From Ferrovibrio sp. MS7 (GTDB taxonomy: Bacteria > Pseudomonadota > Alphaproteobacteria > Ferrovibrionales > Ferrovibrionaceae), in the NCBI RefSeq assembly GCF_038404985.1, contig NZ_JBBKBA010000002.1, forward strand, positions 1 through 64,000: DNA of 64,000 bases, read 5' to 3'. This document shows positions 1-64,000 of this stretch, in pieces. The position numbers and the translations under genes are program-made. How positions within the stretch are numbered: the first letter of the stretch is position 1; every line of letters begins with the position of its first letter. Below the pieces are notes generated by a model. The model ran no database searches. It saw only the letters and a program-made list of their open reading frames with translations, and had not been told where the DNA came from.

Positions 1-183
1 GCGGTCGCAGATATCGAGCTGCACGAAGCGGTGCAGGCCGGGATTGGGCAGGTTGGCGATGTTGTCCAGGTTGGCGGCATAGGTCAGCTTGTCCACCGTC
101 ACCACCGACTCGCCAGCCGCATTGAGCTGCCGCACCAGCGCCGAGCCGATGAACCCGGCACCACCGGTCACGATTACCGTCAT
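1..183 (-). CDS. rfbB: dTDP-glucose 4,6-dehydratase, N-terminal fragment (runs off the left edge)
   Basis: Only the first 61 codons are present, read on the minus strand from an ATG at 181-183. They begin [20 protein letters not shown], the Rossmann NAD-binding signature TGGxGFIG of extended short-chain dehydrogenases. The following [14 protein letters not shown] is typical of RmlB/RfbB rather than GalE. The family converts dTDP-glucose to dTDP-4-keto-6-deoxyglucose in the cytoplasm, on the route to dTDP-rhamnose for surface polysaccharide. The gene is divergent from uvrB with about 88 bp between the start codons, so both promoters must lie in 184-271. A UDP-sugar epimerase is the alternative, since the catalytic residues are outside the window. 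Confidence 0.8.
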
Positions 184-271
184 CGCCGAAAATCTCCCAA
201 AAATAGTCCCCCTGTATAACCCGGACAGCCCGGACTCGCCAGACGCGCCCAGGCACGCCATATTCTGCGCC

Positions 272-2518
272 ATGGCCAAAGCACAGACCCTGAGCATCGA
301 GCGCGAGATCGAGGATCCGGACCGTTTCGCGGACGCGAATTTCCCGGAATTCCTGCCCCATCGCCCGGAACGCCCGGACAAGAGCGAGGGCGGCATCGCC
401 TATGACCTGCAGGCCCCCTATGAGCCGGCCGGCGACCAGCCGACCGCCATCGCGGAACTGACCGAGGGGGCAGCCAAGGGCGAACGCGACCAGGTGCTGC
501 TCGGCGTCACCGGTTCCGGCAAGACCTTCACCATGGCCCAGATCATCGCCCGCTCCGGCCGCCCGGCGATGATCCTGGCGCCGAACAAGACCCTGGCCGC
601 CCAGCTCTATGGCGAGATGAAGAACTTCTTCCCCAACAACGCGGTGGAATACTTCGTCTCCTATTACGACTATTACCAGCCGGAAGCCTACGTCCCACGC
701 AGCGACACCTATATCGAGAAGGACGCGGCGGTGAACGAGCAGATCGACCGCATGCGCCACTCGGCGACGCGCGCGCTGCTGGAACGCGACGATGTGATCA
801 TCGTCGCCTCGGTTTCCTGCATCTACGGTATCGGCTCAGTGGAAACCTACACCGCCATGACCCTGGCGCTGGAAGCCGGCAAGATGCTGGATCGCGACCT
901 GCTGCTGCGCCGCCTGGTGGAACTGCAATACCGCCGCAACGATGCCGCCTTCCAGCGCGGCGCTTTCCGCGTGCGTGGCGACGGCATCGAAATCTTCCCC
1001 TCCCATATGGAAGACCGCGCCTGGCGCCTGTCGCTGTTCGGCGACGAACTGGAAAGCATCGTCGAATTCGATCCGCTGACCGGCCAGCGCACTGGCGAGA
1101 TGAAGAGCGTGAAGCTCTATGCCAACAGCCACTATGTGACGCCGAAGCCGACGCTGCAGCAGGCTATCGAGCTGATCAAGGTGGACCTCAAGCTGCGCCT
1201 GGACGAACTGACCCGCTCGAACCGGCTGCTGGAAGCGCAGCGGCTGGAGCAGCGCACCAGCTTCGATCTGGAAATGATGGCGGCTACCGGCGCCTGCGCC
1301 GGCATCGAGAATTACTCGCGCTATCTCACCGGCCGGCCGCCGGGTGCGCCGCCGCCGACCCTGTTCGAATACCTGCCGGATAACGCGCTGCTATTCGTGG
1401 ATGAAAGCCATGTCACCGTGCCGCAGATCGGCGGCATGTTCCGGGGCGACTTCCGGCGCAAGGCGACGCTGGCGGAATACGGCTTCCGCCTGCCCTCCTG
1501 CATCGACAACCGGCCGCTGCGCTTCAAGGAATGGGATCTTTTCCGGCCGCAGAGCGTGTTCGTTTCCGCCACGCCGGGCAAATGGGAAATGGAGCGCACC
1601 GGCGGCGTGTTCTCGGAACAGGTGATCCGCCCGACCGGCCTGACCGATCCGCCGGTGGAAATCCGCCCGGTGGAGCATCAGGTCGACGACCTGCTCGGCG
1701 AATGCAAGAAGGTGATCGCCAAGGGCTATCGCGTGCTGGTGACCACCCTGACCAAGCGCATGGCCGAGGACCTGACCGAATACCTCAACGACAACGCCAT
1801 GAAGGTGCGCTACCTGCATTCCGACATCGACACCCTGGAACGCATCGAAATCCTGCGCGACCTGCGGCTCGGCGTGTTTGACATCCTGATCGGCATCAAT
1901 CTGCTGCGCGAGGGCCTCGACATCCCGGAATGCGCCCTGGTGGCGATTTTGGATGCCGACAAGGAAGGCTTCCTGCGCAGCGAGACCTCGCTGATCCAGA
2001 CCATCGGTCGCGCCGCGCGCAATGTCGATGGCCGCGTCATCCTTTATGCTGACAAGATGACCAATTCGATGCGCCGCGCGCTGGACGAGACCGACCGTCG
2101 CCGCGCCAAGCAGCAGGCTTATAACGCCGCCCACGGCATCACGCCGGAAAGCGTGCGTACCCAGATCGGCGATATCCTGCAAAGCGTCTACGAGCAGGAC
2201 CACTATACCGTGGACGTGGAGCATGCCAGCGACGGTCATCTGGTCGGCCACAATCTCAAGACCCATCTCGCCGAGTTGGAGAAGCGCATGCGCGAGGCCG
2301 CCGGCAACCTGGAATTCGAGGAAGCCGCCCGGCTGCGCGACGAGATCAAGCGCCTGGAATTGAGCGAACTGGAACTGCCCGGTACCATGGTGGTGCGCAA
2401 GCCGCTCGGCCTGGCGGAAGACGCCGCCACCTATACCGCGCCGCGTCCTGGCGGGCGCTCCACCGCCGGCCGCGCCGGCAGCAAACGCACCTATCGCGGC
2501 AGCGGCAAGCGGCGATGA
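272..2518 (+). CDS. uvrB: UvrABC excision repair subunit B
   Basis: UvrB is the damage-verifying, helicase-like core of nucleotide excision repair. It is loaded by UvrA and then recruits UvrC. From the ATG at 272 the product has 748 residues. An in-frame ATG at 89 would run antisense through the rfbB start, so it is rejected. Visible motifs are Walker A GVTGSGKT (78-85), the tyrosine-rich damage-probing hairpin [10 protein letters not shown] (131-140), a DESH box near 377-380, helicase motif QTIGRAARN, and a C-terminal UVR motif ([13 protein letters not shown], from about 675) that contacts UvrC. Relative to the usual core, which starts near [14 protein letters not shown], there is an N-terminal extension of about 43 residues. 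The tail is Arg/Gly-rich. The stop overlaps the next start (ATGA). Confidence 0.97.
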
Positions 2519-3297
2519 GCACCATCGACAGCAAAGCCCCCACGGCTTTAGTCACCGGCGGCGCCGTGCGCATCGGCCGCGCCATCGCGCTGGCGCTGGC
2601 CGAACGCGGCTATGCCGTGGCGGTGCATTACAATCAATCGCGCGCCGAGGCCGAGGCGGTGGTGGCCGAGATTGCCGCGCGCGGTGGCCGCGCTGCCGCC
2701 ATCCAGGCCGATCTCGGCGACCATGACGCGGTGCTGAAACTGCTGCCCGAGGCAGCCGCCGCATTGGGGCCGGTATCGCTGCTGGTGAACAATGCCTCGC
2801 TGTTCGAGTATGACCGCATCGACAGCGCCGACCTCGCCTCCTGGCAGCGCCACATGGATGCCAACCTGCGCGCGCCGTTCTTTCTCGCCCAGGCACTCGC
2901 CGCCGCCCTGCCGCAGGGCGTCGCCGGCAATATCGTCAATATCATCGATCAGCGGGTCTGGCGCCTGACGCCGCATTTCGCCACCTACACGTTGTCGAAG
3001 GCCGGGCTGTGGACCCTGACCCAGACGCTCGCCATGGCGCTGGCGCCGCGTATCCGCGTCAACGGCATCGGGCCCGGCCCGGTGCTGCCGAGCAGCCGCC
3101 AGTCGGCGGAACAATTCGCCCAGCAATGGCGCTCGACGCCGCTGCAGCGCGGCGCACACCCGGAAGAGATCGCCGCAGGGGTATTGTTCCTGCTTGACGC
3201 GCCGGCCATGACCGGCCAAATGATCGCCCTGGATGGCGGCCAGCATCTGCCCTGGCCGTCACCCGGAACCGGTGCCGCCACCGATCCGGAGGAATGA
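2515..3297 (+). CDS. Short-chain dehydrogenase, pteridine reductase (FolM/PTR1 type)
   Basis: A 260-residue classical SDR with cofactor loop [12 protein letters not shown] (14-25) and NNAS (92-95). The catalytic Tyr158-x3-Lys162 is present, but the usual SDR serine is replaced by Asp145, exactly 13 residues before the Tyr. That D-x12-Y-x3-K spacing is the one known for PTR1 pteridine reductases, so reduction of dihydro-monapterin or other pterins with NADPH is the likely reaction. The arginine in the glycine-rich loop (RIG) also fits NADPH. It overlaps uvrB by 4 bp and is followed immediately by folB, which supports a pterin role. No promoter of its own is apparent. A generic SDR of other specificity remains possible. 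Confidence 0.8.
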
Positions 3298-3298
3298 G

Positions 3299-3721
3299 AT
3301 GACCATTCACGACCGCGCCCGTGCCGTCTGGGCCGATTTTCCGCTGCCGTCGCTGCCGGCGAAAACCCTGCGCCGCGTCTTCGTGCGCGACCTTACCCTG
3401 ATGGCCAGCATCGGCATCTATGATGCCGAGCGCGAACACCGCCAGCGGGTTGTGATCAATCTCGACTTGTGGGTGCAGGAGACGCCCGGCGAACCGCCGA
3501 GCGGCTATGCCGACGTGGTCTGCTACGAGCAACTGGTGAACCGCACCAAGGTATTGCTTGAGGAAGGCCATATCGATCTGGTGGAAACCCTGGCCGAAAA
3601 GCTGGCGCAACTGTGCCTTGCCGATCCTCGCGTGCAGCGCACGCGCGTTAGGGTGGAGAAGCCGGACGCGATATCTGCCGCCGCCGGTGTGGGCGTTGAA
3701 ATTGAACGGGTTGCAGGCTGA
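3299..3721 (+). CDS. folB: Dihydroneopterin aldolase
   Basis: A 140-residue FolB family protein. FolB cleaves 7,8-dihydroneopterin to 6-hydroxymethyl-dihydropterin and glycolaldehyde in folate synthesis, usually as a tunnel-shaped homo-oligomer. The segment from FVRDLTLMASIGIYDAERE is the family signature, including the conserved region around the substrate-binding Glu. The start is the ATG at 3299, preceded by GGAGGAATGAG within the end of the SDR gene. A longer upstream frame (3233) is only the overlap with that gene. It sits one base after the SDR stop, so uvrB, the pteridine reductase and folB look like one transcript. Confidence 0.93.
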   Translation: MTIHDRARAVWADFPLPSLPAKTLRRVFVRDLTLMASIGIYDAEREHRQRVVINLDLWVQETPGEPPSGYADVVCYEQLVNRTKVLLEEGHIDLVETLAEKLAQLCLADPRVQRTRVRVEKPDAISAAAGVGVEIERVAG

Positions 3722-4059
3722 TTTTCCTCAAAAGGAATTTGTATTGCCCGCCGATATCGACCTTGACTTTGAGGGCGAGTTCGAATCCCGACCCGAGGTT
3801 TGTACACAGCGCCCGGCCCCGCTTGTTGCGATGCACCAAATTTATGTCAGTCCGCCGCAACGCTGTGGATAAGCCGGGAAAGCCCGTGCAGAACAACAGC
3901 TTGTACGCAGGGTCGGATGTGACGCATACAGCCTTTGCCGGGTTCCCGGTGGAGAAAACCACAATATGGGGATAGTTTCCCCACAAAGTTATCCACAGGC
4001 TTGGGGCGCTTTCGTCAAGGCCGTGTAATCATTGGATTTTCTGAGCCAGCAAGCTGCGC
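3722..4059. promoter_or_regulatory. Gene-free gap between folB and uvrC with a DnaA-box cluster
   Basis: This 338-bp gap has no plausible gene. It contains two perfect 9-mer DnaA boxes (TTATCCACA): one on the minus strand at 3864-3872 and one on the plus strand at 3989-3997. Two 7-of-9 matches lie at 3800-3808 (TTGTACACA) and 3977-3985 (TTCCCCACA). The last two plus-strand boxes are only 3 bp apart, about 65 bp before the uvrC start. The area is more AT-rich than its surroundings. DnaA control of uvrC is the simplest reading. An origin is less likely, because none of the usual oriC neighbours is present. Confidence 0.6.
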
Positions 4060-6090
4060 ATGAGCGAGTCGGAGCGGATCGAATCAGACGCCGGAATGCC
4101 CGGAAAAATGCCCAGCGATGAGGCGTTGCCGAGCGGGCTTGAGCGCGGCGCGGCGGTTATCCAGCAAAGTCTGAAAAACCTGCCGCTGGGTCCTGGCGTC
4201 TATCGCATGATCGGTGCGAACGACGTTGTGCTCTATATCGGCAAGGCGCGCAGCCTGCGCAAGCGTGTCGCCAACTACGCGAAGCTGAACGGCCTGAGCA
4301 TCCGTATACAGCGCATGGTGCGCCAGGTGATGCGCGTCGACGTTACGGTGACGCATACCGAAGCGGAAGCCTTGCTGCTCGAAGCCAACCTGGTGAAGCA
4401 GTTGCAGCCGCATTTCAACGTGCTGCTGAAAGACGACAAGTCTTTTCCCTATATCCTGGTTGCCCGCGACCATGAATTCCCGCGCATCACCAAGCATCGC
4501 GGCGCGCGCAATATTCCTGGCGATTATTTTGGCCCCTTCGCTTCCACCGGTGCGGTCAATACCATGCTGCATGCGCTGGCCCGCGCCTTCCCCCTGCGCA
4601 ACTGCAGCGACAGCGATTTCGCCAGCCGTGCCCGCCCGTGTTTGCAGTATCAGATCAAACGCTGCCGTGCGCCCTGCGTCGGCCGCATTGATGCGGCGGG
4701 CTATAGCGGCATCGTGGATGAGGCGCGCGACTTCCTCTCGGGCCGCAACCGCGCGGTGCTCACCGAATGGCAGCAGCGCATGCAGGCGGCCAGCGAGCGG
4801 CTGGATTTCGAGACAGCAGCGGAATTGCGCGACCGCATCCGCGCCCTGGCGCATATCAGCCAGAAGCAGGACGTCAACCTCACCGGCATCGACTATGCCG
4901 ACGTGATCGCCGCCCATGCCGAAGGCGGCCAGGTCTGCGTGCAGATTTTCTTCTTTCGCGCCGGGCAGAATTTCGGCAACCACGCCTATTTCCCGTCTCA
5001 TGCCCGCGATGTCGAGATCGGCGACGTGCTGGATGCCTTCATCGGCCAGTTCTATGCCCAGCGCGAACCGCCGAAACTGATCCTGCTGAGCCACCCGGTA
5101 GAGAATGTGGAACTGATCGCCGAGGCGCTGAGCCAGCATGCCGGCTTCAAGGTGGAGGTGGCGATACCGCAACGCGGCACCAAGCGCGACCTGGTGGAGC
5201 ATGCCATCAACAACGCGCGCGATGCGCTGCGGCGCAAGATGGCGGAAAGCGCCACCCAGCGCGAATTGCTCGCCGGCGTCGCCGCGCTGTTCGCCCTGGA
5301 AGCGCCGCCCGCGCGTATCGAGGTCTACGACAACAGCCATATCCAGGGCCGCCATGCGGTCGGCGGCATGATCGTGGCCGGGCCCGAGGGCCTGCGCAAA
5401 TCGGCCTACCGCAAATTCAACATCCGCAGCGAGGACCTGGTGCCGGGCGACGATTACGGCATGATGCGCGAGGTGCTGACCCGCCGCTTCCAGCGCCTGC
5501 TTAAGGAAAAGAGCCTCGAAGCGGACGCCGCAGCCGAGGCCGAGGCCGAGGCCCTTCCTGAAACTGAAGCCGAAACCGAAGCCGCCGGCGAGAATGGCGA
5601 GGCTTTGGAAACACCCGCGACGCGCCAGCGCAACGAAGGCGAATGGCCGGACCTGATCGTGATCGATGGCGGCCGCGGCCAGTTGGCGGCGGCGATGCAG
5701 GTGCTGCAGGATCTCGGCATCCCGGAACAGCCGGTGGTGGCGATCGCCAAGGGGCCGGAGCGCAATGCCGGGCGCGAGCAGTTCTTCCTGCCGAACCGCG
5801 AGCCGTTCATGCTGGAACCGCGCCACCCGGTGCTGTTCTTCCTGCAACGACTGCGCGATGAGGCGCACCGCTTTGCCATCGGCACCCACCGCGCCAAGCG
5901 CGCCAAGGACCAGTTCCGCTCGCCGCTGGATGAAATCGCCGGCATTGGCGCCTCACGGAAAAAGGCCCTGCTGCTGCATTTCGGCTCGGCCAAGGATGTG
6001 GCCCGCGCCGGCCTCTCCGACCTGGAAGCCGCGCCGGGCATCAGCAAGGCGGTGGCGAAGAAAATCTATGATCATTTCCATGGCGGCTAG
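4060..6090 (+). CDS. uvrC: UvrABC excision repair subunit C
   Basis: UvrC makes both incisions around the lesion after UvrB has bound. The 676-residue product has the N-terminal GIY-YIG nuclease (GVY at 46-48, YIG at 59-61) for the 3' cut, a UVR motif (LDFETAAELRDRI) that binds UvrB, the RNase H-like nuclease beginning EVYDNSHIQGRHAVGG for the 5' cut, and a C-terminal pair of helix-hairpin-helix motifs. A Glu/Ala-rich low-complexity stretch (about residues 487-525) interrupts the RNase H-like half. It is an expansion of AE and ET dipeptides and probably a flexible loop. There is also an unusual polar N-terminal extension of about 35 residues before the nuclease fold. The gene starts after a DnaA-box-rich gap. 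Confidence 0.97.
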   Translation: MSESERIESDAGMPGKMPSDEALPSGLERGAAVIQQSLKNLPLGPGVYRMIGANDVVLYIGKARSLRKRVANYAKLNGLSIRIQRMVRQVMRVDVTVTHTEAEALLLEANLVKQLQPHFNVLLKDDKSFPYILVARDHEFPRITKHRGARNIPGDYFGPFASTGAVNTMLHALARAFPLRNCSDSDFASRARPCLQYQIKRCRAPCVGRIDAAGYSGIVDEARDFLSGRNRAVLTEWQQRMQAASERLDFETAAELRDRIRALAHISQKQDVNLTGIDYADVIAAHAEGGQVCVQIFFFRAGQNFGNHAYFPSHARDVEIGDVLDAFIGQFYAQREPPKLILLSHPVENVELIAEALSQHAGFKVEVAIPQRGTKRDLVEHAINNARDALRRKMAESATQRELLAGVAALFALEAPPARIEVYDNSHIQGRHAVGGMIVAGPEGLRKSAYRKFNIRSEDLVPGDDYGMMREVLTRRFQRLLKEKSLEADAAAEAEAEALPETEAETEAAGENGEALETPATRQRNEGEWPDLIVIDGGRGQLAAAMQVLQDLGIPEQPVVAIAKGPERNAGREQFFLPNREPFMLEPRHPVLFFLQRLRDEAHRFAIGTHRAKRAKDQFRSPLDEIAGIGASRKKALLLHFGSAKDVARAGLSDLEAAPGISKAVAKKIYDHFHGG

Positions 6091-6159
6091 GCCTTTCCAT
6101 GGCGGCCTGGATGCGGCCCGAGCCTGTGCTAAAGCGCGGCGGTATGCGATAATCCGGCC

Positions 6160-6780
6160 ATGCTGAGCAGCCTGCCCAACCTGCTTACCCTCTCGCGCAT
6201 CCTGGCCATCCCGGCAATCTGCGCCGCCTTCTACCTGCCCGGCGCCTGGAGCGCCTGGGTGCCACTGGCGCTGTTCGCCGCCGCCGGCATCACCGACTGG
6301 TTCGATGGCTACCTGGCGCGCAAATGGGGCCAGATGTCGAATCTCGGCCGCTTCCTCGATCCGGTCGCCGACAAGCTGCTGGTCTGCGCCGTGATTTTGA
6401 TGCTGATTGCCTTCGAGCGCATTGACCGCATCACCTGCCTCGCCGCCGTGGTGATCATGTGCCGCGAGATCACCGTGACGGGCCTGCGCGAATTCCTTGC
6501 CGAGCTGCGCGTCAAGGTGCCGGTGAGCCGGCTGGCGAAGTGGAAGACCACGGCGCAGCTCATCGCGCTCGGCTTCCTGATCGTCGGCGACTATGCCTTC
6601 GCCTGGCTTCATGCCCGCTTCATCGGCGAGGTGCTGATCTGGATCGCCGCCATCCTCACGCTCTATACCGGCTGGGATTATCTGATCACCGGCCTGCGCC
6701 ACATGGCGGCGAGCGATGCGGCGAAAAGCGATGCCGATGCCAAGTCGGGCAATGGCAATGACTCGAAAGCCGCGGAATGA
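6160..6780 (+). CDS. pgsA: CDP-diacylglycerol-glycerol-3-phosphate 3-phosphatidyltransferase
   Basis: An integral membrane CDP-alcohol phosphatidyltransferase of 206 residues that makes phosphatidylglycerol phosphate from CDP-diacylglycerol and glycerol-3-phosphate. The family signature DGxxAR-x8-G-x3-D-x3-D is complete: DWFDGYLARKWGQMSNLGRFLDPVADK spans roughly residues 46-72, and its aspartates hold the catalytic metals. Several hydrophobic segments flank it. The C-terminus is a short polar Ala/Ser/Asp tail. It lies 69 bp after uvrC, in the same direction, and its stop overlaps the moaD start (ATGA), so translation of the two is probably coupled. Confidence 0.93.
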   Translation: MLSSLPNLLTLSRILAIPAICAAFYLPGAWSAWVPLALFAAAGITDWFDGYLARKWGQMSNLGRFLDPVADKLLVCAVILMLIAFERIDRITCLAAVVIMCREITVTGLREFLAELRVKVPVSRLAKWKTTAQLIALGFLIVGDYAFAWLHARFIGEVLIWIAAILTLYTGWDYLITGLRHMAASDAAKSDADAKSGNGNDSKAAE

Positions 6781-7031
6781 TCAAGCTGCTGTATTTCGCT
6801 ACGTTGCGTGAACGCATCGGGCTGGCGGAGGAATCGCTCGCGCTGCCCGCCAGTATCACCACCGTCGGCGCCCTGCTCGACTGGTTGCGCCAGCGCGGCC
6901 CGGAATATCAGCGCGCCCTCACCGATCCGGCCATGGTGCGCGTGGCGGTGAACCAGGATTACGCCCGCAGCGACGATGCGGTGAAGCCCGGCGATGAAGT
7001 GGCGCTGTTTCCGCCGGTCACCGGGGGCTAG
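6777..7031 (+). CDS. moaD: Molybdopterin synthase small subunit
   Basis: An 84-residue ubiquitin-like sulfur carrier ending in the diagnostic Gly-Gly (LFPPVTGG), whose C-terminal carboxylate is thiocarboxylated. With MoaE it inserts the dithiolene sulfurs into precursor Z (cPMP) during molybdenum cofactor synthesis. The start overlaps the end of pgsA by 4 bp and moaE follows after 3 bp, so the subunits are made together. Confidence 0.93.
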   Translation: MIKLLYFATLRERIGLAEESLALPASITTVGALLDWLRQRGPEYQRALTDPAMVRVAVNQDYARSDDAVKPGDEVALFPPVTGG

Positions 7032-7034
7032 AGC

Positions 7035-7499
7035 ATGCAGCCGGAAATCCGCGTCCAGCGCGAGGATTTCGATATCGGCGCCGAGATGGAGCGCCTGACA
7101 CGCGGCCGGCACCAGATCGGCGGCGTGGTCAGCTTCACCGGCCTGGTGCGTGACATCGCGCCTGACGGTATGGGTCAGTCCAGCCTGACGCTGGAGCATT
7201 ATCCCGGCATGACCGAACGCCAGCTCGAGGCCATCGCGGCGGAAGCCTGGAACCGCTGGCCGCTGGATGCCTGCCTGGTGATCCACCGCTATGGCAAGCT
7301 GCTGCCCGGCGACCGCATCGTGCTGGTGATCGCTGCTTCCGCGCACCGCCAGGCCGCCTTCGAGGCCTGCGCCTTCCTGATGGACTGGCTGAAAACCAAG
7401 GCGCCGTTCTGGAAGCTGGAGGAAGCCGCCGGGGAGCGCCGCTGGGTTGCCGCCAAGGCCGAGGATGATGCGGCGGCACAGCGTTGGTCCCAGGACTAG
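7035..7499 (+). CDS. moaE: Molybdopterin synthase catalytic subunit
   Basis: A 154-residue MoaE homologue, the catalytic large subunit of molybdopterin synthase, which forms a heterotetramer with MoaD. The conserved core VVSFTGLVRD, the LEHYPGM segment, the IHRYGKLLPGDRIV strand and AFLMDWLKTKAPFWKLE (containing the active-site lysines) are all present in order. It is the last gene of the uvrC-pgsA-moaD-moaE run. No clear intrinsic terminator follows, and about 200 bp of non-coding DNA separate it from the next gene. Confidence 0.94.
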   Translation: MQPEIRVQREDFDIGAEMERLTRGRHQIGGVVSFTGLVRDIAPDGMGQSSLTLEHYPGMTERQLEAIAAEAWNRWPLDACLVIHRYGKLLPGDRIVLVIAASAHRQAAFEACAFLMDWLKTKAPFWKLEEAAGERRWVAAKAEDDAAAQRWSQD

Positions 7500-7698
7500 T
7501 GGACCGCTCCGCGAGTAATCGAGGCGGTGATAATCCCGGCCAGGATGCTCGCAGGCCGCAAACCGCCCCCTGCAACCGGCGTTTCATTTTCAATTGTCCC
7601 ATTGCAGGCCCGCATGCTAGCGTTCGCGGCCCTCAGGGGTGGGGGTTCAGAGGACCGACAGGGATGTGGGGCAAAGGTAATAACCGGCCAGGCGGAGC

Positions 7699-8265
7699 GT
7701 GGCCGTGAGTCAGCCGCTGACGGCTGCACCGCCGGCGACGTTCGCGCCGAGCGTGACCACTGATGTATTGCGCACCGATTCGCTGCGTACGTTGCTCGCC
7801 TATTGGCGCGACAAGACCCGCGAACGCAACGGCATGCTGCCAGCGCGGCGCGATCTGCGGCCCGACGACATGGTCGGTTTCCTTAGCTGCGTGTCGCTGA
7901 TCAATGTCTACAGCAATCCGCGCCGCTTCCAGTTCCGCCTGGTCGGCACCGGCATCGTGCAGCAGATGGGCCGCGAGAGCACCAGCCAATGGGTGAATGA
8001 AGGCCTGTTCGCCGACCGCGCCTCGAAAGTCTTCGGCTTCTTCTCGATCCCGGTGGATACGCGCGGCCCCGCCTTCGCCGCCGGGCATTACGTCGTGCAG
8101 CCGAGCAACCGCGTGCTGCAATTCGAGACCGTGCTGGCGCCGCTCTCGTCCGATGGCCATGGCGTCGACATGCTGCTCGGCGGCCTGGTCGGCGAAGCGC
8201 TGCAACATGGCGAAGTCATCCGCCAGTTCGACTACGAACGCGTCCACCCGCTGCTGCTGGACTAG
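7699..8265 (+). CDS. PAS-domain protein (PAS_5 type)
   Basis: A 188-residue cytosolic protein of the stand-alone PAS family (PAS_5) that is abundant in Rhodospirillales. The diagnostic stretch is RRDLRPDDMVGFLSCVSLINVY followed by FRLVGTGI, near residues 50-95. No output domain is attached, so it is probably a ligand or redox sensor module acting on a partner. The start is uncertain. GTG at 7699 gives this length and GTG at 7705 is equally possible. A preceding purine-rich CAGGCGGAGC could be the ribosome site for either. Its true ligand and partner are unknown. Confidence 0.7.
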   Translation: MAVSQPLTAAPPATFAPSVTTDVLRTDSLRTLLAYWRDKTRERNGMLPARRDLRPDDMVGFLSCVSLINVYSNPRRFQFRLVGTGIVQQMGRESTSQWVNEGLFADRASKVFGFFSIPVDTRGPAFAAGHYVVQPSNRVLQFETVLAPLSSDGHGVDMLLGGLVGEALQHGEVIRQFDYERVHPLLLD

Positions 8266-8292
8266 GCCTGCTTCATCATACCCACCTATTTC

Positions 8293-8362
8293 GTCATTCC
8301 CGCGAAAGCGGGAAACCCATTTTTGCTGTCTGTAATGGGACCCTCGCGTTCGCGAGGGGGAC
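8293..8362. repeat. Inverted pair of extragenic palindromes (REPIN-like)
   Basis: Two copies of one palindromic unit face each other. The plus copy, 8293-8324, begins GTCATTCCCGCGAAAGCGGG and ends in CCCATTTT. The minus copy, 8334-8362, reads GTCCCCCTCGCGAACGCGAG on its own strand and ends GGGTCCCATT. Each unit forms a GC-rich hairpin of its own. The same unit recurs at 30923-30953, 30983-31013, 31309-31338 and 47493-47522. Confidence 0.85.
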
Positions 8363-8379
8363 GGAACTCAGCTAGTACC

Positions 8380-8407
8380 GTCATGGTCCGCGTTCGCGGA
8401 CCATGAC
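8380..8407. repeat. Perfect 13-bp stem palindrome
   Basis: GTCATGGTCCGCG at 8380-8392 and its exact complement at 8395-8407 are separated by two bases. It sits directly after the palindrome pair at 8293-8362 and before the ilvE terminator, in the convergent gap between the PAS gene and ilvE. It starts and ends like the other extragenic palindromes (GTCAT...ATGAC), so it is probably a second repeat family rather than a dedicated terminator. Confidence 0.7.
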
Positions 8408-8423
8408 GTGGTAGGAAATGCAA

Positions 8424-8447
8424 ATGCCCGGGTGTTGGCCCGGGCAT
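8424..8447 (-). terminator. Probable intrinsic terminator of ilvE
   Basis: ATGCCCGGG at 8424-8432 pairs with CCCGGGCAT at 8439-8447 around a 6-base loop, about 50 bp beyond the ilvE stop. On the minus strand it is followed by a modestly T-rich run (TTGCATTTCC), so it would be a weak terminator. Confidence 0.55.
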
Positions 8448-8496
8448 CGCAACTCAAGTGCCTCCGGCGCTAGTCCGGGGGAATGCGGTATGCGTC

Positions 8497-9387
8497 CTAC
8501 TCCGCCGCCGCCTTGCGCGGGCGGATGGCGCCCTCGAAGGCATCGATCATCTGCTTGCAGAGCGGGCCCGGGGTGAAGCGGTACGGGCCAATCTCGGAAA
8601 CCGGCGTCACCTCGGCAGCGGTGCCGGTGAGGAAGCATTCGGAGAAGCCGCTCATTTCTTCCGGCTGGATCACGCGCTCGATCACCTCGATGCCGCGTGC
8701 CTTGGCCAGCGCGATGACGGCGCGGCGCGTGATGCCATCCAGGAAGCAATCCGGGATCGGGGTATGCAGCTTGCCGTCCTTGGCGAAGAACACGTTGGCG
8801 CCGGTGGCTTCCGCCACCTGGCCGCGCCAATCGAGCATCAGCGCATCCTGGTAGCCATCGCGCTCGGCCTTATGCTTGGAGAGCGTGCAGATCATGTACA
8901 GGCCCGCCGCCTTCGCCTTGGTCGGCGCAGTGTTCGGGGCCGGGCGGCGCCAGTCGCTGAGCTGCAGGCGGATGCCCTTCATCTTGGCTTCCGGCGAGAA
9001 GTAGCTCGGCCATTCCCACACGGCAATCGCCAGATGGATCTTCGAGCTCTGGGCGGAAACGCCCATCATCTCGGAGCCGCGCCAGGCAATCGGGCGGATG
9101 TAGCAGTCGCGGAAACCGTTCTTGGCCACGGTATCGCGGGTCGCCTGGTCGATCTGCTCCAGGGTGTAGGGAATCTCGAAGTCCAGCAGCTTGGCGGAAT
9201 CGATCAGGCGCTGGCTATGCTCGGTCAGCTTGAACACTTCGCCGTCATAGGCGCGCTCGCCCTCGAACACCGCCGAGGCATAATGCAGCGCATGGCTCAG
9301 TACATGCAGCTTGGCTTCCCGGTGGGGGATGAAGCCGCCGTCATACCAGACCCAGCCATCGCGATCGTCATAGGATTGAGTGCTCAT
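8497..9387 (-). CDS. ilvE: Branched-chain amino acid aminotransferase
   Basis: A class IV (fold type IV) PLP aminotransferase of 296 residues. It catalyses the last step of valine, leucine and isoleucine synthesis with glutamate as amino donor. The PLP lysine is expected at K159 within TKAKAAGLYM, and is followed by SKHKAERDGYQDALMLD and EATGANVFF, which match the family. The start is the ATG at 9385-9387, preceded on the minus strand by CAGGAGCGTAACC. An upstream in-frame codon (9447) adds a basic, non-conserved leader and is rejected. It is divergent from marR, and the operator-like palindrome at 9466-9488 sits 79 bp upstream of this start. Confidence 0.92.
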   Translation of the reverse strand: MSTQSYDDRDGWVWYDGGFIPHREAKLHVLSHALHYASAVFEGERAYDGEVFKLTEHSQRLIDSAKLLDFEIPYTLEQIDQATRDTVAKNGFRDCYIRPIAWRGSEMMGVSAQSSKIHLAIAVWEWPSYFSPEAKMKGIRLQLSDWRRPAPNTAPTKAKAAGLYMICTLSKHKAERDGYQDALMLDWRGQVAEATGANVFFAKDGKLHTPIPDCFLDGITRRAVIALAKARGIEVIERVIQPEEMSGFSECFLTGTAAEVTPVSEIGPYRFTPGPLCKQMIDAFEGAIRPRKAAAE

Positions 9388-9465
9388 GGTTACGCTCCTG
9401 CGCTGCTTCGCTTTTGCCCGGCGAAATACTGCCACTCGCCTAAGCAATTGTCGCCAAATGCATCA

Positions 9466-9488
9466 ATCGGGTACTAATATTACCCGAT
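9466..9488. promoter_or_regulatory. Palindromic operator candidate between ilvE and marR
   Basis: ATCGGGTA (9466-9473) and TACCCGAT (9481-9488) form a perfect 8-bp inverted repeat around a 7-base AT spacer. A third related half-site, ATCAGGTA, follows at 9497-9504. The size and symmetry fit a winged-helix MarR dimer. It lies in the shared promoter region, closer to ilvE. Confidence 0.6.
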
Positions 9489-9615
9489 ATTTGCCAATCA
9501 GGTAACATTATGATCAAAGTATGTCAACATCCCTGCCATATTTTTTGCTCTCCCGCCCTCCCCGGCCTGCACTTGGCCTTGCGGCGACTCCGGTCCTTGC
9601 CCCATATACGAAGCC

Positions 9616-10110
9616 ATGAGCGACCTCAAAACCATGGCCAACCCGTTGTTTCTGCGCGAGGACGAGTTGCGCCAGGGCATCGAGCTGCTGTTCTACGCCT
9701 ACCGCGACTTCACCCGCGGCCCGGATGAGATCCTCGACCAGTATGGCTTCGGCCGGGCGCATCACCGGGCGCTGCATTTCATCGGCGGCCATGCCGGCAT
9801 CACGGTGGCGGAATTGCTGAGCATCCTGCGCATCACCAAGCAGAGCCTCTCGCGTGTGCTGTCGGCACTGATCGAAGGCGGCTTCGTGCGTCAGCAGCAG
9901 GGCACGCGCGACCGCCGCCAACGCCAGCTTTTCCTCACCGAGGCCGGCCGCAACCTGGAACGCCAGATCAGCGCCGTGCAGCAGGCCAAGGTGGCCGAGG
10001 CCTATCGCGAGGCTGGCGCCGAGGCCGTGGCCGGCTATCGCAAGGTGCTGGCCGGCCTGATCGACGAACCGGCGCGGGCGGCGGTCCTGCGCTCGATCCA
10101 GCGGCGCTGA
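9616..10110 (+). CDS. MarR-family transcriptional regulator
   Basis: A 164-residue winged-helix regulator. The wHTH is visible as GITVAELLSILRITKQSLSRVLSALIEGGFV followed by the wing region TRDRRQRQLFLTEAGR (about residues 60-115). MarR proteins bind palindromic operators as dimers and are usually released by small ligands or oxidation. It is divergent from ilvE and lies 11 bp upstream of a two-component pair, so it probably autoregulates that operon, and perhaps ilvE, through 9466-9488. The inducer cannot be read from the sequence. Confidence 0.85.
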   Translation: MSDLKTMANPLFLREDELRQGIELLFYAYRDFTRGPDEILDQYGFGRAHHRALHFIGGHAGITVAELLSILRITKQSLSRVLSALIEGGFVRQQQGTRDRRQRQLFLTEAGRNLERQISAVQQAKVAEAYREAGAEAVAGYRKVLAGLIDEPARAAVLRSIQRR

Positions 10111-10121
10111 CGGAGCGGGCG

Positions 10122-10847
10122 ATGGGCGGCGAGCAGGCGCATCTCCTGGTCATCGACGACGACGAGCGTATCCGCACGCTGCTGACACGCTATCTCACCA
10201 GCAATGCCGGCTTCCGCGTCACCGGCGCCGACAGCGCCGAGGATGCCAGCGCCAAGCTGGCCGCCGTCACCTTCGATCTGCTGATTGTCGATGTGATGAT
10301 GCCGGGGCAGAACGGTTTCGATTTCGTCGCCGGCCTGCGCAAGACCGGCAACAGCGTGCCGGTGGTGCTGCTGACCGCGCGCGGCGAGGCCGAGGACCGC
10401 ATCACCGGCCTGGAAAGCGGCGCCGACGATTATCTGCCCAAGCCCTTCGAGCCGCGCGAGCTGGTGCTGCGCATCCAGGCAATCCTGAACCGCGCGCAGC
10501 GTGCCGCCCCGGTGGCGCCTTCGGCCAAGCCGGTGCATTTCGGCGATTTCCAGTTCGATATCGTGCGCGGCGAGTTGAAGCGCGGCGAAGAGATCGTGCC
10601 GCTCACCACGGGCGAAGCCGCCTTGCTGCGTGTGCTGGCCCGCCGGCCCGGTGCCACGGTGCCACGGGCCGCGCTGGCCGCCGATGGCCAGGGTAGCACC
10701 GCCGCCAGCGGCAATGCCTCGGCCAGCGAAAGCCGCGCCGTCGATGTGCAGATCACGCGGCTGCGCCGCAAGATCGAGGAAGACCCGCGCAACCCACGCT
10801 ACCTGCAAACGGTGTGGGGCGAGGGCTACGTGCTCTGGGCGGAATAA
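10122..10847 (+). CDS. OmpR-family response regulator
   Basis: A 241-residue response regulator with an N-terminal receiver domain and a C-terminal winged-helix DNA-binding domain. In the receiver, the acidic pocket is IDDDE, the phospho-acceptor is Asp57 (IVDVMMPG) and the conserved lysine is K107 (YLPKPFEP). In the DNA-binding domain, LTTGEAALLRVLARRPG and the region VDVQITRLRRKIEEDPRNPRYLQTVWGEGY mark the recognition helix and wing. It is followed after 5 bp by its likely partner kinase. The pair resembles OmpR/EnvZ in layout, but the stimulus is unknown. Confidence 0.93.
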   Translation: MGGEQAHLLVIDDDERIRTLLTRYLTSNAGFRVTGADSAEDASAKLAAVTFDLLIVDVMMPGQNGFDFVAGLRKTGNSVPVVLLTARGEAEDRITGLESGADDYLPKPFEPRELVLRIQAILNRAQRAAPVAPSAKPVHFGDFQFDIVRGELKRGEEIVPLTTGEAALLRVLARRPGATVPRAALAADGQGSTAASGNASASESRAVDVQITRLRRKIEEDPRNPRYLQTVWGEGYVLWAE

Positions 10848-10852
10848 GCCTC

Positions 10853-12163
10853 ATGCTGAAACGCATCCTGCCACGCAGCCTGTTCGGCCGCTGGCTGCTG
10901 ATGCTGGTGATCCCGGTGCTGGCGCTGCAGGGCATCGTCACCTATGCCTTCTACGAACGCCATTGGGATACCGTCAGCCGCCGTCTGGCGCTCGGCCTGG
11001 CCGGCGATATCGGCATGATGATCGAGATCTACGAGCGCACCAAGGGCACGCCGCAATTCGATGAGTATGTCTCGCTGGCTTATGCGCGGATGCAGATCGA
11101 GGTGCGCGTGCTGCCCGGCGCCAAGCTGCCCACCGACCTGCCGCCGCCGCGCAACTGGTCGATCCTAGACCGCATGCTGAACCAGGCCCTGTCCGAGATC
11201 ATCGACGAGCCCTTCGCCATCGACACCCAGCGCGGCGACGACAATATCGCCGTGCTGGTGGAACTGCCCGAGGGGCTGATGGTGACTTTGGCCCGCGCCA
11301 AGCGGGTGTATTCCACCTCCACCTATATCTTCATCATGTGGATGGCTGGCGGCTCGCTGCTGCTGCTCGGCATCGCCGCTGTCTTCATGCGCAACCAGAT
11401 CCGCCCGATCCGCCGCCTGGCGCAGGCCGCCGATGCCTTCGGCAAAGGCCGCGACATGCCTGGCTTCCGGCCCTCGGGCGCTACGGAGGTGCGCGCTGCG
11501 GCGCTGGCCTTCCTGGCAATGCGCGACCGCATCCGCCGCCATATCCGCGAACGTACCGAGATGCTGGCCGGTGTCAGCCACGATCTGCGTACGCCGCTCA
11601 CCCGGATGAAGCTGCAGCTTTCCATGATGGAGCAGGATGCCGAGGCCGACGAGTTGAAGCGCGATCTGGCCGAAATGGAAACCATGATCAACGCCTACCT
11701 CGCCTTCGCGCGCGGCCAGACCGAACAGAGCACCGAGCCGACCGACCTCGGCGACCTGCTGCGCGAGGTGGCCGATGATGTACGCCGCAGCGGCCGGCAG
11801 GTCGATATGTCGGTGGAAAGCGCACCCGTGCTGCCGCTGCGCCGGCTGGGCTTCAAACGCGCGCTCGCCAATCTGGTGGAGAATGCGCTGCGCTATGGCA
11901 GCAAGGTGCGGGTGGAAAGCGTCGCGGTGCCGGGTGGTATCGAAATCCATGTCGACGACAATGGCCCCGGCATCCCGGAGAAGGAGCGGCACAAGGTGTT
12001 CCGCCCGTTCCACCGCGCCGACCCGGCGCGCTATTCCGGCCAGGGCAATGCTGGCCTCGGCCTCTCCATCGCCCGCGATGCCGTGCTGGCCCATGGCGGC
12101 GATATCAGCCTGCGCGACTCACCGCTCGGCGGCCTGCGCGTCTGCATCAAGCTGCCGCTGTAG
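10853..12163 (+). CDS. Sensor histidine kinase, EnvZ-like
   Basis: A 436-residue inner-membrane kinase. TM1 is near residues 13-33 and is followed by a periplasmic segment of about 120 residues. TM2 is near 157-179, followed by a HAMP linker. The HisKA box is GVSHDLRTPLTRMK with phospho-His at 243. The HATPase domain shows the N box NLVENALRYG, G1 DDNGPGIP and G2 GNAGLGLSIARD. It should phosphorylate the regulator encoded immediately upstream. The start is the ATG at 10853; the frame extends upstream only into the regulator gene. It ends 13 bp from a convergent gene, with no obvious terminator between. Confidence 0.93.
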   Translation: MLKRILPRSLFGRWLLMLVIPVLALQGIVTYAFYERHWDTVSRRLALGLAGDIGMMIEIYERTKGTPQFDEYVSLAYARMQIEVRVLPGAKLPTDLPPPRNWSILDRMLNQALSEIIDEPFAIDTQRGDDNIAVLVELPEGLMVTLARAKRVYSTSTYIFIMWMAGGSLLLLGIAAVFMRNQIRPIRRLAQAADAFGKGRDMPGFRPSGATEVRAAALAFLAMRDRIRRHIRERTEMLAGVSHDLRTPLTRMKLQLSMMEQDAEADELKRDLAEMETMINAYLAFARGQTEQSTEPTDLGDLLREVADDVRRSGRQVDMSVESAPVLPLRRLGFKRALANLVENALRYGSKVRVESVAVPGGIEIHVDDNGPGIPEKERHKVFRPFHRADPARYSGQGNAGLGLSIARDAVLAHGGDISLRDSPLGGLRVCIKLPL

Positions 12164-12176
12164 CGTCTGGCTTCGA

Positions 12177-12605
12177 TTATTCCGTTGCTGCCGGTGCGGC
12201 GACGCTGAATTTGCGCTCGGCCTGCACGCGGCCGGCGCTGTCCTGCAACTGCACCACCCACTCGCCGGGAGAAAGCCGAATTTGCGACCAGATGCGCCAG
12301 TTGCGGCTGACATCGACGCGGGCGCGCGACTTGGCGACTTCGCGGTCGCCCTGCATCCAGCGGAAATAGAAGGTTTCGCCGCTGCCCACATTGGTGCAGT
12401 CAAGCCGGGCAAAGGCATAGCCGCGCTCGGTGCCGGCCTCGTAACGCTCCACCTCGCCCTGCGGCTCGAGATTGTTCACCTGTCGCGCAGTGACGAACTG
12501 GCGCACCACGCAATCATGCTCGGCTGGTGCCGCAGTCTGCGCCTGGGCGAGAACCGGCCAAGCAAACAGGCAGGGGATGGCGAAGAAAGGCAGAAGACGC
12601 AGCAT
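12177..12605 (-). CDS. Exported DUF2914-domain protein
   Basis: A 142-residue protein with a clear signal peptide (MLRLLPFFAIPCLFAWPVLAQAQ, cleavage likely after AQA), so probably periplasmic. The mature part contains a DUF2914-like beta domain, recognisable by ARLDCTN, FRWMQGDREVAKS, NWRIWSQIRL and GEWVVQLQDSAGR. Its function is not known; the domain is predicted to be an immunoglobulin-like fold. The start is the ATG at 12603-12605, chosen because it begins the signal peptide; the longer frame upstream is Gln-rich and unlikely. It is convergent with the histidine kinase gene. Confidence 0.7.
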   Translation of the reverse strand: MLRLLPFFAIPCLFAWPVLAQAQTAAPAEHDCVVRQFVTARQVNNLEPQGEVERYEAGTERGYAFARLDCTNVGSGETFYFRWMQGDREVAKSRARVDVSRNWRIWSQIRLSPGEWVVQLQDSAGRVQAERKFSVAAPAATE

Positions 12606-12749
12606 GGTGATGGGGCGATGCGATGAAGCGCGAGACGGCGCGGTTGCTTGTTGGGCGGTTGCTTGTTGGCGGTTTTGCCTGATTGTCTGTGGCCCGATTG
12701 TCTGCGGCATTGGCGCGGGGGTCAACCCATGCCCCCGTGCAGCCCTGCC

Positions 12750-13082
12750 TCAGAACATGCGGCCACCATTCTCCACGCGTTGATCCGGACCAAGCAACAC
12801 TACCTGACCTTGCGTATCTGGCAGGCCCAACACCAGCACCTCGGAGAGAAACGGCCCGATCTGGCGCGGCGGGAAATTCACCACCGCGATCACCTGCCGC
12901 CCGATCAGAGCATCCGGTGTGTAATGCGCCGTGATCTGCGCCGAGGATTTCTTCACGCCGATATGCGGCCCGAAATCCACCTTCAACTTGATCGCCGGCT
13001 TGCGCGCCTCGGGAAACGGCTCGGCACCGACAATGGTACCGACGCGGATATCAACCTTGTGGAAGTCATCAATGCTGATCAT
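12750..13082 (-). CDS. CsaA-like tRNA-binding-domain protein
   Basis: A 110-residue OB-fold protein of the CsaA/tRNA-binding domain family, related to the C-terminal domain of methionyl-tRNA synthetase. The conserved run is [22 protein letters not shown], then [26 protein letters not shown] and the terminal RVENGGRMF. CsaA proteins dimerise and bind tRNA, and have been linked to chaperone-like roles. The start is the ATG at 13080-13082; nine extra upstream codons are not conserved. The length matches the family closely. It lies just beyond the phasin terminator, so it probably has its own promoter. Confidence 0.85.
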
Positions 13083-13100
13083 GACGCGACCTGTCTCAAG

Positions 13101-13135
13101 CGAAAACAAAACGGGCGGGAGTTGCCTCCCGCCCG
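13101..13135 (-). terminator. Intrinsic terminator of the phasin gene
   Basis: A perfect 10-bp stem, CGGGCGGGAG at 13112-13121 with CTCCCGCCCG at 13126-13135, has a 4-base loop. On the minus strand it is followed by TTTTGTTTTCG (13101-13111). It lies 60 bp after the phasin stop. Confidence 0.88.
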
Positions 13136-13196
13136 CTGTTTGAACCGATTTACTGGCTGCTGTCGATAGTCTGACTGCTTAAGCTACTCTGGCTGC

Positions 13197-13685
13197 TTAG
13201 TGGGCGCCCAGCTTGGCGAAAGCGGCGCGCACTTCCTCAACCACTTCAGTGGCGCGCTTGTTCAGGGTCTCGTAGGTCTCGGCATTGGTCTTGGCCGCCA
13301 TTTCGGCCAGTTCCTTGAGGTTGACCAAGGCCTTCTCGACGGCGGCCTTGACCTGCTCGGCCTGCTTGGTCGGGTTGACGTCCTTGGCACCCTTGGCCAT
13401 CACATCCTTGACCTGGGCCTGCACTTCGTCGATCGACTGCTGGAACAGTTCGGCCTGACGCTTGGCCAGCGCCTGATAACCGTCGAACGCCTTCTTGTTG
13501 GCGCTGGCGATGGCTTCCAGATTCTTCTTCTGCGCGGCGACCAGCGCCTCGGCATCGAAGCCCGGCAGCTTGTACTCGCCGAACATCTTCTGGGTGTCGA
13601 ACATCTTGGCGGGGTCGAACAGCTTCTGGGCGTCGAACATCTTGCTGAAGTCGAAAGCCGCGAACGGGAACTCGGTCTTGGTCAT
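13197..13685 (-). CDS. Phasin family protein
   Basis: A 162-residue, almost wholly helical and amphipathic protein that matches the Phasin_2 family. Phasins coat polyhydroxyalkanoate granules and set their number and size. The N-terminal part carries degenerate repeats of the form FDxxKMF(D) (FDFSKMFDAQKLFDPAKMFDTQKMF), followed by long Ala/Lys/Glu helices. The start is the ATG at 13683-13685 (MTKTEFPF), preceded by GGAGCG. It has a strong terminator at 13101-13135. The TGCAGTGCAG-like element upstream (13803-13813) suggests control by a PhaR-type repressor. No PHA synthase gene is in the window. Confidence 0.9.
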   Translation of the reverse strand: MTKTEFPFAAFDFSKMFDAQKLFDPAKMFDTQKMFGEYKLPGFDAEALVAAQKKNLEAIASANKKAFDGYQALAKRQAELFQQSIDEVQAQVKDVMAKGAKDVNPTKQAEQVKAAVEKALVNLKELAEMAAKTNAETYETLNKRATEVVEEVRAAFAKLGAH

Positions 13686-13802
13686 GGAACGCTCCATCGG
13701 GGGATAGTGTTGAACAGGGTCTGGGACGGGGGCGAGACGGTGCTCGGAAAAAACCTATGCCGCGAATATAGGCACGCCCCTGCACCCGGTCAAGGGAATT
13801 TT

Positions 13803-13813
13803 GTGCAGTGCAG
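13803..13813 (-). promoter_or_regulatory. Possible PhaR-type site upstream of the phasin gene
   Basis: On the minus strand this reads CTGCACTGCAC, one base away from the CTGC-N3-GCAG pattern reported for PhaR operators. It lies about 120 bp upstream of the phasin start in an AT-rich stretch. This is inference from a short motif. Confidence 0.35.
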
Positions 13814-13850
13814 CAAAATAAAATCTACAGATTTTTCAGTATCTTATTGA

Positions 13851-14501
13851 TCAGTTTGCGGTTTTCTCTCGCAGACGCGAGAAAACCCCGCGCAAACTCC
13901 CCTGGTTGCTCAGCAGGGCCTCGGCCTGGCCCAGGCGCTTGTCCAGATGCGCCATGGTGCGGCTGAGATCGGCGGTATCGTCCTTGAGCCAGACCCGCAG
14001 GGTATCGAGATAAACCGCGCCGAGGATCTTGCGCCGCAGGGCGCCGCGCCAGCCCGCGGCATCGAGCTGCGCCGAGGCCAGGGCCCAGTCCAGCCCCTTG
14101 GCCAGCCCGCTCTCGGCAAAGCAGAGCGCGGCGACAGGATCGCGCGGCAGATCGCGCGACAACATCCGCACCGCTTCCTTATAGGGCGCCAGGGCGTCGA
14201 AACGGGCCATCAGCGCCTCGAACAGCTTGTCCTTGGCGCTGCCCTCGCCGGCCCCACCCGGCCCGAGCGCGGCCAGCATGGCGGCGTCGATACGGGCGGC
14301 AAAGCCGCGCAGCAGCGCCAGCTTGGAGGGGTATTGGCGGTAGAGTTCGGCAAGGCCCAAGCCGGCTTCCTGCGCCACGGCGCCGAGCGACAGGTTGAGC
14401 CAGCCGGTGGTGGCCACCAGGCTCAGCATGGTATCGACCGGATCCACCGGAGCGGCCGCCGCGCCTGATTTACCCGTCTTGCTGCTTTTGCGCTTCGCCA
14501 T
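13851..14501 (-). CDS. TetR-family regulator (COQ9/TetR-like)
   Basis: A 216-residue all-helical protein. The N-terminal helix-turn-helix is readable as TGWLNLSLGAVAQEAGLGLAELYRQYPSKLALLRGF (about residues 32-67), the TetR pattern with the tyrosine of the recognition helix. The C-terminal ligand domain has no recognisable subfamily motif. A basic Lys/Ser leader precedes the HTH. The start is the ATG at 14499-14501; the longer frame (14528) adds only nine codons. It lies upstream of the phasin gene on the same strand but about 165 bp away, with proC 78 bp behind it. It may act on the phasin promoter, but nothing proves that. Confidence 0.7.
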   Translation of the reverse strand: MAKRKSSKTGKSGAAAAPVDPVDTMLSLVATTGWLNLSLGAVAQEAGLGLAELYRQYPSKLALLRGFAARIDAAMLAALGPGGAGEGSAKDKLFEALMARFDALAPYKEAVRMLSRDLPRDPVAALCFAESGLAKGLDWALASAQLDAAGWRGALRRKILGAVYLDTLRVWLKDDTADLSRTMAHLDKRLGQAEALLSNQGSLRGVFSRLREKTAN

Positions 14502-14579
14502 GGCCACGCTCCTGCCGCCCCGCTCCAAAATAGGGGGCTTCGATAAATGTGGGGTCTGCGGCGGGCCGAGGCAAGTGGC

Positions 14580-15380
14580 CTAGCCGGCGAGTTCCCGCGA
14601 GCGCTTTTCGGCAGCGGCCACGGCGCGGGCCATCAGCGGGTCGAGGCCATCGGCGGCCATCAGCACGTCCAGCGCCGCCTGGGTGGTGCCGTTCGGGCTG
14701 GTGACATTCTTGCGCAGTTGCGACGGGCTTTCCGGGCTCTGCTTCATCAGCGCGCCGGCCCCCTGCACCGTGGCGCGGGCAAGCTGCGCCGCCAGTTCCG
14801 CCGGCAGGCCGACCTTCTCGCCCGCCGCCGCCATGCATTCGGTGAGCCAGAAGACATAGGCCGGGCCGGACCCGGCCACGGCGGTGGCGGCATCGATCAG
14901 GTCCTCGCGCTCCACCCAGGCCACCTGCCCCACGGCTTCCAGCAGCCTGGTGCAGGCCTCGCGCTGGGCGGCGGAAACTCCATTCCCGGCAAAGCAGGTG
15001 GTGATGCCCTCGGCCACTGCCGCCGGCGTATTGGGGATGGTGCGCACGATGGCCGCCTGGCCGCCGAGCAGGCGGTTCAGCGTCGCCACGGTCTTGCCCG
15101 CCGCGACCGAAAGGAAGCAAGCAGACGCGGCATAGCGGCCATAGGCCGGCGCCACCGCATCCATCACCTGCGGCTTCACCGCCAGCAGCACGATATCGGG
15201 GCTGAATTCTCCGGGCACAGTAGCGGCATCGCGCGCCTGGCGCACGGCAGCCGGCAGATCGCTGACCGGGTTGGGTTCCACCACCACGATATCGCTCGCC
15301 GGGATGCCCTGGCGCAGCCAGCCATGCACCAGCGCGCCGCCCATCTTGCCGCAGCCGACCAGGAGAATCCGCGCCGTCAT
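14580..15380 (-). CDS. proC: Pyrroline-5-carboxylate reductase
   Basis: A 266-residue enzyme that reduces 1-pyrroline-5-carboxylate to proline with NAD(P)H. The N-terminal Rossmann loop is LLVGCGKMGGALVHGWL (5-21). The conserved PNTPAAVAEGIT segment lies near residue 112, and the C-terminal dimerisation domain signature is GSGPAYVFWLTECM, followed by the LRKNVTSPNGTT motif that closes the family. It lies in a minus-strand cluster with YbjN (74 bp upstream) and the TetR gene downstream, a common order in this group. Confidence 0.95.
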   Translation of the reverse strand: MTARILLVGCGKMGGALVHGWLRQGIPASDIVVVEPNPVSDLPAAVRQARDAATVPGEFSPDIVLLAVKPQVMDAVAPAYGRYAASACFLSVAAGKTVATLNRLLGGQAAIVRTIPNTPAAVAEGITTCFAGNGVSAAQREACTRLLEAVGQVAWVEREDLIDAATAVAGSGPAYVFWLTECMAAAGEKVGLPAELAAQLARATVQGAGALMKQSPESPSQLRKNVTSPNGTTQAALDVLMAADGLDPLMARAVAAAEKRSRELAG

Positions 15381-15454
15381 GGCTTCTATCCGTGCTTGAT
15401 TATCGGGACGGCCTGGATATCAGGCTTCGACGTTAAGCTCTAGGCTTCGCCGCC

Positions 15455-15961
15455 TTACGCTTCGCCGACCGTGTCGAACATCGCCGCCGCCACCGCGTCT
15501 TCCGGCGTGCGGCCGCCCCAGACCAGGAACTGGAAAGCCGGGTAGAAGCGTTCGCATTCGCCCAGGCCGATTTCCATCAGGTCCTCGATCTGCTCCGGCG
15601 TGGCGCCGTTGCCGCCGCGCAGCAGCAGGGCCTGGCGGAACACCACCATGCCCTCTTCCGACCAATAGTCGAAATGGCCGATCAGCGCCTTTTCGTTGAC
15701 GTAAGCGAGCAGCGAATGCAGGTCGCGCTTGCGGTTCGGCGGCAGCTTCATATCGAAGGCGCAGGTGAAGCTCAGCGCGCCGAGCTCCTCGCGCCAGGAG
15801 AACCAGAGCTGGTGCTCGCAGTAGCGGCCTGAGACGCCGACGGTCAGTTCATCGGCACCCTGGCGCTCGAACGGCCATTCCTGTTCGGAAACGATATGCT
15901 CGACCAAATCGAGGGGATTGCCCAGACGGGTGGTGTTATCCACTTCGGTCAATGGCCGCAT
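15455..15961 (-). CDS. YbjN-domain protein
   Basis: A 168-residue cytosolic YbjN family protein (a type III secretion chaperone-like alpha/beta fold). Typical segments are NPLDLVEHIVSEQEWPFER, the LWFSWREELGALSFTCAFDM strand pair, and VNEKALIGHFDYWSEEGMVVFRQALLL. In E. coli YbjN affects motility and stress gene expression, but its molecular role is unsettled; in alphaproteobacteria it is routinely next to proC, as here. The ATG at 15959-15961 fits the family start. The upstream gap (15962-16226) contains AT-rich stretches that could hold its promoter. Confidence 0.88.
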   Translation of the reverse strand: MRPLTEVDNTTRLGNPLDLVEHIVSEQEWPFERQGADELTVGVSGRYCEHQLWFSWREELGALSFTCAFDMKLPPNRKRDLHSLLAYVNEKALIGHFDYWSEEGMVVFRQALLLRGGNGATPEQIEDLMEIGLGECERFYPAFQFLVWGGRTPEDAVAAAMFDTVGEA

Positions 15962-16187
15962 GATCTACCGCCCCCCACCTACTCTTGGAACCGGCCACGC
16001 ACGAAACCGGCGGCGAACCGGTTCCTGGCAAACCCATATCCCAGGCCAACCCATATCTAGGTGTTGCGAAAGCGTTAACACCATAGATTTAGGTTATGCA
16101 GCGCCCCCCGCCCATGCAAGGGCGGAATTGCGATAAATCGATGAAACGGCGGGGATAAGCGGCGCAAAACTGTGGGTAAATCACCGC

Positions 16188-16219
16188 GACTCGGGATGCG
16201 ACTCTAACGCGCCCGAGTC
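16188..16219. terminator. Inverted repeat after ubiK (possible terminator)
   Basis: GACTCGGG (16188-16195) is complementary to CCCGAGTC (16212-16219) around a 16-base loop, starting 8 bp beyond the ubiK stop. There is no T-run, so terminator activity is uncertain. Confidence 0.4.
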
Positions 16220-16226
16220 GTGTCGA

Positions 16227-16523
16227 TCAGGCCGCGTCGCCGCCCGAGAGCGACAGCGGCTGCGGCGGCGTTTCCAGCTTGGCGAGTCGCGCCTCCAGCG
16301 CGGCGAGGCGATCGGAAAGCTGGATATTCTCTTCCCGCGCCGCCTGGGCCATCGCCTTCACGGCGTCGAATTCCTCGCGCTGCACCAGGTCCATGCCGGC
16401 CAGCGCCTGTTCCAGCTTCTGGCGGAACGCCTGTTCCACATCCGTCTTCACCCCTTGCAGCGCACCCAGCGCGCCGGTGGCTAGCTTGGACAGGTCGTTC
16501 AGCACACGGTTGTCGGATTGCAT
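16227..16523 (-). CDS. ubiK: Ubiquinone biosynthesis accessory factor UbiK (BMFP family)
   Basis: A 98-residue protein of the BMFP/UbiK family. The N-terminal half is an amphipathic helix (LNDLSKLATGALGALQGVKTDVEQAFRQKLEQAL), and the C-terminal half is a short coiled coil rich in heptads (LSDRLAALEARLAKLE). UbiK helps the ubiquinone-synthesis complex and binds lipid in enterobacteria. The length and the conserved VQREEFDAVKAMAQAAREEN segment fit well. It is divergent from lysS with 141 bp between. Confidence 0.88.
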   Translation of the reverse strand: MQSDNRVLNDLSKLATGALGALQGVKTDVEQAFRQKLEQALAGMDLVQREEFDAVKAMAQAAREENIQLSDRLAALEARLAKLETPPQPLSLSGGDAA

Positions 16524-16664
16524 GGCAGGCCTCCTGATGGATACAGGCTATATGGGCGCTAAACCCCGATGCCGCAAGCCCAATGCCTTGGAAAGCAGCG
16601 CCCCGGATGCTAGTTTCCGCGCCCATTCCGCCGGATAAAGTTAGCCAGAAAAGTTAGACCGACC

Positions 16665-18173
16665 GTGACCGATCAGACCACCCCGGAAAGCGGCGCCAGT
16701 AACGAGCGCGCCAACCGTGAAGCCAAGCTGGCGCAACTGCGCCAGATGGGTCTCGACCCCTATAACGCGGCGAAATTCCCGAAAAGCCACAAGAACCAGG
16801 CGGTGCAGGATGCCTGGGCGCATCTGCAGCCCGACGAGCGCAGCGAGGACCGCGTCAAGGTCGCCGGCCGCGTCATGGCGATCCGCAATTCCGGCATGTT
16901 CATCGACATCCTGGACGATACGGTGAAGCTGCAGGTCTATACGCCCAAGGATCAGGTGCAGGGCGAATTCGCACCCGTGATGAAGGCGCTGGATCTCGGC
17001 GACATCATTGGCGTGGAAGGCAAGGTGCGCCGCACCAAGCGCGGCGAGATCACCGTGGACCTGGACCGTATCGTGGTGCTGGCCAAGGCGCTGGAACCGC
17101 CGCCAGAAAAGTGGCACGGCCTGAAGAATGTCGAGCAGCGCTACCGCCACCGCGAATATGACCTGATCGGCAACGAGGACAGCCGCCGCACGTTGCGCAC
17201 GCGCTTCCGCGTGATCCAGGCGGTGCGCCAGTTTCTTACAGCACCGGGGCAGGATTTCCTCGAAGTCGAAACGCCGATGCTGCACAGCATTGCCGGCGGC
17301 GCCATCGCCAAGCCCTTCGTCACCCATCACAACGCGCTGGATATTCCGCTCTACATGCGCATCGCGCCGGAATTGCATCTCAAGCGCCTGGTGATCGGCG
17401 GCCTGAGTGAAAAAGTGTTCGAGATCAACCGCTGCTTCCGCAACGAGGGCATCTCGCCGCGCCACAATCCGGAATTCACCACCATCGAGCTGTATCAGGC
17501 CTATGCCGACTACGCCGACATGATGGACATTGCCGAGCGCATCATCGAGGCGGCGGCGATTGCCGCCACCGGCGGCACCGAGGTGCAGTTCGGCGAACAC
17601 ACCATCAGCTTCAAGCGGCCGTTCCGCCGCGCCACCATGCTGGAACTGATCAAGGAACATTCCGGCTTCGACCTGAATGTGGAAGCGGATCAGGCCAAGG
17701 CACGCCAGGCGGTGGAAGCCGGGCCAAGCTGGGGCAAGCTGGTGGAAGCCTGCTTCGAGCATTTCGTCGAGCCGAAGCTGATCCAGCCGACCCATGTGGT
17801 GGAACTGCCGAAGGCGATCTCGCCGCTGGCCAAGGCCAACCATGAGCGGCCCGAAGTCGCCGAGCGGTTCGAGACCTTCTGCAACACCTGGGAAATCGCC
17901 AACGCCTTCTCCGAGCTGGCCGACCCGCAGGAGCAGCGTGCGCGTTTCGAGGCGCAGCAGGCGCAGCGCGATGCCGGCGACGACGAAGCTCATCAGGTGG
18001 ACGAGGATTTCCTGAAAGCCCAGTCCGCCGGCATGATGCCGATGGGCGGCCTTGGCGTCGGCATCGACCGCTTGGTGATGCTGCTGACCAATTCGCCGAC
18101 CATCCGCGAAGTGATCGCCTTCCCGACGCTGCGCCCGCGCAGCCACGGCGAGGCGGCTGGCGACGAAGAGTAA
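16665..18173 (+). CDS. lysS: Lysyl-tRNA synthetase, class II
   Basis: A 502-residue class II enzyme that charges tRNA-Lys. The N-terminal OB-fold anticodon-binding domain (VKVAGRVMAIRNSGMFIDI) is followed by motif 1 in the RVIQAVRQFL region, motif 2 (FEINRCFRNEGISPRHNPEF, near 247-266) and motif 3 (GLGVGIDRLVMLL, near 466-478). The start is a GTG (GTG ACC GAT CAG) with the purine-poor GTTAGACCGACC upstream; no better ATG precedes motif 1. Many alphaproteobacteria use the unrelated class I enzyme instead, so the class here is worth noting. The stop overlaps the lgt start (TAATG). Confidence 0.94.
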   Translation: MTDQTTPESGASNERANREAKLAQLRQMGLDPYNAAKFPKSHKNQAVQDAWAHLQPDERSEDRVKVAGRVMAIRNSGMFIDILDDTVKLQVYTPKDQVQGEFAPVMKALDLGDIIGVEGKVRRTKRGEITVDLDRIVVLAKALEPPPEKWHGLKNVEQRYRHREYDLIGNEDSRRTLRTRFRVIQAVRQFLTAPGQDFLEVETPMLHSIAGGAIAKPFVTHHNALDIPLYMRIAPELHLKRLVIGGLSEKVFEINRCFRNEGISPRHNPEFTTIELYQAYADYADMMDIAERIIEAAAIAATGGTEVQFGEHTISFKRPFRRATMLELIKEHSGFDLNVEADQAKARQAVEAGPSWGKLVEACFEHFVEPKLIQPTHVVELPKAISPLAKANHERPEVAERFETFCNTWEIANAFSELADPQEQRARFEAQQAQRDAGDDEAHQVDEDFLKAQSAGMMPMGGLGVGIDRLVMLLTNSPTIREVIAFPTLRPRSHGEAAGDEE

Positions 18174-18988
18174 TGCCGACGCTGCTGGCATTGCCCTTCC
18201 CGGCCATCGATCCAGTGATCGTGGCGGTGGGGCCGTTTGCCATCCGCTGGTATGCCTTGAGCTATATCGCCGGCCTGATCCTGGGCTGGCAGATGGCGAT
18301 GTGGCTGGCGCGCAAGCCGGATGCCAAGGTGACGCCGGAACAGATCGACGGCTTCCTGGTCTGGGCCACGCTCGGCGTCGTGCTCGGCGGCCGGCTCGGC
18401 TATGTGCTGTTCTACAATCCGCTCTACTACCTGCATAACCCGGCCGAGATTCTGGCCGTGTGGAGCGGCGGCATGTCGTTCCATGGCGGCATGCTCGGCG
18501 TCATCCTGGCGATGTATCTCTATTGCCGGCGCAGCGGCGTGAAGCTGTTCGCCTTCGCCGACATCATCGCCTGCGTTGCCCCCATCGGACTGTTCTTCGG
18601 CCGCATCGCCAATTTCATCAACGGCGAACTCTGGGGCCGCGTGGCGCCAGATGTCGCCTGGGCCATGGTGTTTCCCACCGGCGGGCCGGAGCCGCGCCAT
18701 CCGAGCCAGCTTTATCAAGCCGCGATGGAAGGCCTGATCCTGTTCCTGCTGGTCAATGCCGTGCGGATGAAAAGCGATGCGCTGCAAAAGCCCGGCACGC
18801 TCTGCGGCCTGTTCCTGGTCGGCTACGGCCTGGCGCGCATCATCGGCGAATTCTTCCGCCAGCCTGATCAGCAGCTCGGTTACTTCATCGCCGGCACCAC
18901 CATGGGGCAATGGCTGTCGCTGCCGATGGTGCTGCTGGGGCTGTGGCTGATGGCCCGGGCACGCCGTGATGACAGCGCCGCTGCTTGA
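18173..18988 (+). CDS. lgt: Prolipoprotein diacylglyceryl transferase
   Basis: A 271-residue polytopic inner-membrane enzyme that transfers diacylglycerol from phosphatidylglycerol to the lipobox cysteine, the first step of lipoprotein maturation. The Lgt signature is complete: IRWYALSYIAGLILGW, GGRLGYVLFYN, SGGMSFHGGMLGV (with the essential His) and GRIANFINGELWGR (near 142-155, with the catalytic-region Arg and Asn). About seven hydrophobic segments are visible. Translation is coupled to lysS by TAATG, and the end overlaps the next gene. Its substrates include the lipoprotein encoded at 20852-21742. Confidence 0.95.
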   Translation: MPTLLALPFPAIDPVIVAVGPFAIRWYALSYIAGLILGWQMAMWLARKPDAKVTPEQIDGFLVWATLGVVLGGRLGYVLFYNPLYYLHNPAEILAVWSGGMSFHGGMLGVILAMYLYCRRSGVKLFAFADIIACVAPIGLFFGRIANFINGELWGRVAPDVAWAMVFPTGGPEPRHPSQLYQAAMEGLILFLLVNAVRMKSDALQKPGTLCGLFLVGYGLARIIGEFFRQPDQQLGYFIAGTTMGQWLSLPMVLLGLWLMARARRDDSAAA

Positions 18989-20018
18989 ACTGATCCGGCG
19001 TCGCATCGCGGCGGAAGGGCCGATCAGCCTCAGTGACTACATGGCGGAATGCCTGCTGCATCCGCAATTCGGCTATTACACCACGCGAGAGAGCATTGGC
19101 GCGGCAGGCGATTTCATCACCGCGCCGGAAATCAGCCAGATGTTCGGCGAATTGCTCGGCCTCTGGGCTGCCGATTGCTGGCAGCGCATCGGCGCACCAT
19201 CGCGCTGCTACCTCGTCGAACTCGGCCCCGGGCGCGGCACCCTGATGCAGGATGCGCTGCGCGCGACGCGGAAAGTGGCACCCTTCTTGCCCCTGTTCGT
19301 CGAAGCCTCGCCGAAGCTGCGCGCCATGCAGGCCCAGGCGGTACCGGACGCCACCTGGTGCGCCGAGATCGCGGCCCTGCCCGATGACGCGCCGCTGATA
19401 GTGCTCGGCAATGAATTCCTCGATGCGCTGCCGATCAAGCAATATCAGCGGCAGCATGGCGCCTGGCGCGAACGTCGCATCGCTGCCTCCGATGATGGCG
19501 GCCTGCATATCGTGCTGAGCCGCGATGCCTTCCCGCTGGCGCGCACAGCGCCGGAAGGCAGCATCTGGGAAACCAGCCCGGCCAGCCATGCAGTGATCGA
19601 AGCCCTGGCGGCGCGGTTGCAGGCCCAGGGCGGCGCGGCTTTGTTCATCGACTATGGCCCGGAGACATCTGGTTTCGGCGATAGCTTCCAGGCGGTGCGC
19701 GGCCATGCCTATGCCGATCCGCTGGCCACCCCCGGCGAGGTCGACCTCACCGCCCATGTCGATTTCCAGAGCCTGGGCCAGACCGCGCGCCGCGCCGGCC
19801 TCAATGCCCATGGACCCATCGGCCAGGGCGCGTTGCTCAACCGGCTCGGCATCGGGCTGCGGGCGCAGCAGCTAAAAGCCCGCGCCACACCGGCCCAGGC
19901 CGAGGCCATCGATGGAGCCCTGCATCGGTTGACCGCCGATGCCGCCATGGGCAGACTCTTCCAGGCCCTGGCGCTGACGCTTCGCGATGCGCCGCCCCCT
20001 GCCGGTTTCGCCCCATGA
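18969..20018 (+). CDS. SAM-dependent methyltransferase, MidA/NDUFAF7 family
   Basis: A member of the DUF185/MidA family, about 349 residues. The N-terminal half carries IAAEGPISLSDYMAECLLHPQFGYYTT, then FITAPEISQMFGELLGLW and the SAM loop LVELGPGRGTLMQDALRA (about residues 77-95), all hallmarks. Mitochondrial homologues (NDUFAF7) dimethylate an arginine in complex I. Whether the bacterial protein has the same target is inferred, not shown. The start is ATG 18969, one codon after an alternative GTG (18966), both within the end of lgt. It overlaps pgeF by 4 bp. Confidence 0.88.
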   Translation: MTAPLLELIRRRIAAEGPISLSDYMAECLLHPQFGYYTTRESIGAAGDFITAPEISQMFGELLGLWAADCWQRIGAPSRCYLVELGPGRGTLMQDALRATRKVAPFLPLFVEASPKLRAMQAQAVPDATWCAEIAALPDDAPLIVLGNEFLDALPIKQYQRQHGAWRERRIAASDDGGLHIVLSRDAFPLARTAPEGSIWETSPASHAVIEALAARLQAQGGAALFIDYGPETSGFGDSFQAVRGHAYADPLATPGEVDLTAHVDFQSLGQTARRAGLNAHGPIGQGALLNRLGIGLRAQQLKARATPAQAEAIDGALHRLTADAAMGRLFQALALTLRDAPPPAGFAP

Positions 20019-20782
20019 CAGCAGACTCTCTCACTGCCCCCGTTCTTGCCAGCCTGGCCGGCATCCGCCATGGCTTCTTCACCCGCCGCGGCGGCGTGTC
20101 GGAAGGCCTCTATGCCTCGCTGAATTGCGGCCCCGGCTCCGCCGACGCGGCAGAGAACGTGGCCGAGAACCGCCGCCGTGTCGCCGCCGCGCTTGGCGCC
20201 GGCGGGCTGGCCTCGCTGTATCAGGTGCATGGCCGCGAGGTGGTGGTGGTGGATGCGCAATACGACATCACGGCGCGGCCCAAGGCCGATGGTCTGGTGA
20301 GTCGGCAGCGCGGCGTGGCGCTCGGTGTGCTGGCGGCGGATTGCACGCCGGTATTGTTCGCCGATGCGCAAGCGCAGGTGATCGGCGCCTGCCATGCCGG
20401 CTGGCGCGGCGCGCTGGCTGGCGTCACCGATGCGACTATCGAAGCGATGGAACAGCTTGGTGCGCGGCGCGAACATATCCGCGCGGCCATCGGCCCCACC
20501 ATCCGGCAGCAGAGCTACGAGGTGAGCGAGCCCTTCCGCGCCGAATTCACAGCAGCTGATGCAGCGAATGCCGATTTCTTCGGCCCCGGCAAGCGCGAGG
20601 GTCATTGGCAATTCGACCTGCCGGGCTATCTGGCGCGGCGGCTCGGCAATGCCGGAATCGCTTTCGAGGATCTGTGCCGCGATACACTCAGCGAGCCCGA
20701 GAATTTCTACAGCTACCGCCGCATGACCCTGAACAAGGAAGCCGATTACGGCCGTCAGGTCTCGGCCATCGCCTTGCTTTAG
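20015..20782 (+). CDS. pgeF: Peptidoglycan editing factor / multicopper-type purine nucleoside phosphorylase (laccase domain, YfiH)
   Basis: A 255-residue YfiH/PgeF family protein. The zinc-ligand signature is visible as QVHGREVV (His), LAADCTPVLFAD (Cys) and ACHAGWRGALAG (His). Family members act on adenosine or inosine, and E. coli PgeF removes mis-incorporated residues from peptidoglycan precursors. Older annotations call it polyphenol oxidase. Other conserved stretches are GFFTRRGGVSEGLYASLN at the N-terminus and FYSYRRM near the C-terminus. It overlaps the MidA gene by 4 bp, so lysS-lgt-midA-pgeF form one translationally coupled run. Confidence 0.9.
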   Translation: MTADSLTAPVLASLAGIRHGFFTRRGGVSEGLYASLNCGPGSADAAENVAENRRRVAAALGAGGLASLYQVHGREVVVVDAQYDITARPKADGLVSRQRGVALGVLAADCTPVLFADAQAQVIGACHAGWRGALAGVTDATIEAMEQLGARREHIRAAIGPTIRQQSYEVSEPFRAEFTAADAANADFFGPGKREGHWQFDLPGYLARRLGNAGIAFEDLCRDTLSEPENFYSYRRMTLNKEADYGRQVSAIALL

Positions 20783-20796
20783 GGGCGGGGCTCTGG

Positions 20797-20865
20797 ATGC
20801 CGCACATGTTCCTCTTCCTGGTCTTCTGCCTGCTCGGCCTGGTGGCAAGCTGTGTCATTGGTTAG
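20797..20865 (+). CDS. Possible 22-residue hydrophobic leader peptide
   Basis: A tiny frame, MPHMFLFLVFCLLGLVASCV plus IG, lies in the 69-bp gap after pgeF and overlaps the lipoprotein start by 14 bp in another frame. It reads like a lone membrane helix. It may couple translation from pgeF to the lipoprotein gene, or may be chance. No clear ribosome site stands before it (GGGGCGGGGCTCTGG). Confidence 0.25.
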   Translation: MPHMFLFLVFCLLGLVASCVIG

Positions 20866-21742
20866 ACCGCACCTCCTGTTGACCTGCCTGCTGGCTGTGC
20901 TGCTCGCGGCCTGCCAGCCGCTGCCGCAGCCCTTCCTGCCCGATGAGAAGGAAACCGGCCAACTCATGCCGCTGACCATGCCGGTGGGCGAGCAGAGCCT
21001 GTATGTGCTGCCCGTCACCCTGGCCAATGCGCCGGACGAGTTGCCGCGCGACTTCGCCGCCAAGCTCGCCGCCGCGCTGGTGGCGCTGGACTGGCCGGCC
21101 AGCGCCAATGTCCGCTCTGCCGCTTCCGCCGAACTGGTCTCAACGCTGATCGAGGATGCCAAGGGGCAACTGGTCTGGGCTTGGCAACTGGCACGGCGCG
21201 GCAGCCCGCCGCTGAACGGCGAGGATTTCCCGCTCGGACTCTCAGTGGAGGCGCTGCAACAGGCGTCCGACGCCACCCGGCTGTCGCTCACCCGCGCCAT
21301 GGCGCAGCGGGTGGTGCAGTCGCTGGAGGCGCTGGAAAGCAACCAGCGGATCGAAGCCGCCCTCGATCCGGCTTTGCCGAAACTGGCCCTGCTGCCCTTC
21401 GATGGCGCGCCGGGCGACGGCAACAAGACCCTGGCCGCCGCGCTGCGCGACCAGTTGCAGGGCGCCGGCATCGCCCGCGTGGTGGCGGACCCCGCCGCCG
21501 CCGACTATCTGGTGGACTGCGCCATCGTGGTCAGCGATGTCGGCCCCCGGCTGCAACAGGTGGTGCTGGCCTGGAGCCTTTTTGCCCCGGACGGCCAGCG
21601 GCTCGGCACGGTGAATCAGGCCAACCGGGTGCCGCGCGGCTCGCTGAATGGCGCCTGGGGCGATACGGCCAAGGCGGCGGCGCAAGGCGGGGCCGATGGC
21701 CTGCGCGACATGCTGGACCGGCTCAAGAGCGTAAAGCGCTGA
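20852..21742 (+). CDS. Lipoprotein of unknown function
   Basis: A 296-residue protein with a lipoprotein signal peptide: basic start, hydrophobic LLLTCLLAVLLAAC and lipobox LAAC with the acylated Cys at residue 21. It is therefore anchored in a membrane, probably facing the periplasm. The remainder is a soluble alpha/beta protein rich in Ala and Leu; the segment LALLPFDGAPGDGNKTLAAALRDQL resembles the nucleotide-free TolB/FlgT-like fold of periplasmic proteins, but I would not assign it. The start is GTG at 20852; TTG at 20858 is possible. It is co-directional with pgeF and upstream of the prs promoter. Confidence 0.75.
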   Translation: MSLVRPHLLLTCLLAVLLAACQPLPQPFLPDEKETGQLMPLTMPVGEQSLYVLPVTLANAPDELPRDFAAKLAAALVALDWPASANVRSAASAELVSTLIEDAKGQLVWAWQLARRGSPPLNGEDFPLGLSVEALQQASDATRLSLTRAMAQRVVQSLEALESNQRIEAALDPALPKLALLPFDGAPGDGNKTLAAALRDQLQGAGIARVVADPAAADYLVDCAIVVSDVGPRLQQVVLAWSLFAPDGQRLGTVNQANRVPRGSLNGAWGDTAKAAAQGGADGLRDMLDRLKSVKR

Positions 21743-21762
21743 TAAAAATGGATTTTTCGCGG

Positions 21763-21791
21763 TTTACAGGGGCCGTCCGCGCCGCTATAGT
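21763..21791 (+). promoter_or_regulatory. Sigma-70-type promoter of prs
   Basis: TTTACA at 21763-21768 and TATAGT at 21786-21791 are separated by exactly 17 bp, giving a near-consensus housekeeping promoter. The likely start point (about 21798) leaves a leader of about 38 bases before the prs ATG. Confidence 0.8.
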
Positions 21792-21835
21792 CCGCGCGAT
21801 TTTTTCCTCCCCAGGATTCCAACACAGGCGCATCG

Positions 21836-22768
21836 ATGAAGGTTTTGGCGGGTAATTCCAATCGTCCGCTGGCGGAAGCCATTGCCGCTTACCTCAGCGT
21901 GCCGCTCGCCAAGGCCAGCGTGCGCCGGTTCTCCGACATGGAAGTGTTCGTCGAGATCCACGAGAACGTGCGCGGCGAGGATGTGTTCGTCATCCAGTCG
22001 ACCAGCTATCCGGCCAACGACCACCTGATGGAATTGCTGGTCTGCATCGACGCGCTGAAGCGTTCCTCGGCCCGCCGCATCACCGCCGTGATCCCCTATT
22101 TCGGCTATGCCCGCCAGGACCGCAAGCCGGGTCCGCGCACGCCGATCTCGGCCAAGCTGGTGGCCAACCTGATCACTGCCGCCGGTGCCAACCGCGTGCT
22201 GACGCTGGACCTGCATGCCGGCCAGATCCAGGGCTTCTTCGATATCCCGACCGATAACCTGATGGCCGGCCCGGTGCTTACCGCCGACATCAAGCAGCAT
22301 CTGCAGGGCGATGACCTGATGGTGGTGTCGCCCGATGTCGGCGGCGTGGTGCGGGCGCGCAACATCGCCAAGCGCCTGGATGCCGACCTGGCCATCGTGG
22401 ACAAGCGCCGCGAGCGCGCCGGCGTGTCGGAAGTGATGAACATCATCGGCGACGTGGAAGGCCGGCGCTGCATCCTGGTGGACGATATCGTCGATTCCGC
22501 CGGCACGCTGTGCAACGCGGCGGAAGCCTTGAAGAAGCATGGCGCCAAGTCGGTCTATGCCTATGTCACCCATGGCGTGCTTTCCGGCGGCGCGGTGGCG
22601 CGTGTCACCGCCAGCGAGCTGGAAGGCCTGGTGATCACCGACAGCATCCTCGCCACCGAGGCGCAGCGCCTGGCGCGCAATATCCGCCAGGTGTCGATCG
22701 CACCGCTGATCGGCGAAGCGATGCGGCGCATCAGCGAGGAAAGCTCGGTTTCGAGCCTGTTCGACTGA
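21836..22768 (+). CDS. prs: Ribose-phosphate pyrophosphokinase
   Basis: A 310-residue PRPP synthetase that transfers pyrophosphate from ATP to ribose-5-phosphate, feeding purine, pyrimidine, histidine, tryptophan and NAD synthesis (nadE and pncB users are further right). The family features are complete: the [10 protein letters not shown] loop, the [12 protein letters not shown] metal/allosteric region, [13 protein letters not shown], and the PRPP-binding loop [19 protein letters not shown] (about residues 214-232). The length equals the usual bacterial class I enzyme. It has its own strong promoter 45 bp upstream. Confidence 0.97.
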
Positions 22769-22878
22769 CGGTTTGAGTTTCAGAGTTTCGGCGCGCGGCA
22801 CCCCTGGAGGCCGGCGTCGGAAACGGTTCGGGCAATGAGGCCCGGATCGTGGACAACAAGCGCAATGAGGAGTGTATC

Positions 22879-23607
22879 ATGCGTGAAGTAACGACGATCG
22901 CCGCTGAAGCGCGGTCGAGGGCCGGCAAGGGGACCGCCCGTGCAACGCGGCTGAAGGGCCACGTGCCGGGGGTCATCTATGGCGACAAGAAGACCCCGGA
23001 GTTGATCTCCATCGAAAACCGCGAACTGATGAAGGAACTGCACAAGGGCAGCTTCTTCTCGCGTCTGTTCGACATCAAGCTCGGCGACAAGTCCGAGCGC
23101 GTGCTGGCCCGCGACGTGCAGCTCGACCCGGTCACCGACCGGCCGATCCATGTCGATTTCCAGCGCGTGGGCAAGGATTCGAAGATCCGCGTCTTCATCC
23201 CGGTGGTGTTCCGCGACATGGAAGCCAGCCCGGGCCTGAAGCTCGGCGGCGTGCTGAACATCGTGCGCCACGAAGTCGAATTCTACGCTTCGCCGGAAAG
23301 CATCCCGGAAAACATCTCGATCAGCCTGGCTGGCATGGAAATCAATCATTCCATCCATATCAGCGCGTTTAACCTGGATGCCAGCCTGAAGCCGGTGATC
23401 CAGGATCGCGACTTCACCGTTGCGACCATCGCGCCGCCGACCAAGGCCGAGGAAGAGAAGCCGAAGGCCGAAGCCGCTGCTGCCGCGCCTGCCGCTGGTG
23501 GCAAGGCTCCGGCTGCTGCCGCTGGCAAGGCTCCGGCCGCTGCTGCTGGCAAGGCCCCGGCTGCTGCCGCCAAGGCTCCGGCCGCCAAGCCGGCTGGCAA
23601 GAAGTAA
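22879..23607 (+). CDS. rplY: 50S ribosomal protein L25/general stress protein Ctc
   Basis: A 242-residue Ctc-type L25. The N-terminal 95 residues form the 5S rRNA-binding L25 domain (TIAAEARSRAGKGTARATRL, then HVPGVIYG) and the middle is the TL5/Ctc beta domain (FQRVGKDSKIRVFIPVVFRD; GVLNIVRHEVEFYA). The C-terminal 45 residues are a low-complexity Ala/Pro/Lys tail with repeated GKAPAAAA units. The start is the ATG at 22879 with a strong GAGGAG site at 22866-22872; the upstream ATG at 22849 would add an unconserved decapeptide. A GC-rich hairpin follows and pth comes next, a pairing seen in many bacteria. Confidence 0.95.
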   Translation: MREVTTIAAEARSRAGKGTARATRLKGHVPGVIYGDKKTPELISIENRELMKELHKGSFFSRLFDIKLGDKSERVLARDVQLDPVTDRPIHVDFQRVGKDSKIRVFIPVVFRDMEASPGLKLGGVLNIVRHEVEFYASPESIPENISISLAGMEINHSIHISAFNLDASLKPVIQDRDFTVATIAPPTKAEEEKPKAEAAAAAPAAGGKAPAAAAGKAPAAAAGKAPAAAAKAPAAKPAGKK

Positions 23608-23616
23608 TCGCGTATC

Positions 23617-23642
23617 CCGGGCGGCGCCTCGGCGCCGCCCGG
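23617..23642 (+). terminator. GC-rich hairpin between rplY and pth
   Basis: CCGGGCGGCGCC at 23617-23628 pairs perfectly with 23631-23642, with two bases between the arms (effective loop larger). It is followed by TCTTCATCTTT, a broken T-run. It may be a partial terminator that lowers pth transcription relative to rplY. Confidence 0.7.
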
Positions 23643-23676
23643 TCTTCATCTTTGCCATTCCGCTCAGGACTGCCCG

Positions 23677-24315
23677 ATGCTGCTCCTCGTCGGCCTGGGC
23701 AACCCCGGCCCCGAACATCAGCGACAGCGCCACAACATCGGCTTCATGGCCATTGATGCCATCGCCGAGCGCTACAATTTCGCGCCGTTCCGCAAGCGCT
23801 TTCAGGGCGAACTGGCCGAAGGCGTGCTGGATGGCATCAAGACCCTGCTGCTGAAGCCGCAGACTTACATGAACCTGTCGGGCAAGTCGGTGGGCGAAGC
23901 GGCGCATTTCTACAAGCTGCCGCCAGCCCAGGTGGTGGTGCTGCATGACGAACTCGATCTCGCGCCGGGCAAGCTGCGGGTGAAGCTGGGCGGCGGCCAT
24001 GCCGGCCATAACGGTTTGCGCTCGGTGGATGCCGCCATCGGCGCCGATTACCGCCGCGTGCGGCTCGGCATCGGCCATCCCGGCAAGGAGCAGGTACTCG
24101 GCTTCGTGCTGCAGAATTTCTCCAAGGTAGAGCAGGACTGGCTCAATCCGCTGCTCGAGGCCATCGCCGATGCCGCTCCCGCGCTGGCGCGCGGCGACGA
24201 TGTCGGCTTCATGAACAAGGTGGCGCTGAAACTGACGCCGCCCAGAAACGATCCGCCCAAGAAGGATTCTCCCCCGAAGAATCCGCTCAAGGGCGCGAAA
24301 CCGAAGGAACAGTAA
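23677..24315 (+). CDS. pth: Peptidyl-tRNA hydrolase
   Basis: A 212-residue enzyme that recycles peptidyl-tRNA dropped from ribosomes. The N-terminal [20 protein letters not shown] carries the catalytic His (residue 20) and the tRNA-contacting Asn. The second signature, [27 protein letters not shown], is intact near residues 90-116. The C-terminal tail from about residue 185 is a Pro/Lys-rich extension ([15 protein letters not shown]) beyond the usual 190-residue core. It ends one base before the ychF start codon, so the two are cotranscribed, as is common. Confidence 0.96.
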
Positions 24316-24316
24316 G

Positions 24317-25417
24317 ATGGGTTTCAAATGCGGCATCGTCGGCCTGCCCAATGTCGGCAAGTCGACTCTCTTCAACGCCCTGACGCAGACCGCCGCCGCG
24401 CAGGCCGCGAATTACCCGTTCTGCACGATTGAGCCGAATACCGGCCTGGTCGGCGTGCCCGATGACCGCCTGGACGTGCTGGCCAAGATCGCCAATTCGC
24501 AGAAGATCATCCCGACGCAGTTGAGCTTCGTCGATATCGCTGGCCTGGTGCGCGGCGCCTCCAAGGGCGAAGGCCTGGGCAACCAGTTCCTCGCCCATAT
24601 CCGCGAAGTGGATGCGATCTGCCATGTGCTGCGCTGCTTCGAGGATGGCGACATCACCCATGTCGAAGGCCGCGTCGATCCGGTGGCCGATGCCGAAACC
24701 GTCGAGACCGAACTGATGCTGGCCGATCTCGACAGCCTGGAGAAGCGCGTCGATGGCCTGACCAAGAAGGCGAAGCAGGGCGACGAGGATTCCAAGGCGC
24801 GCGTGGCGCTGATCGAGCGCATCCTGGTGGCGTTGCGCGATGGCAAGCCGGCGCGCAGCGTGCAGCCGGCCGATGATGAGAAGAAGATCTACAAGGAATT
24901 GATGCTGCTGACCTCGAAGCCAGTGCTGTACGTCTGCAATGTCGAGGAAGCCGCCGCTGCCGAGGGCAATGCTTTCTCTGCCCGCGTGAAGGCCATGGCC
25001 GACAAGCAGGGTGCCGGCTGCGTGGTGATTTCCGCCGCCATCGAGGCCGAAGTCGCGCAGCTTGATTCGGATGAAGAGAAGCAGGCTTTCCTCGGCGATC
25101 TCGGCTTGGCCGAAACCGGCCTCGCCCGCGTGATCAAGGCCGGTTACGCGCTGCTCGAACTGCTCACCTTCTTCACCGTCGGGCCGAAGGAAGCCCGCGC
25201 CTGGACGGTGCGCAAGGGCGCCAAGGCGCCGGAAGCCGCCGGTGTGATCCATACCGATTTCGAGAAAGGCTTCATCCGCGCCGAGACCATCGCCTATGGC
25301 GATTACGTCGCCGGCAAGGGCGAGGCCGGTGCCCGCGAGGCCGGCAAGATGCGGCTGGAAGGCAAGGAATACATCGTGCAAGATGGCGATGTGTTCCATT
25401 TCCGCTTCAATGCCTGA
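24317..25417 (+). CDS. ychF: Redox-regulated ATPase YchF (Obg-like)
   Basis: A 366-residue P-loop NTPase of the YchF/OLA1 family. The G1 loop is GLPNVGKSTLFNAL (residues 8-21), G3 falls in DIAGLVRGASKGEGLGNQFL, and the specificity loop is the YchF-type (CNVEE) rather than NKxD, which fits ATP preference. An internal coiled-coil hairpin (about 130-170) and the C-terminal TGS domain (FFTVGPKEARAWTVRKGAKAPEAAGVIHTDFEKGFIRAE onward) complete it. It interacts with ribosomes and affects oxidative-stress responses in other bacteria. It follows pth directly. Confidence 0.96.
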   Translation: MGFKCGIVGLPNVGKSTLFNALTQTAAAQAANYPFCTIEPNTGLVGVPDDRLDVLAKIANSQKIIPTQLSFVDIAGLVRGASKGEGLGNQFLAHIREVDAICHVLRCFEDGDITHVEGRVDPVADAETVETELMLADLDSLEKRVDGLTKKAKQGDEDSKARVALIERILVALRDGKPARSVQPADDEKKIYKELMLLTSKPVLYVCNVEEAAAAEGNAFSARVKAMADKQGAGCVVISAAIEAEVAQLDSDEEKQAFLGDLGLAETGLARVIKAGYALLELLTFFTVGPKEARAWTVRKGAKAPEAAGVIHTDFEKGFIRAETIAYGDYVAGKGEAGAREAGKMRLEGKEYIVQDGDVFHFRFNA

Positions 25418-25426
25418 GAGTAGAGC

Positions 25427-25894
25427 ATGCGCACATTCGACGACTTCACTGTCGGCGAGGTGACCGAATTCCCGCCGCGTACCGTGAGCGAGGAAGAGAT
25501 CATCGCCTTCGCCAGGGAATACGATCCGCAACCCTTCCATATCGACCGCGAGGCGGCGGCCAAGACGCCCTATGGCGGCATCATCGCCTCGGGCTGGCAT
25601 ACCGCCGGCCTGATGATGCGCATGATGGTGGACAACATCCTGGAAGGTTCCACCTCCATGGGCTCGCCGGGCATCGATGAATTGCGCTGGGTCCGCCCGG
25701 TGCGGCCGGGCGACACGCTGCATCTGCGCGGCATCGTGACGGCGGTGAAGCCGTCGCAATCCAAGCCCGACCGTGGCGTGATCTCGACGCTCTATGAAAT
25801 GCGCAATCAGAACGGCGAGATGGTGCTGACCATGCGCGGCAAGGGCATGTATGGCCGCCGCAAGCCAGCCGCAGCCAATAAGGCGGAGGGTTGA
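25427..25894 (+). CDS. MaoC-family (R)-hydratase, first of a tandem pair
   Basis: A 155-residue single hot-dog domain. The hydratase 2 signature is FAREYDPQPFHIDREAA, with the catalytic Asp and His, followed by YGGIIASGWHTAGL. Such enzymes hydrate trans-2-enoyl-CoA to (R)-3-hydroxyacyl-CoA, a route that can feed polyhydroxyalkanoate synthesis (compare the phasin upstream) or fatty-acid breakdown. The next gene is a close paralogue, so the two probably arose by tandem duplication and may form a heterodimer. It starts 9 bp after ychF. Confidence 0.88.
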   Translation: MRTFDDFTVGEVTEFPPRTVSEEEIIAFAREYDPQPFHIDREAAAKTPYGGIIASGWHTAGLMMRMMVDNILEGSTSMGSPGIDELRWVRPVRPGDTLHLRGIVTAVKPSQSKPDRGVISTLYEMRNQNGEMVLTMRGKGMYGRRKPAAANKAEG

Positions 25895-25896
25895 GC

Positions 25897-26349
25897 ATGC
25901 AGTATTTCGAGGATGTCGAAATCGGCAAGCCGCGCGATACCGGCAGTTATACCTTCACCCAGGAAGCCATCATCCGCTTCGCCCGGCAATTCGACCCGCA
26001 GCCCTTCCATATCGACCCGGAGGCAGCGAAGAGTTCGAATTTCGGCCAGCTCGTCGCATCCGGCTGGCACACGGCCTCGACGGTGATGCGGCTGATCGTC
26101 GATTCCGCCGTCAATGTCGAAGCCAGCCTCGGCTCGCCAGGCTTCGATGACCTGACCTGGAAGAAGCCGGTGCGGCCGGGCGACACCATCCGCGCCCGCC
26201 TCACCTGCCAGGAAAAGACGCCATCGAAAAGCCGCCCCGGCATCGGCTCGGGCCGCTTCCTGATCGAGGTGTTCAATCAGGACAACGAACTGATCATGAC
26301 CATGATCAGCATCGGCCTGATGCGTTTCCGCAACCCGCCCGCGGCCTAA
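25897..26349 (+). CDS. MaoC-family (R)-hydratase, second of a tandem pair
   Basis: A 150-residue hot-dog protein strongly similar to the gene before it. FARQFDPQPFHIDPEAA carries the catalytic Asp/His, and LVASGWHTAS and LTWKKPVRPGDTI follow in the same order. The start is the ATG at 25897, two bases after the previous stop and preceded by GGCGGAGGG; a TTG at 25891 is a poorer choice. It is the last gene of the plus run and is followed by a palindrome at 26358-26382. The C-terminus diverges from the paralogue, which may change chain-length specificity. Confidence 0.88.
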   Translation: MQYFEDVEIGKPRDTGSYTFTQEAIIRFARQFDPQPFHIDPEAAKSSNFGQLVASGWHTASTVMRLIVDSAVNVEASLGSPGFDDLTWKKPVRPGDTIRARLTCQEKTPSKSRPGIGSGRFLIEVFNQDNELIMTMISIGLMRFRNPPAA

Positions 26350-26357
26350 TTGCCGAA

Positions 26358-26382
26358 GATGCGCGGATCAAGTCCGCGCATC
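26358..26382. repeat. Extragenic palindrome, also a likely bidirectional terminator
   Basis: GATGCGCGGA (26358-26367) and TCCGCGCATC (26373-26382) form a 10-bp stem with loop TCAAG. It sits between two convergent genes. The same TCAAG-loop design recurs at 59299-59321, so it is probably one of a dispersed family. Confidence 0.7.
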
Positions 26383-26396
26383 TCATGCCGCCCCCC

Positions 26397-27338
26397 CTAC
26401 TCCGCCGCGCGCGCCGCGCCGAGTTCCTCGTTCCAGGCTCTGAGCGCCCGGGCTGCAGGCGCCACGCGGGCGGCCTCCGCCTCGTTCAGGCCGGTGAGCA
26501 TCGGCAGCATCGGTCCGGTATCGGCAACGCCGCCGAGCGACACCGCATCATGCAGCACGCGGATCGGGTTGATTTCATCGCGCAGATCCTCCAGCGGCAT
26601 GAACTGCGCCCGCAATGCTTCGGCAGCGGCATCGTCGCCGCGCTGGATCGCCTTGAGCATCGCCATCGAGCCGCGCGGGCTGAGGCAGACCGAACCGGAG
26701 GTGAAGCTGGCCAGGCCGAAATGCCGCAGATGCTGGATTGCCGGCCGCTCGCCGATGCCGCTCACCACCTTCGACTTGTCGATCTGCTGCAGGATCGCGC
26801 GGAGGTAATTGTCGTTCAGCGTATCGGCGCGCACCACGGCGTATTTCACCGAGACCAGCAGGCCGTCGCGGTCGAGCCGGGCAAGTTCGGCCGGATCGAT
26901 ATAGTTATCCGACTTGATATAGACCACGATCGGCTTGGCTAACGCCTCGGCGGCACGCCGCAGCGCTATCGCGACACCGGCCGGGGTCATCGGAAAGGTC
27001 ATCGGCAAGGCCATGGCGGTGGGCAGCCGGCGTGGGCGCAGCATCTTCGCCTGGTCGATCAGCCGGCCATAATCCGGGCCGAAGGACGGCAGCAGCCAGG
27101 TATCGGGTCCCGCCGTCGCTTCCAGGAAGTCCAGCACGCGCTCATATTCGCTTAAACCGATATTGTAGAAATTGGCATTGCCGCCATACATCAGGGTGCG
27201 CACGCCACCGGCTTCGAGATGCCGGATCAGGGCCGCGTTGGCGGCCTCGTTGAGGCTGAAATCGCCATGCCGTGCCAGCGGCGGTACCGCGATCACCGAG
27301 CGGCTGAGGTCGGCGGGCGTCACCGGGCTCGTTTTCAT
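26397..27338 (-). CDS. Dihydrodipicolinate synthase-family aldolase/lyase
   Basis: A 313-residue TIM-barrel protein of the DapA/NAL superfamily. The expected features are GGVRTLMYGGNANFYNIGLSEYE (phosphate-loop-like region near 47-66) and the Schiff-base lysine in DGLLVSVKYAVVR (about residue 180). It lacks the canonical TTGE of true DapA, so it is more likely an aldolase or decarboxylating lyase of a sugar acid or aromatic degradation route than the lysine-pathway enzyme. Its substrate is unknown. Its promoter side faces the large inverted-repeat element at 27378-27644. Confidence 0.72.
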   Translation of the reverse strand: MKTSPVTPADLSRSVIAVPPLARHGDFSLNEAANAALIRHLEAGGVRTLMYGGNANFYNIGLSEYERVLDFLEATAGPDTWLLPSFGPDYGRLIDQAKMLRPRRLPTAMALPMTFPMTPAGVAIALRRAAEALAKPIVVYIKSDNYIDPAELARLDRDGLLVSVKYAVVRADTLNDNYLRAILQQIDKSKVVSGIGERPAIQHLRHFGLASFTSGSVCLSPRGSMAMLKAIQRGDDAAAEALRAQFMPLEDLRDEINPIRVLHDAVSLGGVADTGPMLPMLTGLNEAEAARVAPAARALRAWNEELGAARAAE

Positions 27339-27377
27339 TTCGTTTACTCCCCATGGGCGATAGTATTGGCTTCAGGT

Positions 27378-27644
27378 TAGGGTCCGGACCCATTGGGGAC
27401 AGGCCCGTGACGCTGTGATTTTCTTGCCTGGCTAGGAGAAAAGCCGAAAGCGATGTGGGGCATCGGTGAGGGTTTTCGGCAACGCCAGGCAAGAAAAGCA
27501 CAGCGCCCGCAAGGATTGGCCAGGGAGGGCCGCCGGATGTCGTCGCAAATCTTGCCCGTAGTCCCACTACGCGCTGCGATTTGCTCCTAACCGGCGGCCC
27601 TCCCTGGCCAATCCCGGGCCTGTCCCGAATGAGTCCGGACCCTA
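27378..27644. mobile_element. 267-bp nested inverted-repeat element (MITE-like, folds as a three-way junction)
   Basis: The outer arms, 27378-27407 and 27615-27644, are complementary over 30 bp except for two positions and start/end TAGGGTCCGGAC. Inside are two further long hairpins. Hairpin A has arms 27411-27432 and 27484-27505 (22 bp, one mismatch). Hairpin B has arms 27513-27536 and 27591-27614 (24 bp, perfect). Their loops contain smaller perfect hairpins (27451-27465; 27557-27571). No protein gene of sense is inside. TA at both outer ends would fit an IS630/mariner-type target duplication. It fills the divergent gap between the DapA-like gene and the TPR-methyltransferase gene. Confidence 0.8.
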
Positions 27645-27674
27645 GCCCTTCGCCCCTTATCGTTGCAAAGCAAA

Positions 27675-29801
27675 ATGCCACTCCCCTCGCCCGAATCCCT
27701 CGCCGCCAAGGCCCATCTGCTGCCGCTGCTGAAGGCCGCCCTCAAGGCCGTGAACGAGCAGCGCCACGAGGAAGCGGAAAGGCTGATCGCGTCGATCCTG
27801 GAGCAGGAACCCGGCATGGCCGATGCGGTGCATGCCCGCGCCCATATCGCGCTGGCCCGCGGCGACCTGGCCAAGGCGGAAGAATTGGCGCGCCAGGCCA
27901 TCGCCCTGGATTTCCATTACGAGAATTATCACATCACGCTGGCCCAGGCATTGCTCGGCCTCGGCGATGCCGAAGGCGCCAAGCAGAGCGTCGGCGTGGC
28001 GCTTGGCCTCAACAATACCAGCGCCGAAGCATACATGATGCTGGCCGATGTTTATAAGCGCCTGGATGACCTGGAAAGCGCGCGCGGCGCGCTGCGCATG
28101 GGCAAGCAGCATAATCCGAATAATGCCGAAATCCGCTTCCGCCTCGGCACTATCGAAGGCGCTCTCGGCAAGCCGAATGTGGCGCTGACCTACTATCAGC
28201 AGGCGCTGCAGCTACGGCCGGATCACCCGCTCTATCGCATCCTCTATGCCCGCAGCCTGCGCAAATGGCGCCTCAAGCAGCCGAACCCGGCGTTGCTCGC
28301 CACGGTGATGCCGCTGATCGGCAAGCCCGGCGTGTCGCCGCGCGATCTTACCGGCATCGTCGAGGGCACGCTGCTGCTCGATGGCGCCATCCTGTCGCTG
28401 TTCGGTGTGATGGAGCAGCAACCGAAACTGCTTGCCCGGCTGATGGATTCACCACAGTTTCCCAAGCTCGGCGACAACGACGTGCTGCTGCGCTGGCTGC
28501 GCTATGGCGAGGTGGTGGACTCCCGCCTTGAAACGCTCTGCGCGGTGCTGCGCCGCGCCGCGCTGTGGCTGGCGCTGGCCAAGCCGGAAGCCCTGGAAAC
28601 GCATGCCGCCTGGCTCGATGCACTGGCGGCGCGCAACTTCCATGCCGATTACCTAGACCCGGAGACGGCGGCGGAACGCGAACGCCTGGCACTGCTGGAT
28701 CAGCAGATCAGCGCCGTTGTCGCCGCGGGACAATTGCCCGGTGCCAGCCTGCTGGCGCTGTATGCCTGCTATCGCCCGATCTACCGCCGCGCCGATGCCG
28801 CCGCCCTGGCGGCTTTGCGCTGGCCGGGGGTAATCAGCGAATTGCGCCGCGTACAGCTCGACGAACCGCTCTATGAGCGCGAACTGGCCGCCAGCATGCC
28901 GAACGCAACGCCGATCGAGGATGCCACCAGCCAGTTCGTGCGCGAGATGTATGAGGAAAGCCCCTTCCCGCGCTGGAACCAGCCGATCATCGGCTTCAAT
29001 GCCTCGGTCGGACAGGTCATTCGTTCAGTGCTGCCATTACGGCGCTTGCCTGGCATCAGCGTCGACCGACCGGATGTGCTGGTTGCCGGTTGCGGCACTG
29101 GCCAGCATGCCATTCTCGCCGCGACCAATTACGGCAATTCCCAGGTGCTGGCGGTGGACCTGAGCCGCGCCAGCCTCGCCTATGGCAAGCGCAAGACCCA
29201 GGAACTCGGCTACAAGAATATCGAATTCGCCCAGGCCGACATTCTCAAGCTGGGGCAACTGCCGCGGCGTTTCGACATCATTGAATCCTTCGGCGTGCTG
29301 CATCACATGCGCGACCCGCTGGCCGGCCTGAAGCAGCTCACCATGCTGCTCAAGCCCGATGGTTACATGATGCTCGGGCTCTACAGCGAAGTCGCCCGCC
29401 GCGATGTGGTGCTGTCGCGCCAGCTCATCGCCAAGCATGGCTATGCCGATACGCCCGACGACATCCGCCGCTTCCGCATCGACCTGCCGCAGCTGGATGC
29501 CGAACTCTATGCGCGCCTGCGCAAATCGCCGGCCTTCTACAACCTGCCCGATTTCCGCGACCTGGTGTTCCATCGCCAGGAGCATCGCTACTATCCGGAA
29601 CAGCTTGGCGACCTGGCGCGCGATGCCGGGCTGCGTTTCCTCGGCTTCGATTTCACCGATCAGAATATCCTGCGCGACTATCTCGCGGATTACCCCGACG
29701 ATCCCCAGGCGGTGAACTTGAGCCACTGGGCCGAGTATGAGCGCCGGCATCCCAATTTGTTCGCCAACTGCTTCCGCTTCTGGCTCGACAAGCGGGTCTA
29801 G
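27675..29801 (+). CDS. TPR-repeat protein fused to a class I SAM methyltransferase
   Basis: A 708-residue two-part protein. The first 200 or so residues are tetratricopeptide repeats (for example PGMADAVHARAHIALARGDLAKAEELARQA and NPNNAEIRFRLGTIEGALGKPNVAL). A helical linker follows. The C-terminal third is a Rossmann methyltransferase with SAM loop DVLVAGCGTGQHA near residue 468, the acidic strand end VLAVDLSRASL, and FDIIESFGVLHHMRDP. The substrate is unknown; TPR-methyltransferases of this layout are common in alphaproteobacteria and often modify proteins or glycans. The start is the ATG at 27675; a TTG four codons upstream is possible. Its upstream region is occupied by the inverted-repeat element. 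Confidence 0.8.
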   Translation: MPLPSPESLAAKAHLLPLLKAALKAVNEQRHEEAERLIASILEQEPGMADAVHARAHIALARGDLAKAEELARQAIALDFHYENYHITLAQALLGLGDAEGAKQSVGVALGLNNTSAEAYMMLADVYKRLDDLESARGALRMGKQHNPNNAEIRFRLGTIEGALGKPNVALTYYQQALQLRPDHPLYRILYARSLRKWRLKQPNPALLATVMPLIGKPGVSPRDLTGIVEGTLLLDGAILSLFGVMEQQPKLLARLMDSPQFPKLGDNDVLLRWLRYGEVVDSRLETLCAVLRRAALWLALAKPEALETHAAWLDALAARNFHADYLDPETAAERERLALLDQQISAVVAAGQLPGASLLALYACYRPIYRRADAAALAALRWPGVISELRRVQLDEPLYERELAASMPNATPIEDATSQFVREMYEESPFPRWNQPIIGFNASVGQVIRSVLPLRRLPGISVDRPDVLVAGCGTGQHAILAATNYGNSQVLAVDLSRASLAYGKRKTQELGYKNIEFAQADILKLGQLPRRFDIIESFGVLHHMRDPLAGLKQLTMLLKPDGYMMLGLYSEVARRDVVLSRQLIAKHGYADTPDDIRRFRIDLPQLDAELYARLRKSPAFYNLPDFRDLVFHRQEHRYYPEQLGDLARDAGLRFLGFDFTDQNILRDYLADYPDDPQAVNLSHWAEYERRHPNLFANCFRFWLDKRV

Positions 29802-29859
29802 CAGCGGCATCCTCCGCTTCCCGTTCATCGCTGCCGATTCTGGCGCCACAGTCGCTGTC

Positions 29860-30582
29860 ATGACCACCACATCGCAACCTCTCCGGCTGACCTGGCGCGG
29901 CGCGCTGGAAGGCGCCCGCGTTTCCGCCGGCCTGGTGCCCGGCGTATTCATCTATGCCGTGGCCTTCGGCGTGCTGGCGCGCACGGCGGAAACCGGCCTC
30001 ACCGCCGCCTTCCTGATGAGTGCCCTGCTGTTCACCGGCTCAGGCCAAGTAGTAACGCTGCAGCTCTGGCATGCGCCCTTCCCGATCCTGGCCATGCTGG
30101 CCACCATCTTCGCCATGAATGCGCGCTATGTGCTGATGAGCGCCTCGCTGCGCCCGGCCTTGGCCGGCATGCCGACGAGCCATGCCTATGCCAGCCTGTT
30201 CATGCTCGGCGACGGCAACTGGATCATGGCGATGCGCATGCATGCCCAGGGCAACCTGGAAGGCGGCTTCCTGTTCGGCAGCGGCGCGACGCAGTATCTG
30301 GTGTGGTGCGCCGGGACGGTGCTGGGCTATCTCGCCGGCAGCCTGCTTGGCTCGCCAAAATCCCTTGGCCTCGACTTCCTGCTCACCGCCTTCTGCACCG
30401 CCATGGCGGTGGCGATGTGGAAAGGCCGCGACGATGCCTGGCCGCTGCTGGTCGGCGGCGGCAGTGCCATCCTCGCGGCGCAGGTGATTCCGGGGCAGTG
30501 GTATATCGTGATCGGCGCCATTGCCGGCAGCGTGTTCGGCGCCTTCTGGAAAACCCGCAAGCGGGCGTCAGCCGATGCCTGA
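29860..30582 (+). CDS. azlC: AzlC-family branched-chain amino acid exporter, large subunit
   Basis: A 240-residue polytopic membrane protein with the AzlC signature: VPGVFIYAVAFGVLA, FTGSGQVVTLQLW and MNARYVLMSASLRP, the last two highly conserved. AzlC with AzlD forms an exporter of branched-chain amino acids or their analogues. The start is the ATG at 29860 (MTTTSQ), since the longer frame overlaps the preceding gene. It overlaps azlD by 8 bp. It is 58 bp after the TPR-methyltransferase and could be transcribed with it. Confidence 0.9.
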   Translation: MTTTSQPLRLTWRGALEGARVSAGLVPGVFIYAVAFGVLARTAETGLTAAFLMSALLFTGSGQVVTLQLWHAPFPILAMLATIFAMNARYVLMSASLRPALAGMPTSHAYASLFMLGDGNWIMAMRMHAQGNLEGGFLFGSGATQYLVWCAGTVLGYLAGSLLGSPKSLGLDFLLTAFCTAMAVAMWKGRDDAWPLLVGGGSAILAAQVIPGQWYIVIGAIAGSVFGAFWKTRKRASADA

Positions 30583-30901
30583 GGGAATGATACTTGGGCT
30601 GATCTCGACAGAAGCCCTGCTCGCCATCTTCGCCATGGCCGCGATGTCGTATTTCTGCCGCGCCAGCGGCTTCTGGATGATGCGCTTCGTCAAGCCGAGC
30701 CCCTGGGTGGAAGCCTGGCTGCAATCGATCCCGATGGCGATCATGGGCGCCATCCTGGCGCCGGTGGCGATCAAGGCCGGCTGGCCGGAAATCGGCGGCT
30801 TCGCCGCCGCCTTCCTCACCATGCGCTATACCGGCCGCGACATGGTCGGCGCGCTGGCCGGCGTCGCCGTGGTGGCGACCCTGCGCGCCGTATTGGGGTG
30901 A
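30575..30901 (+). CDS. azlD: AzlD-family transporter small subunit
   Basis: A 108-residue membrane protein with four hydrophobic segments, the usual AzlD size. AMAAMSYFCRASGFWMM and the closing VGALAGVAVVATLRAVLG are typical. It pairs with AzlC as the second subunit of the branched-chain amino acid exporter. The start is the ATG at 30575 within the end of azlC, so the two are translationally coupled. A palindromic repeat begins 22 bp after its stop. Confidence 0.88.
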   Translation: MPEGMILGLISTEALLAIFAMAAMSYFCRASGFWMMRFVKPSPWVEAWLQSIPMAIMGAILAPVAIKAGWPEIGGFAAAFLTMRYTGRDMVGALAGVAVVATLRAVLG

Positions 30902-30922
30902 TTTTCACAACATTTCAGGCTG

Positions 30923-30953
30923 AAAATGGGCTTCCCGCTTCCGCGGGAATGAC
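30923..30953 (-). repeat. Extragenic palindrome, family A
   Basis: On the minus strand it reads GTCATTCCCGCGGAAGCGGG and ends CCCATTTT. It forms a hairpin with a GGAA-type loop and faces the copy at 30983-31013 head to head. Confidence 0.85.
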
Positions 30954-30982
30954 TCAAAAATTCTTCGTTGCTTTCTATTTTC

Positions 30983-31013
30983 GTCACCCTCGCGGAAGCG
31001 AGGGTCCCATTTC
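30983..31013 (+). repeat. Extragenic palindrome, family A, left border of the GIY-YIG unit
   Basis: The sequence GTCACCCTCGCGGAAGCGAG followed by GGTCCCATTT abuts, and by two bases overlaps, the stop codon of the GIY-YIG gene. With its inverted partner at 31309-31338 it brackets that gene precisely. Confidence 0.88.
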
Positions 31014-31302
31014 AGCGCAACAGATCGTCATAGAGATCACGCCATTCCGGATTGGCTGATTGAATCAGGTCGATCTTCCAGGCCCGGCGCCATTGTTTGA
31101 GCCGCTTCTCGCGCTCGATGGCCAAACCGATGTCTTCGTGAGCCTCCACGAATACCAGCCGCTTCAGACCATAGCGCCTGGTGAAACCCTCGATCGAGCC
31201 TTCGCGGTGCTCATGGGCACGGCGCGCCATATCACTGGTCACGCCAATATACAGCGTGCCATACGGCTTATCGGTAACGATGTAGACCCAGCCTGTCGTC
31301 AT
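31012..31302 (-). CDS. Small GIY-YIG nuclease-domain protein
   Basis: A 96-residue single GIY-YIG domain. VYI (residues 6-8) and YIG (18-20) bracket the catalytic strand pair, and the helix with R26 (MARRAHEHREG) and the Glu of the EREKRLKQWRRAWK region complete the expected active-site set. The terminal NPEWRDLYDDLL is typical of the short UPF0213/YhbQ-like branch. These stand-alone proteins are common in proteobacteria and their role is uncertain. This copy is bracketed by an inverted pair of palindromic repeats (30983-31013, 31309-31338) that stop within 7 bp of the gene at both ends, which suggests a mobilised gene-repeat unit. Confidence 0.88.
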   Translation of the reverse strand: MTTGWVYIVTDKPYGTLYIGVTSDMARRAHEHREGSIEGFTRRYGLKRLVFVEAHEDIGLAIEREKRLKQWRRAWKIDLIQSANPEWRDLYDDLLR

Positions 31303-31308
31303 TGGAAT

Positions 31309-31338
31309 AAATGGGATCCTCGCTTCCGCGAGGATGAC
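31309..31338 (-). repeat. Extragenic palindrome, family A, right border of the GIY-YIG unit
   Basis: On the minus strand it reads GTCATCCTCGCGGAAGCGAG then GATCCCATTT, matching 30983-31013 except at two compensating positions (C/T and G/A), so the stem is kept. Confidence 0.88.
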
Positions 31339-31387
31339 TAAAAAAGAAGAAAAGCAGTGTTACAGCCTAACCCCGCCCCACAATCTT

Positions 31388-31468
31388 GTCACCCTCGCGC
31401 CGGCCCTTCGGGCCTGTGCGCCCACGAACGCTTTCAGCGTTCGCGCGCTTACAGGGGCCCCATTTCAG
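31388..31468. repeat. Enlarged palindromic repeat (family A ends with an internal insert)
   Basis: It starts GTCACCCTCGCG and ends GGGGCCCCATTTCAG like family A, but about 50 bp lie between. These contain two smaller hairpins, GGCCCTTCGGGCC and CGAACGCTTTCAGCGTTCG. It lies in the 135-bp gap before the thioesterase gene. Confidence 0.65.
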
Positions 31469-31475
31469 TTCTCAA

Positions 31476-31913
31476 TCACACGCCCGTCGATGAGGCGTGG
31501 CCGGCGGCGGGGCCGAAGAGTTTGAAAATGGCGTTGGCGTTGTAGACCGGGGTATCGCCGGCGGTGAGTTCCACCGTGAGATAGCACAGCGAGCGCGTTG
31601 CCTTGACGATGCGCGGCCGCGCCTCGACCCAGGCACCCGGATTGGCCGAACTGAAGAAGTTCGAGGTCATCGACACCGTGGCGCAGACGCGGCCGAGATT
31701 GGCGATGATGTATTGCCCGCAGATCGTATCGGCGAAAGCGAACAGCACGCCGCCATGCATCACGCCGTTGACGTTGCCATGATGCTCCACGGTCTTGAAG
31801 CCGTAGACGAATTCATCGCCATTGCGGCGCAGGTAGAACGGGCCGATCAGGCCGACAAAGCCGCTCTTGATGGCCAGCAGATCAAAACCCTGCGGCGGTA
31901 CGAAATCATCCAT
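31476..31913 (-). CDS. PaaI-family hot-dog thioesterase
   Basis: A 145-residue acyl-CoA thioesterase-like hot-dog protein. The family core HGNVNGVMHGGVLFAFADT (about residues 45-63) with the catalytic-region Asp/His is intact. The rest shows the ATVSMTSNFFSSANPGAWVEARPRIV strand pattern. Substrates of such enzymes range from phenylacetyl-CoA-related thioesters to medium-chain acyl-CoA, and here the substrate is unknown. It lies 15 bp downstream of the FAS1-like dehydratase gene on the same strand, so the two may form an acyl-CoA unit. Confidence 0.85.
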   Translation of the reverse strand: MDDFVPPQGFDLLAIKSGFVGLIGPFYLRRNGDEFVYGFKTVEHHGNVNGVMHGGVLFAFADTICGQYIIANLGRVCATVSMTSNFFSSANPGAWVEARPRIVKATRSLCYLTVELTAGDTPVYNANAIFKLFGPAAGHASSTGV

Positions 31914-31928
31914 TCCAGCGCTACCCGC

Positions 31929-32786
31929 TTATGAGAAAGCCGCCTCGGCGGTCATCGCCAGCATGCCTTCATGGTCGCGGATCCACAAGGCCAGGCCGCC
32001 ATCGGCGGCATCCTTGGCGCAGAGCGTGAAGCCCTGACCATCGATCACCGGGCGGCGGCCACGGAAGCTGAATCGAGCCATCGCCTGCTGCGGCCTGAGC
32101 GCGCGGGCGAAATCGCAAAGCAAGGTGGCGAGCAACGGCCCATGTACCACCAGGCCGCCATAGCCTTCCACCTCGCGGGCATAGTCGCGGTCATAGTGAA
32201 TACGATGGCCGTTGAAGGTCAGCGCCGAATAGCGGAACAGCAAGGTGGCATCAGCCAGGAAAGCCTGTTCATGCTGCTGATCCCCCGATATCGACGCAGG
32301 GGCCGGCTCGGGCACGGTCTGGCTGTTGCCATCCTCGCGATACACAATGTCATGCCGGTCGGTGACGCAGAGGCGGCCCGAGGCATCGCTGATGTCCTGC
32401 CGCACGGTGACAAACACCAGGCCGCCGCTGCGGCCATGCTTCTCGCTCACCGCCTCGATCACCGCGCGGCGCGTGGCCGGCTGATCCAGCGGCAGGTCAT
32501 GGTGGAAGTCGAGCCGGCTGCCGGCCCACATGCGGCGTGCCGGGCGGCCCCAATGGGCGCCGACATCAGGCAGGAAGCCGCCAAGCTTGGGATGGCCGTC
32601 GCGGCCCAGGCCGGAACGCGGCGCGATCACCCAGAAACTGAGCCAGTGGCGCAAGGGCGGCATCGCCGTGCCCGCCGTATAAGCGGCGCCATCGCGGTCG
32701 AGTGCTGCTTCCAGCGCCCGCACCGGCTCCGAGCGCAGCACATCCGTGGCGCTCTCCTCGCGCCCGATCCAGTCGGTCAGCGGCAT
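31929..32786 (-). CDS. FAS1-like dehydratase / mesaconyl-CoA hydratase-type MaoC protein
   Basis: A 285-residue double hot-dog protein. The first half carries WLSFWVIAPRSGLGRDGHPKLGGFLPD and GSRLDFHHDLPL, and the second half the hydratase-type LLFRYSALTFNGHRIHYDRDYAREVEGYGGLVVHGPL, with the catalytic Asp-His near residue 200. This layout is that of the mitochondrial 3-hydroxyacyl-thioester dehydratase (HTD2) and mesaconyl-C4-CoA hydratase group. The likely reaction is hydration or dehydration of a branched or dicarboxylic acyl-CoA. The start overlaps the end of the coiled-coil gene (ATGA). Confidence 0.8.
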   Translation of the reverse strand: MPLTDWIGREESATDVLRSEPVRALEAALDRDGAAYTAGTAMPPLRHWLSFWVIAPRSGLGRDGHPKLGGFLPDVGAHWGRPARRMWAGSRLDFHHDLPLDQPATRRAVIEAVSEKHGRSGGLVFVTVRQDISDASGRLCVTDRHDIVYREDGNSQTVPEPAPASISGDQQHEQAFLADATLLFRYSALTFNGHRIHYDRDYAREVEGYGGLVVHGPLLATLLCDFARALRPQQAMARFSFRGRRPVIDGQGFTLCAKDAADGGLALWIRDHEGMLAMTAEAAFS

Positions 32787-35700
32787 CAGCTATGGCGGAT
32801 CTTGCCGACCGCTTCGCGCAGCAGCAGGTAGACCTTGCCGATATCGGCGGTAACGAAGGCGGAGGTGAGCAATTCTTCATGCTCCACGCCCTTGGCACCG
32901 GCCAGCACGCGCTCGAATTCGGCCAAGTAACGATCAACATAATCGCGGAATTCGCTCTCGCTCTCGTATTTCGACTTGATCTTGTCGAGGTCGCGCTGGT
33001 CGATCAGTTTGCGGGTGAACAGGCCGCGCTCGCCCTTGTAGTAGCGGCGCCACAGGTCTTCCGACAAGTCGCGGTTCAAGAGCCGCGTGATGTCGATGGC
33101 CAGCGAGTTCAGATGCCCGGTGATGAAGGCGGCGGTCTTGAGGAACTGCTCGCCGCGGAAGGCAGCGGTGGCCTTGCGCAAGGCTTCCGCCTCCACGCTG
33201 GCGGTATGCGCGGCTTCGGCCAGGGCTGCGGCATCGGCCTTGAGGCTGGCTTCGGCAGCAGCCGCCTCGCTTGCGGCCTTGGCGGCGGCCGAGGAAAGCT
33301 CCTGCGCGCGCTTCGACAGGACTTCCGCCGTCTCGGCGGCGCGCGCCGTGGCGCGGTCGGTAACGGCGGAGAATTCCGTCGCGGTGCGCGACAGGCGCTC
33401 GTTGATCTCGGCCACCTTCTCGGAAGCGCGGCCGGCGCGGGCATCCACGTCGTCGGCATGGCGGCGAAAACCGTCGCTCATGCGGTCGGTCTGCTTCATC
33501 GCATCCTCGACCACGCTGGCCAGTTCGCGGGTGCGGTTGCGCAGCGTCTCAGAGGCATCGTCGATACGGCCCGAGGCGGTGCCCACCGCCAGGTTGATCT
33601 CGCGGGCACGGGCATCGAAGGTGGTGCCGACCTGGGCAACACGTGCCACCGCTTCGTCGGAGACGCGGGCGACTTCGTGGGCCTGACGGCGCAGGCTGTC
33701 GCCGATATGCGCGGTCTTGGCGGCGGCGGTATCGGAGGCTTCCGCCAGTTCCTGCACGCGGCCACGGAAGTTCTCGCGGATGGTCTCGGCCTGGCGGTTG
33801 AGTTCGCGCGCCAGATCGGTGAGCGCTTCGGCCTGGTCGTGAATGGTGTCGCGCAGATCGAGCGTGCGGCCCACCACATTCTGCGCCGCGTCGGACAATT
33901 CCTCGCTGCGCGCCTTGGCGGTTTCGCCGGCCATGTCGAGATTGGCCTTGGCGCGTTCGGCGGTGGCGCCAAGCGCCTCGGCTTCGTCCTTGGCCTTGGC
34001 GCTGAGATTGACCAGCGACACGCTCTGGGCATCGGCGCGCTCGGCCAGCAGCACCATGGCCTCGGCAACGCGCTGCGACAGGTCGGAAAGATCGCGGGCA
34101 CGGGCCTGGGCGGTGGAACCGGCAAGCTGGGCTTCCATGGCGGCGCGTTCCGAACTGGCGGACAGCGCCTGGGCCTGCACCTGGGCGGATTCCGAGACCT
34201 GGTGCAGGCGCTGCGCCGCGCGTTCGGCGGCGGTCTGCAATTGCAGTGCATCCTGGCCGGCGCTGTCGCCGGCGGCACGCAGGCGCTGCGCGGTGCGCTG
34301 CGCTGCCTGATCCAGACCATCCACCTGCTCGCGCACTTCGCTGCCGGTATCGGCCAGGCGCTTGGTGATATCGCCCACTGTCTCTTCCAGCATCTCGGCG
34401 TGGCGGCGCAGCAGGCCACCGGCCTCGCCCACCTGCTCGTGGCTGCGCTGCGTTGCCTGGGCCAGCAGCAGGTTGGCCTGGGTCATGGTCTCCTGCACGC
34501 TGGCGGCCATGGCAATGGCTTCGCGGCCGGCCTGCGCCAGACTCTCGACGCGGTGCTTGATGATCTCGTCGGCCTGGCCTGCCTTGCCCAAAGCCGAGGA
34601 CGCGGCATGGTCCAGCGCCTGGGCGCGGCTCTGCATCGCATCGCCGATCTGCAAGGCCTTGTCGGCAAGCTGCTGCAGCGTGGCGGTCAGGTTGTTGCCT
34701 TCGCGGCGCAGCGTATCGCCGGCAGCGGCGAAACGCTGATCCGCCAGTTCGGCGGCATGGCCAAGCTGGTCGGTCTGATGCCGCACCAGATCGCCGGTGA
34801 GGCGCAGGCGCTGCTCGGCCTGGGTCGCGGTCTCGGCAAAGGTTTCGGCCTGGCGGCTGGCGGCAGCGGCAGCAGTCTCCAGCGCCTGGGTGCGGGTGCG
34901 CATGTCGTCGCTGGCATTGCGCAGCCGTTCGGCAACGCGGCCGCCCTGGTCGTCGAGCTGGCCGACTTCCGAACGCACCACCTCGCCGACATCGCGCAGC
35001 CGGGTGATGGCGGTGGACGTGGTCTGCTCCATCTCGCGGATACGTTCGCGCAGCACGGTGCCGGCGGCTTCCGCCGTCTCGATGGCGCGCTTGGTCGCCG
35101 ACTGGAAGGAGGTGGTTTCGCGGCCGAAGCTCTCGCCCGCCGTCTGGGCGCGGACGACGGTGAGTTCGGCAGCCGAGGTGAGCTTGTGCGCGGTATCGGC
35201 AAAGCTGGAACCGATCTGCTCGGCCTGGCCGGAAGCGCGCAGCACCGCCTGCTCCAGCGCGGCGATCTTCTGCTCAAGCTGCGCCGAAATCGCCTGCGCC
35301 ACTTCCGCCGCGCGCTGCACGGCGGCATCCATCAATTCGCCATGCTTGCGCGAGAGTTCATCGACGCGGTCGTTCTGGAACTGGATCGACGAGGTGATGC
35401 GGCTGATTTCCTGCGCCTTGCCCTGGAAGATGCCGCGCGCCGTCTCGACCTCGCGCACGATCACATCCGCGGCCTGCAGCAGCACCTGCGCCTGGGTGGT
35501 GACAGTGTGGCCGATGCCGGAAACCTTGGCCTCGACTTCCTGGCCGACCTGTTCGGCGGCCCTCAGCAGCACACCCGACTGTTCCTCGAAACGGCCGGCA
35601 ATGCCCTTCACGGTGCCATCGAGTTCGCCGGAAAGCTGGTCGGCCACGGCAATGATCTGCTTCTGCGCATTGCTGAGCGTGCGGCTCAGATCCTTGGCGC

Positions 35701-36259
35701 GTTCGGCGATGGCGGCATCGATATTCTGCACGGTGCCGACCAGCGCATCCTGCTGGCTGGCCATGGCCTGACCAAGCTGCATCACCTTGTCGGTGGCGCC
35801 CTGGGCGGCCTCTTCCATCTCGCGCGACTGGCGGCGCAGGGCGTTGGCCAAAGCCGAGACGCGGCGTTCGGCTTCCGGCGTCGGATAGGTCAGGTCGAGC
35901 AGGATCTGGTGCAGCACGGCGCCCTGCTGCTTCACGGTGGTGCCGCGCCACAGATTCATCAGCGCCAGCCACAGGAAGGCCAGCGGGGCGGCAACACCGG
36001 CGATGAAGGCGCCGATCTCATGCGGCAACGCCTGCCACAGATTGCCCCAGCCGATCGAAATCTGGATGTAGCTGGCGCAGAGCGCGAGCCAGAACAGGCT
36101 GATGCCGGCCCCGATCATCACCAGCAGCCGGCGCTGGCGCTCCAGTTTCGGCAGGCCGATCAGCTCGTTGGCCTCGGCCTCCGCCCGGTCATGCGCGCCC
36201 TGCGACGCCGCCGCTTGCGCCGCCGCCGCCATGTCTGCCCGCGGATGTTTGATCAGCAT
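32786..36259 (-). CDS. Large membrane-anchored coiled-coil protein of unknown function
   Basis: A 1157-residue protein. After a short Ala/Gln-rich cytosolic leader, two hydrophobic helices (about residues 43-70 and 82-106) anchor it in the membrane. About 900 residues of Ala/Glu/Gln/Arg-rich heptad repeats follow, broken into degenerate blocks of the form AxxLRxxxxDxxxxAxxLxxAAxxA, many starting SERAAxEA or TERAxANL. A compact, non-repetitive C-terminal domain ends it (FLKTAAFITGHLNSLAIDI, WRRYYKGERGLFTRKLID, FRDYVDRYLAEFERVLAGA). No enzyme motif is seen. The architecture recalls polar scaffold proteins such as Caulobacter TipN, but sequence kinship is not claimed. The start is the ATG at 36257-36259, preceded by GGGGAG. 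Confidence 0.8.
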   Translation of the reverse strand: MLIKHPRADMAAAAQAAASQGAHDRAEAEANELIGLPKLERQRRLLVMIGAGISLFWLALCASYIQISIGWGNLWQALPHEIGAFIAGVAAPLAFLWLALMNLWRGTTVKQQGAVLHQILLDLTYPTPEAERRVSALANALRRQSREMEEAAQGATDKVMQLGQAMASQQDALVGTVQNIDAAIAERAKDLSRTLSNAQKQIIAVADQLSGELDGTVKGIAGRFEEQSGVLLRAAEQVGQEVEAKVSGIGHTVTTQAQVLLQAADVIVREVETARGIFQGKAQEISRITSSIQFQNDRVDELSRKHGELMDAAVQRAAEVAQAISAQLEQKIAALEQAVLRASGQAEQIGSSFADTAHKLTSAAELTVVRAQTAGESFGRETTSFQSATKRAIETAEAAGTVLRERIREMEQTTSTAITRLRDVGEVVRSEVGQLDDQGGRVAERLRNASDDMRTRTQALETAAAAASRQAETFAETATQAEQRLRLTGDLVRHQTDQLGHAAELADQRFAAAGDTLRREGNNLTATLQQLADKALQIGDAMQSRAQALDHAASSALGKAGQADEIIKHRVESLAQAGREAIAMAASVQETMTQANLLLAQATQRSHEQVGEAGGLLRRHAEMLEETVGDITKRLADTGSEVREQVDGLDQAAQRTAQRLRAAGDSAGQDALQLQTAAERAAQRLHQVSESAQVQAQALSASSERAAMEAQLAGSTAQARARDLSDLSQRVAEAMVLLAERADAQSVSLVNLSAKAKDEAEALGATAERAKANLDMAGETAKARSEELSDAAQNVVGRTLDLRDTIHDQAEALTDLARELNRQAETIRENFRGRVQELAEASDTAAAKTAHIGDSLRRQAHEVARVSDEAVARVAQVGTTFDARAREINLAVGTASGRIDDASETLRNRTRELASVVEDAMKQTDRMSDGFRRHADDVDARAGRASEKVAEINERLSRTATEFSAVTDRATARAAETAEVLSKRAQELSSAAAKAASEAAAAEASLKADAAALAEAAHTASVEAEALRKATAAFRGEQFLKTAAFITGHLNSLAIDITRLLNRDLSEDLWRRYYKGERGLFTRKLIDQRDLDKIKSKYESESEFRDYVDRYLAEFERVLAGAKGVEHEELLTSAFVTADIGKVYLLLREAVGKIRHS

Positions 36260-36460
36260 GCCAGAATCTCCCCGCCATTGCCGGATTTCGGCTGCTCCAT
36301 TGAAGCACCAAATCACGGCCGCGCAACAACTTGCACAGGTCTGCCTATCCTGCACCCTAGGGGGCAATGGTTAATGGCTGGTGAGCAGATGGGGTTAATG
36401 GCCGGCGGGCAGGCCGCCGGAAGGCCGATTCATTTTGGGCAACCTGCGCCTGTTTCGCCC

Positions 36461-36469
36461 TGTGGATAA
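36461..36469 (-). promoter_or_regulatory. Perfect DnaA box upstream of nrdA
   Basis: TGTGGATAA on the plus strand, the exact complement of TTATCCACA. DnaA is known to act on the E. coli nrdAB promoter, so the position upstream of a ribonucleotide reductase gene is suggestive. Confidence 0.6.
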
Positions 36470-36641
36470 ATCCGGCAAGCCCAGCGAGCGCCACGGGTGT
36501 AACGGCTCGCCCTGGCGGTGCATTTTTCCCAAATCTTGATCTTATCCCCGGCTTTCACTGCATCCACATGACCATGATTTTGCACTGCCGAGAATGCAGC
36601 GACACGCAGTAAAATGGGCTCGCCCACGCATCGGCGTTGTG

Positions 36642-36718
36642 GTCAACAGGATTTTTTGCAGGAATGTTTCACACATCCTGTTGACGGTCCGTTAAGAGTG
36701 GCTACCATATCTAGTGTT
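36642..36718 (+). promoter_or_regulatory. nrdA promoter with dyad operator and NrdR-like box
   Basis: GTCAACAGGAT (36642-36652) and its exact complement ATCCTGTTGAC (36675-36685) are 33 bp apart centre to centre. The right arm contains the -35 element TTGACG (36681-36686). A TACCAT -10 element follows at 36703-36708. A sequence fitting the NrdR-box pattern, TACCATATCTAGTGTT, covers the -10 at 36703-36718. This suggests repression of transcription by NrdR and a second, unidentified dimeric regulator. Confidence 0.6.
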
Positions 36719-36821
36719 CGTCGGGGATGTGCCGTGTGGGGCGCCGCGACAGCCTGAAAACCCGGAAAGCCGGTTTTTCAAGCCAAGTAGGGTGAGCGCG
36801 GCAAGGTGCACTCATCGACGG

Positions 36822-36837
36822 ACACAAGATCTAGATT
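36822..36837 (+). promoter_or_regulatory. Second NrdR-box-like site
   Basis: ACACAAGATCTAGATT resembles the ACACwATATxTwGTGT consensus in its left half only. It lies 119 bp after the first box, wider than the usual spacing of about three helical turns, so its function is uncertain. Confidence 0.35.
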
Positions 36838-36930
36838 TAGTGCTGGCTGATCCAGCAAAAACGACATCGCATTTTGCGCTGGGGGGCTGATTCTGAATCG
36901 GCCAGGCGGAATTAGAAAGGGGAACCAACC

Positions 36931-38871
36931 GTGCTGAACACGCTGCAGACCGAACGTGGCATTCGCATCGAGATGGACCGCCAGCGCGACCGCCTGCTGA
37001 CCGATTTCGGCAAGGCGACGCTGGACGACCGCTATCTGCTGCCTGGCGAGAGCTACCAGGATCTGTTCGCCCGCGTGGCCAGCCACTACGCCGACGACAC
37101 CGCCCATGGCCAGCGGATGTATGACTACATCTCCAAGCTCTGGTTCATGCCGGCAACTCCGGTGCTGTCCAACGGCGGCACCAATCGCGGCCTGCCGATC
37201 TCCTGCTTCCTGAACGAAGCCAATGACAGCCTGGATGGCATCGTCGGCCTGTGGAACGAGAATGTCTGGCTGGCGGCGCGCGGCGGCGGCATCGGCAGCT
37301 ACTGGGGCAACCTGCGCTCGATCGGCGAAAAGGTCGGTCAGAACGGCAAGACCTCCGGCATCATTCCGTTCATCCGTGTCATGGACAGCCTGACGCTGGC
37401 GATCAGCCAGGGCTCGCTGCGCCGTGGCTCGGCCGCCGTCTACCTGCCGGTCGACCACCCGGAAATCGAGGAATTCATCGAGATCCGCCGCCCCACCGGC
37501 GGCGACCCGAACCGCAAGGCGCTGAACCTGCATAACGGCCTGCTGATCTCCGATGCCTTCATGCGCGCGGTGGAGAAGGACGAGGAATGGGCCCTGCTCA
37601 GCCCGCATGACCGCACGGTGCAGAAGACCGTGTCGGCCCGCGCGCTGTGGATCCGCATCCTCACCGCCCGCATCGAGACCGGCGAGCCCTACATCGTCAA
37701 CATCGACCATGTGAACCGCGCCCTGCCGGAGCATCACAAGCTGGCCGGCCTGCGGGTGAAGACCTCGAATCTCTGCTCCGAGATCACGTTGCCGACCGGC
37801 ATCGACCAGCATGGCCAGCAGCGCACCGCCGTCTGCTGCCTGTCGTCGCTCAATCTCGAATACTTCCATGACTGGAAGGACGCGCCGAACTTCATCGAGG
37901 ATTGCCTGCGCTTCCTCGACAACGTGCTGGAAGATTTCATCAAGACCGCGCCGGACAGCATGGCCCGCGCCCGCTACGCAGCGATGCGCGAGCGTTCGGT
38001 GGGCCTTGGCGTGATGGGCTTCCACTCCTTCCTGCAGGCCAATGGCGTGCCGTGGGAAAGCGTGATGGCCAAGGTGTGGAACCGCACCATCTTCAAGCAT
38101 GTGAAGGAACAGGCCGACGCCGCCTCGCGCGCCCTGGCGGAAGAGCGCGGCGCCTGCCTCGATGCCGCCGAATACGGCATCATGGAGCGCTTCTCGCACA
38201 AGATCGCGATTGCGCCGACCGCCTCGATCTCGATCATCGCCGGCGGCGCTTCGCCCGGCATCGAGCCGAACGTCGCCAATGCCTATACGCACAAGACGCT
38301 CTCGGGCTCCTTCAGCGTGCGCAGCCCGCATCTGGAGAAGGTGCTGGAGACCTATGGCAAGAATGACGAGGAAACCTGGTCGTCGATCACCGTCAACGAC
38401 GGCTCGGTGCAGCATCTCGATTTCCTCAGCGACGACGACAAGGCGGTGTTCAAGACCGCGTTCGAACTCGACCAGCGCTGGCTGATCGAACTCGCCGCCG
38501 ACCGCACGCCCTATATCTGCCAGGCGCAGAGCCTGAACATCTTCCTGCCGGCCAACGTGCATAAGCGCGATCTGCACCAGATCCACTTCCAGGCCTGGAA
38601 GAAGGGCGTCAAGAGCCTCTATTACTGCCGCTCGCTGTCGATCCAGCGCGCCGAGAAGGTTTCCGGCCAGACGGTTATTTCCGGCCAGGCGATGCCGGCA
38701 ACGGCACCGGCCACGGTGATGACCATGGCGATCCCGGTGGTCGGCCGTATCAACGAAGGCGAGCGTCCGCAGGGCGAAGTGGTGGAAGCCGAACTGCCGC
38801 TGGAAATGGCCCAGGCCGGCGGTGGCCCGCGCGAGGCGGTGAATTACGAGGAATGCCTCGCCTGCCAGTAA
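36931..38871 (+). CDS. nrdA: Ribonucleoside-diphosphate reductase, alpha subunit (class I)
   Basis: The catalytic subunit, 646 residues, which reduces ribonucleoside diphosphates to deoxyribonucleotides. The substrate-site cysteines are C92 (GLPISCFLNE), the thiyl-radical C282 (SNLCSEITLP) and C302/C303. The radical-transfer tyrosines appear as SLYYCRS, and the shuttle cysteines C642/C645 end the protein (EECLACQ). The N-terminal ATP-cone that gives overall dATP inhibition in E. coli NrdA is absent; the sequence goes straight into the ten-stranded barrel domain. The start is GTG 36931 after AGAAAGGGGAACC. Its partner nrdB is 7.6 kb away. A strong terminator follows. Confidence 0.95.
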   Translation: MLNTLQTERGIRIEMDRQRDRLLTDFGKATLDDRYLLPGESYQDLFARVASHYADDTAHGQRMYDYISKLWFMPATPVLSNGGTNRGLPISCFLNEANDSLDGIVGLWNENVWLAARGGGIGSYWGNLRSIGEKVGQNGKTSGIIPFIRVMDSLTLAISQGSLRRGSAAVYLPVDHPEIEEFIEIRRPTGGDPNRKALNLHNGLLISDAFMRAVEKDEEWALLSPHDRTVQKTVSARALWIRILTARIETGEPYIVNIDHVNRALPEHHKLAGLRVKTSNLCSEITLPTGIDQHGQQRTAVCCLSSLNLEYFHDWKDAPNFIEDCLRFLDNVLEDFIKTAPDSMARARYAAMRERSVGLGVMGFHSFLQANGVPWESVMAKVWNRTIFKHVKEQADAASRALAEERGACLDAAEYGIMERFSHKIAIAPTASISIIAGGASPGIEPNVANAYTHKTLSGSFSVRSPHLEKVLETYGKNDEETWSSITVNDGSVQHLDFLSDDDKAVFKTAFELDQRWLIELAADRTPYICQAQSLNIFLPANVHKRDLHQIHFQAWKKGVKSLYYCRSLSIQRAEKVSGQTVISGQAMPATAPATVMTMAIPVVGRINEGERPQGEVVEAELPLEMAQAGGGPREAVNYEECLACQ

Positions 38872-38899
38872 GCAGCGGGAAACAATTTAGCAGCCGAGG

Positions 38900-38931
38900 C
38901 GGCCCGGAAGAAATTCCGGGCCGTTTCTTTT
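38900..38931 (+). terminator. Intrinsic terminator of nrdA
   Basis: CGGCCCGGAA (38900-38909) pairs with TTCCGGGCCG (38914-38923) around a GAAA tetraloop, followed by TTTCTTTT. It lies 29 bp after the stop. This shows that nrdA is transcribed as a single gene, not together with nrdB. Confidence 0.92.
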
Positions 38932-38960
38932 GCGGCGGTCTTACCGGCTACTCATCGGCC

Positions 38961-41423
38961 TTATCCGGCGACTTTCATCCCGGGCCCCAATACTCTCTTA
39001 AGCGGGCCCAAATCGATTTTGCCCGCCGCTGCATTCTGCGGAACGGCATCGCCATGGAAGCGCCGCTGTGCGTCGCACAGCACGCAATACCGATCATCCA
39101 TGCCGCCGCCGCCATCCATATCCTGCATCAAAGTGGTGCCGATATGACGGCCCAACTGGCGATAGGCCTCGAACTGCTTTTCCGAGAAGAACTGATCTGC
39201 CGTGGTCTCCTGCGGAAACGCCGGGCTGGCCTCGCCATAGGCCCAGCTCGTCACCGGCATCGACTTCAGGCGTGTCGGCTTGACCAGGATGAGCAAGCCC
39301 TCCAGCACCGGCAGGTTGTCCACTGCTGGATAGCGTATGGCGCCAAGCGCGTAGCCCCTGTCGTTGAGCGCCGCATTCATTTCCTCCGGCGGGCCGAAAT
39401 AGACCGAGACGCCGAAATCGCTGCGCGCCAGGGTGAGCGAATGGGCAAGGTCGCCGAATTGCCGCTGCTCGTCGGCGGCGGCATCAGACAGGATGATGCA
39501 GCGCACGCGGCGGCGGAATAATTCATAGAGGCCCATATTGTCGAAATGGCCGCCATCGGACACTTCGATGAAGTCGCCGCCGCTCTCCGAGGCGCCGCCA
39601 TGGCAGAGGCTGGTGAAACCGGGATTCCACAGCGTCGCAATCGGACGCTGCACCTTGCCCGCCGCATCCTTCCGCACGCGGCTCGGCGCTGGCATCCAGT
39701 AACCAAGCCGCAGGTTCAGCCAGGTCATCAGCGTGGCAACGGCGGGGCTGCGCTGCAGCGCGCCGCCTTCGCCGGTATTCGGATTGGCCGCGGCACCCGA
39801 AATCGCCACCGCCGTGATGTAGGATAGCGCGCGGTCGCCCTCGCCGCCGATATAGCTTTCGGAATCGATCCAGCCGGTGGCATCGCTGCCGCAGAAGAGC
39901 GGCGAGAACAGGAAGCTGTCGCCGCCGCGCTGGCACAGCAACTGCTGCTCTGCATGCACCGCCACCAGGTTGGTGTTGATAAGCGGATAGAGATAGGGCT
40001 CGCCCTCTGCATCCGCTGACGGCTTGGCCGATACCAGGGAGAAGGTATCGGGATCATGCCACACCGAAACATTCAGCCCGATCTCCCGCGAGACGGTTTC
40101 CTGCTGGCTGCGCTTGGTCAGGCTGTTGAGGGCCTCGGTGAGTGGCTTTTTGCCGCGTCGGCGCCCCGCCAGCGAGTGCTTGTCGTCGCGCGATATCCAG
40201 GCGATGCCGTTGAACTCCGGCAGGAAAATCTCCATCAGTCGATCGCGGTAGAAACGGTGCATGGAGAGGAAATTCGGCCCCGGCAGACCCGGTGCCAGCC
40301 ACCACACCACGAACGAACCGAGCAGCAGGATCACGGCGCCGCCAAGCGCCGCCCGCTGCATCGCCAGATCAACCGCATCCTCCACTGCCGCCACCGGCGC
40401 CCATCCCGCCGCGCCGAGTACAGTGCCGACAACCCATGAGCCGGCGGCATAGACCAGTAACAGCAGCGCCGCCAGGATGAGTATGGCGGCACCACGCAGC
40501 GCCAGGGCGCGCTGCTTCGGATTCAATTGGCTGAAAGTGGAAATCTTGGCCGCGATACCGCCCACCGCGGCAATGATCGCGGATACCAGACTTTGGCTGG
40601 CGACATCGGTGCCGGCGCCGAAAATCGGCGCGGCGGATATGAGGCCATGCAGGGTCGGCAGCAGGGTCGCCACCAGGGCGCCGAGATAGAGTTTCAGTTC
40701 CCATCCCGACTGCACCACCACGTTCAGCCGTGTTGCGTAATCATCCTGGCTGACGAAATCACGCAGGAAATAGGCAAAGGCCCAGAGCGTGGCAACAACC
40801 TGCACGACGATAAGAGCGGCCAGCCCGCCAAGGCCGGCGCGCGCCACGAAGGACGGTTCGAAACCGCAGGCACCGACCAGGCCCGCGAGCTTGGGGATGG
40901 CATCGCAGAAATGTTCGACGCCCCAGCCCACCACATAAGCCAATGCTGCCACAGCCACGAATCCCAGCAGCATCATCCAGCTATAGAACAGGAAGGAGGC
41001 GATGGCGCCGCGCATGGCATTGTAGCCCGCCGCCAGCAGATCGATGCGCTTGTTCGGCGCCAGGTAATTGGCGCGGCGGCGGATATGCGCCAGCAGCGAG
41101 TCCGCGCCGACCGGCAGATTCTTCTGTGGCGAGGGATCGAGCAGGAAATCTTTCGGGTCGAGGCCGGTGATATGGCGGCCCCAGTTCAGCGCCGCGCCAG
41201 CATAGCCGCCGCCGGAAACGGTGGAGAGATATTTGAACGCCTGCAACGCATCCGCCTTGGCAAAAGCCTGCAGCAGCCCGAGGGCGAAAGACGCCGAACG
41301 GATACCGCCGCCCGAGAGCGCCAGGGCACCGATCTCGGCCCCCGGCTTGATTTGCAGCAATTCTGCTTCCTGGCGCAGGAACTCTTCCGCGCCACACCGC
41401 GCCAGACTTTCGCTGTTCGTCAT
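38961..41423 (-). CDS. Membrane-embedded patatin-like phospholipase
   Basis: An 820-residue protein with a split patatin domain. The oxyanion loop SGGGIRSASFALG (about 37-49) and the nucleophile region LSTVSGGGYAGAAL (Ser near 70) are at the N-terminus, while the catalytic dyad Asp is in SDGGHFDNMGLYELFRRR near residue 665. Between them lie five or six predicted transmembrane helices (for example FLFYSWMMLLGFVAVAALAYVVGW and LALRGAAILILAALLLLVYAAG). This is a lipid acyl hydrolase built into the membrane; whether it remodels lipids or acts as a defence effector is not known. The start is the ATG at 41421-41423 after GGGGGCGAGC; an ATG four codons earlier is possible. Confidence 0.85.
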   Translation of the reverse strand: MTNSESLARCGAEEFLRQEAELLQIKPGAEIGALALSGGGIRSASFALGLLQAFAKADALQAFKYLSTVSGGGYAGAALNWGRHITGLDPKDFLLDPSPQKNLPVGADSLLAHIRRRANYLAPNKRIDLLAAGYNAMRGAIASFLFYSWMMLLGFVAVAALAYVVGWGVEHFCDAIPKLAGLVGACGFEPSFVARAGLGGLAALIVVQVVATLWAFAYFLRDFVSQDDYATRLNVVVQSGWELKLYLGALVATLLPTLHGLISAAPIFGAGTDVASQSLVSAIIAAVGGIAAKISTFSQLNPKQRALALRGAAILILAALLLLVYAAGSWVVGTVLGAAGWAPVAAVEDAVDLAMQRAALGGAVILLLGSFVVWWLAPGLPGPNFLSMHRFYRDRLMEIFLPEFNGIAWISRDDKHSLAGRRRGKKPLTEALNSLTKRSQQETVSREIGLNVSVWHDPDTFSLVSAKPSADAEGEPYLYPLINTNLVAVHAEQQLLCQRGGDSFLFSPLFCGSDATGWIDSESYIGGEGDRALSYITAVAISGAAANPNTGEGGALQRSPAVATLMTWLNLRLGYWMPAPSRVRKDAAGKVQRPIATLWNPGFTSLCHGGASESGGDFIEVSDGGHFDNMGLYELFRRRVRCIILSDAAADEQRQFGDLAHSLTLARSDFGVSVYFGPPEEMNAALNDRGYALGAIRYPAVDNLPVLEGLLILVKPTRLKSMPVTSWAYGEASPAFPQETTADQFFSEKQFEAYRQLGRHIGTTLMQDMDGGGGMDDRYCVLCDAQRRFHGDAVPQNAAAGKIDLGPLKRVLGPGMKVAG

Positions 41424-41539
41424 GCTCGCCCCCATGCCGCACCGGCCTCGCCTCAGGCCGGAACAGCATTATTCTGGGACGTTTTTCTATTTAATAAACC
41501 AAAAAATAGTATTTCTTATTGTATATACACGCCAATGGC

Positions 41540-41953
41540 TTAGCCTTTGGGCTTGAATTTCAGTGCCACGCCGTTCATGCAATAGCGGTCGCCGGTCGGC
41601 GCCGGGCCATCCGGGAATACATGGCCGAGATGGCCGCCACATTTGGCGCAGAGCACTTCGGTGCGGCGCATGAAATGGCTGTTGTCTTCTGTGGTCGCCA
41701 CCGCGCCGTCCTTGGCCTGGTAGAAGCTCGGCCAGCCGCAGCCGCTATCGAACTTGGTCTCGGAGTCAAACAGCGCCGAGCCGCAGCCGGCGCAGAGGAA
41801 CTGGCCGGCGCGTTTCTCATGGTTGAGCGGGCTGGTATGGGGCCGCTCGGTAGCGGCATGGCGCAGCACCTGATAGGCGGCGGCATCCAGCCGCTTGCGC
41901 CACTCGGCATCTTCCAACTGGATCGGAAAGGATTTCGTGTCGCGGTCGGCCAT
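41540..41953 (-). CDS. msrB: Peptide-methionine (R)-S-oxide reductase
   Basis: A 137-residue MsrB that repairs the R epimer of methionine sulfoxide in proteins. The catalytic Cys is in DRYCMNGVALKF near the C-terminus. The structural zinc is held by two CxxC pairs (CAGC and CAKC). The FDSGCGWPSFYQ and TEVLCAKCGGHLGHVFPDG motifs are complete. It is cytoplasmic (no signal peptide). Another peroxide-stress pair, ohr-ohrR, lies 3.4 kb away. Confidence 0.95.
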   Translation of the reverse strand: MADRDTKSFPIQLEDAEWRKRLDAAAYQVLRHAATERPHTSPLNHEKRAGQFLCAGCGSALFDSETKFDSGCGWPSFYQAKDGAVATTEDNSHFMRRTEVLCAKCGGHLGHVFPDGPAPTGDRYCMNGVALKFKPKG

Positions 41954-42028
41954 CGGCGCCCTCCTGCTGTGCCCAGCATATAGGGCGACGCCGTCCAGCG
42001 TTAAGAGCCAGGACCAGGAACCTGTACG

Positions 42029-42457
42029 TCAATGCTCCCCGTCATCCTCGCCCCAGCCGCGCCAGAGATCGAGAATCGCCACCAGCATCACCGCCAAGCC
42101 AAGACCGACATGCGGCAAGGCCGCCTGGCTGATGGGATAATAGCCGAACAGCCAGGGCGAGAGGCAAAGCCAGACGCCGAGGCCCAGATTGCCCCAGCCC
42201 TCCCAGCGATCCTGGAGGGTAAGCGTGAGGCCGGCCAGCGCGAAGACCAGCATGCCGATGATGACGCTGTTCATGGTGGCGCTGGCGAGGCCGGTGAAGC
42301 CGAAGCTCCAGGGCGACAGGCCGATGGCGACAGCCAACGCCAGCATTGCCCAGGCCTCCCAGGGCAGGCGTGTCTTGCGCGGCGGTGTGTGATGCAGCCC
42401 GATGCCGCGATGGTCGAAGCGATGAGGGAAGGAATGCAGTTTCGATAGCTGGCCCAT
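42029..42457 (-). CDS. SPW-repeat membrane protein
   Basis: A 142-residue protein with four hydrophobic helices in two homologous halves, each carrying the diagnostic Ser-Pro-Trp: GLSPWSFGFTG and CLSPWLFGYYP. The N-terminal 35 residues are basic and His-rich. SPW proteins are small integral membrane proteins of unknown role. The internal duplication is clear. The start is the ATG at 42455-42457, with CTGGAGGTGCGTC upstream on the minus strand, a strong ribosome site. Confidence 0.85.
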   Translation of the reverse strand: MGQLSKLHSFPHRFDHRGIGLHHTPPRKTRLPWEAWAMLALAVAIGLSPWSFGFTGLASATMNSVIIGMLVFALAGLTLTLQDRWEGWGNLGLGVWLCLSPWLFGYYPISQAALPHVGLGLAVMLVAILDLWRGWGEDDGEH

Positions 42458-42832
42458 GACGCACCTCCAGATGCAACATCCCGGAGGGATACTTCCCTCA
42501 GGGTCTGACCTTAAGGCTCGGCCTCAAGGTCTGGCAGTGCGGTGGCGGCTCCCCCAGCCGCGCCCCGCGAGCGCTGCCGGTGCAGGAGATATGACTCCCG
42601 ATCACGGCAAAATCGTGGTGCAGGCGTGACTTGTTCGTGAGCGGGGCACCTCTCGCTGCCAGGCTGGCCGCCGACTTGTGATGGCCGTGTTTCGCCAATT
42701 AATACTACTCCTGATTATTTTGAATTAATTCGGTGCCCTTAGTCCTAAAACAACTATTGCGAGAAATAAACGGGCGTAAGACACTTCTATTTTTGGTAAC
42801 TTGTTCCTGGGAATAGATCGGCGGGGGCTAGG
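42458..42832. other. 375-bp gap with a compositional step upstream of the RloC-like gene
   Basis: The first 240 bp are GC-rich, with short inverted repeats and no credible gene (a 66-codon minus frame has no family features). From about 42700 the DNA becomes AT-rich, with several TAAT/ATTA runs, up to the start codon at 42833. This marks the left edge of a probably acquired segment. It presumably includes the promoter of the RloC-like gene; no clear -35/-10 pair could be chosen. Confidence 0.6.
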
Positions 42833-45094
42833 ATGCTTACGGCAATCAACAAGATTAAGGGCCTCGGGGTCTTTGGAGATTTTGCTGCAGCGGTGGATCT
42901 GCCCCCCTTCAAACGCTTCAACCTGATTTACGGTGAGAACGGCTCAGGCAAGACAACGTTGTCCAGGCTTTTTACTGCGCTTCAGACCGGCGCGCATGCA
43001 GACTACCCCGACCTCGACTATTCGATAACGACTGACGCAGGCACGCTGGCCAAGGGGCAGCCGAGCCCACGGAAAATCCGTGTTTTCAATTCGGACTATA
43101 TCGAAGCGAACATAGGTCAGTTCAACGGACCGCTGAAGCATATCCTCATTGTTGGCCAGGAAAACAAAGAGCTCGCTGAAGAAATAAAGGCTGAACAGGC
43201 CGCGCACGACGACCGGAAAGCCAAGCTCGACGTCGAGACGGTGGCGCTGACAAAGCTTGAGACCGACAAGGGAAAGGCATTTTCGGCCATTGCTAAGACG
43301 ATCGGCGAGGCGACGAGTGGGACAACTCTGCGTGGCTATCGCAAACCGGACGCAGAAGCCGCCTATAAAAAGCTGACGACGCCAAAGACATATTCGGAGG
43401 CCGAACTCGACATTCACCGAGTAACTATCCGTCAGGAACAGGCGGAAGCTGTGCCGCAGATTTCTCAGCCAAAGGTGAAGGCCAAGTCAGGCGCCGGAAT
43501 AGACATTCAGATTGCGCTGAGCACGCTGGTCACGGCTACAGGAATTCTGACTCAGCGTGCGTCTCAGGTCGATGCGCTAAGCCGACTTGTCGAGAAGCCG
43601 GATATATCACTCTGGGTCGAGACCGGTTTGGAAATCCACCGCACGCATGAGTCGAAGGATTGCGAATTCTGCGGGCAGAAACTGCCGGAAGAACGGCTGA
43701 AAAGGCTTTCTGAGCATTTCAGCACTGCGGACCAGCAACTGAAGACTGAAATCGAAGCAGAGATTAAAACGGCACATGATATCAACGCAGCTATCTCCAG
43801 CGTCCAGATACCACCGAAGGCGGGCCTTTTTTCCGAGATCCGGGAGGATTTTGAAGCTACAGCCCAGGAATTCGAGACCGCAAGGACCAGTGCACTGACT
43901 GCAGTAAGCAAAGTGGCGGAGATTCTATCGAAAAAGCTGACCGAACGCTCGAAGCCGTATGCTATCGAAATCGCCGTGGATACTACGGCTTTATTCCAGT
44001 CTCTGGATAAGGTCAGAGCGCTAATTGACAGGCACAATGCCAAATCGGCTGATTTCGAGGCGCAGAAAAAAGCAGCTAGGCACGCCATTGAAACGCATTA
44101 TCTGTCGTCCATCGCGCCGCAGGTGAGAGAGTTCGACGAAAAAATAGACGCCACGCAGAACACTATCAAAAAGCTGAGGGACGGCGCCGCCGATTTAGGA
44201 GACGCTCGCAGTCTTGATGAGCTGCTGAAATCCATTAGCGAAAAAAAGGCGAAGGTATCAAGCGCGCACGCTGGTGGAGCTCAAATGACCAGCAAGCTCA
44301 ATGCTTTTCTTGGCCGTACAGACCTGACATTTGATTCGGGCGATGACGGATATCGACTAAAGCGCCGGGGGAAACCTGCGCGGCGGTTAAGCGAAGGCGA
44401 GAAGACTGCCATCGCCTTTCTTTACTTCATTGTGCAACTTGGTGACCAGGACTTCGATATCAAGGAAGGCATCGTAGTCATTGACGACCCAATATCCAGT
44501 CTAGACGCAGCAGCAATATTCCAAGCATTTTCTTACTTGAAAAATGCGGTCAAGGAAGCCAAGCAGGTTTTCCTGTTCACCCACAACTTCGATTTCTTGA
44601 AGCTATTGCTAAATTGGCTTGACCACGGAGCCAAACAGAATCAACGCTCTTATCTTATGATTGTCTGCACAGAAGCGGCAGCCGGAAGAAGCTCACATCT
44701 CATGAAGCTTGACCAACTTCTTGTTGAGCATCCGACCGAGTATCATTACCTCTTCAAACTTCTATACACGTTTGAGTCGGACGGCACGATTCAATCGTCC
44801 TACAACATTCCAAATATTGCCAGGAAACTGCTGGAGACGTTTCTCGAATTTCATGTCCCATCCAATGAGAATCTGTACAAGAAACTCGATAAACTAAAAT
44901 TTGACGACAACAAAAAAACCGCCATCTACAAGTTCACGAATGACCTATCACACATGACGGGCAAAGGCTTCGACCCAGCCCTCGTCGCCGAGACGCAGAA
45001 GAACACGACTTATCTTCTTGAGATGATAAAAGCGGTTGCACCCGACCATTATGATGGTCTCGAGCGTTTAGCTAAGGGTGCATCAGCACTGTAG
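42833..45094 (+). CDS. RloC-like anticodon nuclease (AAA_13 ATPase with zinc hook)
   Basis: A 753-residue ABC/SMC-type ATPase of the AAA_13 family. Walker A is GENGSGKT (34-41), the signature LSEGEK is at 519-524 and Walker B is VVIDDP (548-553), with the H-loop FLFTHNF after it. Between the two ATPase halves lie long coiled coils carrying a zinc-hook-like CEFC (277-280). The C-terminal part has R664-x3-E668 and H707, the Arg-Glu-His triad arrangement of PrrC/RloC tRNA anticodon nucleases. RloC cleaves tRNA at the wobble base in response to DNA damage or phage. GC content and codon use are visibly lower than in the neighbours, and no restriction-modification genes are adjacent. Other AAA_13 ATPases are the main alternative. 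Confidence 0.72.
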   Translation: MLTAINKIKGLGVFGDFAAAVDLPPFKRFNLIYGENGSGKTTLSRLFTALQTGAHADYPDLDYSITTDAGTLAKGQPSPRKIRVFNSDYIEANIGQFNGPLKHILIVGQENKELAEEIKAEQAAHDDRKAKLDVETVALTKLETDKGKAFSAIAKTIGEATSGTTLRGYRKPDAEAAYKKLTTPKTYSEAELDIHRVTIRQEQAEAVPQISQPKVKAKSGAGIDIQIALSTLVTATGILTQRASQVDALSRLVEKPDISLWVETGLEIHRTHESKDCEFCGQKLPEERLKRLSEHFSTADQQLKTEIEAEIKTAHDINAAISSVQIPPKAGLFSEIREDFEATAQEFETARTSALTAVSKVAEILSKKLTERSKPYAIEIAVDTTALFQSLDKVRALIDRHNAKSADFEAQKKAARHAIETHYLSSIAPQVREFDEKIDATQNTIKKLRDGAADLGDARSLDELLKSISEKKAKVSSAHAGGAQMTSKLNAFLGRTDLTFDSGDDGYRLKRRGKPARRLSEGEKTAIAFLYFIVQLGDQDFDIKEGIVVIDDPISSLDAAAIFQAFSYLKNAVKEAKQVFLFTHNFDFLKLLLNWLDHGAKQNQRSYLMIVCTEAAAGRSSHLMKLDQLLVEHPTEYHYLFKLLYTFESDGTIQSSYNIPNIARKLLETFLEFHVPSNENLYKKLDKLKFDDNKKTAIYKFTNDLSHMTGKGFDPALVAETQKNTTYLLEMIKAVAPDHYDGLERLAKGASAL

Positions 45095-45259
45095 GCTCTT
45101 GCTGCTCACTGATAGCCACGGCTTCCTGAGTTCCACTGGGAAGCAGCAATTGCACCTTCGAAACTTCTGGTGTCGGCGTGTCCGGACTCCGTGGCGAACC
45201 ACCCTGGTGACGCCCAAGGCGTTACCACCCAAATGTGACCGCTGTCATCAAAATTTAGC

Positions 45260-45288
45260 TTGTTCAAAATTAAATTGTGCGCTATTAA
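45260..45288 (+). promoter_or_regulatory. ohr promoter with an OhrR operator in its spacer
   Basis: TTGTTC (45260-45265) and TATTAA (45283-45288) are separated by 17 bp. The spacer contains CAAAATTAAATTGTG (45265-45279), 12 of 15 matches to the OhrR site TACAATTAAATTGTA of Bacillus. OhrR bound here would block RNA polymerase. Confidence 0.75.
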
Positions 45289-45346
45289 TTATCCCGTCAG
45301 ACAGCAACGGCCCTTGAACTGGGGGCCACCCAACAGGAGACCGACC

Positions 45347-45763
45347 ATGACCCCGCTTTACACCACCACCGCCACCGCCACCGGCGGCCGCTCCGGCCGC
45401 GTCACCTCGGCCGACGGCATCATCGACATGACGCTGGCGATGCCGAAGGAACTCGGCGGCCCGGGCAATGCCGCCAATCCGGAAACCTTCTTCGCCTCGG
45501 GCTATGCCGCCTGCTTCCAGGGCGCGCTGGGCCTGGTCGCCCGCGGCAAGGGCGTGACCCTGCCGGCCGGCAACACCGTCACCGTGACCATCGGCATCGG
45601 CAAGGATGAGACCAGCTTCGGCCTGAACGCCGCCATCGTGGTGCATTTGCCGGGCCTAGACCAGGCCACCGCCGACGCGCTCGCCCATGCCGCGCATCAG
45701 GTCTGCCCGTATTCCAAGGCGACCCGTGGCAATATCGACGCCACCGTGAAGGCGACGGTCTAA
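45347..45763 (+). CDS. ohr: Organic hydroperoxide resistance protein
   Basis: A 138-residue OsmC/Ohr-fold peroxidase. The two redox cysteines are in SGYAACFQGAL (peroxidatic, near residue 54) and HQVCPYSKATRGN (resolving, near 123). Ohr reduces organic and fatty-acid hydroperoxides using lipoylated proteins. The N-terminal YTTTATATGGRSGRVTS is typical. The start is the ATG at 45347 after CAGGAGACCGACC. It is followed by its regulator ohrR. The promoter 60 bp upstream carries an OhrR-like site. Confidence 0.95.
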   Translation: MTPLYTTTATATGGRSGRVTSADGIIDMTLAMPKELGGPGNAANPETFFASGYAACFQGALGLVARGKGVTLPAGNTVTVTIGIGKDETSFGLNAAIVVHLPGLDQATADALAHAAHQVCPYSKATRGNIDATVKATV

Positions 45764-45834
45764 GTCCCATTCCGATCCACGATACCGCGCCGGGCTTCTT
45801 GCGGAGCCCGGCGCCAATCGGGGAGGCTATAGCC

Positions 45835-46296
45835 ATGTCCGCCGATTCCAATCTCAAGCTCGACGCCCAGCTCTGCTTCGCGCTCTATGCCGCGTCCAAC
45901 GCCATGACCCGGCTCTACCGCGACAAGCTGGAACCGCTCGGCCTCACCTATCCGCAGTATCTGGTGCTGCTGGTGCTGTGGGAGCAGGACGGGCTGCCCG
46001 GCCCCGGCCTCACCGTGAAGCAGCTCGGCGAACGGCTGCATCTCGATTCCGGCACCCTCACCCCGATGCTCAAGCGCATGGAAATTGCCGGCCTGCTGAC
46101 CCGCCAGCGCGACGGCCAGGACGAGCGCCTGGTGCGCATTGCCCTCACCCAGGCGGGCCGCGACCTGAAAACCGGCGTGGCGGCGATGAAAGAGGGGCTG
46201 TCCTGCCTGCTGCCGCTGCCCGACCGCGACATTGCCCGGCTGCGCACCGAATTGCAGGGGCTTACCAATAGCTTGCAGCAATTCATCCCCAAATAA
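45835..46296 (+). CDS. ohrR: Organic hydroperoxide sensor/repressor OhrR (MarR family)
   Basis: A 153-residue winged-helix regulator. The reactive Cys of the OhrR group is present in DAQLCFALYAASNAM (residue 14), with LGLTYPQYLVLLVLWE next, the region whose tyrosines hydrogen-bond it. The wHTH is LTVKQLGERLHLDSGTLTPMLKRMEIAGLLTRQRD. Oxidation of the Cys releases the repressor from DNA. It lies 71 bp after ohr on the same strand, and its target is presumably 45265-45279. No second reactive Cys near the C-terminus fits the 2-Cys class exactly (one Cys, SCLLPLP, is at about 123), so a 2-Cys mechanism is possible. Confidence 0.9.
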   Translation: MSADSNLKLDAQLCFALYAASNAMTRLYRDKLEPLGLTYPQYLVLLVLWEQDGLPGPGLTVKQLGERLHLDSGTLTPMLKRMEIAGLLTRQRDGQDERLVRIALTQAGRDLKTGVAAMKEGLSCLLPLPDRDIARLRTELQGLTNSLQQFIPK

Positions 46297-46463
46297 CTCA
46301 CAGCCTTTTCATCAAGCTATAATAGAAATATCAACATATAGATCGCCCCAATATTAAAGGCACTACATGTTGGGTTTACCTATTGCTCCGAAGAATCCCA
46401 GTTGCAATAATGGATTGACGACGAATCAAACCATTATCAGTGCGCTGTCACGGGGATTCCATC

Positions 46464-47423
46464 ATGCCGCTTCTCGACGCCAAACCGGTCTACAAGCCCT
46501 TCCAGTATCCTTGGGCATATGAGGCCTGGATGACGCAGCAGCGCGTGCATTGGCTGCCCGAGGAAGTGCCGCTGGCCGATGACGTGAAGGACTGGCAGAA
46601 GAAGCTCACCCCGGGCGAGAAGAACCTGCTGACGCAGATCTTCCGCTTCTTCACCCAGGCCGATGTGGAAGTCTCGAACTGCTACATGAAGCATTACGCG
46701 CGGGTGTTCAAACCCACCGAAGTGCAGATGATGCTGGCCGCCTTCGCCAACATGGAGACGGTGCATATCGCCGCCTATTCGCACCTGCTCGATACCATCG
46801 GCATGCCCGAAGAAGAATACTCGGCCTTCCTCCGCTACAAGGAGATGAAGGACAAGTACGACTACATGCAGCAGTTCGGCGTCGAGACCAAGGCGGATAT
46901 CGCCAAGACGCTGGCGGTGTTCGGCGCCTTCACCGAGGGCCTGCAGCTTTTCGCTTCCTTCGCCATCCTGCTGAACTTCCCGCGCTTCAACAAGATGAAG
47001 GGCATGGGCCAGATCGTGTCGTGGTCGGTGCGCGACGAAACGCTGCACACCAACTCGATCATCCGCCTGTTCCGCACCTTCGTTGAGGAAAACCCGGAAG
47101 TCTGGACCGAGGAATTCCAGCGCGAGCTTTATGTCGCCTGCTCCACCATCGTCGATCACGAGGATGCCTTCATCGACCTCGCCTTCGAACTCGGCGGCGT
47201 GCAGGGCCTCTCCGCCGATGACGTGAAGAACTACATTCGCTGGACCGCCGACCGCCGCCTGCTGCAGCTCAACCTGCAGCCGATGTACCGCATCGCCAAG
47301 AATCCGCTGCCCTGGCTGGATGCGATCCTCAACGGCGTCGAGCACACCAACTTCTTCGAGAACCGCGCCACGGAATATTCCAAGGCCTCGACCCAGGGCT
47401 CCTGGGAGGATGCGTTCGCGTAA
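46464..47423 (+). CDS. nrdB: Ribonucleoside-diphosphate reductase, beta subunit (class Ia)
   Basis: A 319-residue ferritin-like radical-generating subunit. The diiron ligands are D67, E98, H101, E158, E192 and H195 (VEVSN..., METVHIAAY, FTEGLQLF, RDETLHTN), and the radical tyrosine is Y105, at the E-x2-H-x3-Y spacing of class Ia enzymes. No N-terminal ATP-cone is present, so neither subunit carries one. A perfect TATAAT at 46318-46323 lies in the 167-bp AT-rich gap upstream, so it has its own promoter. The start is the ATG at 46464; the longer frame adds eight codons. An intrinsic terminator follows at 47449. Confidence 0.96.
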   Translation: MPLLDAKPVYKPFQYPWAYEAWMTQQRVHWLPEEVPLADDVKDWQKKLTPGEKNLLTQIFRFFTQADVEVSNCYMKHYARVFKPTEVQMMLAAFANMETVHIAAYSHLLDTIGMPEEEYSAFLRYKEMKDKYDYMQQFGVETKADIAKTLAVFGAFTEGLQLFASFAILLNFPRFNKMKGMGQIVSWSVRDETLHTNSIIRLFRTFVEENPEVWTEEFQRELYVACSTIVDHEDAFIDLAFELGGVQGLSADDVKNYIRWTADRRLLQLNLQPMYRIAKNPLPWLDAILNGVEHTNFFENRATEYSKASTQGSWEDAFA

Positions 47424-47448
47424 AAGCGGCTGGCGCATCGATAAGACG

Positions 47449-47482
47449 AAGGGCGGCTGCCACACAGCCGCCCTTTCTTTTT
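47449..47482 (+). terminator. Intrinsic terminator of nrdB
   Basis: AAGGGCGGCTG (47449-47459) pairs with CAGCCGCCCTT (47465-47475), with a 5-base loop, followed by TTCTTTTTCTC. The stop codon is 26 bp upstream. Confidence 0.92.
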
Positions 47483-47492
47483 CTCTTTCTTT

Positions 47493-47522
47493 GTCATTCC
47501 CGCGCCAGCAGGAATCCCATTT
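47493..47522 (+). repeat. Extragenic palindrome, family A (single copy)
   Basis: GTCATTCCCGCGCCAGCAGG then AATCCCATTT. It is a solo, slightly decayed copy between nrdB and parD. Confidence 0.75.
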
Positions 47523-47576
47523 CACGTCGCGTAAGCCCCGCTTGCCGCCCGCCGGCCGGGCGCGCATACTGGCGCC

Positions 47577-47831
47577 ATGACTACGCTGGAACTCTCACCC
47601 CGCATCGCCGCCCGCATCCGCCGCAAGCTGCGCAATGGGGCCTATGCCGATGCCGACAGCGTGGTGGCCGAGGCACTGCGCCTGCTGGACGAGCGGGACA
47701 AGCTGGAGAAGCGTGACGTGGCGCTGGGCTTCGAGCAATTGCGCAAGGGCGCTATATCCAAGCGTTCGATGGAAGACATTATCGCCCTGGCCAATAAGCG
47801 CCATGCCCGGAAGTCGCAGCCGAAACGCTAG
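47577..47831 (+). CDS. parD: Type II antitoxin, ParD family
   Basis: An 84-residue ribbon-helix-helix antitoxin. The N-terminal TTLELSPRIAARIRRKLRNGAYADADSVVAEALRLLDERD is the RHH DNA-binding unit (strand then two helices). The C-terminal Lys/Arg-rich segment wraps the toxin. It would neutralise ParE and repress its own operon. It overlaps the toxin gene by 29 bp. The gene lies 102 bp after the nrdB terminator and has its own promoter region, partly in the palindrome. Confidence 0.88.
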   Translation: MTTLELSPRIAARIRRKLRNGAYADADSVVAEALRLLDERDKLEKRDVALGFEQLRKGAISKRSMEDIIALANKRHARKSQPKR

Positions 47832-48147
47832 GCCCAGCGCAACGATCCGCTATAGCCGCGCGGCTGAGCGGGATTTACTCGGTATTTGGGATTTCATCAG
47901 CGCGCAGAGCGGCACGGCTCAGGCCGATGCGGTGTTGCGGCGGATCGAAAAGGCGCTCAAGCGCCTGGAACGCTTCCCCCATCTCGGGCGCTCCCGCCCT
48001 GAATATGGGCCGAATGCCCGCAGCGCCGTGCAGGAAAGCTGGATCATCTACTATGATTTGATCCGGGAGAAACGCTCGATCCTTGTCGCCCGTATCCTGC
48101 ATGCAGCCCGCGATCAGGCCGCTGTGCTGGAGCAAGGCAAAGTCTAA
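47803..48147 (+). CDS. parE: Type II toxin, ParE family
   Basis: A 114-residue RelE/ParE-superfamily protein. Features are RYSRAAERDLLGIWDFISAQSG, RRIEKALKRLERFPHLGRSRPEYG and YYDLIREKRSILVARILHAARD, the ParE-type strand-helix order. ParE toxins poison DNA gyrase. The ATG at 47803, inside parD, gives the usual length with a poor ribosome site, so translation is probably coupled to the antitoxin. It is immediately followed, on the opposite strand, by a small gene whose end overlaps its stop. Confidence 0.87.
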   Translation: MPGSRSRNARPSATIRYSRAAERDLLGIWDFISAQSGTAQADAVLRRIEKALKRLERFPHLGRSRPEYGPNARSAVQESWIIYYDLIREKRSILVARILHAARDQAAVLEQGKV

Positions 48148-48362
48148 GCCAGGATATCCACCGCGCGGCGGCGCTGTTCCAGTTCGGTGCGCAGGCTGAC
48201 GCCGGCAGTGGCCTGCTGCAGCTGGGCCTGGGCGAAAAGCTGGGCGGCGGCGGCCATGGCGTCGGCGTCGAGGCCGCCCTCGGCGACGAGCTTCACCGCC
48301 TTGGTCAGGCGGGCTTCGGCCTGGCTGAAGGCCGCGAGGCTGGATCCGATGCTGTCGATCAT
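48144..48362 (-). CDS. Small helical protein of unknown function
   Basis: A 72-residue protein: MIDSIGSSLAAFSQAEARLT, then a Gly-containing turn, then a second amphipathic helix ending RTELEQRRRAVDILA. The two-helix pattern, the MIxSIGSAL start and the A-heavy faces resemble short flagellar rod-like proteins, but this is a weak resemblance and no function is assigned. The start is the ATG at 48360-48362; an ATG 13 codons upstream is a worse fit. It overlaps the parE stop by 4 bp on the opposite strand. Confidence 0.5.
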   Translation of the reverse strand: MIDSIGSSLAAFSQAEARLTKAVKLVAEGGLDADAMAAAAQLFAQAQLQQATAGVSLRTELEQRRRAVDILA

Positions 48363-48741
48363 GGCGCCAGGATAATCCGCCGCTGCGCCCGGCTCAAGCA
48401 AGTCTTGACCGCTTTATGTTCCTGTTATATTCTTTATTATACCTCACCCTGCATACGCGGCTAGGCGATGCTCTGGTAGGTGATGCTTTGGCAGGTAATG
48501 CTGGCTGCCGGCCTTTCGCCGGTCGGCGCGCTTTGTCGTGCCGGGCAGGCCGGTAGAGCCCGGAAAAAGCCTTGTGACAAAATCGCCGGAATGTCCGGGA
48601 ACAAACGGGAGTAAGTGGGAAGCGAAACGAAGCGTGGCGAAGCAGCATGACGCGCCCGCGATGTTCTGCTATTTCACCGCCAAGCAGCCACCCGAACAAA
48701 CTAGCCGCCTCCAACGATTGGCAGATGGAGAAAAGCCCGCC
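48363..48741. other. 379-bp gap with a promoter and a three-copy tandem repeat
   Basis: On the plus strand, TTGACC near 48408 and TATTCT about 17 bp on form a promoter pointing to the peptidase gene, in an AT-rich window. Three imperfect 15-bp units lie at 48463-48507 (AGGCGATGCTCTGGT, AGGTGATGCTTTGGC, AGGTAATGCTGGCTG). The rest is a leader with no recognisable gene; an upstream frame from 48538 is open into the peptidase but its sequence is not protein-like. Confidence 0.55.
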
Positions 48742-49767
48742 ATGGCCCAAAGCCAGAGCCCGAACCAGAGTCCGCTCCCGCCCGCCTCTGCCACCGCTGC
48801 CTCCCCCGGTCCCTCGGCCAGCCCGGTTCTCGCGCTGCTGCCCATCCCCATCGATGCCTGGCGCCAGGGCAATACCGGCATTCCCTTCGCGCATCGCCTC
48901 GACTCCGGCAAGCCCGGCCCCAGCGTCACCATCACCGCGCTGATCCATGGCAACGAGGTCTGTGGTGCCCATGCGCTGGACCTGCTGCTGCGCAGTGGCT
49001 TCCGCCCGCTGGTGGGCAAGCTGACGCTGATCTTCTGCAACATCGCCGCCTATATGCGCTTCGATCCGCAGGAGCCGACCGCCTCGCGCTTCGTGGATGA
49101 GGACATGAACCGCGTGTGGAGCGAGGATGTGCTGCGCTCCTCGCGCAGTTCTGTGGAACTGGAACGCGCGCGCGAGATCGAGCCGCTGATCCGCGACACC
49201 GATCTGCTGCTGGATATCCATTCGATGCAGACGCCCTCGCCGGCGCTGATGCTCTCGGGTCCCTTGCCCAAGGGCCGTGAGCTTGCCCGCGCCGTCGGGG
49301 TGCCGAATTTCGTCGTCGCCGATGAGGGCCACAAGGCCGGCAAGCGCATGCGCGATTACGGCGATTTCAGCAATCCGGCCAGTGCCAAGAACGCGCTGCT
49401 GGTGGAATGCGGCCAGCATTGGGCCGCCGACAGCCGGCCGATGGCGATTGAAACCATGCTGCGTTTCCTGAAAGCCGCCGGCCAGGCCGATGATGCATTT
49501 TTGGCTCAGCATGGCGTGGCACCGATGCCGGCGCAGACGCAGCATTTCGTCGAAGTGACCGACGCCGTCACCATCGAGAGCAACGAATTCCGCTTCATCG
49601 GCGAATTCACCGGCCTGGAAAGCATCGCGCAGGCTGGCACCGCCATCGCCCAGGATGGCCCGGTGACGATCCGCACCCCCTATGACGATTGCGTGCTGAT
49701 CATGCCGACGCGGCGGCTGAAAGCGGGCCAGACCGCGGTGCGGCTCGGCCGGCGGCTCTCGGCCTAA
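48742..49767 (+). CDS. Succinylglutamate desuccinylase/aspartoacylase-family zinc hydrolase
   Basis: A 341-residue M14-type zinc carboxypeptidase fold of the AstE/AspA group. The metal ligands are in ALIHGNEVCGAHAL (His-x2-Glu) and LLDIHSMQ (His), with the catalytic Glu expected in LLVECGQHW and the substrate-clamping Arg in MNRVWSED. The N-terminal 30 residues are a low-complexity Ser/Pro/Ala leader. Substrates are unknown: family members deacylate N-acyl amino acids or related compounds. The start is the ATG at 48742 after ATGGAGAAAAG. It is followed by an AbrB-type permease gene 14 bp on, which may move the product. Confidence 0.8.
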   Translation: MAQSQSPNQSPLPPASATAASPGPSASPVLALLPIPIDAWRQGNTGIPFAHRLDSGKPGPSVTITALIHGNEVCGAHALDLLLRSGFRPLVGKLTLIFCNIAAYMRFDPQEPTASRFVDEDMNRVWSEDVLRSSRSSVELERAREIEPLIRDTDLLLDIHSMQTPSPALMLSGPLPKGRELARAVGVPNFVVADEGHKAGKRMRDYGDFSNPASAKNALLVECGQHWAADSRPMAIETMLRFLKAAGQADDAFLAQHGVAPMPAQTQHFVEVTDAVTIESNEFRFIGEFTGLESIAQAGTAIAQDGPVTIRTPYDDCVLIMPTRRLKAGQTAVRLGRRLSA

Positions 49768-49781
49768 GCCAGCTTGATCCC

Positions 49782-50864
49782 GTGGCAATAGCCCGCCCCA
49801 CCCCGCAACTGACGCCGAGGCTGATCGCCGCCACGGCCTTCACGCTCGGCGTGGGCGCGGTGGGCGGTGCGCTGTTCCTGTGGCTGCGCGTGCCGCTGGC
49901 CTGGATGCTCGGCGCCATGTGCTTCGTGGCGCCACTGGCGCTGTTCGGGCGGCCGAAGCGGCTGCCGGTGTTTGTCGACATGCGGCTGCGCGAGCTGATG
50001 GTCACGGTGCTCGGCGTCATGCTCGGCTCGGCCTTCACGCCGGAAATGCTGCGGCATTGGAGCGAATGGCTCGGCCTGATGGCGCTGATGCTGGTCTATG
50101 TGCCGATCGCCACGGCGGTCTGCTACTGGGTGTTCCGCAAGGGCGGCAACCTCGATCCGGTGACCAGCTATTTCGCCGCCACGCCGGGTGGCTTGCAGGA
50201 AATGACCATGGTGGGCGAAGCCATGGGCGGCAATGCGCGCTCCATCGTGCTGTGCCACGCCATCCGCATCTTCGTCACGGTGATGACGATTCCCTTCTAC
50301 TTCCGCCTCGTCGAAGGCTTCTATGTGCCGCCGATGACGCCCGGCCCCGGCGTCAGCGCCATGGCCCTTGATGACGGCCTGCTGCTGGTCGGCTGCGGCC
50401 TGGTCGGCTGGGCACTGGCGCGGCGGCTGAAGCTGCCGGCCTCGCAATTGCTCGGGCCGATGATCTGCTCGGCTTTCGTGCATCTGATGGGCTGGTCGGC
50501 GGCCAAGCCGCCGCCGGAAATCGTCGCCATCGCCCAGGTCGTGGTCGGCTGCTCGCTCGGCTGCCGCTTCGCCGGCACGGCTTTGCGCGAAGTCGGGCGG
50601 CTGGCCAAGCTGGCGCTGATCTCGACGCTGGTGATGATCGCGCTGGCGGTCGGCCTCACCACGCTGGCCGCCGGGCCGCTCGGCTTCTCGCGCGAGACGC
50701 TGATCCTGGTGCTGGCGCCGGGGGGCCTCGCGGAAATGAGCCTGGTGGCACTGGCGCTCGGCGTCGAGGTCGCCATCGTTTCCTCGATGCACGTGTTCCG
50801 CATCATGGTGGTGGTGGTGCTGGCGCCACAGGCATTCCGCCTGTTCAAGCTGAAGGCGGATTAG
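49782..50864 (+). CDS. AbrB-family membrane protein (putative permease)
   Basis: A 360-residue polytopic protein with the internal duplication typical of the AbrB/ammonia-monooxygenase-like family (PF05145). Each half has a glycine-rich helix: WMLGAMCFVAP, TPGGLQEMTMVGEAMGGN and LLGPMICSAFVHLMGW, APGGLAEMSLVALALGVEV. E. coli AbrB influences aidB expression but has no settled function; transport is inferred. The start is GTG 49782, since the longer frame overlaps the peptidase gene. It is probably in one transcript with it. Confidence 0.82.
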   Translation: MAIARPTPQLTPRLIAATAFTLGVGAVGGALFLWLRVPLAWMLGAMCFVAPLALFGRPKRLPVFVDMRLRELMVTVLGVMLGSAFTPEMLRHWSEWLGLMALMLVYVPIATAVCYWVFRKGGNLDPVTSYFAATPGGLQEMTMVGEAMGGNARSIVLCHAIRIFVTVMTIPFYFRLVEGFYVPPMTPGPGVSAMALDDGLLLVGCGLVGWALARRLKLPASQLLGPMICSAFVHLMGWSAAKPPPEIVAIAQVVVGCSLGCRFAGTALREVGRLAKLALISTLVMIALAVGLTTLAAGPLGFSRETLILVLAPGGLAEMSLVALALGVEVAIVSSMHVFRIMVVVVLAPQAFRLFKLKAD

Positions 50865-50883
50865 CGCCCAGGTCTTTTACTGC

Positions 50884-51648
50884 CTAGGCGCGGGCCAGGA
50901 TGAACAGCCGGCGGAACGGAAACAGCGTGCTGCCATTGGTTTCCTTCGGGTAGGCTTTCGCGATGCGGGCGCGGTAATCGGCTTCGAAAGCGGCGCGCTC
51001 CTCGCCCGCCAGCGCATCCAGCAGCGGCTTCAGCGCAGAGCCCTTGGTGAATTCCGCCACCGGGTTCTCGCCCGTCAGCACCTGGGTATATTCGGTTTCC
51101 CAGATATGCAACTCGGCCACCTTGTCGTGCAGCAAACGCCAGTAGAAACCCGGCTCGGAAACCGGGTTGCGCCGCAGCAACGGCAGCAGCTTCGGCGCCC
51201 AGGGGCCAGCCTCGGCGGCGGCCAGGATATTGGTATGGGACGGGGCGGCGAAATTGCGCGGCATCTGCACCGCCATGTAGCCGCCGGGCTTCACGGTCTT
51301 GAGCAGACTCGGAAACAACGTCTCATGGCTGCCGAGCCAATGCAGCGCGGCATTCGAGTAAAGCAGGTCCACCGGTTCGGCCGGCCGCCACTCGGCGAAT
51401 GACGCTTCGACATAGCTGGCTTGCGGGTATTGTGCGCGCGCCTTGGCCAGCATTTCCGGGGAGGAATCGACGCCGGTGATTTTGGCGTCCGGCCAGCGGG
51501 CCAGGAACAGCGGCGTCAGGTTGCCGGCGCCGCAGCCCATATCCACAACACTGGCCGGGCTGGCGAGCGGCACGCGCTGCAACAGGTCGATGGCGGGCTG
51601 CAGGCGTTCGCCGGCAAATTTCAGGTATTGCGTCGGGTCCCAGGTCAT
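50884..51648 (-). CDS. tam: Trans-aconitate 2-methyltransferase
   Basis: A 254-residue SAM-dependent methyltransferase. MTWDPTQYLKFAGERLQPAIDLL opens the Tam family. The SAM loop is VVDMGCGAGNLTPLFLARWP (about 35-54), followed by GVDSSPEMLAKAR and LLYSNAALHWLGSHETLFP. Tam methylates trans-aconitate, an inhibitor of the citric acid cycle formed spontaneously from cis-aconitate. The match runs through the C-terminal PETNG-type segment (YPKETNGSTLFPFRRLF). It is convergent with the AbrB gene (19 bp) and divergent from the thioesterase gene. Confidence 0.92.
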   Translation of the reverse strand: MTWDPTQYLKFAGERLQPAIDLLQRVPLASPASVVDMGCGAGNLTPLFLARWPDAKITGVDSSPEMLAKARAQYPQASYVEASFAEWRPAEPVDLLYSNAALHWLGSHETLFPSLLKTVKPGGYMAVQMPRNFAAPSHTNILAAAEAGPWAPKLLPLLRRNPVSEPGFYWRLLHDKVAELHIWETEYTQVLTGENPVAEFTKGSALKPLLDALAGEERAAFEADYRARIAKAYPKETNGSTLFPFRRLFILARA

Positions 51649-51693
51649 GCCACTAGCGTACTAGAGGAAACGGTTTCGCCAAGGGATTTCGGG

Positions 51694-52197
51694 ATGAATT
51701 CTTCTCAAGCCGCCATCACTTTCGATCAACCCATGCAGCTTACCGGCATGCGCGTGCTGCCCGAGCATATCGATGCCAACGGGCATATGAATGTCGGCTA
51801 TTACAACGTCATCTTCGATCAGGCGCTGGACAAGCTGTTCGTGCCGTTCGACCTCGACTGGAGCTACGTGCAGCGCACCAACCTCTCCACCTTCGTGCTG
51901 GAGACCCATGTCTGTTATCTGCAAGAGGTAGTGGAAGGCGATGAGCTGCGCTTCAGCTTCCAGCTCCTTGGCGCCGATGCCAAGCGGCTGCACTACTTCA
52001 TCGCCATGCATCACGCCGAGAAAGGCTATCTCGCCGCGACATCCGAACAGGTGCTGGTGCATGTCGATCTCGGCACGCGGCGCTCGACGCCCTTCCTGCC
52101 AGAGCATCAGGACTTGTTCAGCAAGATGCTCGAAGGCCATGCCAAACTGCCCAAGCCGGAACAGGCCGGCCGCAGCCTGGGGCTGACGAAGAAATAA
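51694..52197 (+). CDS. Acyl-CoA thioesterase, 4-hydroxybenzoyl-CoA thioesterase-like hot-dog protein
   Basis: A 167-residue hot-dog protein. MRVLPEHIDANGHMNVGYYNVIFDQALDKLF carries the catalytic-position Asp in DANGHMNV, the 4HBT signature. THVCYLQEVVEGDELRFSFQLLGADAKRLHYF follows. Such proteins hydrolyse acyl-CoA thioesters; homologues are sometimes fused or linked to carnitine metabolism. The start is the ATG at 51694, after TTCGGG (weak). It is divergent from tam. A hexanucleotide repeat follows its stop. Confidence 0.82.
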   Translation: MNSSQAAITFDQPMQLTGMRVLPEHIDANGHMNVGYYNVIFDQALDKLFVPFDLDWSYVQRTNLSTFVLETHVCYLQEVVEGDELRFSFQLLGADAKRLHYFIAMHHAEKGYLAATSEQVLVHVDLGTRRSTPFLPEHQDLFSKMLEGHAKLPKPEQAGRSLGLTKK

Positions 52198-52217
52198 GCT
52201 AGAGCTAGAGCTAGAGC
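52198..52217. repeat. CTAGAG hexanucleotide tandem repeat
   Basis: Three CTAGAG units plus a partial fourth lie in the convergent gap between the thioesterase and cupin genes and include the cupin stop codon. It is a small slippage-prone repeat whose copy number would move the cupin end by at most two codons. Confidence 0.75.
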
Positions 52218-52495
52218 TTGATCTCGACTTCGACGAAGGCCATCGGCGCGCTGCCGGCGTTGATCACGTCATGCGCCACGCCCTTGGGCCGCGAGTAGCT
52301 GCCGCCCGCCTGCATCTCGACCATGCTTTCCGCGCCATCGGCACCGATGATCCTGAGCCGCGCATCGGTGAGATAGGTCACCACATAGGGATATTCATGC
52401 ACATGGTGGCCGGTGGCAGCGCCCGGCGCGAAATCCCAGCGCGTCACCCGCACGCGCTCATCATCCACCTGCTGGGTCGGTACGGCTTGCGGCAT
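52211..52495 (-). CDS. Small cupin-domain protein
   Basis: A 94-residue single cupin barrel. Motif 1 is DFAPGAATGHHVHEYPYVVTYL (with the His-His-x-Glu metal ligand pattern) and motif 2 is GGSYSRPKGVAHDVINAG (with the second His). It is probably metal-binding and possibly a small-molecule sensor or isomerase. The length and the GAATGHHVHEYPYVV run match a common proteobacterial cupin. The start is the ATG at 52493-52495 with CAGGAGACTGCC upstream. Its substrate is unknown. It is convergent with the thioesterase gene. Confidence 0.8.
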   Translation of the reverse strand: MPQAVPTQQVDDERVRVTRWDFAPGAATGHHVHEYPYVVTYLTDARLRIIGADGAESMVEMQAGGSYSRPKGVAHDVINAGSAPMAFVEVEIKL

Positions 52496-52535
52496 GGCAG
52501 TCTCCTGAGCTTTGTTCAAACCAGATAAGCGGGGT

Positions 52536-53366
52536 TCAAACCGGATCGGCGGGCTTCTTCTGGCGCTGCGAGTAAGGCGGGCGTTTCGGCCGGCCGAGTG
52601 CCAGCGCCTTGATCATGCCGCGCAAGGTCTGCACTTCCTGCGCCGCCATCGGGATGCGCTGCAGCAGGTTACGCAGGTTGCGCAGGATGGCCTCCTTCTT
52701 CGGCGCGATATTGTGGAAGAAGCCGGCTTCCTCCAGTTCCTCGGCGAAGTGGCGGTAAAGCCCCTCCACTTCCTCCTGGCTGGCCCAGCCGCCATAGGCG
52801 TTGTCGAGCACCAGAGGCGCCGTGGTATCCGCTGCCGTGAACCATTCATAGCCGATCAGCAGCACGGCTTGCGCCAGGTTCAGCGACGAGAAGCCGGGAT
52901 TGAGCGGCACGCTGATCGCCACATCGGCCAGAGCCACATGGTCGTTATCGAGTCCGGTGCGTTCCGGGCCGAACAGAATGCCGACGCGGCGGCCTTCCGC
53001 CATGTCGGCGCGCATCATCGCCGCCGCCTCGCGCGGTGTCGCCACCGGCTTCATCATGTCGCGGTGCCGTGCCGTGGTGGCATAAATGCGGTGCATGTCG
53101 GCCACCGCATCGGGCACGGTCTTGAACAGGCTGACCGCATCCAGCACCGGATCGGCGCGGCTCGCCAGCACATAGGCCGCCGGGTTAGGCCAGCCGTCGC
53201 GCGGGTTCACCAGGCGCATCTCGGTGAGCGCGCAATTCAGCATGGCGCGCGCCGCCGCGCCGATATTCTCGCCAAGCTGCGGCTCCACCAGGATCACCGC
53301 CGGGCCGCGATGCAGCGGCCCCGGCGGCGCCAGGTCTCCCAGTTTCGGCCGATGCGTGCCGGCCAT
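52536..53366 (-). CDS. trmJ: tRNA (cytidine/uridine-2'-O-)-methyltransferase
   Basis: A 276-residue SPOUT-family enzyme. The N-terminal PAVILVEPQLGENIGAAARAMLNC and the trefoil-knot region GRRVGILFGPERTGLDNDHVALADVAISVPLNPGFSSLNLAQAV, with the closing motif, are diagnostic of the TrmJ/TrmH group. TrmJ methylates the 2'-oxygen of residue 32 in some tRNAs. A C-terminal helical tail (FRGMIKALALGRPKRPPYSQRQKKPADPV) extends the core. It lies 4 bp downstream of cimA, on the same strand, and so is probably cotranscribed with cimA and nadE. Confidence 0.88.
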   Translation of the reverse strand: MAGTHRPKLGDLAPPGPLHRGPAVILVEPQLGENIGAAARAMLNCALTEMRLVNPRDGWPNPAAYVLASRADPVLDAVSLFKTVPDAVADMHRIYATTARHRDMMKPVATPREAAAMMRADMAEGRRVGILFGPERTGLDNDHVALADVAISVPLNPGFSSLNLAQAVLLIGYEWFTAADTTAPLVLDNAYGGWASQEEVEGLYRHFAEELEEAGFFHNIAPKKEAILRNLRNLLQRIPMAAQEVQTLRGMIKALALGRPKRPPYSQRQKKPADPV

Positions 53367-53370
53367 TGCT

Positions 53371-55023
53371 TCAGAGGCGTGAAGCGGGTGCGCCGTCGCG
53401 CAGCAGCTTCCAGTTGATGCTATCCATCAGCGCCACGAAAGCCGCATCGACGATATTCGGCGACACGCCCACCGTGGCCCAGCGGTTGCCCTGGCCATCA
53501 GCGCTCTCGATCATCACGCGCGTGGTCGCCTCGGTGCCGCCATTGAGGATGCGCACCTTGAAATCGACCAGCCGCAGATCATCGAGATAGCTCTGGAAGC
53601 GGCCCAGATCCTTGCGCAGGGCATGGTCCAGCGCGTTGACCGGGCCGTTGCCTTCCGCCACCGAGAACAGGGTCTCGCCATCCACGTTCAGCTTCACCGT
53701 GGCTTCCGACACGGTGACGAGTTCGCCCTTGGCATTGAAACGCCGCTCCACCATGACGCGGAAACTGCGCACGCGAAAATATTCCGGCAACTGTCCCAGC
53801 GCGCGCCGCGCCAGCATCTCGAAGCTGGCCTCGGCACCATCATAGGAATAGCCCTCGGATTCGCGCTGCTTCACTTCTTCGAGCAGGCTGCCAAGGCGCG
53901 GATCGGCGGCATCATACGGGATGCCGGCTTCATCCAGACGCACCAGCAGGTTGGAGCGCCCCGCCTGGTCCGACATCACCACATGGCGGCGGTTGCCGAC
54001 GGTTTCCGGCGGCACATGCTCGTAGGTCTTGGGGTCCTTCATCACCGCCGAGACATGCAGGCCGCCCTTATGCGCGAAGGCCGAGGCGCCGACATAGGCG
54101 GCATGGCGGTTCGGCGCCCGGTTCAGCAGCTCGTCCAGCACGCGGGAAGTAGCCGTGAGATGGGTCAAGTCCTGCTCGCTCAGGCCGATATCGACATGCT
54201 CGGCGAACCAGGGCTTGAGCATCAGCGATGGGATCAGGGCGATCAGGTTGGCATTGCCGCAGCGTTCGCCAAGCCCGTTCAGAGTGCCCTGCACCTGGCG
54301 CACGCCGGCCTTCACGGCGGCGAGCGTGTTGGCCACCGCATTCTCGGTGTCGTTATGGGTATGGATGCCAAGCCGGCTGCCATCACCAAGCTTCTGCACC
54401 ACTTCGCCGACGATGCGCTCGACCTCGTAGGGCATGGTGCCGCCATTGGTGTCGCACAGCACCGCCCAACGCGCACCGGCATCCAGCGCGGCCCGAAGGC
54501 AATCCAGCGCGAAGCCGGGATTGGCCTTATAGCCATCGAAGAAATGCTCGGCGTCATACATCGCCTCGCCGAAACGGGCATGGGCGGCAGCGATGCTGTC
54601 GGCGATCAGTTCGATATTCTCACTGAGCGGGATGCCGAGCGCGATATCGACCTGGAAATCCCACGACTTGCCAACCAGGCAGGCGGCATCGGCCTGGGCG
54701 TTGAAGATCGCGGCGAGGCCTGGATCGTTGGCTGCCGAGCGGCCGGGCCGCTTGGTCATGCCGAAAGCCACGAATTTGGCCCGCTTCAACGCCGGCTTGG
54801 CGGCGAAGAATTCGGTGTCGGTGGGGTTGGCGCCCGGCCAGCCGCCTTCGATATAGGCAACGCCGAGTTTGTCCAGCGCCTTGGCGATGCTGCGCTTGTC
54901 CTGGGTGGAGAAATCCACGCCCTGGGTCTGGGCGCCATCGCGCAACGTGGTGTCGAAGAGGTAAACGCGGTCCTTACCGGTTTTGGTGGAATTGCCGGTC
55001 TTGGTGGAATTGGAGGTGGTCAT
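53371..55023 (-). CDS. cimA: (R)-citramalate synthase
   Basis: A 550-residue enzyme that condenses pyruvate and acetyl-CoA into citramalate, an alternative entry to isoleucine synthesis. The TIM barrel starts VYLFDTTLRDGAQTQGVDFSTQDK, with the DTTLRDG motif and catalytic Arg/Asp, and AYIEGGWPGANPTD is specific to citramalate synthases. HTHNDTENAVAN carries the metal-binding His pair. The C-terminal LeuA-type dimerisation/regulatory domain runs from about residue 390. The N-terminal 17 residues contain the repeat NSTKTG twice, a micro-duplication absent from the core. The gene overlaps nadE by 4 bp. Confidence 0.94.
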   Translation of the reverse strand: MTTSNSTKTGNSTKTGKDRVYLFDTTLRDGAQTQGVDFSTQDKRSIAKALDKLGVAYIEGGWPGANPTDTEFFAAKPALKRAKFVAFGMTKRPGRSAANDPGLAAIFNAQADAACLVGKSWDFQVDIALGIPLSENIELIADSIAAAHARFGEAMYDAEHFFDGYKANPGFALDCLRAALDAGARWAVLCDTNGGTMPYEVERIVGEVVQKLGDGSRLGIHTHNDTENAVANTLAAVKAGVRQVQGTLNGLGERCGNANLIALIPSLMLKPWFAEHVDIGLSEQDLTHLTATSRVLDELLNRAPNRHAAYVGASAFAHKGGLHVSAVMKDPKTYEHVPPETVGNRRHVVMSDQAGRSNLLVRLDEAGIPYDAADPRLGSLLEEVKQRESEGYSYDGAEASFEMLARRALGQLPEYFRVRSFRVMVERRFNAKGELVTVSEATVKLNVDGETLFSVAEGNGPVNALDHALRKDLGRFQSYLDDLRLVDFKVRILNGGTEATTRVMIESADGQGNRWATVGVSPNIVDAAFVALMDSINWKLLRDGAPASRL

Positions 55024-56687
55024 GATGGGGTCGGGTCCCGGAATGCATTCGTAATCGGATAGCGACGATCCCGGCCGAAATTCCGGGCCGTGATCTTCAC
55101 ACCGGGCGGCGCCTGGCGGCGCTTGTATTCCGCGATGTACAGCAAATGCTGCACGCGGCGCACCACCGCTTCAGGCTGTCCGCTGGCCACGATCTCAGCG
55201 ACGGAGAGTTCCCGCTCCACCAGCATTTCCAGGATCGCATCAAGCTGCTCGTAGGGTGGCAGGCTGTCCTGGTCGGTCTGGTCCTCGCGGAGTTCCGCGC
55301 TGGGTGGCCTGGTGATAATTCGTTCGGGTATCACCCGGCCTTCCGGCCCCATCGCGTCCATTGGAATATGCTGGTTGCGCCAGCGCGACAGCTCGAAGAC
55401 GGTCATCTTGTACACGTCCTTGAGCACGGAATAGCCGCCGCACATGTCGCCATAAAGCGTGGCATAGCCGACGCTCATTTCCGACTTGTTGCCGGTGGTC
55501 AGCACCATATGGCCAAACTTGTTGCTCAAGGCCATCAGCGTGACGCCACGGATGCGGCTTTGCAGATTCTCTTCCGTCAGGTCGCTGTTGCGGCCAGCGA
55601 AGGCCGGCGCCAGCATTTCACTGAACGCAGCAACACCCGGTTCGATGGGAATAGTCTCATAGGTGCAGCCGAGCGCACGCGCGCATTCGGCGGCGTCATC
55701 CAGGCTGATCTGCGCCGTGTAGCGCGAGGGCAGCATCACACAGCGCACGCGGTCGGCGCCCAGCGCATCGACGGCCACGGCAGCGGAAAGCGCGCTGTCG
55801 ATACCGCCCGAGAGGCCCAGCACCACGCCCGGAAAACGGTTGGCATTCACATAGTCGCGCAAACCCAGCACCATGGCACCATAGATCGAGGCCAGGCGGT
55901 CGAGCGGCTTGGCAATCGTGCCCTTGGCGCAAGCCCAACCCTCGCCCTCGCGGCGCCAGTCGGTGATGGCGATGTCTTCGACGAATTCCGGCTGGCGCAG
56001 CGCCATGCTGCGGTCGGCATTGAGCACGAAAGACGCGCCGTCGAAGACCAGTTCATCCTGCCCGCCGACGCGGTTGAGATAGATCAGCGGCAGGCCGGTC
56101 TCGACCACGCGGGCAACGCCGAGCGTCAGGCGCTGGTCCCATTTGCCGGCCTCGAAGGGCGAACCGTTCGGCACGATCAGCAATTCGGCGCCGGTCTCGG
56201 CCAGGCATTCGGCCACATCCGCCGACCACATATCCTCGCAGATCATGACGCCGAGCCGCACGCCGCGGAACACCATCGGGCCGGGCAGCGGCCCGGCGGC
56301 AAAGACGCGCTTCTCGTCGAATACACCATAATTCGGCAGGTCGTATTTGTAGCGCACCGCCACGATCTCGCCGCAATCCAGCAGCATCGCGGCATTGTAG
56401 AGCTTGCCGCCATCCACCCAGGGCGACGACACCAGCAGACCAGGGCCGCCATCCTTGGTCTGTGCCGCCAGCGCCCGCACCGCCTGCTCGCATTCCCGCT
56501 GCACCGCCGGGCGCAGCACCAGGTCCTCCGGCGGGTAGCCAATGATGCACAGCTCCGGCAGCACCACCAGGTCCGCCCCCTTGGCGGCAGCCGCCGCCCG
56601 CGCCGTCTCGATACGGCGGCGGTTGCCGGCGATGTCCCCCATCACGGCATTGGTCTGGGCCAGGGCGATTTTCAGGGAATTTGTCAT
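55020..56687 (-). CDS. nadE: Glutamine-dependent NAD+ synthetase
   Basis: A 555-residue two-domain enzyme for the last step of NAD synthesis. The N-terminal nitrilase-type glutaminase holds the Glu-Lys-Cys triad (VVLPELCIIGYPPEDL, DKRVFAAGPLPGPMVF region, LGVMICEDMW with the Cys). The C-terminal synthetase has the PP-loop LGLSGGIDSALSA (about residues 292-304) and YGDMCGGYSVLKDVYK. The start is the ATG at 56685-56687; a GTG four codons upstream is possible. It overlaps cimA (ATGA). With pncB it gives the cell synthesis and salvage routes to NAD. Confidence 0.96.
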   Translation of the reverse strand: MTNSLKIALAQTNAVMGDIAGNRRRIETARAAAAAKGADLVVLPELCIIGYPPEDLVLRPAVQRECEQAVRALAAQTKDGGPGLLVSSPWVDGGKLYNAAMLLDCGEIVAVRYKYDLPNYGVFDEKRVFAAGPLPGPMVFRGVRLGVMICEDMWSADVAECLAETGAELLIVPNGSPFEAGKWDQRLTLGVARVVETGLPLIYLNRVGGQDELVFDGASFVLNADRSMALRQPEFVEDIAITDWRREGEGWACAKGTIAKPLDRLASIYGAMVLGLRDYVNANRFPGVVLGLSGGIDSALSAAVAVDALGADRVRCVMLPSRYTAQISLDDAAECARALGCTYETIPIEPGVAAFSEMLAPAFAGRNSDLTEENLQSRIRGVTLMALSNKFGHMVLTTGNKSEMSVGYATLYGDMCGGYSVLKDVYKMTVFELSRWRNQHIPMDAMGPEGRVIPERIITRPPSAELREDQTDQDSLPPYEQLDAILEMLVERELSVAEIVASGQPEAVVRRVQHLLYIAEYKRRQAPPGVKITARNFGRDRRYPITNAFRDPTPS

Positions 56688-56773
56688 GGTGCTAGACACT
56701 TAACGCCACGACAGGCTTACCGCAATGCCCGGCTTGGGGTAGTCTGTCCGACAAATCAACCAGGGAGGAAATC

Positions 56774-57784
<1,011 letters not shown>

Positions 57785-57815
57785 TCAGCCCAAGAAAGTC
57801 ATACGGAGGAAACCC

Positions 57816-58802
57816 ATGCTTACCCGTCGCCATTTCGTCCAGGCGGGCGCCGCCACGGCCGCGCTCACCGCCCTGCCCGGCCTCTCGCGCGCTCAAACCT
57901 GGAATCCGACCCAGACCGTCACCATGGTGGTGCCTTATCCGGCTGGCGGCCCGACCGACGCGCTCGCCCGCCTGGTGGGCCAGGAAATCGCCAAGGATCT
58001 CGGTCAGCAGGTGATCGTTGAGAATGTGCCCGGTGGTGCCGGCGCCATCGGCTCGGTGAAAGTGGCGCGCGGCCCGGCGGATGGCCATATGCTGCTCACT
58101 TCCACCAACCAGACCCATGCCACCAACATCTCGCTGCTGCCCAATGGCGGCGGCTATGATCCGGTGAAGGATTTCGCGCCCATCGCGCTGCTGGCCGACC
58201 TGCAGCATATCCTGGTGGTGAAGAACGACCTGCCGGTGAAAAACTTCGCCGAGTTCCTGGCCCTGGCCAAGGCGCAGCCCGGCAAGCTGAATTGCGGCTC
58301 CACCGGCCCGGGCTCGGCGTCGCATCTGGCGCTCGAATTGTTCAAGGTGAAAGCGGGTGTCGACCTCACCCATGTTGCCTACAAGGGTTCGGCGCCGTTG
58401 CTGCAGGACCTGCTCGGCGGCCATGTCGATTGCAGCTTCGCCACCACGCCCACGGTGCTCGGCCAGGTGCAGACGGCTAAGCTGCGCGCCATCGCCGTGG
58501 CCTCGCCGAACCGCTCGCCGCATCTGCCCGAACTGCCGACCATCGCCCAGGGTGGCGTGGCCGGCGTGGAAGCCGATGCCTGGCTCGCCATCTTCGCCCC
58601 GGCCGCGACGCCGGCCGCGGCGCTGGCACGCTATCGCGGCCTGGTGCTGGAAGCGATGAAGAAGGACAGCGTGCGCGAAACCTTCACCAAGCAGGGCATG
58701 ACGGTGAATGTGCGCGATGCCGACAACTTCGCCAAATTCCAGCAGGAAGACATCAAACGCTGGGCCGAGGTGATCCGCGTGGCGAATGTGAAGGCGGAGT
58801 AG
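57816..58802 (+). CDS. Bug/TctC-family periplasmic substrate-binding protein (Tat-exported)
   Basis: A 328-residue solute-binding protein of the tripartite tricarboxylate transporter (TTT) type. The N-terminus has the twin-arginine RRHF motif, a hydrophobic h-region and an AQT cleavage site. VVPYPAGGPTDALARLVGQEIAK and VENVPGGAGAIGSVKVARGPADGHMLL are the Bug signatures, and GGHVDCSFATTP closes the ligand site. Only the binding protein is present: no TctA/TctB membrane genes are in the window, as is common for orphan Bug genes. The ligand is unknown (typically a carboxylate). The start is the ATG at 57816 after ACGGAGGAAAC. Confidence 0.9.
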   Translation: MLTRRHFVQAGAATAALTALPGLSRAQTWNPTQTVTMVVPYPAGGPTDALARLVGQEIAKDLGQQVIVENVPGGAGAIGSVKVARGPADGHMLLTSTNQTHATNISLLPNGGGYDPVKDFAPIALLADLQHILVVKNDLPVKNFAEFLALAKAQPGKLNCGSTGPGSASHLALELFKVKAGVDLTHVAYKGSAPLLQDLLGGHVDCSFATTPTVLGQVQTAKLRAIAVASPNRSPHLPELPTIAQGGVAGVEADAWLAIFAPAATPAAALARYRGLVLEAMKKDSVRETFTKQGMTVNVRDADNFAKFQQEDIKRWAEVIRVANVKAE

Positions 58803-59341
58803 GCATCGGAGGATCGTCATGTCCCGCGCATGACACCTCTCTTTGCATCGTCATGCCCAGGCTTGGCAAGGGCATCCCTCGCCAGGACACATACCGAGGC
58901 CGAGCGGCCGAGCAATTCAGGATCAAGCCGGCAGGCGATCTCGGCGATCTGCGCTGCCGATGCGGCGCGGTAGCGCTTGCACGGCTGCAGCTCGCCGGGA
59001 AAAGCCGGATTGGCCGCCAGGTCATCGCCCTGGCTGGCCACCAGGCTGCCGAGTTCCACCGGCTCCTAGCGCGCCGACGCGGCGCCCTGAAGGCGTGATT
59101 GCGACTTCGGGGAAAGGCGCTATACTGGCAACCGTCGATGGCGCCCGCCCCTCTTGGGGAGCAGGTATCCCAGGGCGGGGCTGATCCGCCGCTTGAAACC
59201 GTGGTTGTGACGCGGGCCCGTCGACCCACTGCCCACTCACCGTACCAAGCCGGGTCCGTGGTCGCGTAAACCGACACAAGGCGGTCGCGGCCATTGAGAT
59301 GCCCGCATCAAGTGCGGGCATGACGAGGTATTTGGAATACC
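58803..59341. other. 539-bp convergent gap: palindromes, a gene remnant and a candidate RNA
   Basis: It contains a small inverted pair GTCATG/CATGAC (58817-58835), a palindrome with GTCATGCCCAGGCTTGGCAA at 58851-58877, and a family-B hairpin at 59299-59321 (ATGCCCGCA and TGCGGGCAT around TCAAG). A minus-strand open stretch, 58817-59059, ending in these repeats, reads like the C-terminal piece of a lost gene (EPVELGSLVASQGDDLAANP and PAFPGELQPC), directly preceded by an in-frame TAG. The candidate RNA at 59133-59297 is listed separately. Confidence 0.6.
59099..59297 (+). ncRNA. Candidate structured RNA (6S-like) with its own promoter
   Basis: A promoter TTGCGA (59099-59104)-16 bp-TATACT (59121-59126) precedes a GC-rich stretch with no open frame. 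Its ends pair: CGATGGC (59136-59142) with GCCATTG (59290-59296) and CCGCC (59145-59149) with GGCGG (59280-59284). An inner stem, GATCCG-GCTTG (59183-59195) with CAAGC-CGGGTC (59246-59256), carries a terminal hairpin. A large internal loop separates the two. This closing stem, bubble and terminal stem plan at about 160 bases is that of 6S RNA. The usual 6S gene neighbours (zapA, ygfA) are missing, so this is a hypothesis. Confidence 0.35.
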
Positions 59342-60514
59342 CTACTTCACCTTGCGCAGCAGGAATTCGCGGCCGACCTTGACGCTCGGCACGCCGTCAT
59401 AGGCGACGATATCCGCCGTGGCGTAGGTCTCGGTCCAGTTATCCGGCAGATACGAGCCGGTGCCGACAATGTCGATCGGCGCCTTGACGCTGGCCATCAC
59501 CTTGCACTTCGCGGCATTGAAGCCGGACGAACCAACGATCTTGACGTTGAGATAGCCGGCCTTGTCGAGTGCGGCGCGCATATGGAAGATCGCAGCAGCC
59601 GAGACGCCGGTGCCGACCATCCAGCGCAGTTCCGCTTCCGAGCGGTATTGCCGGATGGCGTTCGGCACATGGCGGTCGAGTACCTGATACGAGCTCTGCG
59701 GATCGAGGCCCTCGATATAGCGGCTGCCATGGGTATCGAGCCGCACCTGCAGGCGGCCTTCGCGCGCCAGTTCCGGGAACCGGGTGCATACCGCCAGCGC
59801 ATCGGTAACTTCCTGGCCATAATAATCGACCAGCACGGTCATCGGCTCGGCCGGGAATGTTTCGTGATACAGCTCGGCGGCGCGGAGCGTGGAGCCGGCA
59901 TAGCCGATCAGGGCATGCGGCATGGTGCCGAAGCCCTTGTCGTTGCCGAAATAATGCGCGGTGGCATCGGTGGCATTGCCGATGAAACCGGCGGCGCCGA
60001 CATCGCGCCGCGCGGCGCGGCTGCCCACGCTTGCGGCATAGGCCATCATCTCAGCCATCTCGGCACCAGCGCAATGGCGCGCATCCATGGCGAGGAAACG
60101 CACCTTCGGCAGATCGCAGCACATCGAATAGGCGTTATAGGCAGCAACGCAGGCGGCGCCCAGCTTCTGCAGATAGATGGTTTCGAGATCGACCAGCTGC
60201 GCCATCGGGCCGGAGAGATAGACCAGCGGCTCGCCGGCACCGACCCAGGTGCCTTCCTCATGCACCAGCTCGATATCGAAATGCACGCCGCGCGCGGCGG
60301 CGACCTTCTGCAGCCATTCCACCATCAGGCGCGGGCAGAAAATCACCGGGCGGCGCATGAACACCGCATAGGTGACAGTCTTGTCGCCGAAATGCTGCAC
60401 CACCTCTTTCGTCTTCTTGAAATAGGTGTCGGTGCGCGTTTCGATATCGCGTTCCAGCTCGGCGGCCAGCGCCGGGCCGACGAATTGGGTGACGTCAGTC
60501 GGCTTCGGCTGCAT
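59342..60514 (-). CDS. pncB: Nicotinate phosphoribosyltransferase
   Basis: A 390-residue enzyme that makes nicotinate mononucleotide from nicotinate and PRPP in NAD salvage. [19 protein letters not shown] and [20 protein letters not shown] begin the barrel. The catalytic-region histidine is in [25 protein letters not shown], and [16 protein letters not shown] and [14 protein letters not shown] are conserved phosphate-loop segments. The start codon lies inside the end of the DAHP synthase gene, overlapping by 20 bp, so the genes form an operon. This is the NAD-salvage counterpart of nadE at 55-56.7 kb. Confidence 0.9.
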
Positions 60515-61883
60515 GGCGGATGGTGCGGTTGTTGCGTTCCAGTTTCAGCATCTCGGCGACCAGGAAGGCCAGCTCCAGCGACTGCGAGGCGTTGAGGCGC
60601 GGATCGCAATGGGTGTGGTAGCGGCTGGAGAGATCGTCGTCGCCAATCGCCTGGGCGCCGCCCATGCATTCGGTGACATCCTGACCGGTGAGTTCGAGAT
60701 GGATGCCGCCGGCATGGGTGCCTTCGGCCAGATGAACCTCGAAGAACTGCCGCACTTCGGACAGCACGCGGTCGAACGGCCGGGTCTTGTAGCCCGAGGT
60801 CGAGGTCAGCGTGTTGCCATGCATCGGGTCGCAGGACCACACCACATGGCGGCCTTCCTGGCGCACCTTGCGCACCAGCTTGGGCAGGAAGGTCTGCACC
60901 TTCTCATGGCCCATGCGGCCGATCAGTGTCAGGCGGCCGGGCTTGTTCTGCGGATTGAGAATGTCGATCAGGCGGATCAGTTCATCCGGATCGCTGGTCG
61001 GGCCGCATTTCAGGCCAATCGGATTGATCACGCCGCGCAGGAATTCCACATGCGCGCCATCCGGCTGCCGCGTGCGGTCGCCGATCCACAGCATATGCGC
61101 CGAAGTGTCGACCCATTCGCCCGACGTTGAATCGATGCGGGTCATCGCCTGCTCGTAGCCGAGCAGCAGCGCCTCATGGCTGGTATAGAAATCGACAGTG
61201 CGCAGTTCGGCAGAACGCTCCGGCGTGATGCCGCAGGCTTCCATGAAATCCAGGCATTCGCTGATGCGGTTCGCCAGGTCCTGCCAGCGCTCGGCTTCCG
61301 GGCTCTTGGCGACGAAGCCGAGATTCCAGCGATGGACTCTATGCAGATCCGCGTAACCGCCTTGCGCAAAGGCACGCACCAGATTCAGCGTCGCCGCCGC
61401 CTGGCTGTAGGCCTGCAACTGGCGGTTCGGATCGGGGATGCGCGCTTCCGGCGTGAATTCCATGCCGTTGATGATGTCGCCGCGATAGCTCGGCAATTCC
61501 ACATCGCCGCGCTTCTCGGTATTGGCCGAGCGCGGCTTGGCGAACTGGCCGGCGATGCGGCCGACCTTCACCACCGGCAGGGCAGCGCCAAAGGTGAGCG
61601 CCACGGACATCTGCAGCAGCACACGGAACATGTCGCGGATATTGTTGGCGCCAAACTCGGCAAAGCTCTCGGCGCAGTCGCCGCCCTGCAGCAGGAAGCC
61701 ACGGCCTTCGGCAACGCGGCCCAAAGCCGCGGTCAGGTTGCGGGTCTCGCCGGCGAAAACCAGCGGCGGATAGTTCGACAGCTTCTGCTCGACAGCGTTC
61801 AGCGCCGCCTGGTCCGGGTATTCCGGCACCTGCAGGATCGGCTTGCCACGCCAGCTATCGGGCGACCATTTACGCGCGTTCAT
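60495..61883 (-). CDS. 3-deoxy-7-phosphoheptulonate (DAHP) synthase, class II
   Basis: A 462-residue plant-type (AroA-II) enzyme, the first step of the shikimate pathway from PEP and erythrose-4-phosphate. The signatures are [16 protein letters not shown] (near 66-81), [15 protein letters not shown], the [13 protein letters not shown] region and [24 protein letters not shown] with metal-ligand His. The C-terminus holds [12 protein letters not shown] and [18 protein letters not shown]. It is unrelated in sequence to E. coli AroG. The start is the ATG at 61881-61883 after GGGAGTCGTTGA. It precedes and overlaps pncB. Confidence 0.95.
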
Positions 61884-62011
61884 TTCAACGACTCCCAAGA
61901 CTCAACACATCCATACGCATACGAACGGATGCTGCACCGCGACAGAATAGGACTTTTCCACAGGCAGCGCCAGCCGCCTCGACTCGGGCGGCGGCCGAGC
62001 CGGGGAAAGCC

Positions 62012-63418
62012 TCAGATGGAGAAAATCTTGCCCGGATTCATCAGGTTATCGGGATCCAGGGCCTTTTTGATCGAGCGCATCACGCTCACCGCCTCGCCAT
62101 GCTCGGCAATCAGGTACTTCATCTTGCCGCTGCCGATGCCATGCTCGCCGGTGCATGTGCCTTCCATGGAGAGCGCGCGCTGCACCAGGCGGGCATTGAG
62201 CCGCTCGGCTTCCTCGATCTCCTTCGGGTTCGCGCGGTCGATGACAAAGGCGAGGTGAAAATTGCCATCGCCGACATGGCCGACCAGCGGCGCGATCAGG
62301 AAGCTCTGCTTCAGGTCTTCCTTGGTTTCGAGGATGCAATCCGCCAGCCGCGAGATCGGCACGCAGACATCGGTGGCCCAGATTTCGCAGCCCGGCCGCA
62401 ACGACTTCGCCGCATAGGCGGCATCATGCCGCGCCTGCCACAGCCGCGCGCGTTCCTCGGGCTTGGTGGTCCAGGAAAAATTCTGCCCGCCATTATCGGC
62501 GGCGATGGCCTGCACCAGTTCGGCCTGTTCCTGGGTGCCGGCCTCGGTGCCATGGAATTCCAGGAACAGAGTATCCTTCACCGGCATGTCGTATTTGGCA
62601 TAGCGGTTGATGGCATCGACATGCAGGTCGTCGAGCAGTTCGATCCGCGCCACCGGAATGCCGCTCTGGATGGTCGCGATCACGGTCTTGATCGCGCCTT
62701 CCAGGCTATCGAAAGCGCAAACCGCCGAGGTGATCGATTCCGGGATGCCATAGAGCTTCAGTGTGATCTCGGTGATGATGCCGAGCGTGCCTTCCGAACC
62801 GACGAAAAGCCGCGTCAGGTCATAACCGGCGGCGGATTTCTTGGCGCGCTTCGAGGTACGGATGATGCGGCCATCGGCCAGCACCACGGTCAGCGCCAGC
62901 ACATTCTCGCGCATGGTGCCGTAGCGCACCGCGTTGGTGCCGCTGGCCCGCGTCGAGACCATGCCGCCAATCGAGGCATTGGCACCCGGATCAATCGGGA
63001 AGAACAGGCCGGTATCGCGCAGGTATTCATTGAGCTGCTTGCGCGTCACGCCCGGCTGCACCACCACATCCAAGTCCTCGGCGTTGACGCGGAGGATCTT
63101 GTTCATCTGCATCACGTCGAGGCTCAAGCCGCCCTGGAGCGCACCGACATGGCCTTCCAGCGAGGTGCCGGCGCCATAGGGGATGATCGGCATGCCATGG
63201 GCGGCGCAGATCTTCACGATCTCGGCCACTTCCTCGGTGCTCTGGGCGAAGGCGACGGCATCGGGAAGCTGCGGCTGGTGCCAGCTCTCGTCCTTGCCAT
63301 GCTGCTCGCGGATCGCCTGGCCGGTGCTGAGGCGGTCGCCCAGAAGTTGCTTGAGCGCCGCAATTGCCGCTTCGGTGGCGGTGGCGGACAGACGGGGGGC
63401 AGCGGCGGTGGCAGCCAT
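62012..63418 (-). CDS. FAD-binding oxidoreductase, D-lactate/glycolate dehydrogenase type
   Basis: A 468-residue flavoprotein of the FAD_binding_4 / FAD-oxidase_C type (GlcD, DLD, D-2-hydroxyglutarate dehydrogenase). PIIPYGAGTSLEGHVGAL is the FAD-pyrophosphate loop (about 76-93), and SIGGMVSTRASGTNAVRYGTMRENV follows. The C-terminal substrate domain ends in GHVGDGNFHLAFV and EGTCTGEHGIGSGKMKYL, with metal-binding histidines. It oxidises a D-2-hydroxy acid and passes electrons to quinone or cytochrome; the substrate cannot be fixed from the sequence. No separate iron-sulfur subunit gene lies nearby. It is divergent from uvrD. Confidence 0.9.
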   Translation of the reverse strand: MAATAAAPRLSATATEAAIAALKQLLGDRLSTGQAIREQHGKDESWHQPQLPDAVAFAQSTEEVAEIVKICAAHGMPIIPYGAGTSLEGHVGALQGGLSLDVMQMNKILRVNAEDLDVVVQPGVTRKQLNEYLRDTGLFFPIDPGANASIGGMVSTRASGTNAVRYGTMRENVLALTVVLADGRIIRTSKRAKKSAAGYDLTRLFVGSEGTLGIITEITLKLYGIPESITSAVCAFDSLEGAIKTVIATIQSGIPVARIELLDDLHVDAINRYAKYDMPVKDTLFLEFHGTEAGTQEQAELVQAIAADNGGQNFSWTTKPEERARLWQARHDAAYAAKSLRPGCEIWATDVCVPISRLADCILETKEDLKQSFLIAPLVGHVGDGNFHLAFVIDRANPKEIEEAERLNARLVQRALSMEGTCTGEHGIGSGKMKYLIAEHGEAVSVMRSIKKALDPDNLMNPGKIFSI

Positions 63419-63522
63419 GGGCGGGTTTCCTTCCGGTGGTTGCCCTAAGTCGTAGCGCGGTGACGGATTTATGGCAATGCCAGCGGTGGTCAGGCGGGGG
63501 GCCTTGGGCTATGTAACCCGCT

Positions 63523-64000
63523 ATGTCCGATCCCTTCGATCTGGCCGGATTCGAACCCGAACCGGCGCCGCCGCCGCCGGAAGCAGGCCATTTTCCGCCG
63601 CCGCCCTGGCTGGAACGGCTGAACCCGGCCCAGGCCGAAGCGGTTTCGCATCTGCAGGGGCCGCTGCTGGTGCTGGCCGGCGCGGGCACCGGCAAGACCC
63701 GCGTGCTGGTCTGCCGGCTGGCCAATATCCTCTACCAGCGCCTGGCCTGGCCGAGCCAGATCCTGGCCGTCACCTTCACCAACAAGGCCGCCCGCGAGAT
63801 GCGCGAGCGCGTCGAGCAACTGGTGGGCGAGGCTTCCTCCGGCCTCTGGCTCGGCACCTTCCACGGCATCGCCAACCGCATCCTCAAGCGCCATGCCGAG
63901 GTGGTGGGGCTGAAAAGCAACTTCACCATCCTGGACGTGGACGACCAGCTCCGCCTGATCAAGCAGGTACTGGACCTGGAAGGCATCGACGAGAAAACGC
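63523..64000 (+). CDS. UvrD/PcrA/Rep-type ATP-dependent DNA helicase, 5' part (runs off the right edge)
   Basis: The first 159 codons are present, open to the edge. After a Pro/Glu-rich leader ([20 protein letters not shown]) comes [12 protein letters not shown] (Q motif), Walker A AGAGTGKT (about residues 53-60), motif Ia [12 protein letters not shown] and motif Ic [11 protein letters not shown]. This is the 1A domain of superfamily 1 helicases. The order and spacing fit UvrD or PcrA, which unwind DNA in excision and mismatch repair, in keeping with uvrB and uvrC at the left end. The catalytic C-terminus is outside the window, so Rep cannot be excluded. The start is the ATG at 63523, divergent from the FAD oxidase. 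Confidence 0.9.

Follow-up and report, generated by a model that had tools for sequence, protein, structure and literature searches.

Small GIY-YIG nuclease genes are paired with subfamily-specific palindromic repeats and are candidates for the enzymes that spread CGTC REPs

The REPIN-RAYT system (REPtron) and the CGTC REP superfamily are the described systems closest to the one analyzed here. In REPIN-RAYT, short palindromes stand in inverted pairs and in high copy, and the enzyme gene is flanked by the same palindromes, the repeat type being matched to the enzyme (excerpts of PMC3116915 and PMC8266576). The RAYT copies within a genome are mostly distinct and not amplified while the short repeats are many, according to the excerpted text of PMC3116915. 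The CGTC REPs are a described superfamily, mostly of alphaproteobacteria and including the Neisseria dRS3 and the rickettsial RPE-4/6 elements, with a CGTC or TGTC tag, a stem of 8-9 bp, a loop of 4-5 nt, a CCA-type tail and an arrangement in inverted pairs; they lie mainly between genes and "apparently lack a dedicated transposase" (excerpts of PMC3733652). That defining paper detected no transposase gene associated with them, has no occurrence of "GIY-YIG" and leaves the mobiliser of these repeats open. GIY-YIG is also a domain of homing endonucleases of the I-TevI type, for which selfish spread by cutting is conceivable, and the catalytic role of its conserved positions is covered in part by the excerpts of PMC1564403. 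The small GIY-YIG proteins resembling UPF0213 are represented by two solved structures, BH0048 and EF2693, whose entries are both titled hypothetical proteins. Among open-licence PubMed Central papers, preprints excluded, we found none joining GIY-YIG with REP terms, and among open-licence PubMed Central papers none joining two or more of UPF0213, YhbQ and GIY-YIG; the excerpts of PMC10928387 and PMC4046053 hold both "GIY-YIG" and "palindromic" but make no nuclease-REP link.

We analyzed a stretch of 64,000 nucleotides of Ferrovibrio sp. MS7 DNA (hereafter the window), in which a GIY-YIG nuclease gene lies between two such repeats (Table 1). A sequence-only reading had placed the gene inside an inverted repeat pair with two compensating differences, and this was confirmed with coordinates within 1-2 bases. 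The flanking REPs, at 30983-31012 (+) and 31309-31338 (-), are 30-nt copies that lie within longer inverted arms (40 nt each, 90% complementarity, 296 nt apart). Only two positions distinguish the copies. These are partners in the stem (C-G versus T-A), and because of this pairing each copy keeps a perfect hairpin. The repeats had also been put within 7 bp of the gene, one of them on the stop codon; indeed the 3' REP shares one base with the stop codon and the other starts 6 bp from the start codon. The window copies have a stem of 8, a loop of 4 and the tail CCCATTT, the right copy carrying AGTC in place of CGTC. With this tag, 8-bp stem, 4-nt loop and CCA-type tail, the window repeats are CGTC-tagged REPs. 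The sequence-only reading had suggested a possibly undescribed mobiliser-repeat pair; the repeats turned out to be known ones, while for the pairing of nuclease and palindrome we found no earlier description in the open-licence PubMed Central literature. The gene-less pair that it had reported is present as well, except that we count about 10 bp between the halves instead of 9, depending on where the ends are set.

Table 1. Nuclease gene, repeats and variable segment in the window
Feature	Position	Strand	Basis or remark
96-aa free-standing GIY-YIG nuclease gene, subfamily A	31012-31302	-	ORF and PF01541 profile
CGTC REP at the gene's 3' end, tag outward, tail toward the gene	~30982-31012	+	
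Inverted partner REP upstream of the start codon, tag AGTC	~31309-31339	-	
Resident REP left of the variable segment; a version also in the second same-species genome	30924-30953	-	
Resident REP-like element, its loop enlarged, on the right side of the segment; shared with the second same-species genome	31388-31465	+	
Gene-less REP pair (REPIN-like), left half	8293-8322	+	identical in the second same-species genome
Gene-less REP pair (REPIN-like), right half	8333-8362	-	identical in the second same-species genome
Lone REP of the same family	47493-47522	+	
Segment with both flanking REPs and the gene, missing from the second same-species genome	30969-31383	.	ends uncertain by some bases

The family is present in high copy: in the genome of the window, a pattern with a 9-bp stem has 78 exact matches and one with an 8-bp stem has 62, and the reversed pattern gave no match there. 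The inverted arrangement of CGTC REPs was seen in 50 of 58 pairs at nuclease genes and, farther than 500 bp from the gene, in 14 of 15 pairs of neighbours. Two further palindromic stretches of the window can be mentioned. The resident REP-like element on the right, whose enlarged loop can itself form a hairpin, is dispersed: over 20 partial matches to it occur in the window's genome, and further ones in the second same-species genome. Just after the gene-less pair, positions 8379-8408 form a perfect 14-bp inverted repeat with CGTC at both ends, resembling a fused palindrome of Sphingobium strain TYG64 described below. A second nuclease gene of the same genome (contig 3, 133117-133395, 68% identity) also lies between CGTC hairpins, of a sequence unlike that at the window locus, and the occurrence of a second copy with another CGTC repeat made a systematic test worthwhile.

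The window protein matches the GIY-YIG profile PF01541 over residues 4-77 with 54.1 bits (cut-off 22.6), and the NCBIfam search at 0.001 returned no family. In an alignment of 27 sequences Y18, R28 and H32 are invariant and Y7 and E65 nearly so (at least 90%), so that the protein has both the profile and the Y, Y, R and E positions of the GIY-YIG superfamily; we take these positions to be the catalytic residues. The structure is predicted confidently (pLDDT 91.4), and among solved folds the closest is UPF0213 BH0048 (E 8e-4), followed by Slx1 (E 0.017). Slx1 is a nuclease of branched DNA, and a REP cruciform or hairpin would be a branched substrate, which may link the repeats to the Slx1-like fold. 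The dN/dS values were 0.01-0.19 in 20 of 23 close pairs, which are not independent of each other (three pairs without a finite dS were dropped), and they are rough because dS was above 1 in most pairs; the nuclease looks to be under purifying selection. At least 588 relatives were found, and many genes of this kind are annotated only as "GIY-YIG nuclease family protein". The weaker search matches make up a sister subfamily, B, close to the UPF0213 proteins, and the profiles of the two subfamilies separate them: A genes score 118-161 bits on the A profile and 30-66 on the B profile, with two fragments falling outside these ranges (79/36 and 38/0 bits). By its best profile match the window nuclease does not belong to the UPF0213-like subfamily, with whose members it shares fold and size.

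We compared the flanks of relatives, up to 10 kb long, at the best 80 of the at least 588 loci, which were chosen by similarity to one query and not by flank. By record title these come from Pseudomonadota, Planctomycetes, Omnitrophota, Nitrospira, Patescibacteria-type lineages and others, where single phylum labels may be wrong because many of the loci are from metagenome-assembled genomes. Hairpins were scanned as GTCA followed by a near-perfect stem (stem at least 7, loop 3-7). Within 100 bp, such strict hairpins were found on both sides of 27 genes, on one side of 25 and on neither side of 28. Their density was highest within 40 bp of the gene, at 10.4 per kb (66 hairpins, counted from 20 bp inside to 40 bp outside the gene and divided by the 40 bp outside; about 7 per kb if the overlap is included in the length). 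It fell to 2.3 per kb between 40 and 100 bp, 1.5 between 100 and 200 bp, 0.3 between 200 and 500 bp and 0.04-0.07 farther out. After leaving out two loci too near a contig end, a hairpin lay within 60 bp on some side of 50 of the 78 nuclease genes and on both sides of 22, versus 21 and none of 777 control ORFs from the same loci, these being open frames of at least 80 aa chosen by length and not by a gene finder. Among the control ORFs of 80-160 aa, none of 173 had REPs on both sides. The sequence-only reading had named gene flanks without repeats elsewhere as evidence against its proposal; repeats are in fact present beside many of the relatives.

The association was also seen in a test free of any motif. 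An inverted-repeat score of at least 14 between the 120-bp flanks was reached at 51 of 78 relatives in the 80-locus set and in none of 474 shifted windows, at 58 of 108 subfamily A loci from whole-genome searches versus 2 of 622, and at 10 of 18 subfamily B loci versus 0 of 114. Strict hairpins were missing from 48 of the 108 subfamily A loci, and 18 of the 30 inspected among these still scored at least 14. In total, strict hairpins stood on each side of the gene at 58 of 186 subfamily A loci, with the tags outward in 41, inward in 9 and on the same strand in 8. The two hairpins at a locus had a mean identity of 0.92, versus 0.61 for hairpins of different loci (no value as high in 10,000 permutations), and similarity of the nucleases correlates with similarity of the repeats (Mantel r 0.55, 0 of 2,000), a correlation to which the relatedness of the genomes may contribute. 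At the 80 loci, the median gap was 18 bp between the end of the left hairpin and the start codon (29 loci) and 7 bp between the stop and the beginning of the right hairpin (27 loci).

We looked for element ends beyond the REPs. G was depleted just outside the CGTC tag at A-type loci (5-15% at several positions within 12 nt), but as an element end this G-poor tract was rejected: it was weaker at the 80 loci and no different in REPs remote from any nuclease, so we treat it as a property of the repeats. Identity outside the REPs was 0.31 versus 0.27 between loci (44 loci), and almost none was seen past the base next to GTC.

Subfamily B genes, first taken as a negative control, had a CGTC hairpin within 100 bp in 0 of 20 cases. 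They too are flanked by palindromes in the same class of bacteria, but by a different one, of the form CTCATCC-TGAG...CGAA-GGATGAG. When both hairpins were counted at both kinds of genes (3 A and 1 B loci were dropped), A hairpins stood at 60 of 108 A-type loci, 29 of them with both sides occupied, and B hairpins at 0 of 108; B-type genes had B hairpins at 15 of 19 loci (7 on both sides), the B motif having been defined on those same loci, and A hairpins at 0 of 19. At the seven B loci outside the motif-defining set, strict B hairpins were found in 5 and A hairpins in none. The specificity was also seen across 240 genomes, where B repeats went with the B nuclease (11 of 24 carriers versus 7 of 216 others, p 2e-8; a carrier being a genome with a match above 100 bits), while the crossed pairs showed no association (A nuclease with B repeat, p=0.60; B nuclease with A repeat, p=0.25). 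This two-way specificity of nuclease and repeat is our strongest argument against a passenger gene or an intergenic bias, and the pairing of small GIY-YIG nucleases with subfamily-specific palindromes is well supported. Several subfamily B reading frames run into the palindrome at their 3' end, for example ending in ...PHPSTGSG (L148-L167, L237-L251).

The number of repeats tracks the presence of the nuclease, as the sequence-only reading had proposed to check. Within one class, 68 of 240 genomes have the subfamily A nuclease. Weak hits alone (subfamily B or, in G050, a fragment with stops) were seen in 14 of the 82 genomes with hits, and these 14 were counted as A-negative. At least 5 repeats were counted in 32 of the 68 carriers versus 8 of the 172 non-carriers (Fisher p 7e-14), and the carriers hold 1,128 of the 1,273 counted repeats. 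The association held in three strata of genome size (at least 3 repeats; p 0.002, 2e-6 and 2e-4), and in families with both states the carriers had more repeats per Mb in 13, fewer in 2 and a tie in 8 (p 0.007). The counts are lower bounds, with the two patterns catching only part of the CGTC superfamily; one genome (G101), for example, scored 0 and yet has 54 REPs of another GTCA form. By these patterns 36 of the 68 carriers have fewer than 5 repeats. Eight genomes were exceptions with at least 5 repeats and no detected gene: G012 (31), G250 (24), G061 (15), G120 (14), G215 (10), G097 (7), G225 (7) and G067 (6). Such repeat-rich genomes without the gene are expected if the repeats outlive the enzyme, or if the enzyme is not the cause, and the genome-wide correlation does not prove the direction of cause.

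Next to the counts stand comparisons of filled and empty sites. G254, the incomplete second genome of the window's species, aligns to window positions 1-27380 at 98%. It is without the gene and both its REPs as one block, and the left REP and the right REP-like element remain there 15 bp apart. A 12-bp direct repeat is found at the window locus, which could have deleted the block in this genome, instead of an insertion having added it to the other. Two more distant congeners have other genes and no strict REP at the nuclease site; by reading, these are different small toxin-antitoxin-like genes between azlD and a thioesterase gene (L260 in G003, L261 in G007), and this site seems to be a variable intergenic spot in the genus. 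Window positions 42689-45233 and 58802-59341 also had no collinear match in the second genome. In Azospirillum lipoferum the nuclease gene lies between sufB and sufC, bordered by one REP pair at either end; of these four hairpins, three are strict. Four other Azospirillum records have sufB and sufC without the nuclease gene, and the strict scan found no REP in their empty sufB-sufC stretches. The REP-gene-REP region beside fnrL is covered completely by seven Sphingobium plasmids, three of which were inspected, and not by four relatives. Among these four, TYG64 retains a single fused palindrome that joins the outer half of each REP, and TYG74 has what by eye is an imperfect form of this palindrome. 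The strict scan found no REP in TYG72 or TYG65. In the filled strain TYG73 the nuclease gene is frameshifted. From these three cases of presence or absence as a block between close genomes we conclude that the gene and its repeats come and go together, a point that the sequence-only reading had proposed to check. We saw no clear target-site duplication by eye at the filled and empty sites, and the Rhizobium flanks gave no usable empty site.

Copies of the nuclease within one genome are mostly diverged, the best pair being below 0.75 identity in all but two (G004, G101) of 25 genomes with fetched copies, so the nuclease gene itself is rarely amplified, much as with RAYTs. In one of the two (G101) there are two copies at different places, 99% alike in amino acids, whose shared part ends in REP-rich DNA on both sides. 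Several candidates for a carrier or mobiliser were tried and rejected. Small mobile plasmids were one of them: 35 of 72,556 plasmid records match, 31 of them above 300 kb and 34 typed as non-mobilizable, and a search of plasmids with the block at the DNA level found only part of the gene, in two relatives. Phage origin was rejected since tblastn of the window protein gave no match in 50,697 phage records at 1e-5. A RAYT as the mobiliser was rejected as well: searching with PF01797 (Y1/RAYT) only, we found a match in 4 of 23 REP-carrying genomes and none in 19, the window's own genome being among the latter.

We think it probable, without great assurance, that these loci form a REP-partner system whose enzyme is a GIY-YIG nuclease and not a RAYT, and that this nuclease spreads, or once spread, the repeats by cutting their hairpins. 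As in REPIN-RAYT, the enzyme gene is flanked by its matched repeat, though not at every nuclease locus. The enzyme is a 96-aa GIY-YIG nuclease and not an HUH/Y1 transposase (PF01797), and the tag in most copies is CGTC or TGTC and not GTAG; because enzyme family and tag both differ, we do not regard the nuclease system as a member of REPIN-RAYT. To the CGTC REPs, described with no transposase gene of their own, we propose to add a partner gene, that of the GIY-YIG nuclease, which is the best candidate yet for an enzyme that spreads them. The nuclease would recognize its own type of REP, as hairpin or cruciform, and cut at or near the CGTC tag, and repair of the cut would copy REP-bounded DNA to new places. 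The products would mostly be gene-less REP pairs, non-autonomous and in high copy, and rarely the REP-gene-REP block, and internal deletion of the block would leave REP pairs or fused palindromes such as those in Sphingobium. To our knowledge, GIY-YIG enzymes are hydrolytic nucleases and not strand-transferring transposases, which counts against such a mobiliser role. The sequence-only reading had left a choice between the nuclease as passenger of REPIN-type repeats and as the enzyme that spreads them; the flanks and repeat numbers support their association, and a part for the enzyme in moving the repeats is what we infer from this association and from the site comparisons.

A different part for the enzyme, in which it acts by homing, is unlikely. 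The nuclease would cut REP spacers lacking the gene and repair would copy gene and REPs in, the REPs being only landing sites that spread otherwise. It is consistent with this that the window's block is bordered by two REPs that the empty same-species genome has as well, and that the domain also occurs in homing endonucleases (excerpts of PMC1564403). But the empty sites of the four Azospirillum records and of Sphingobium TYG72 and TYG65 hold no strict REP, and homing leaves unexplained that the number of REPs tracks the nuclease and that the copies match within a locus. The protein also differs from endonucleases of the I-TevI type in standing between hairpins rather than in an intron and in having neither NUMOD nor any other separate DNA-targeting domain, for which 96 aa leave no room. 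Distinctly unlikely, too, is a structure-specific resident nuclease that serves its host by trimming or resolving REP cruciforms and has the flanking REPs as its own regulatory or insulating sites: the signs of purifying selection, Slx1 as a structural neighbour and the lack of any tblastn match among the 50,697 phage records at 1e-5 would fit, but not the patchy presence (68 of 240 genomes), the site differences between close strains or the frameshifted copy in TYG73, and a purely regulatory role needs no inverted matching repeats on both sides.

That the gene is a passenger, one cargo of another transposase acting in trans on any DNA between two REPs, appears highly improbable. Mobilisation by a broad spectrum of transposases is offered as one possibility by Di Nocera et al. 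(excerpts of PMC3733652), but 19 of the 23 REP-carrying genomes, the window's included, have no Y1/RAYT match by PF01797, each nuclease subfamily goes with its own repeat, which is unlike a passenger, and no other cargo was seen among the 777 control ORFs, none of which had REPs on both sides. A mere coincidence, by which small intergenic genes come to lie beside REPs that prefer intergenic DNA, has in our judgement a negligible chance: CGTC REPs are mainly intergenic in the excerpts of that paper, but none of the 173 control ORFs of 80-160 aa had them on both sides, the copies match within a locus at a close spacing (medians of 18 and 7 bp), and the repeats are specific to the subfamily. Chance and intergenic bias were rejected on these flank controls (0/777; shifted windows 0/474 and 2/622) and on the A/B specificity.

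The proposed partnership of nuclease and REP concerns a named, very small and testable enzyme family, so the question of the CGTC REP mobiliser becomes directly answerable. If the proposal is true, the arrangement of REP plus enzyme arose more than once with unrelated enzymes, and a role is given to many genes now called only "GIY-YIG nuclease family protein". On a wider claim we are evenly divided: that GIY-YIG nucleases of the free-standing kind form a second class of REP mobilisers across Bacteria, independent of RAYTs and unrelated to them, with at least two subfamilies each driving its own palindrome superfamily (A the CGTC REPs, B the TGAG...CGAA palindromes). If both subfamilies are mobilisers, many "orphan" palindromic repeats of proteobacterial genomes, Neisseria dRS3 included, would be accounted for.

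Some single loci lie at the margins of the sample. In Neisseria gonorrhoeae (NZ_CP119142.1, filed as a plasmid; L034), a subfamily A nuclease stands among CGTC repeats of the dRS3 type, with no feature listed in the record. At one Planktothrix locus (L036) and one Spirosoma locus (L037) the strict hairpin scan found none, and imperfect palindromes that start with GTCA and have other stems were seen near the nuclease genes. Because such imperfect GTCA palindromes adjoin nuclease genes there, the pairing of nuclease and repeat may extend to Cyanobacteria and Bacteroidota.
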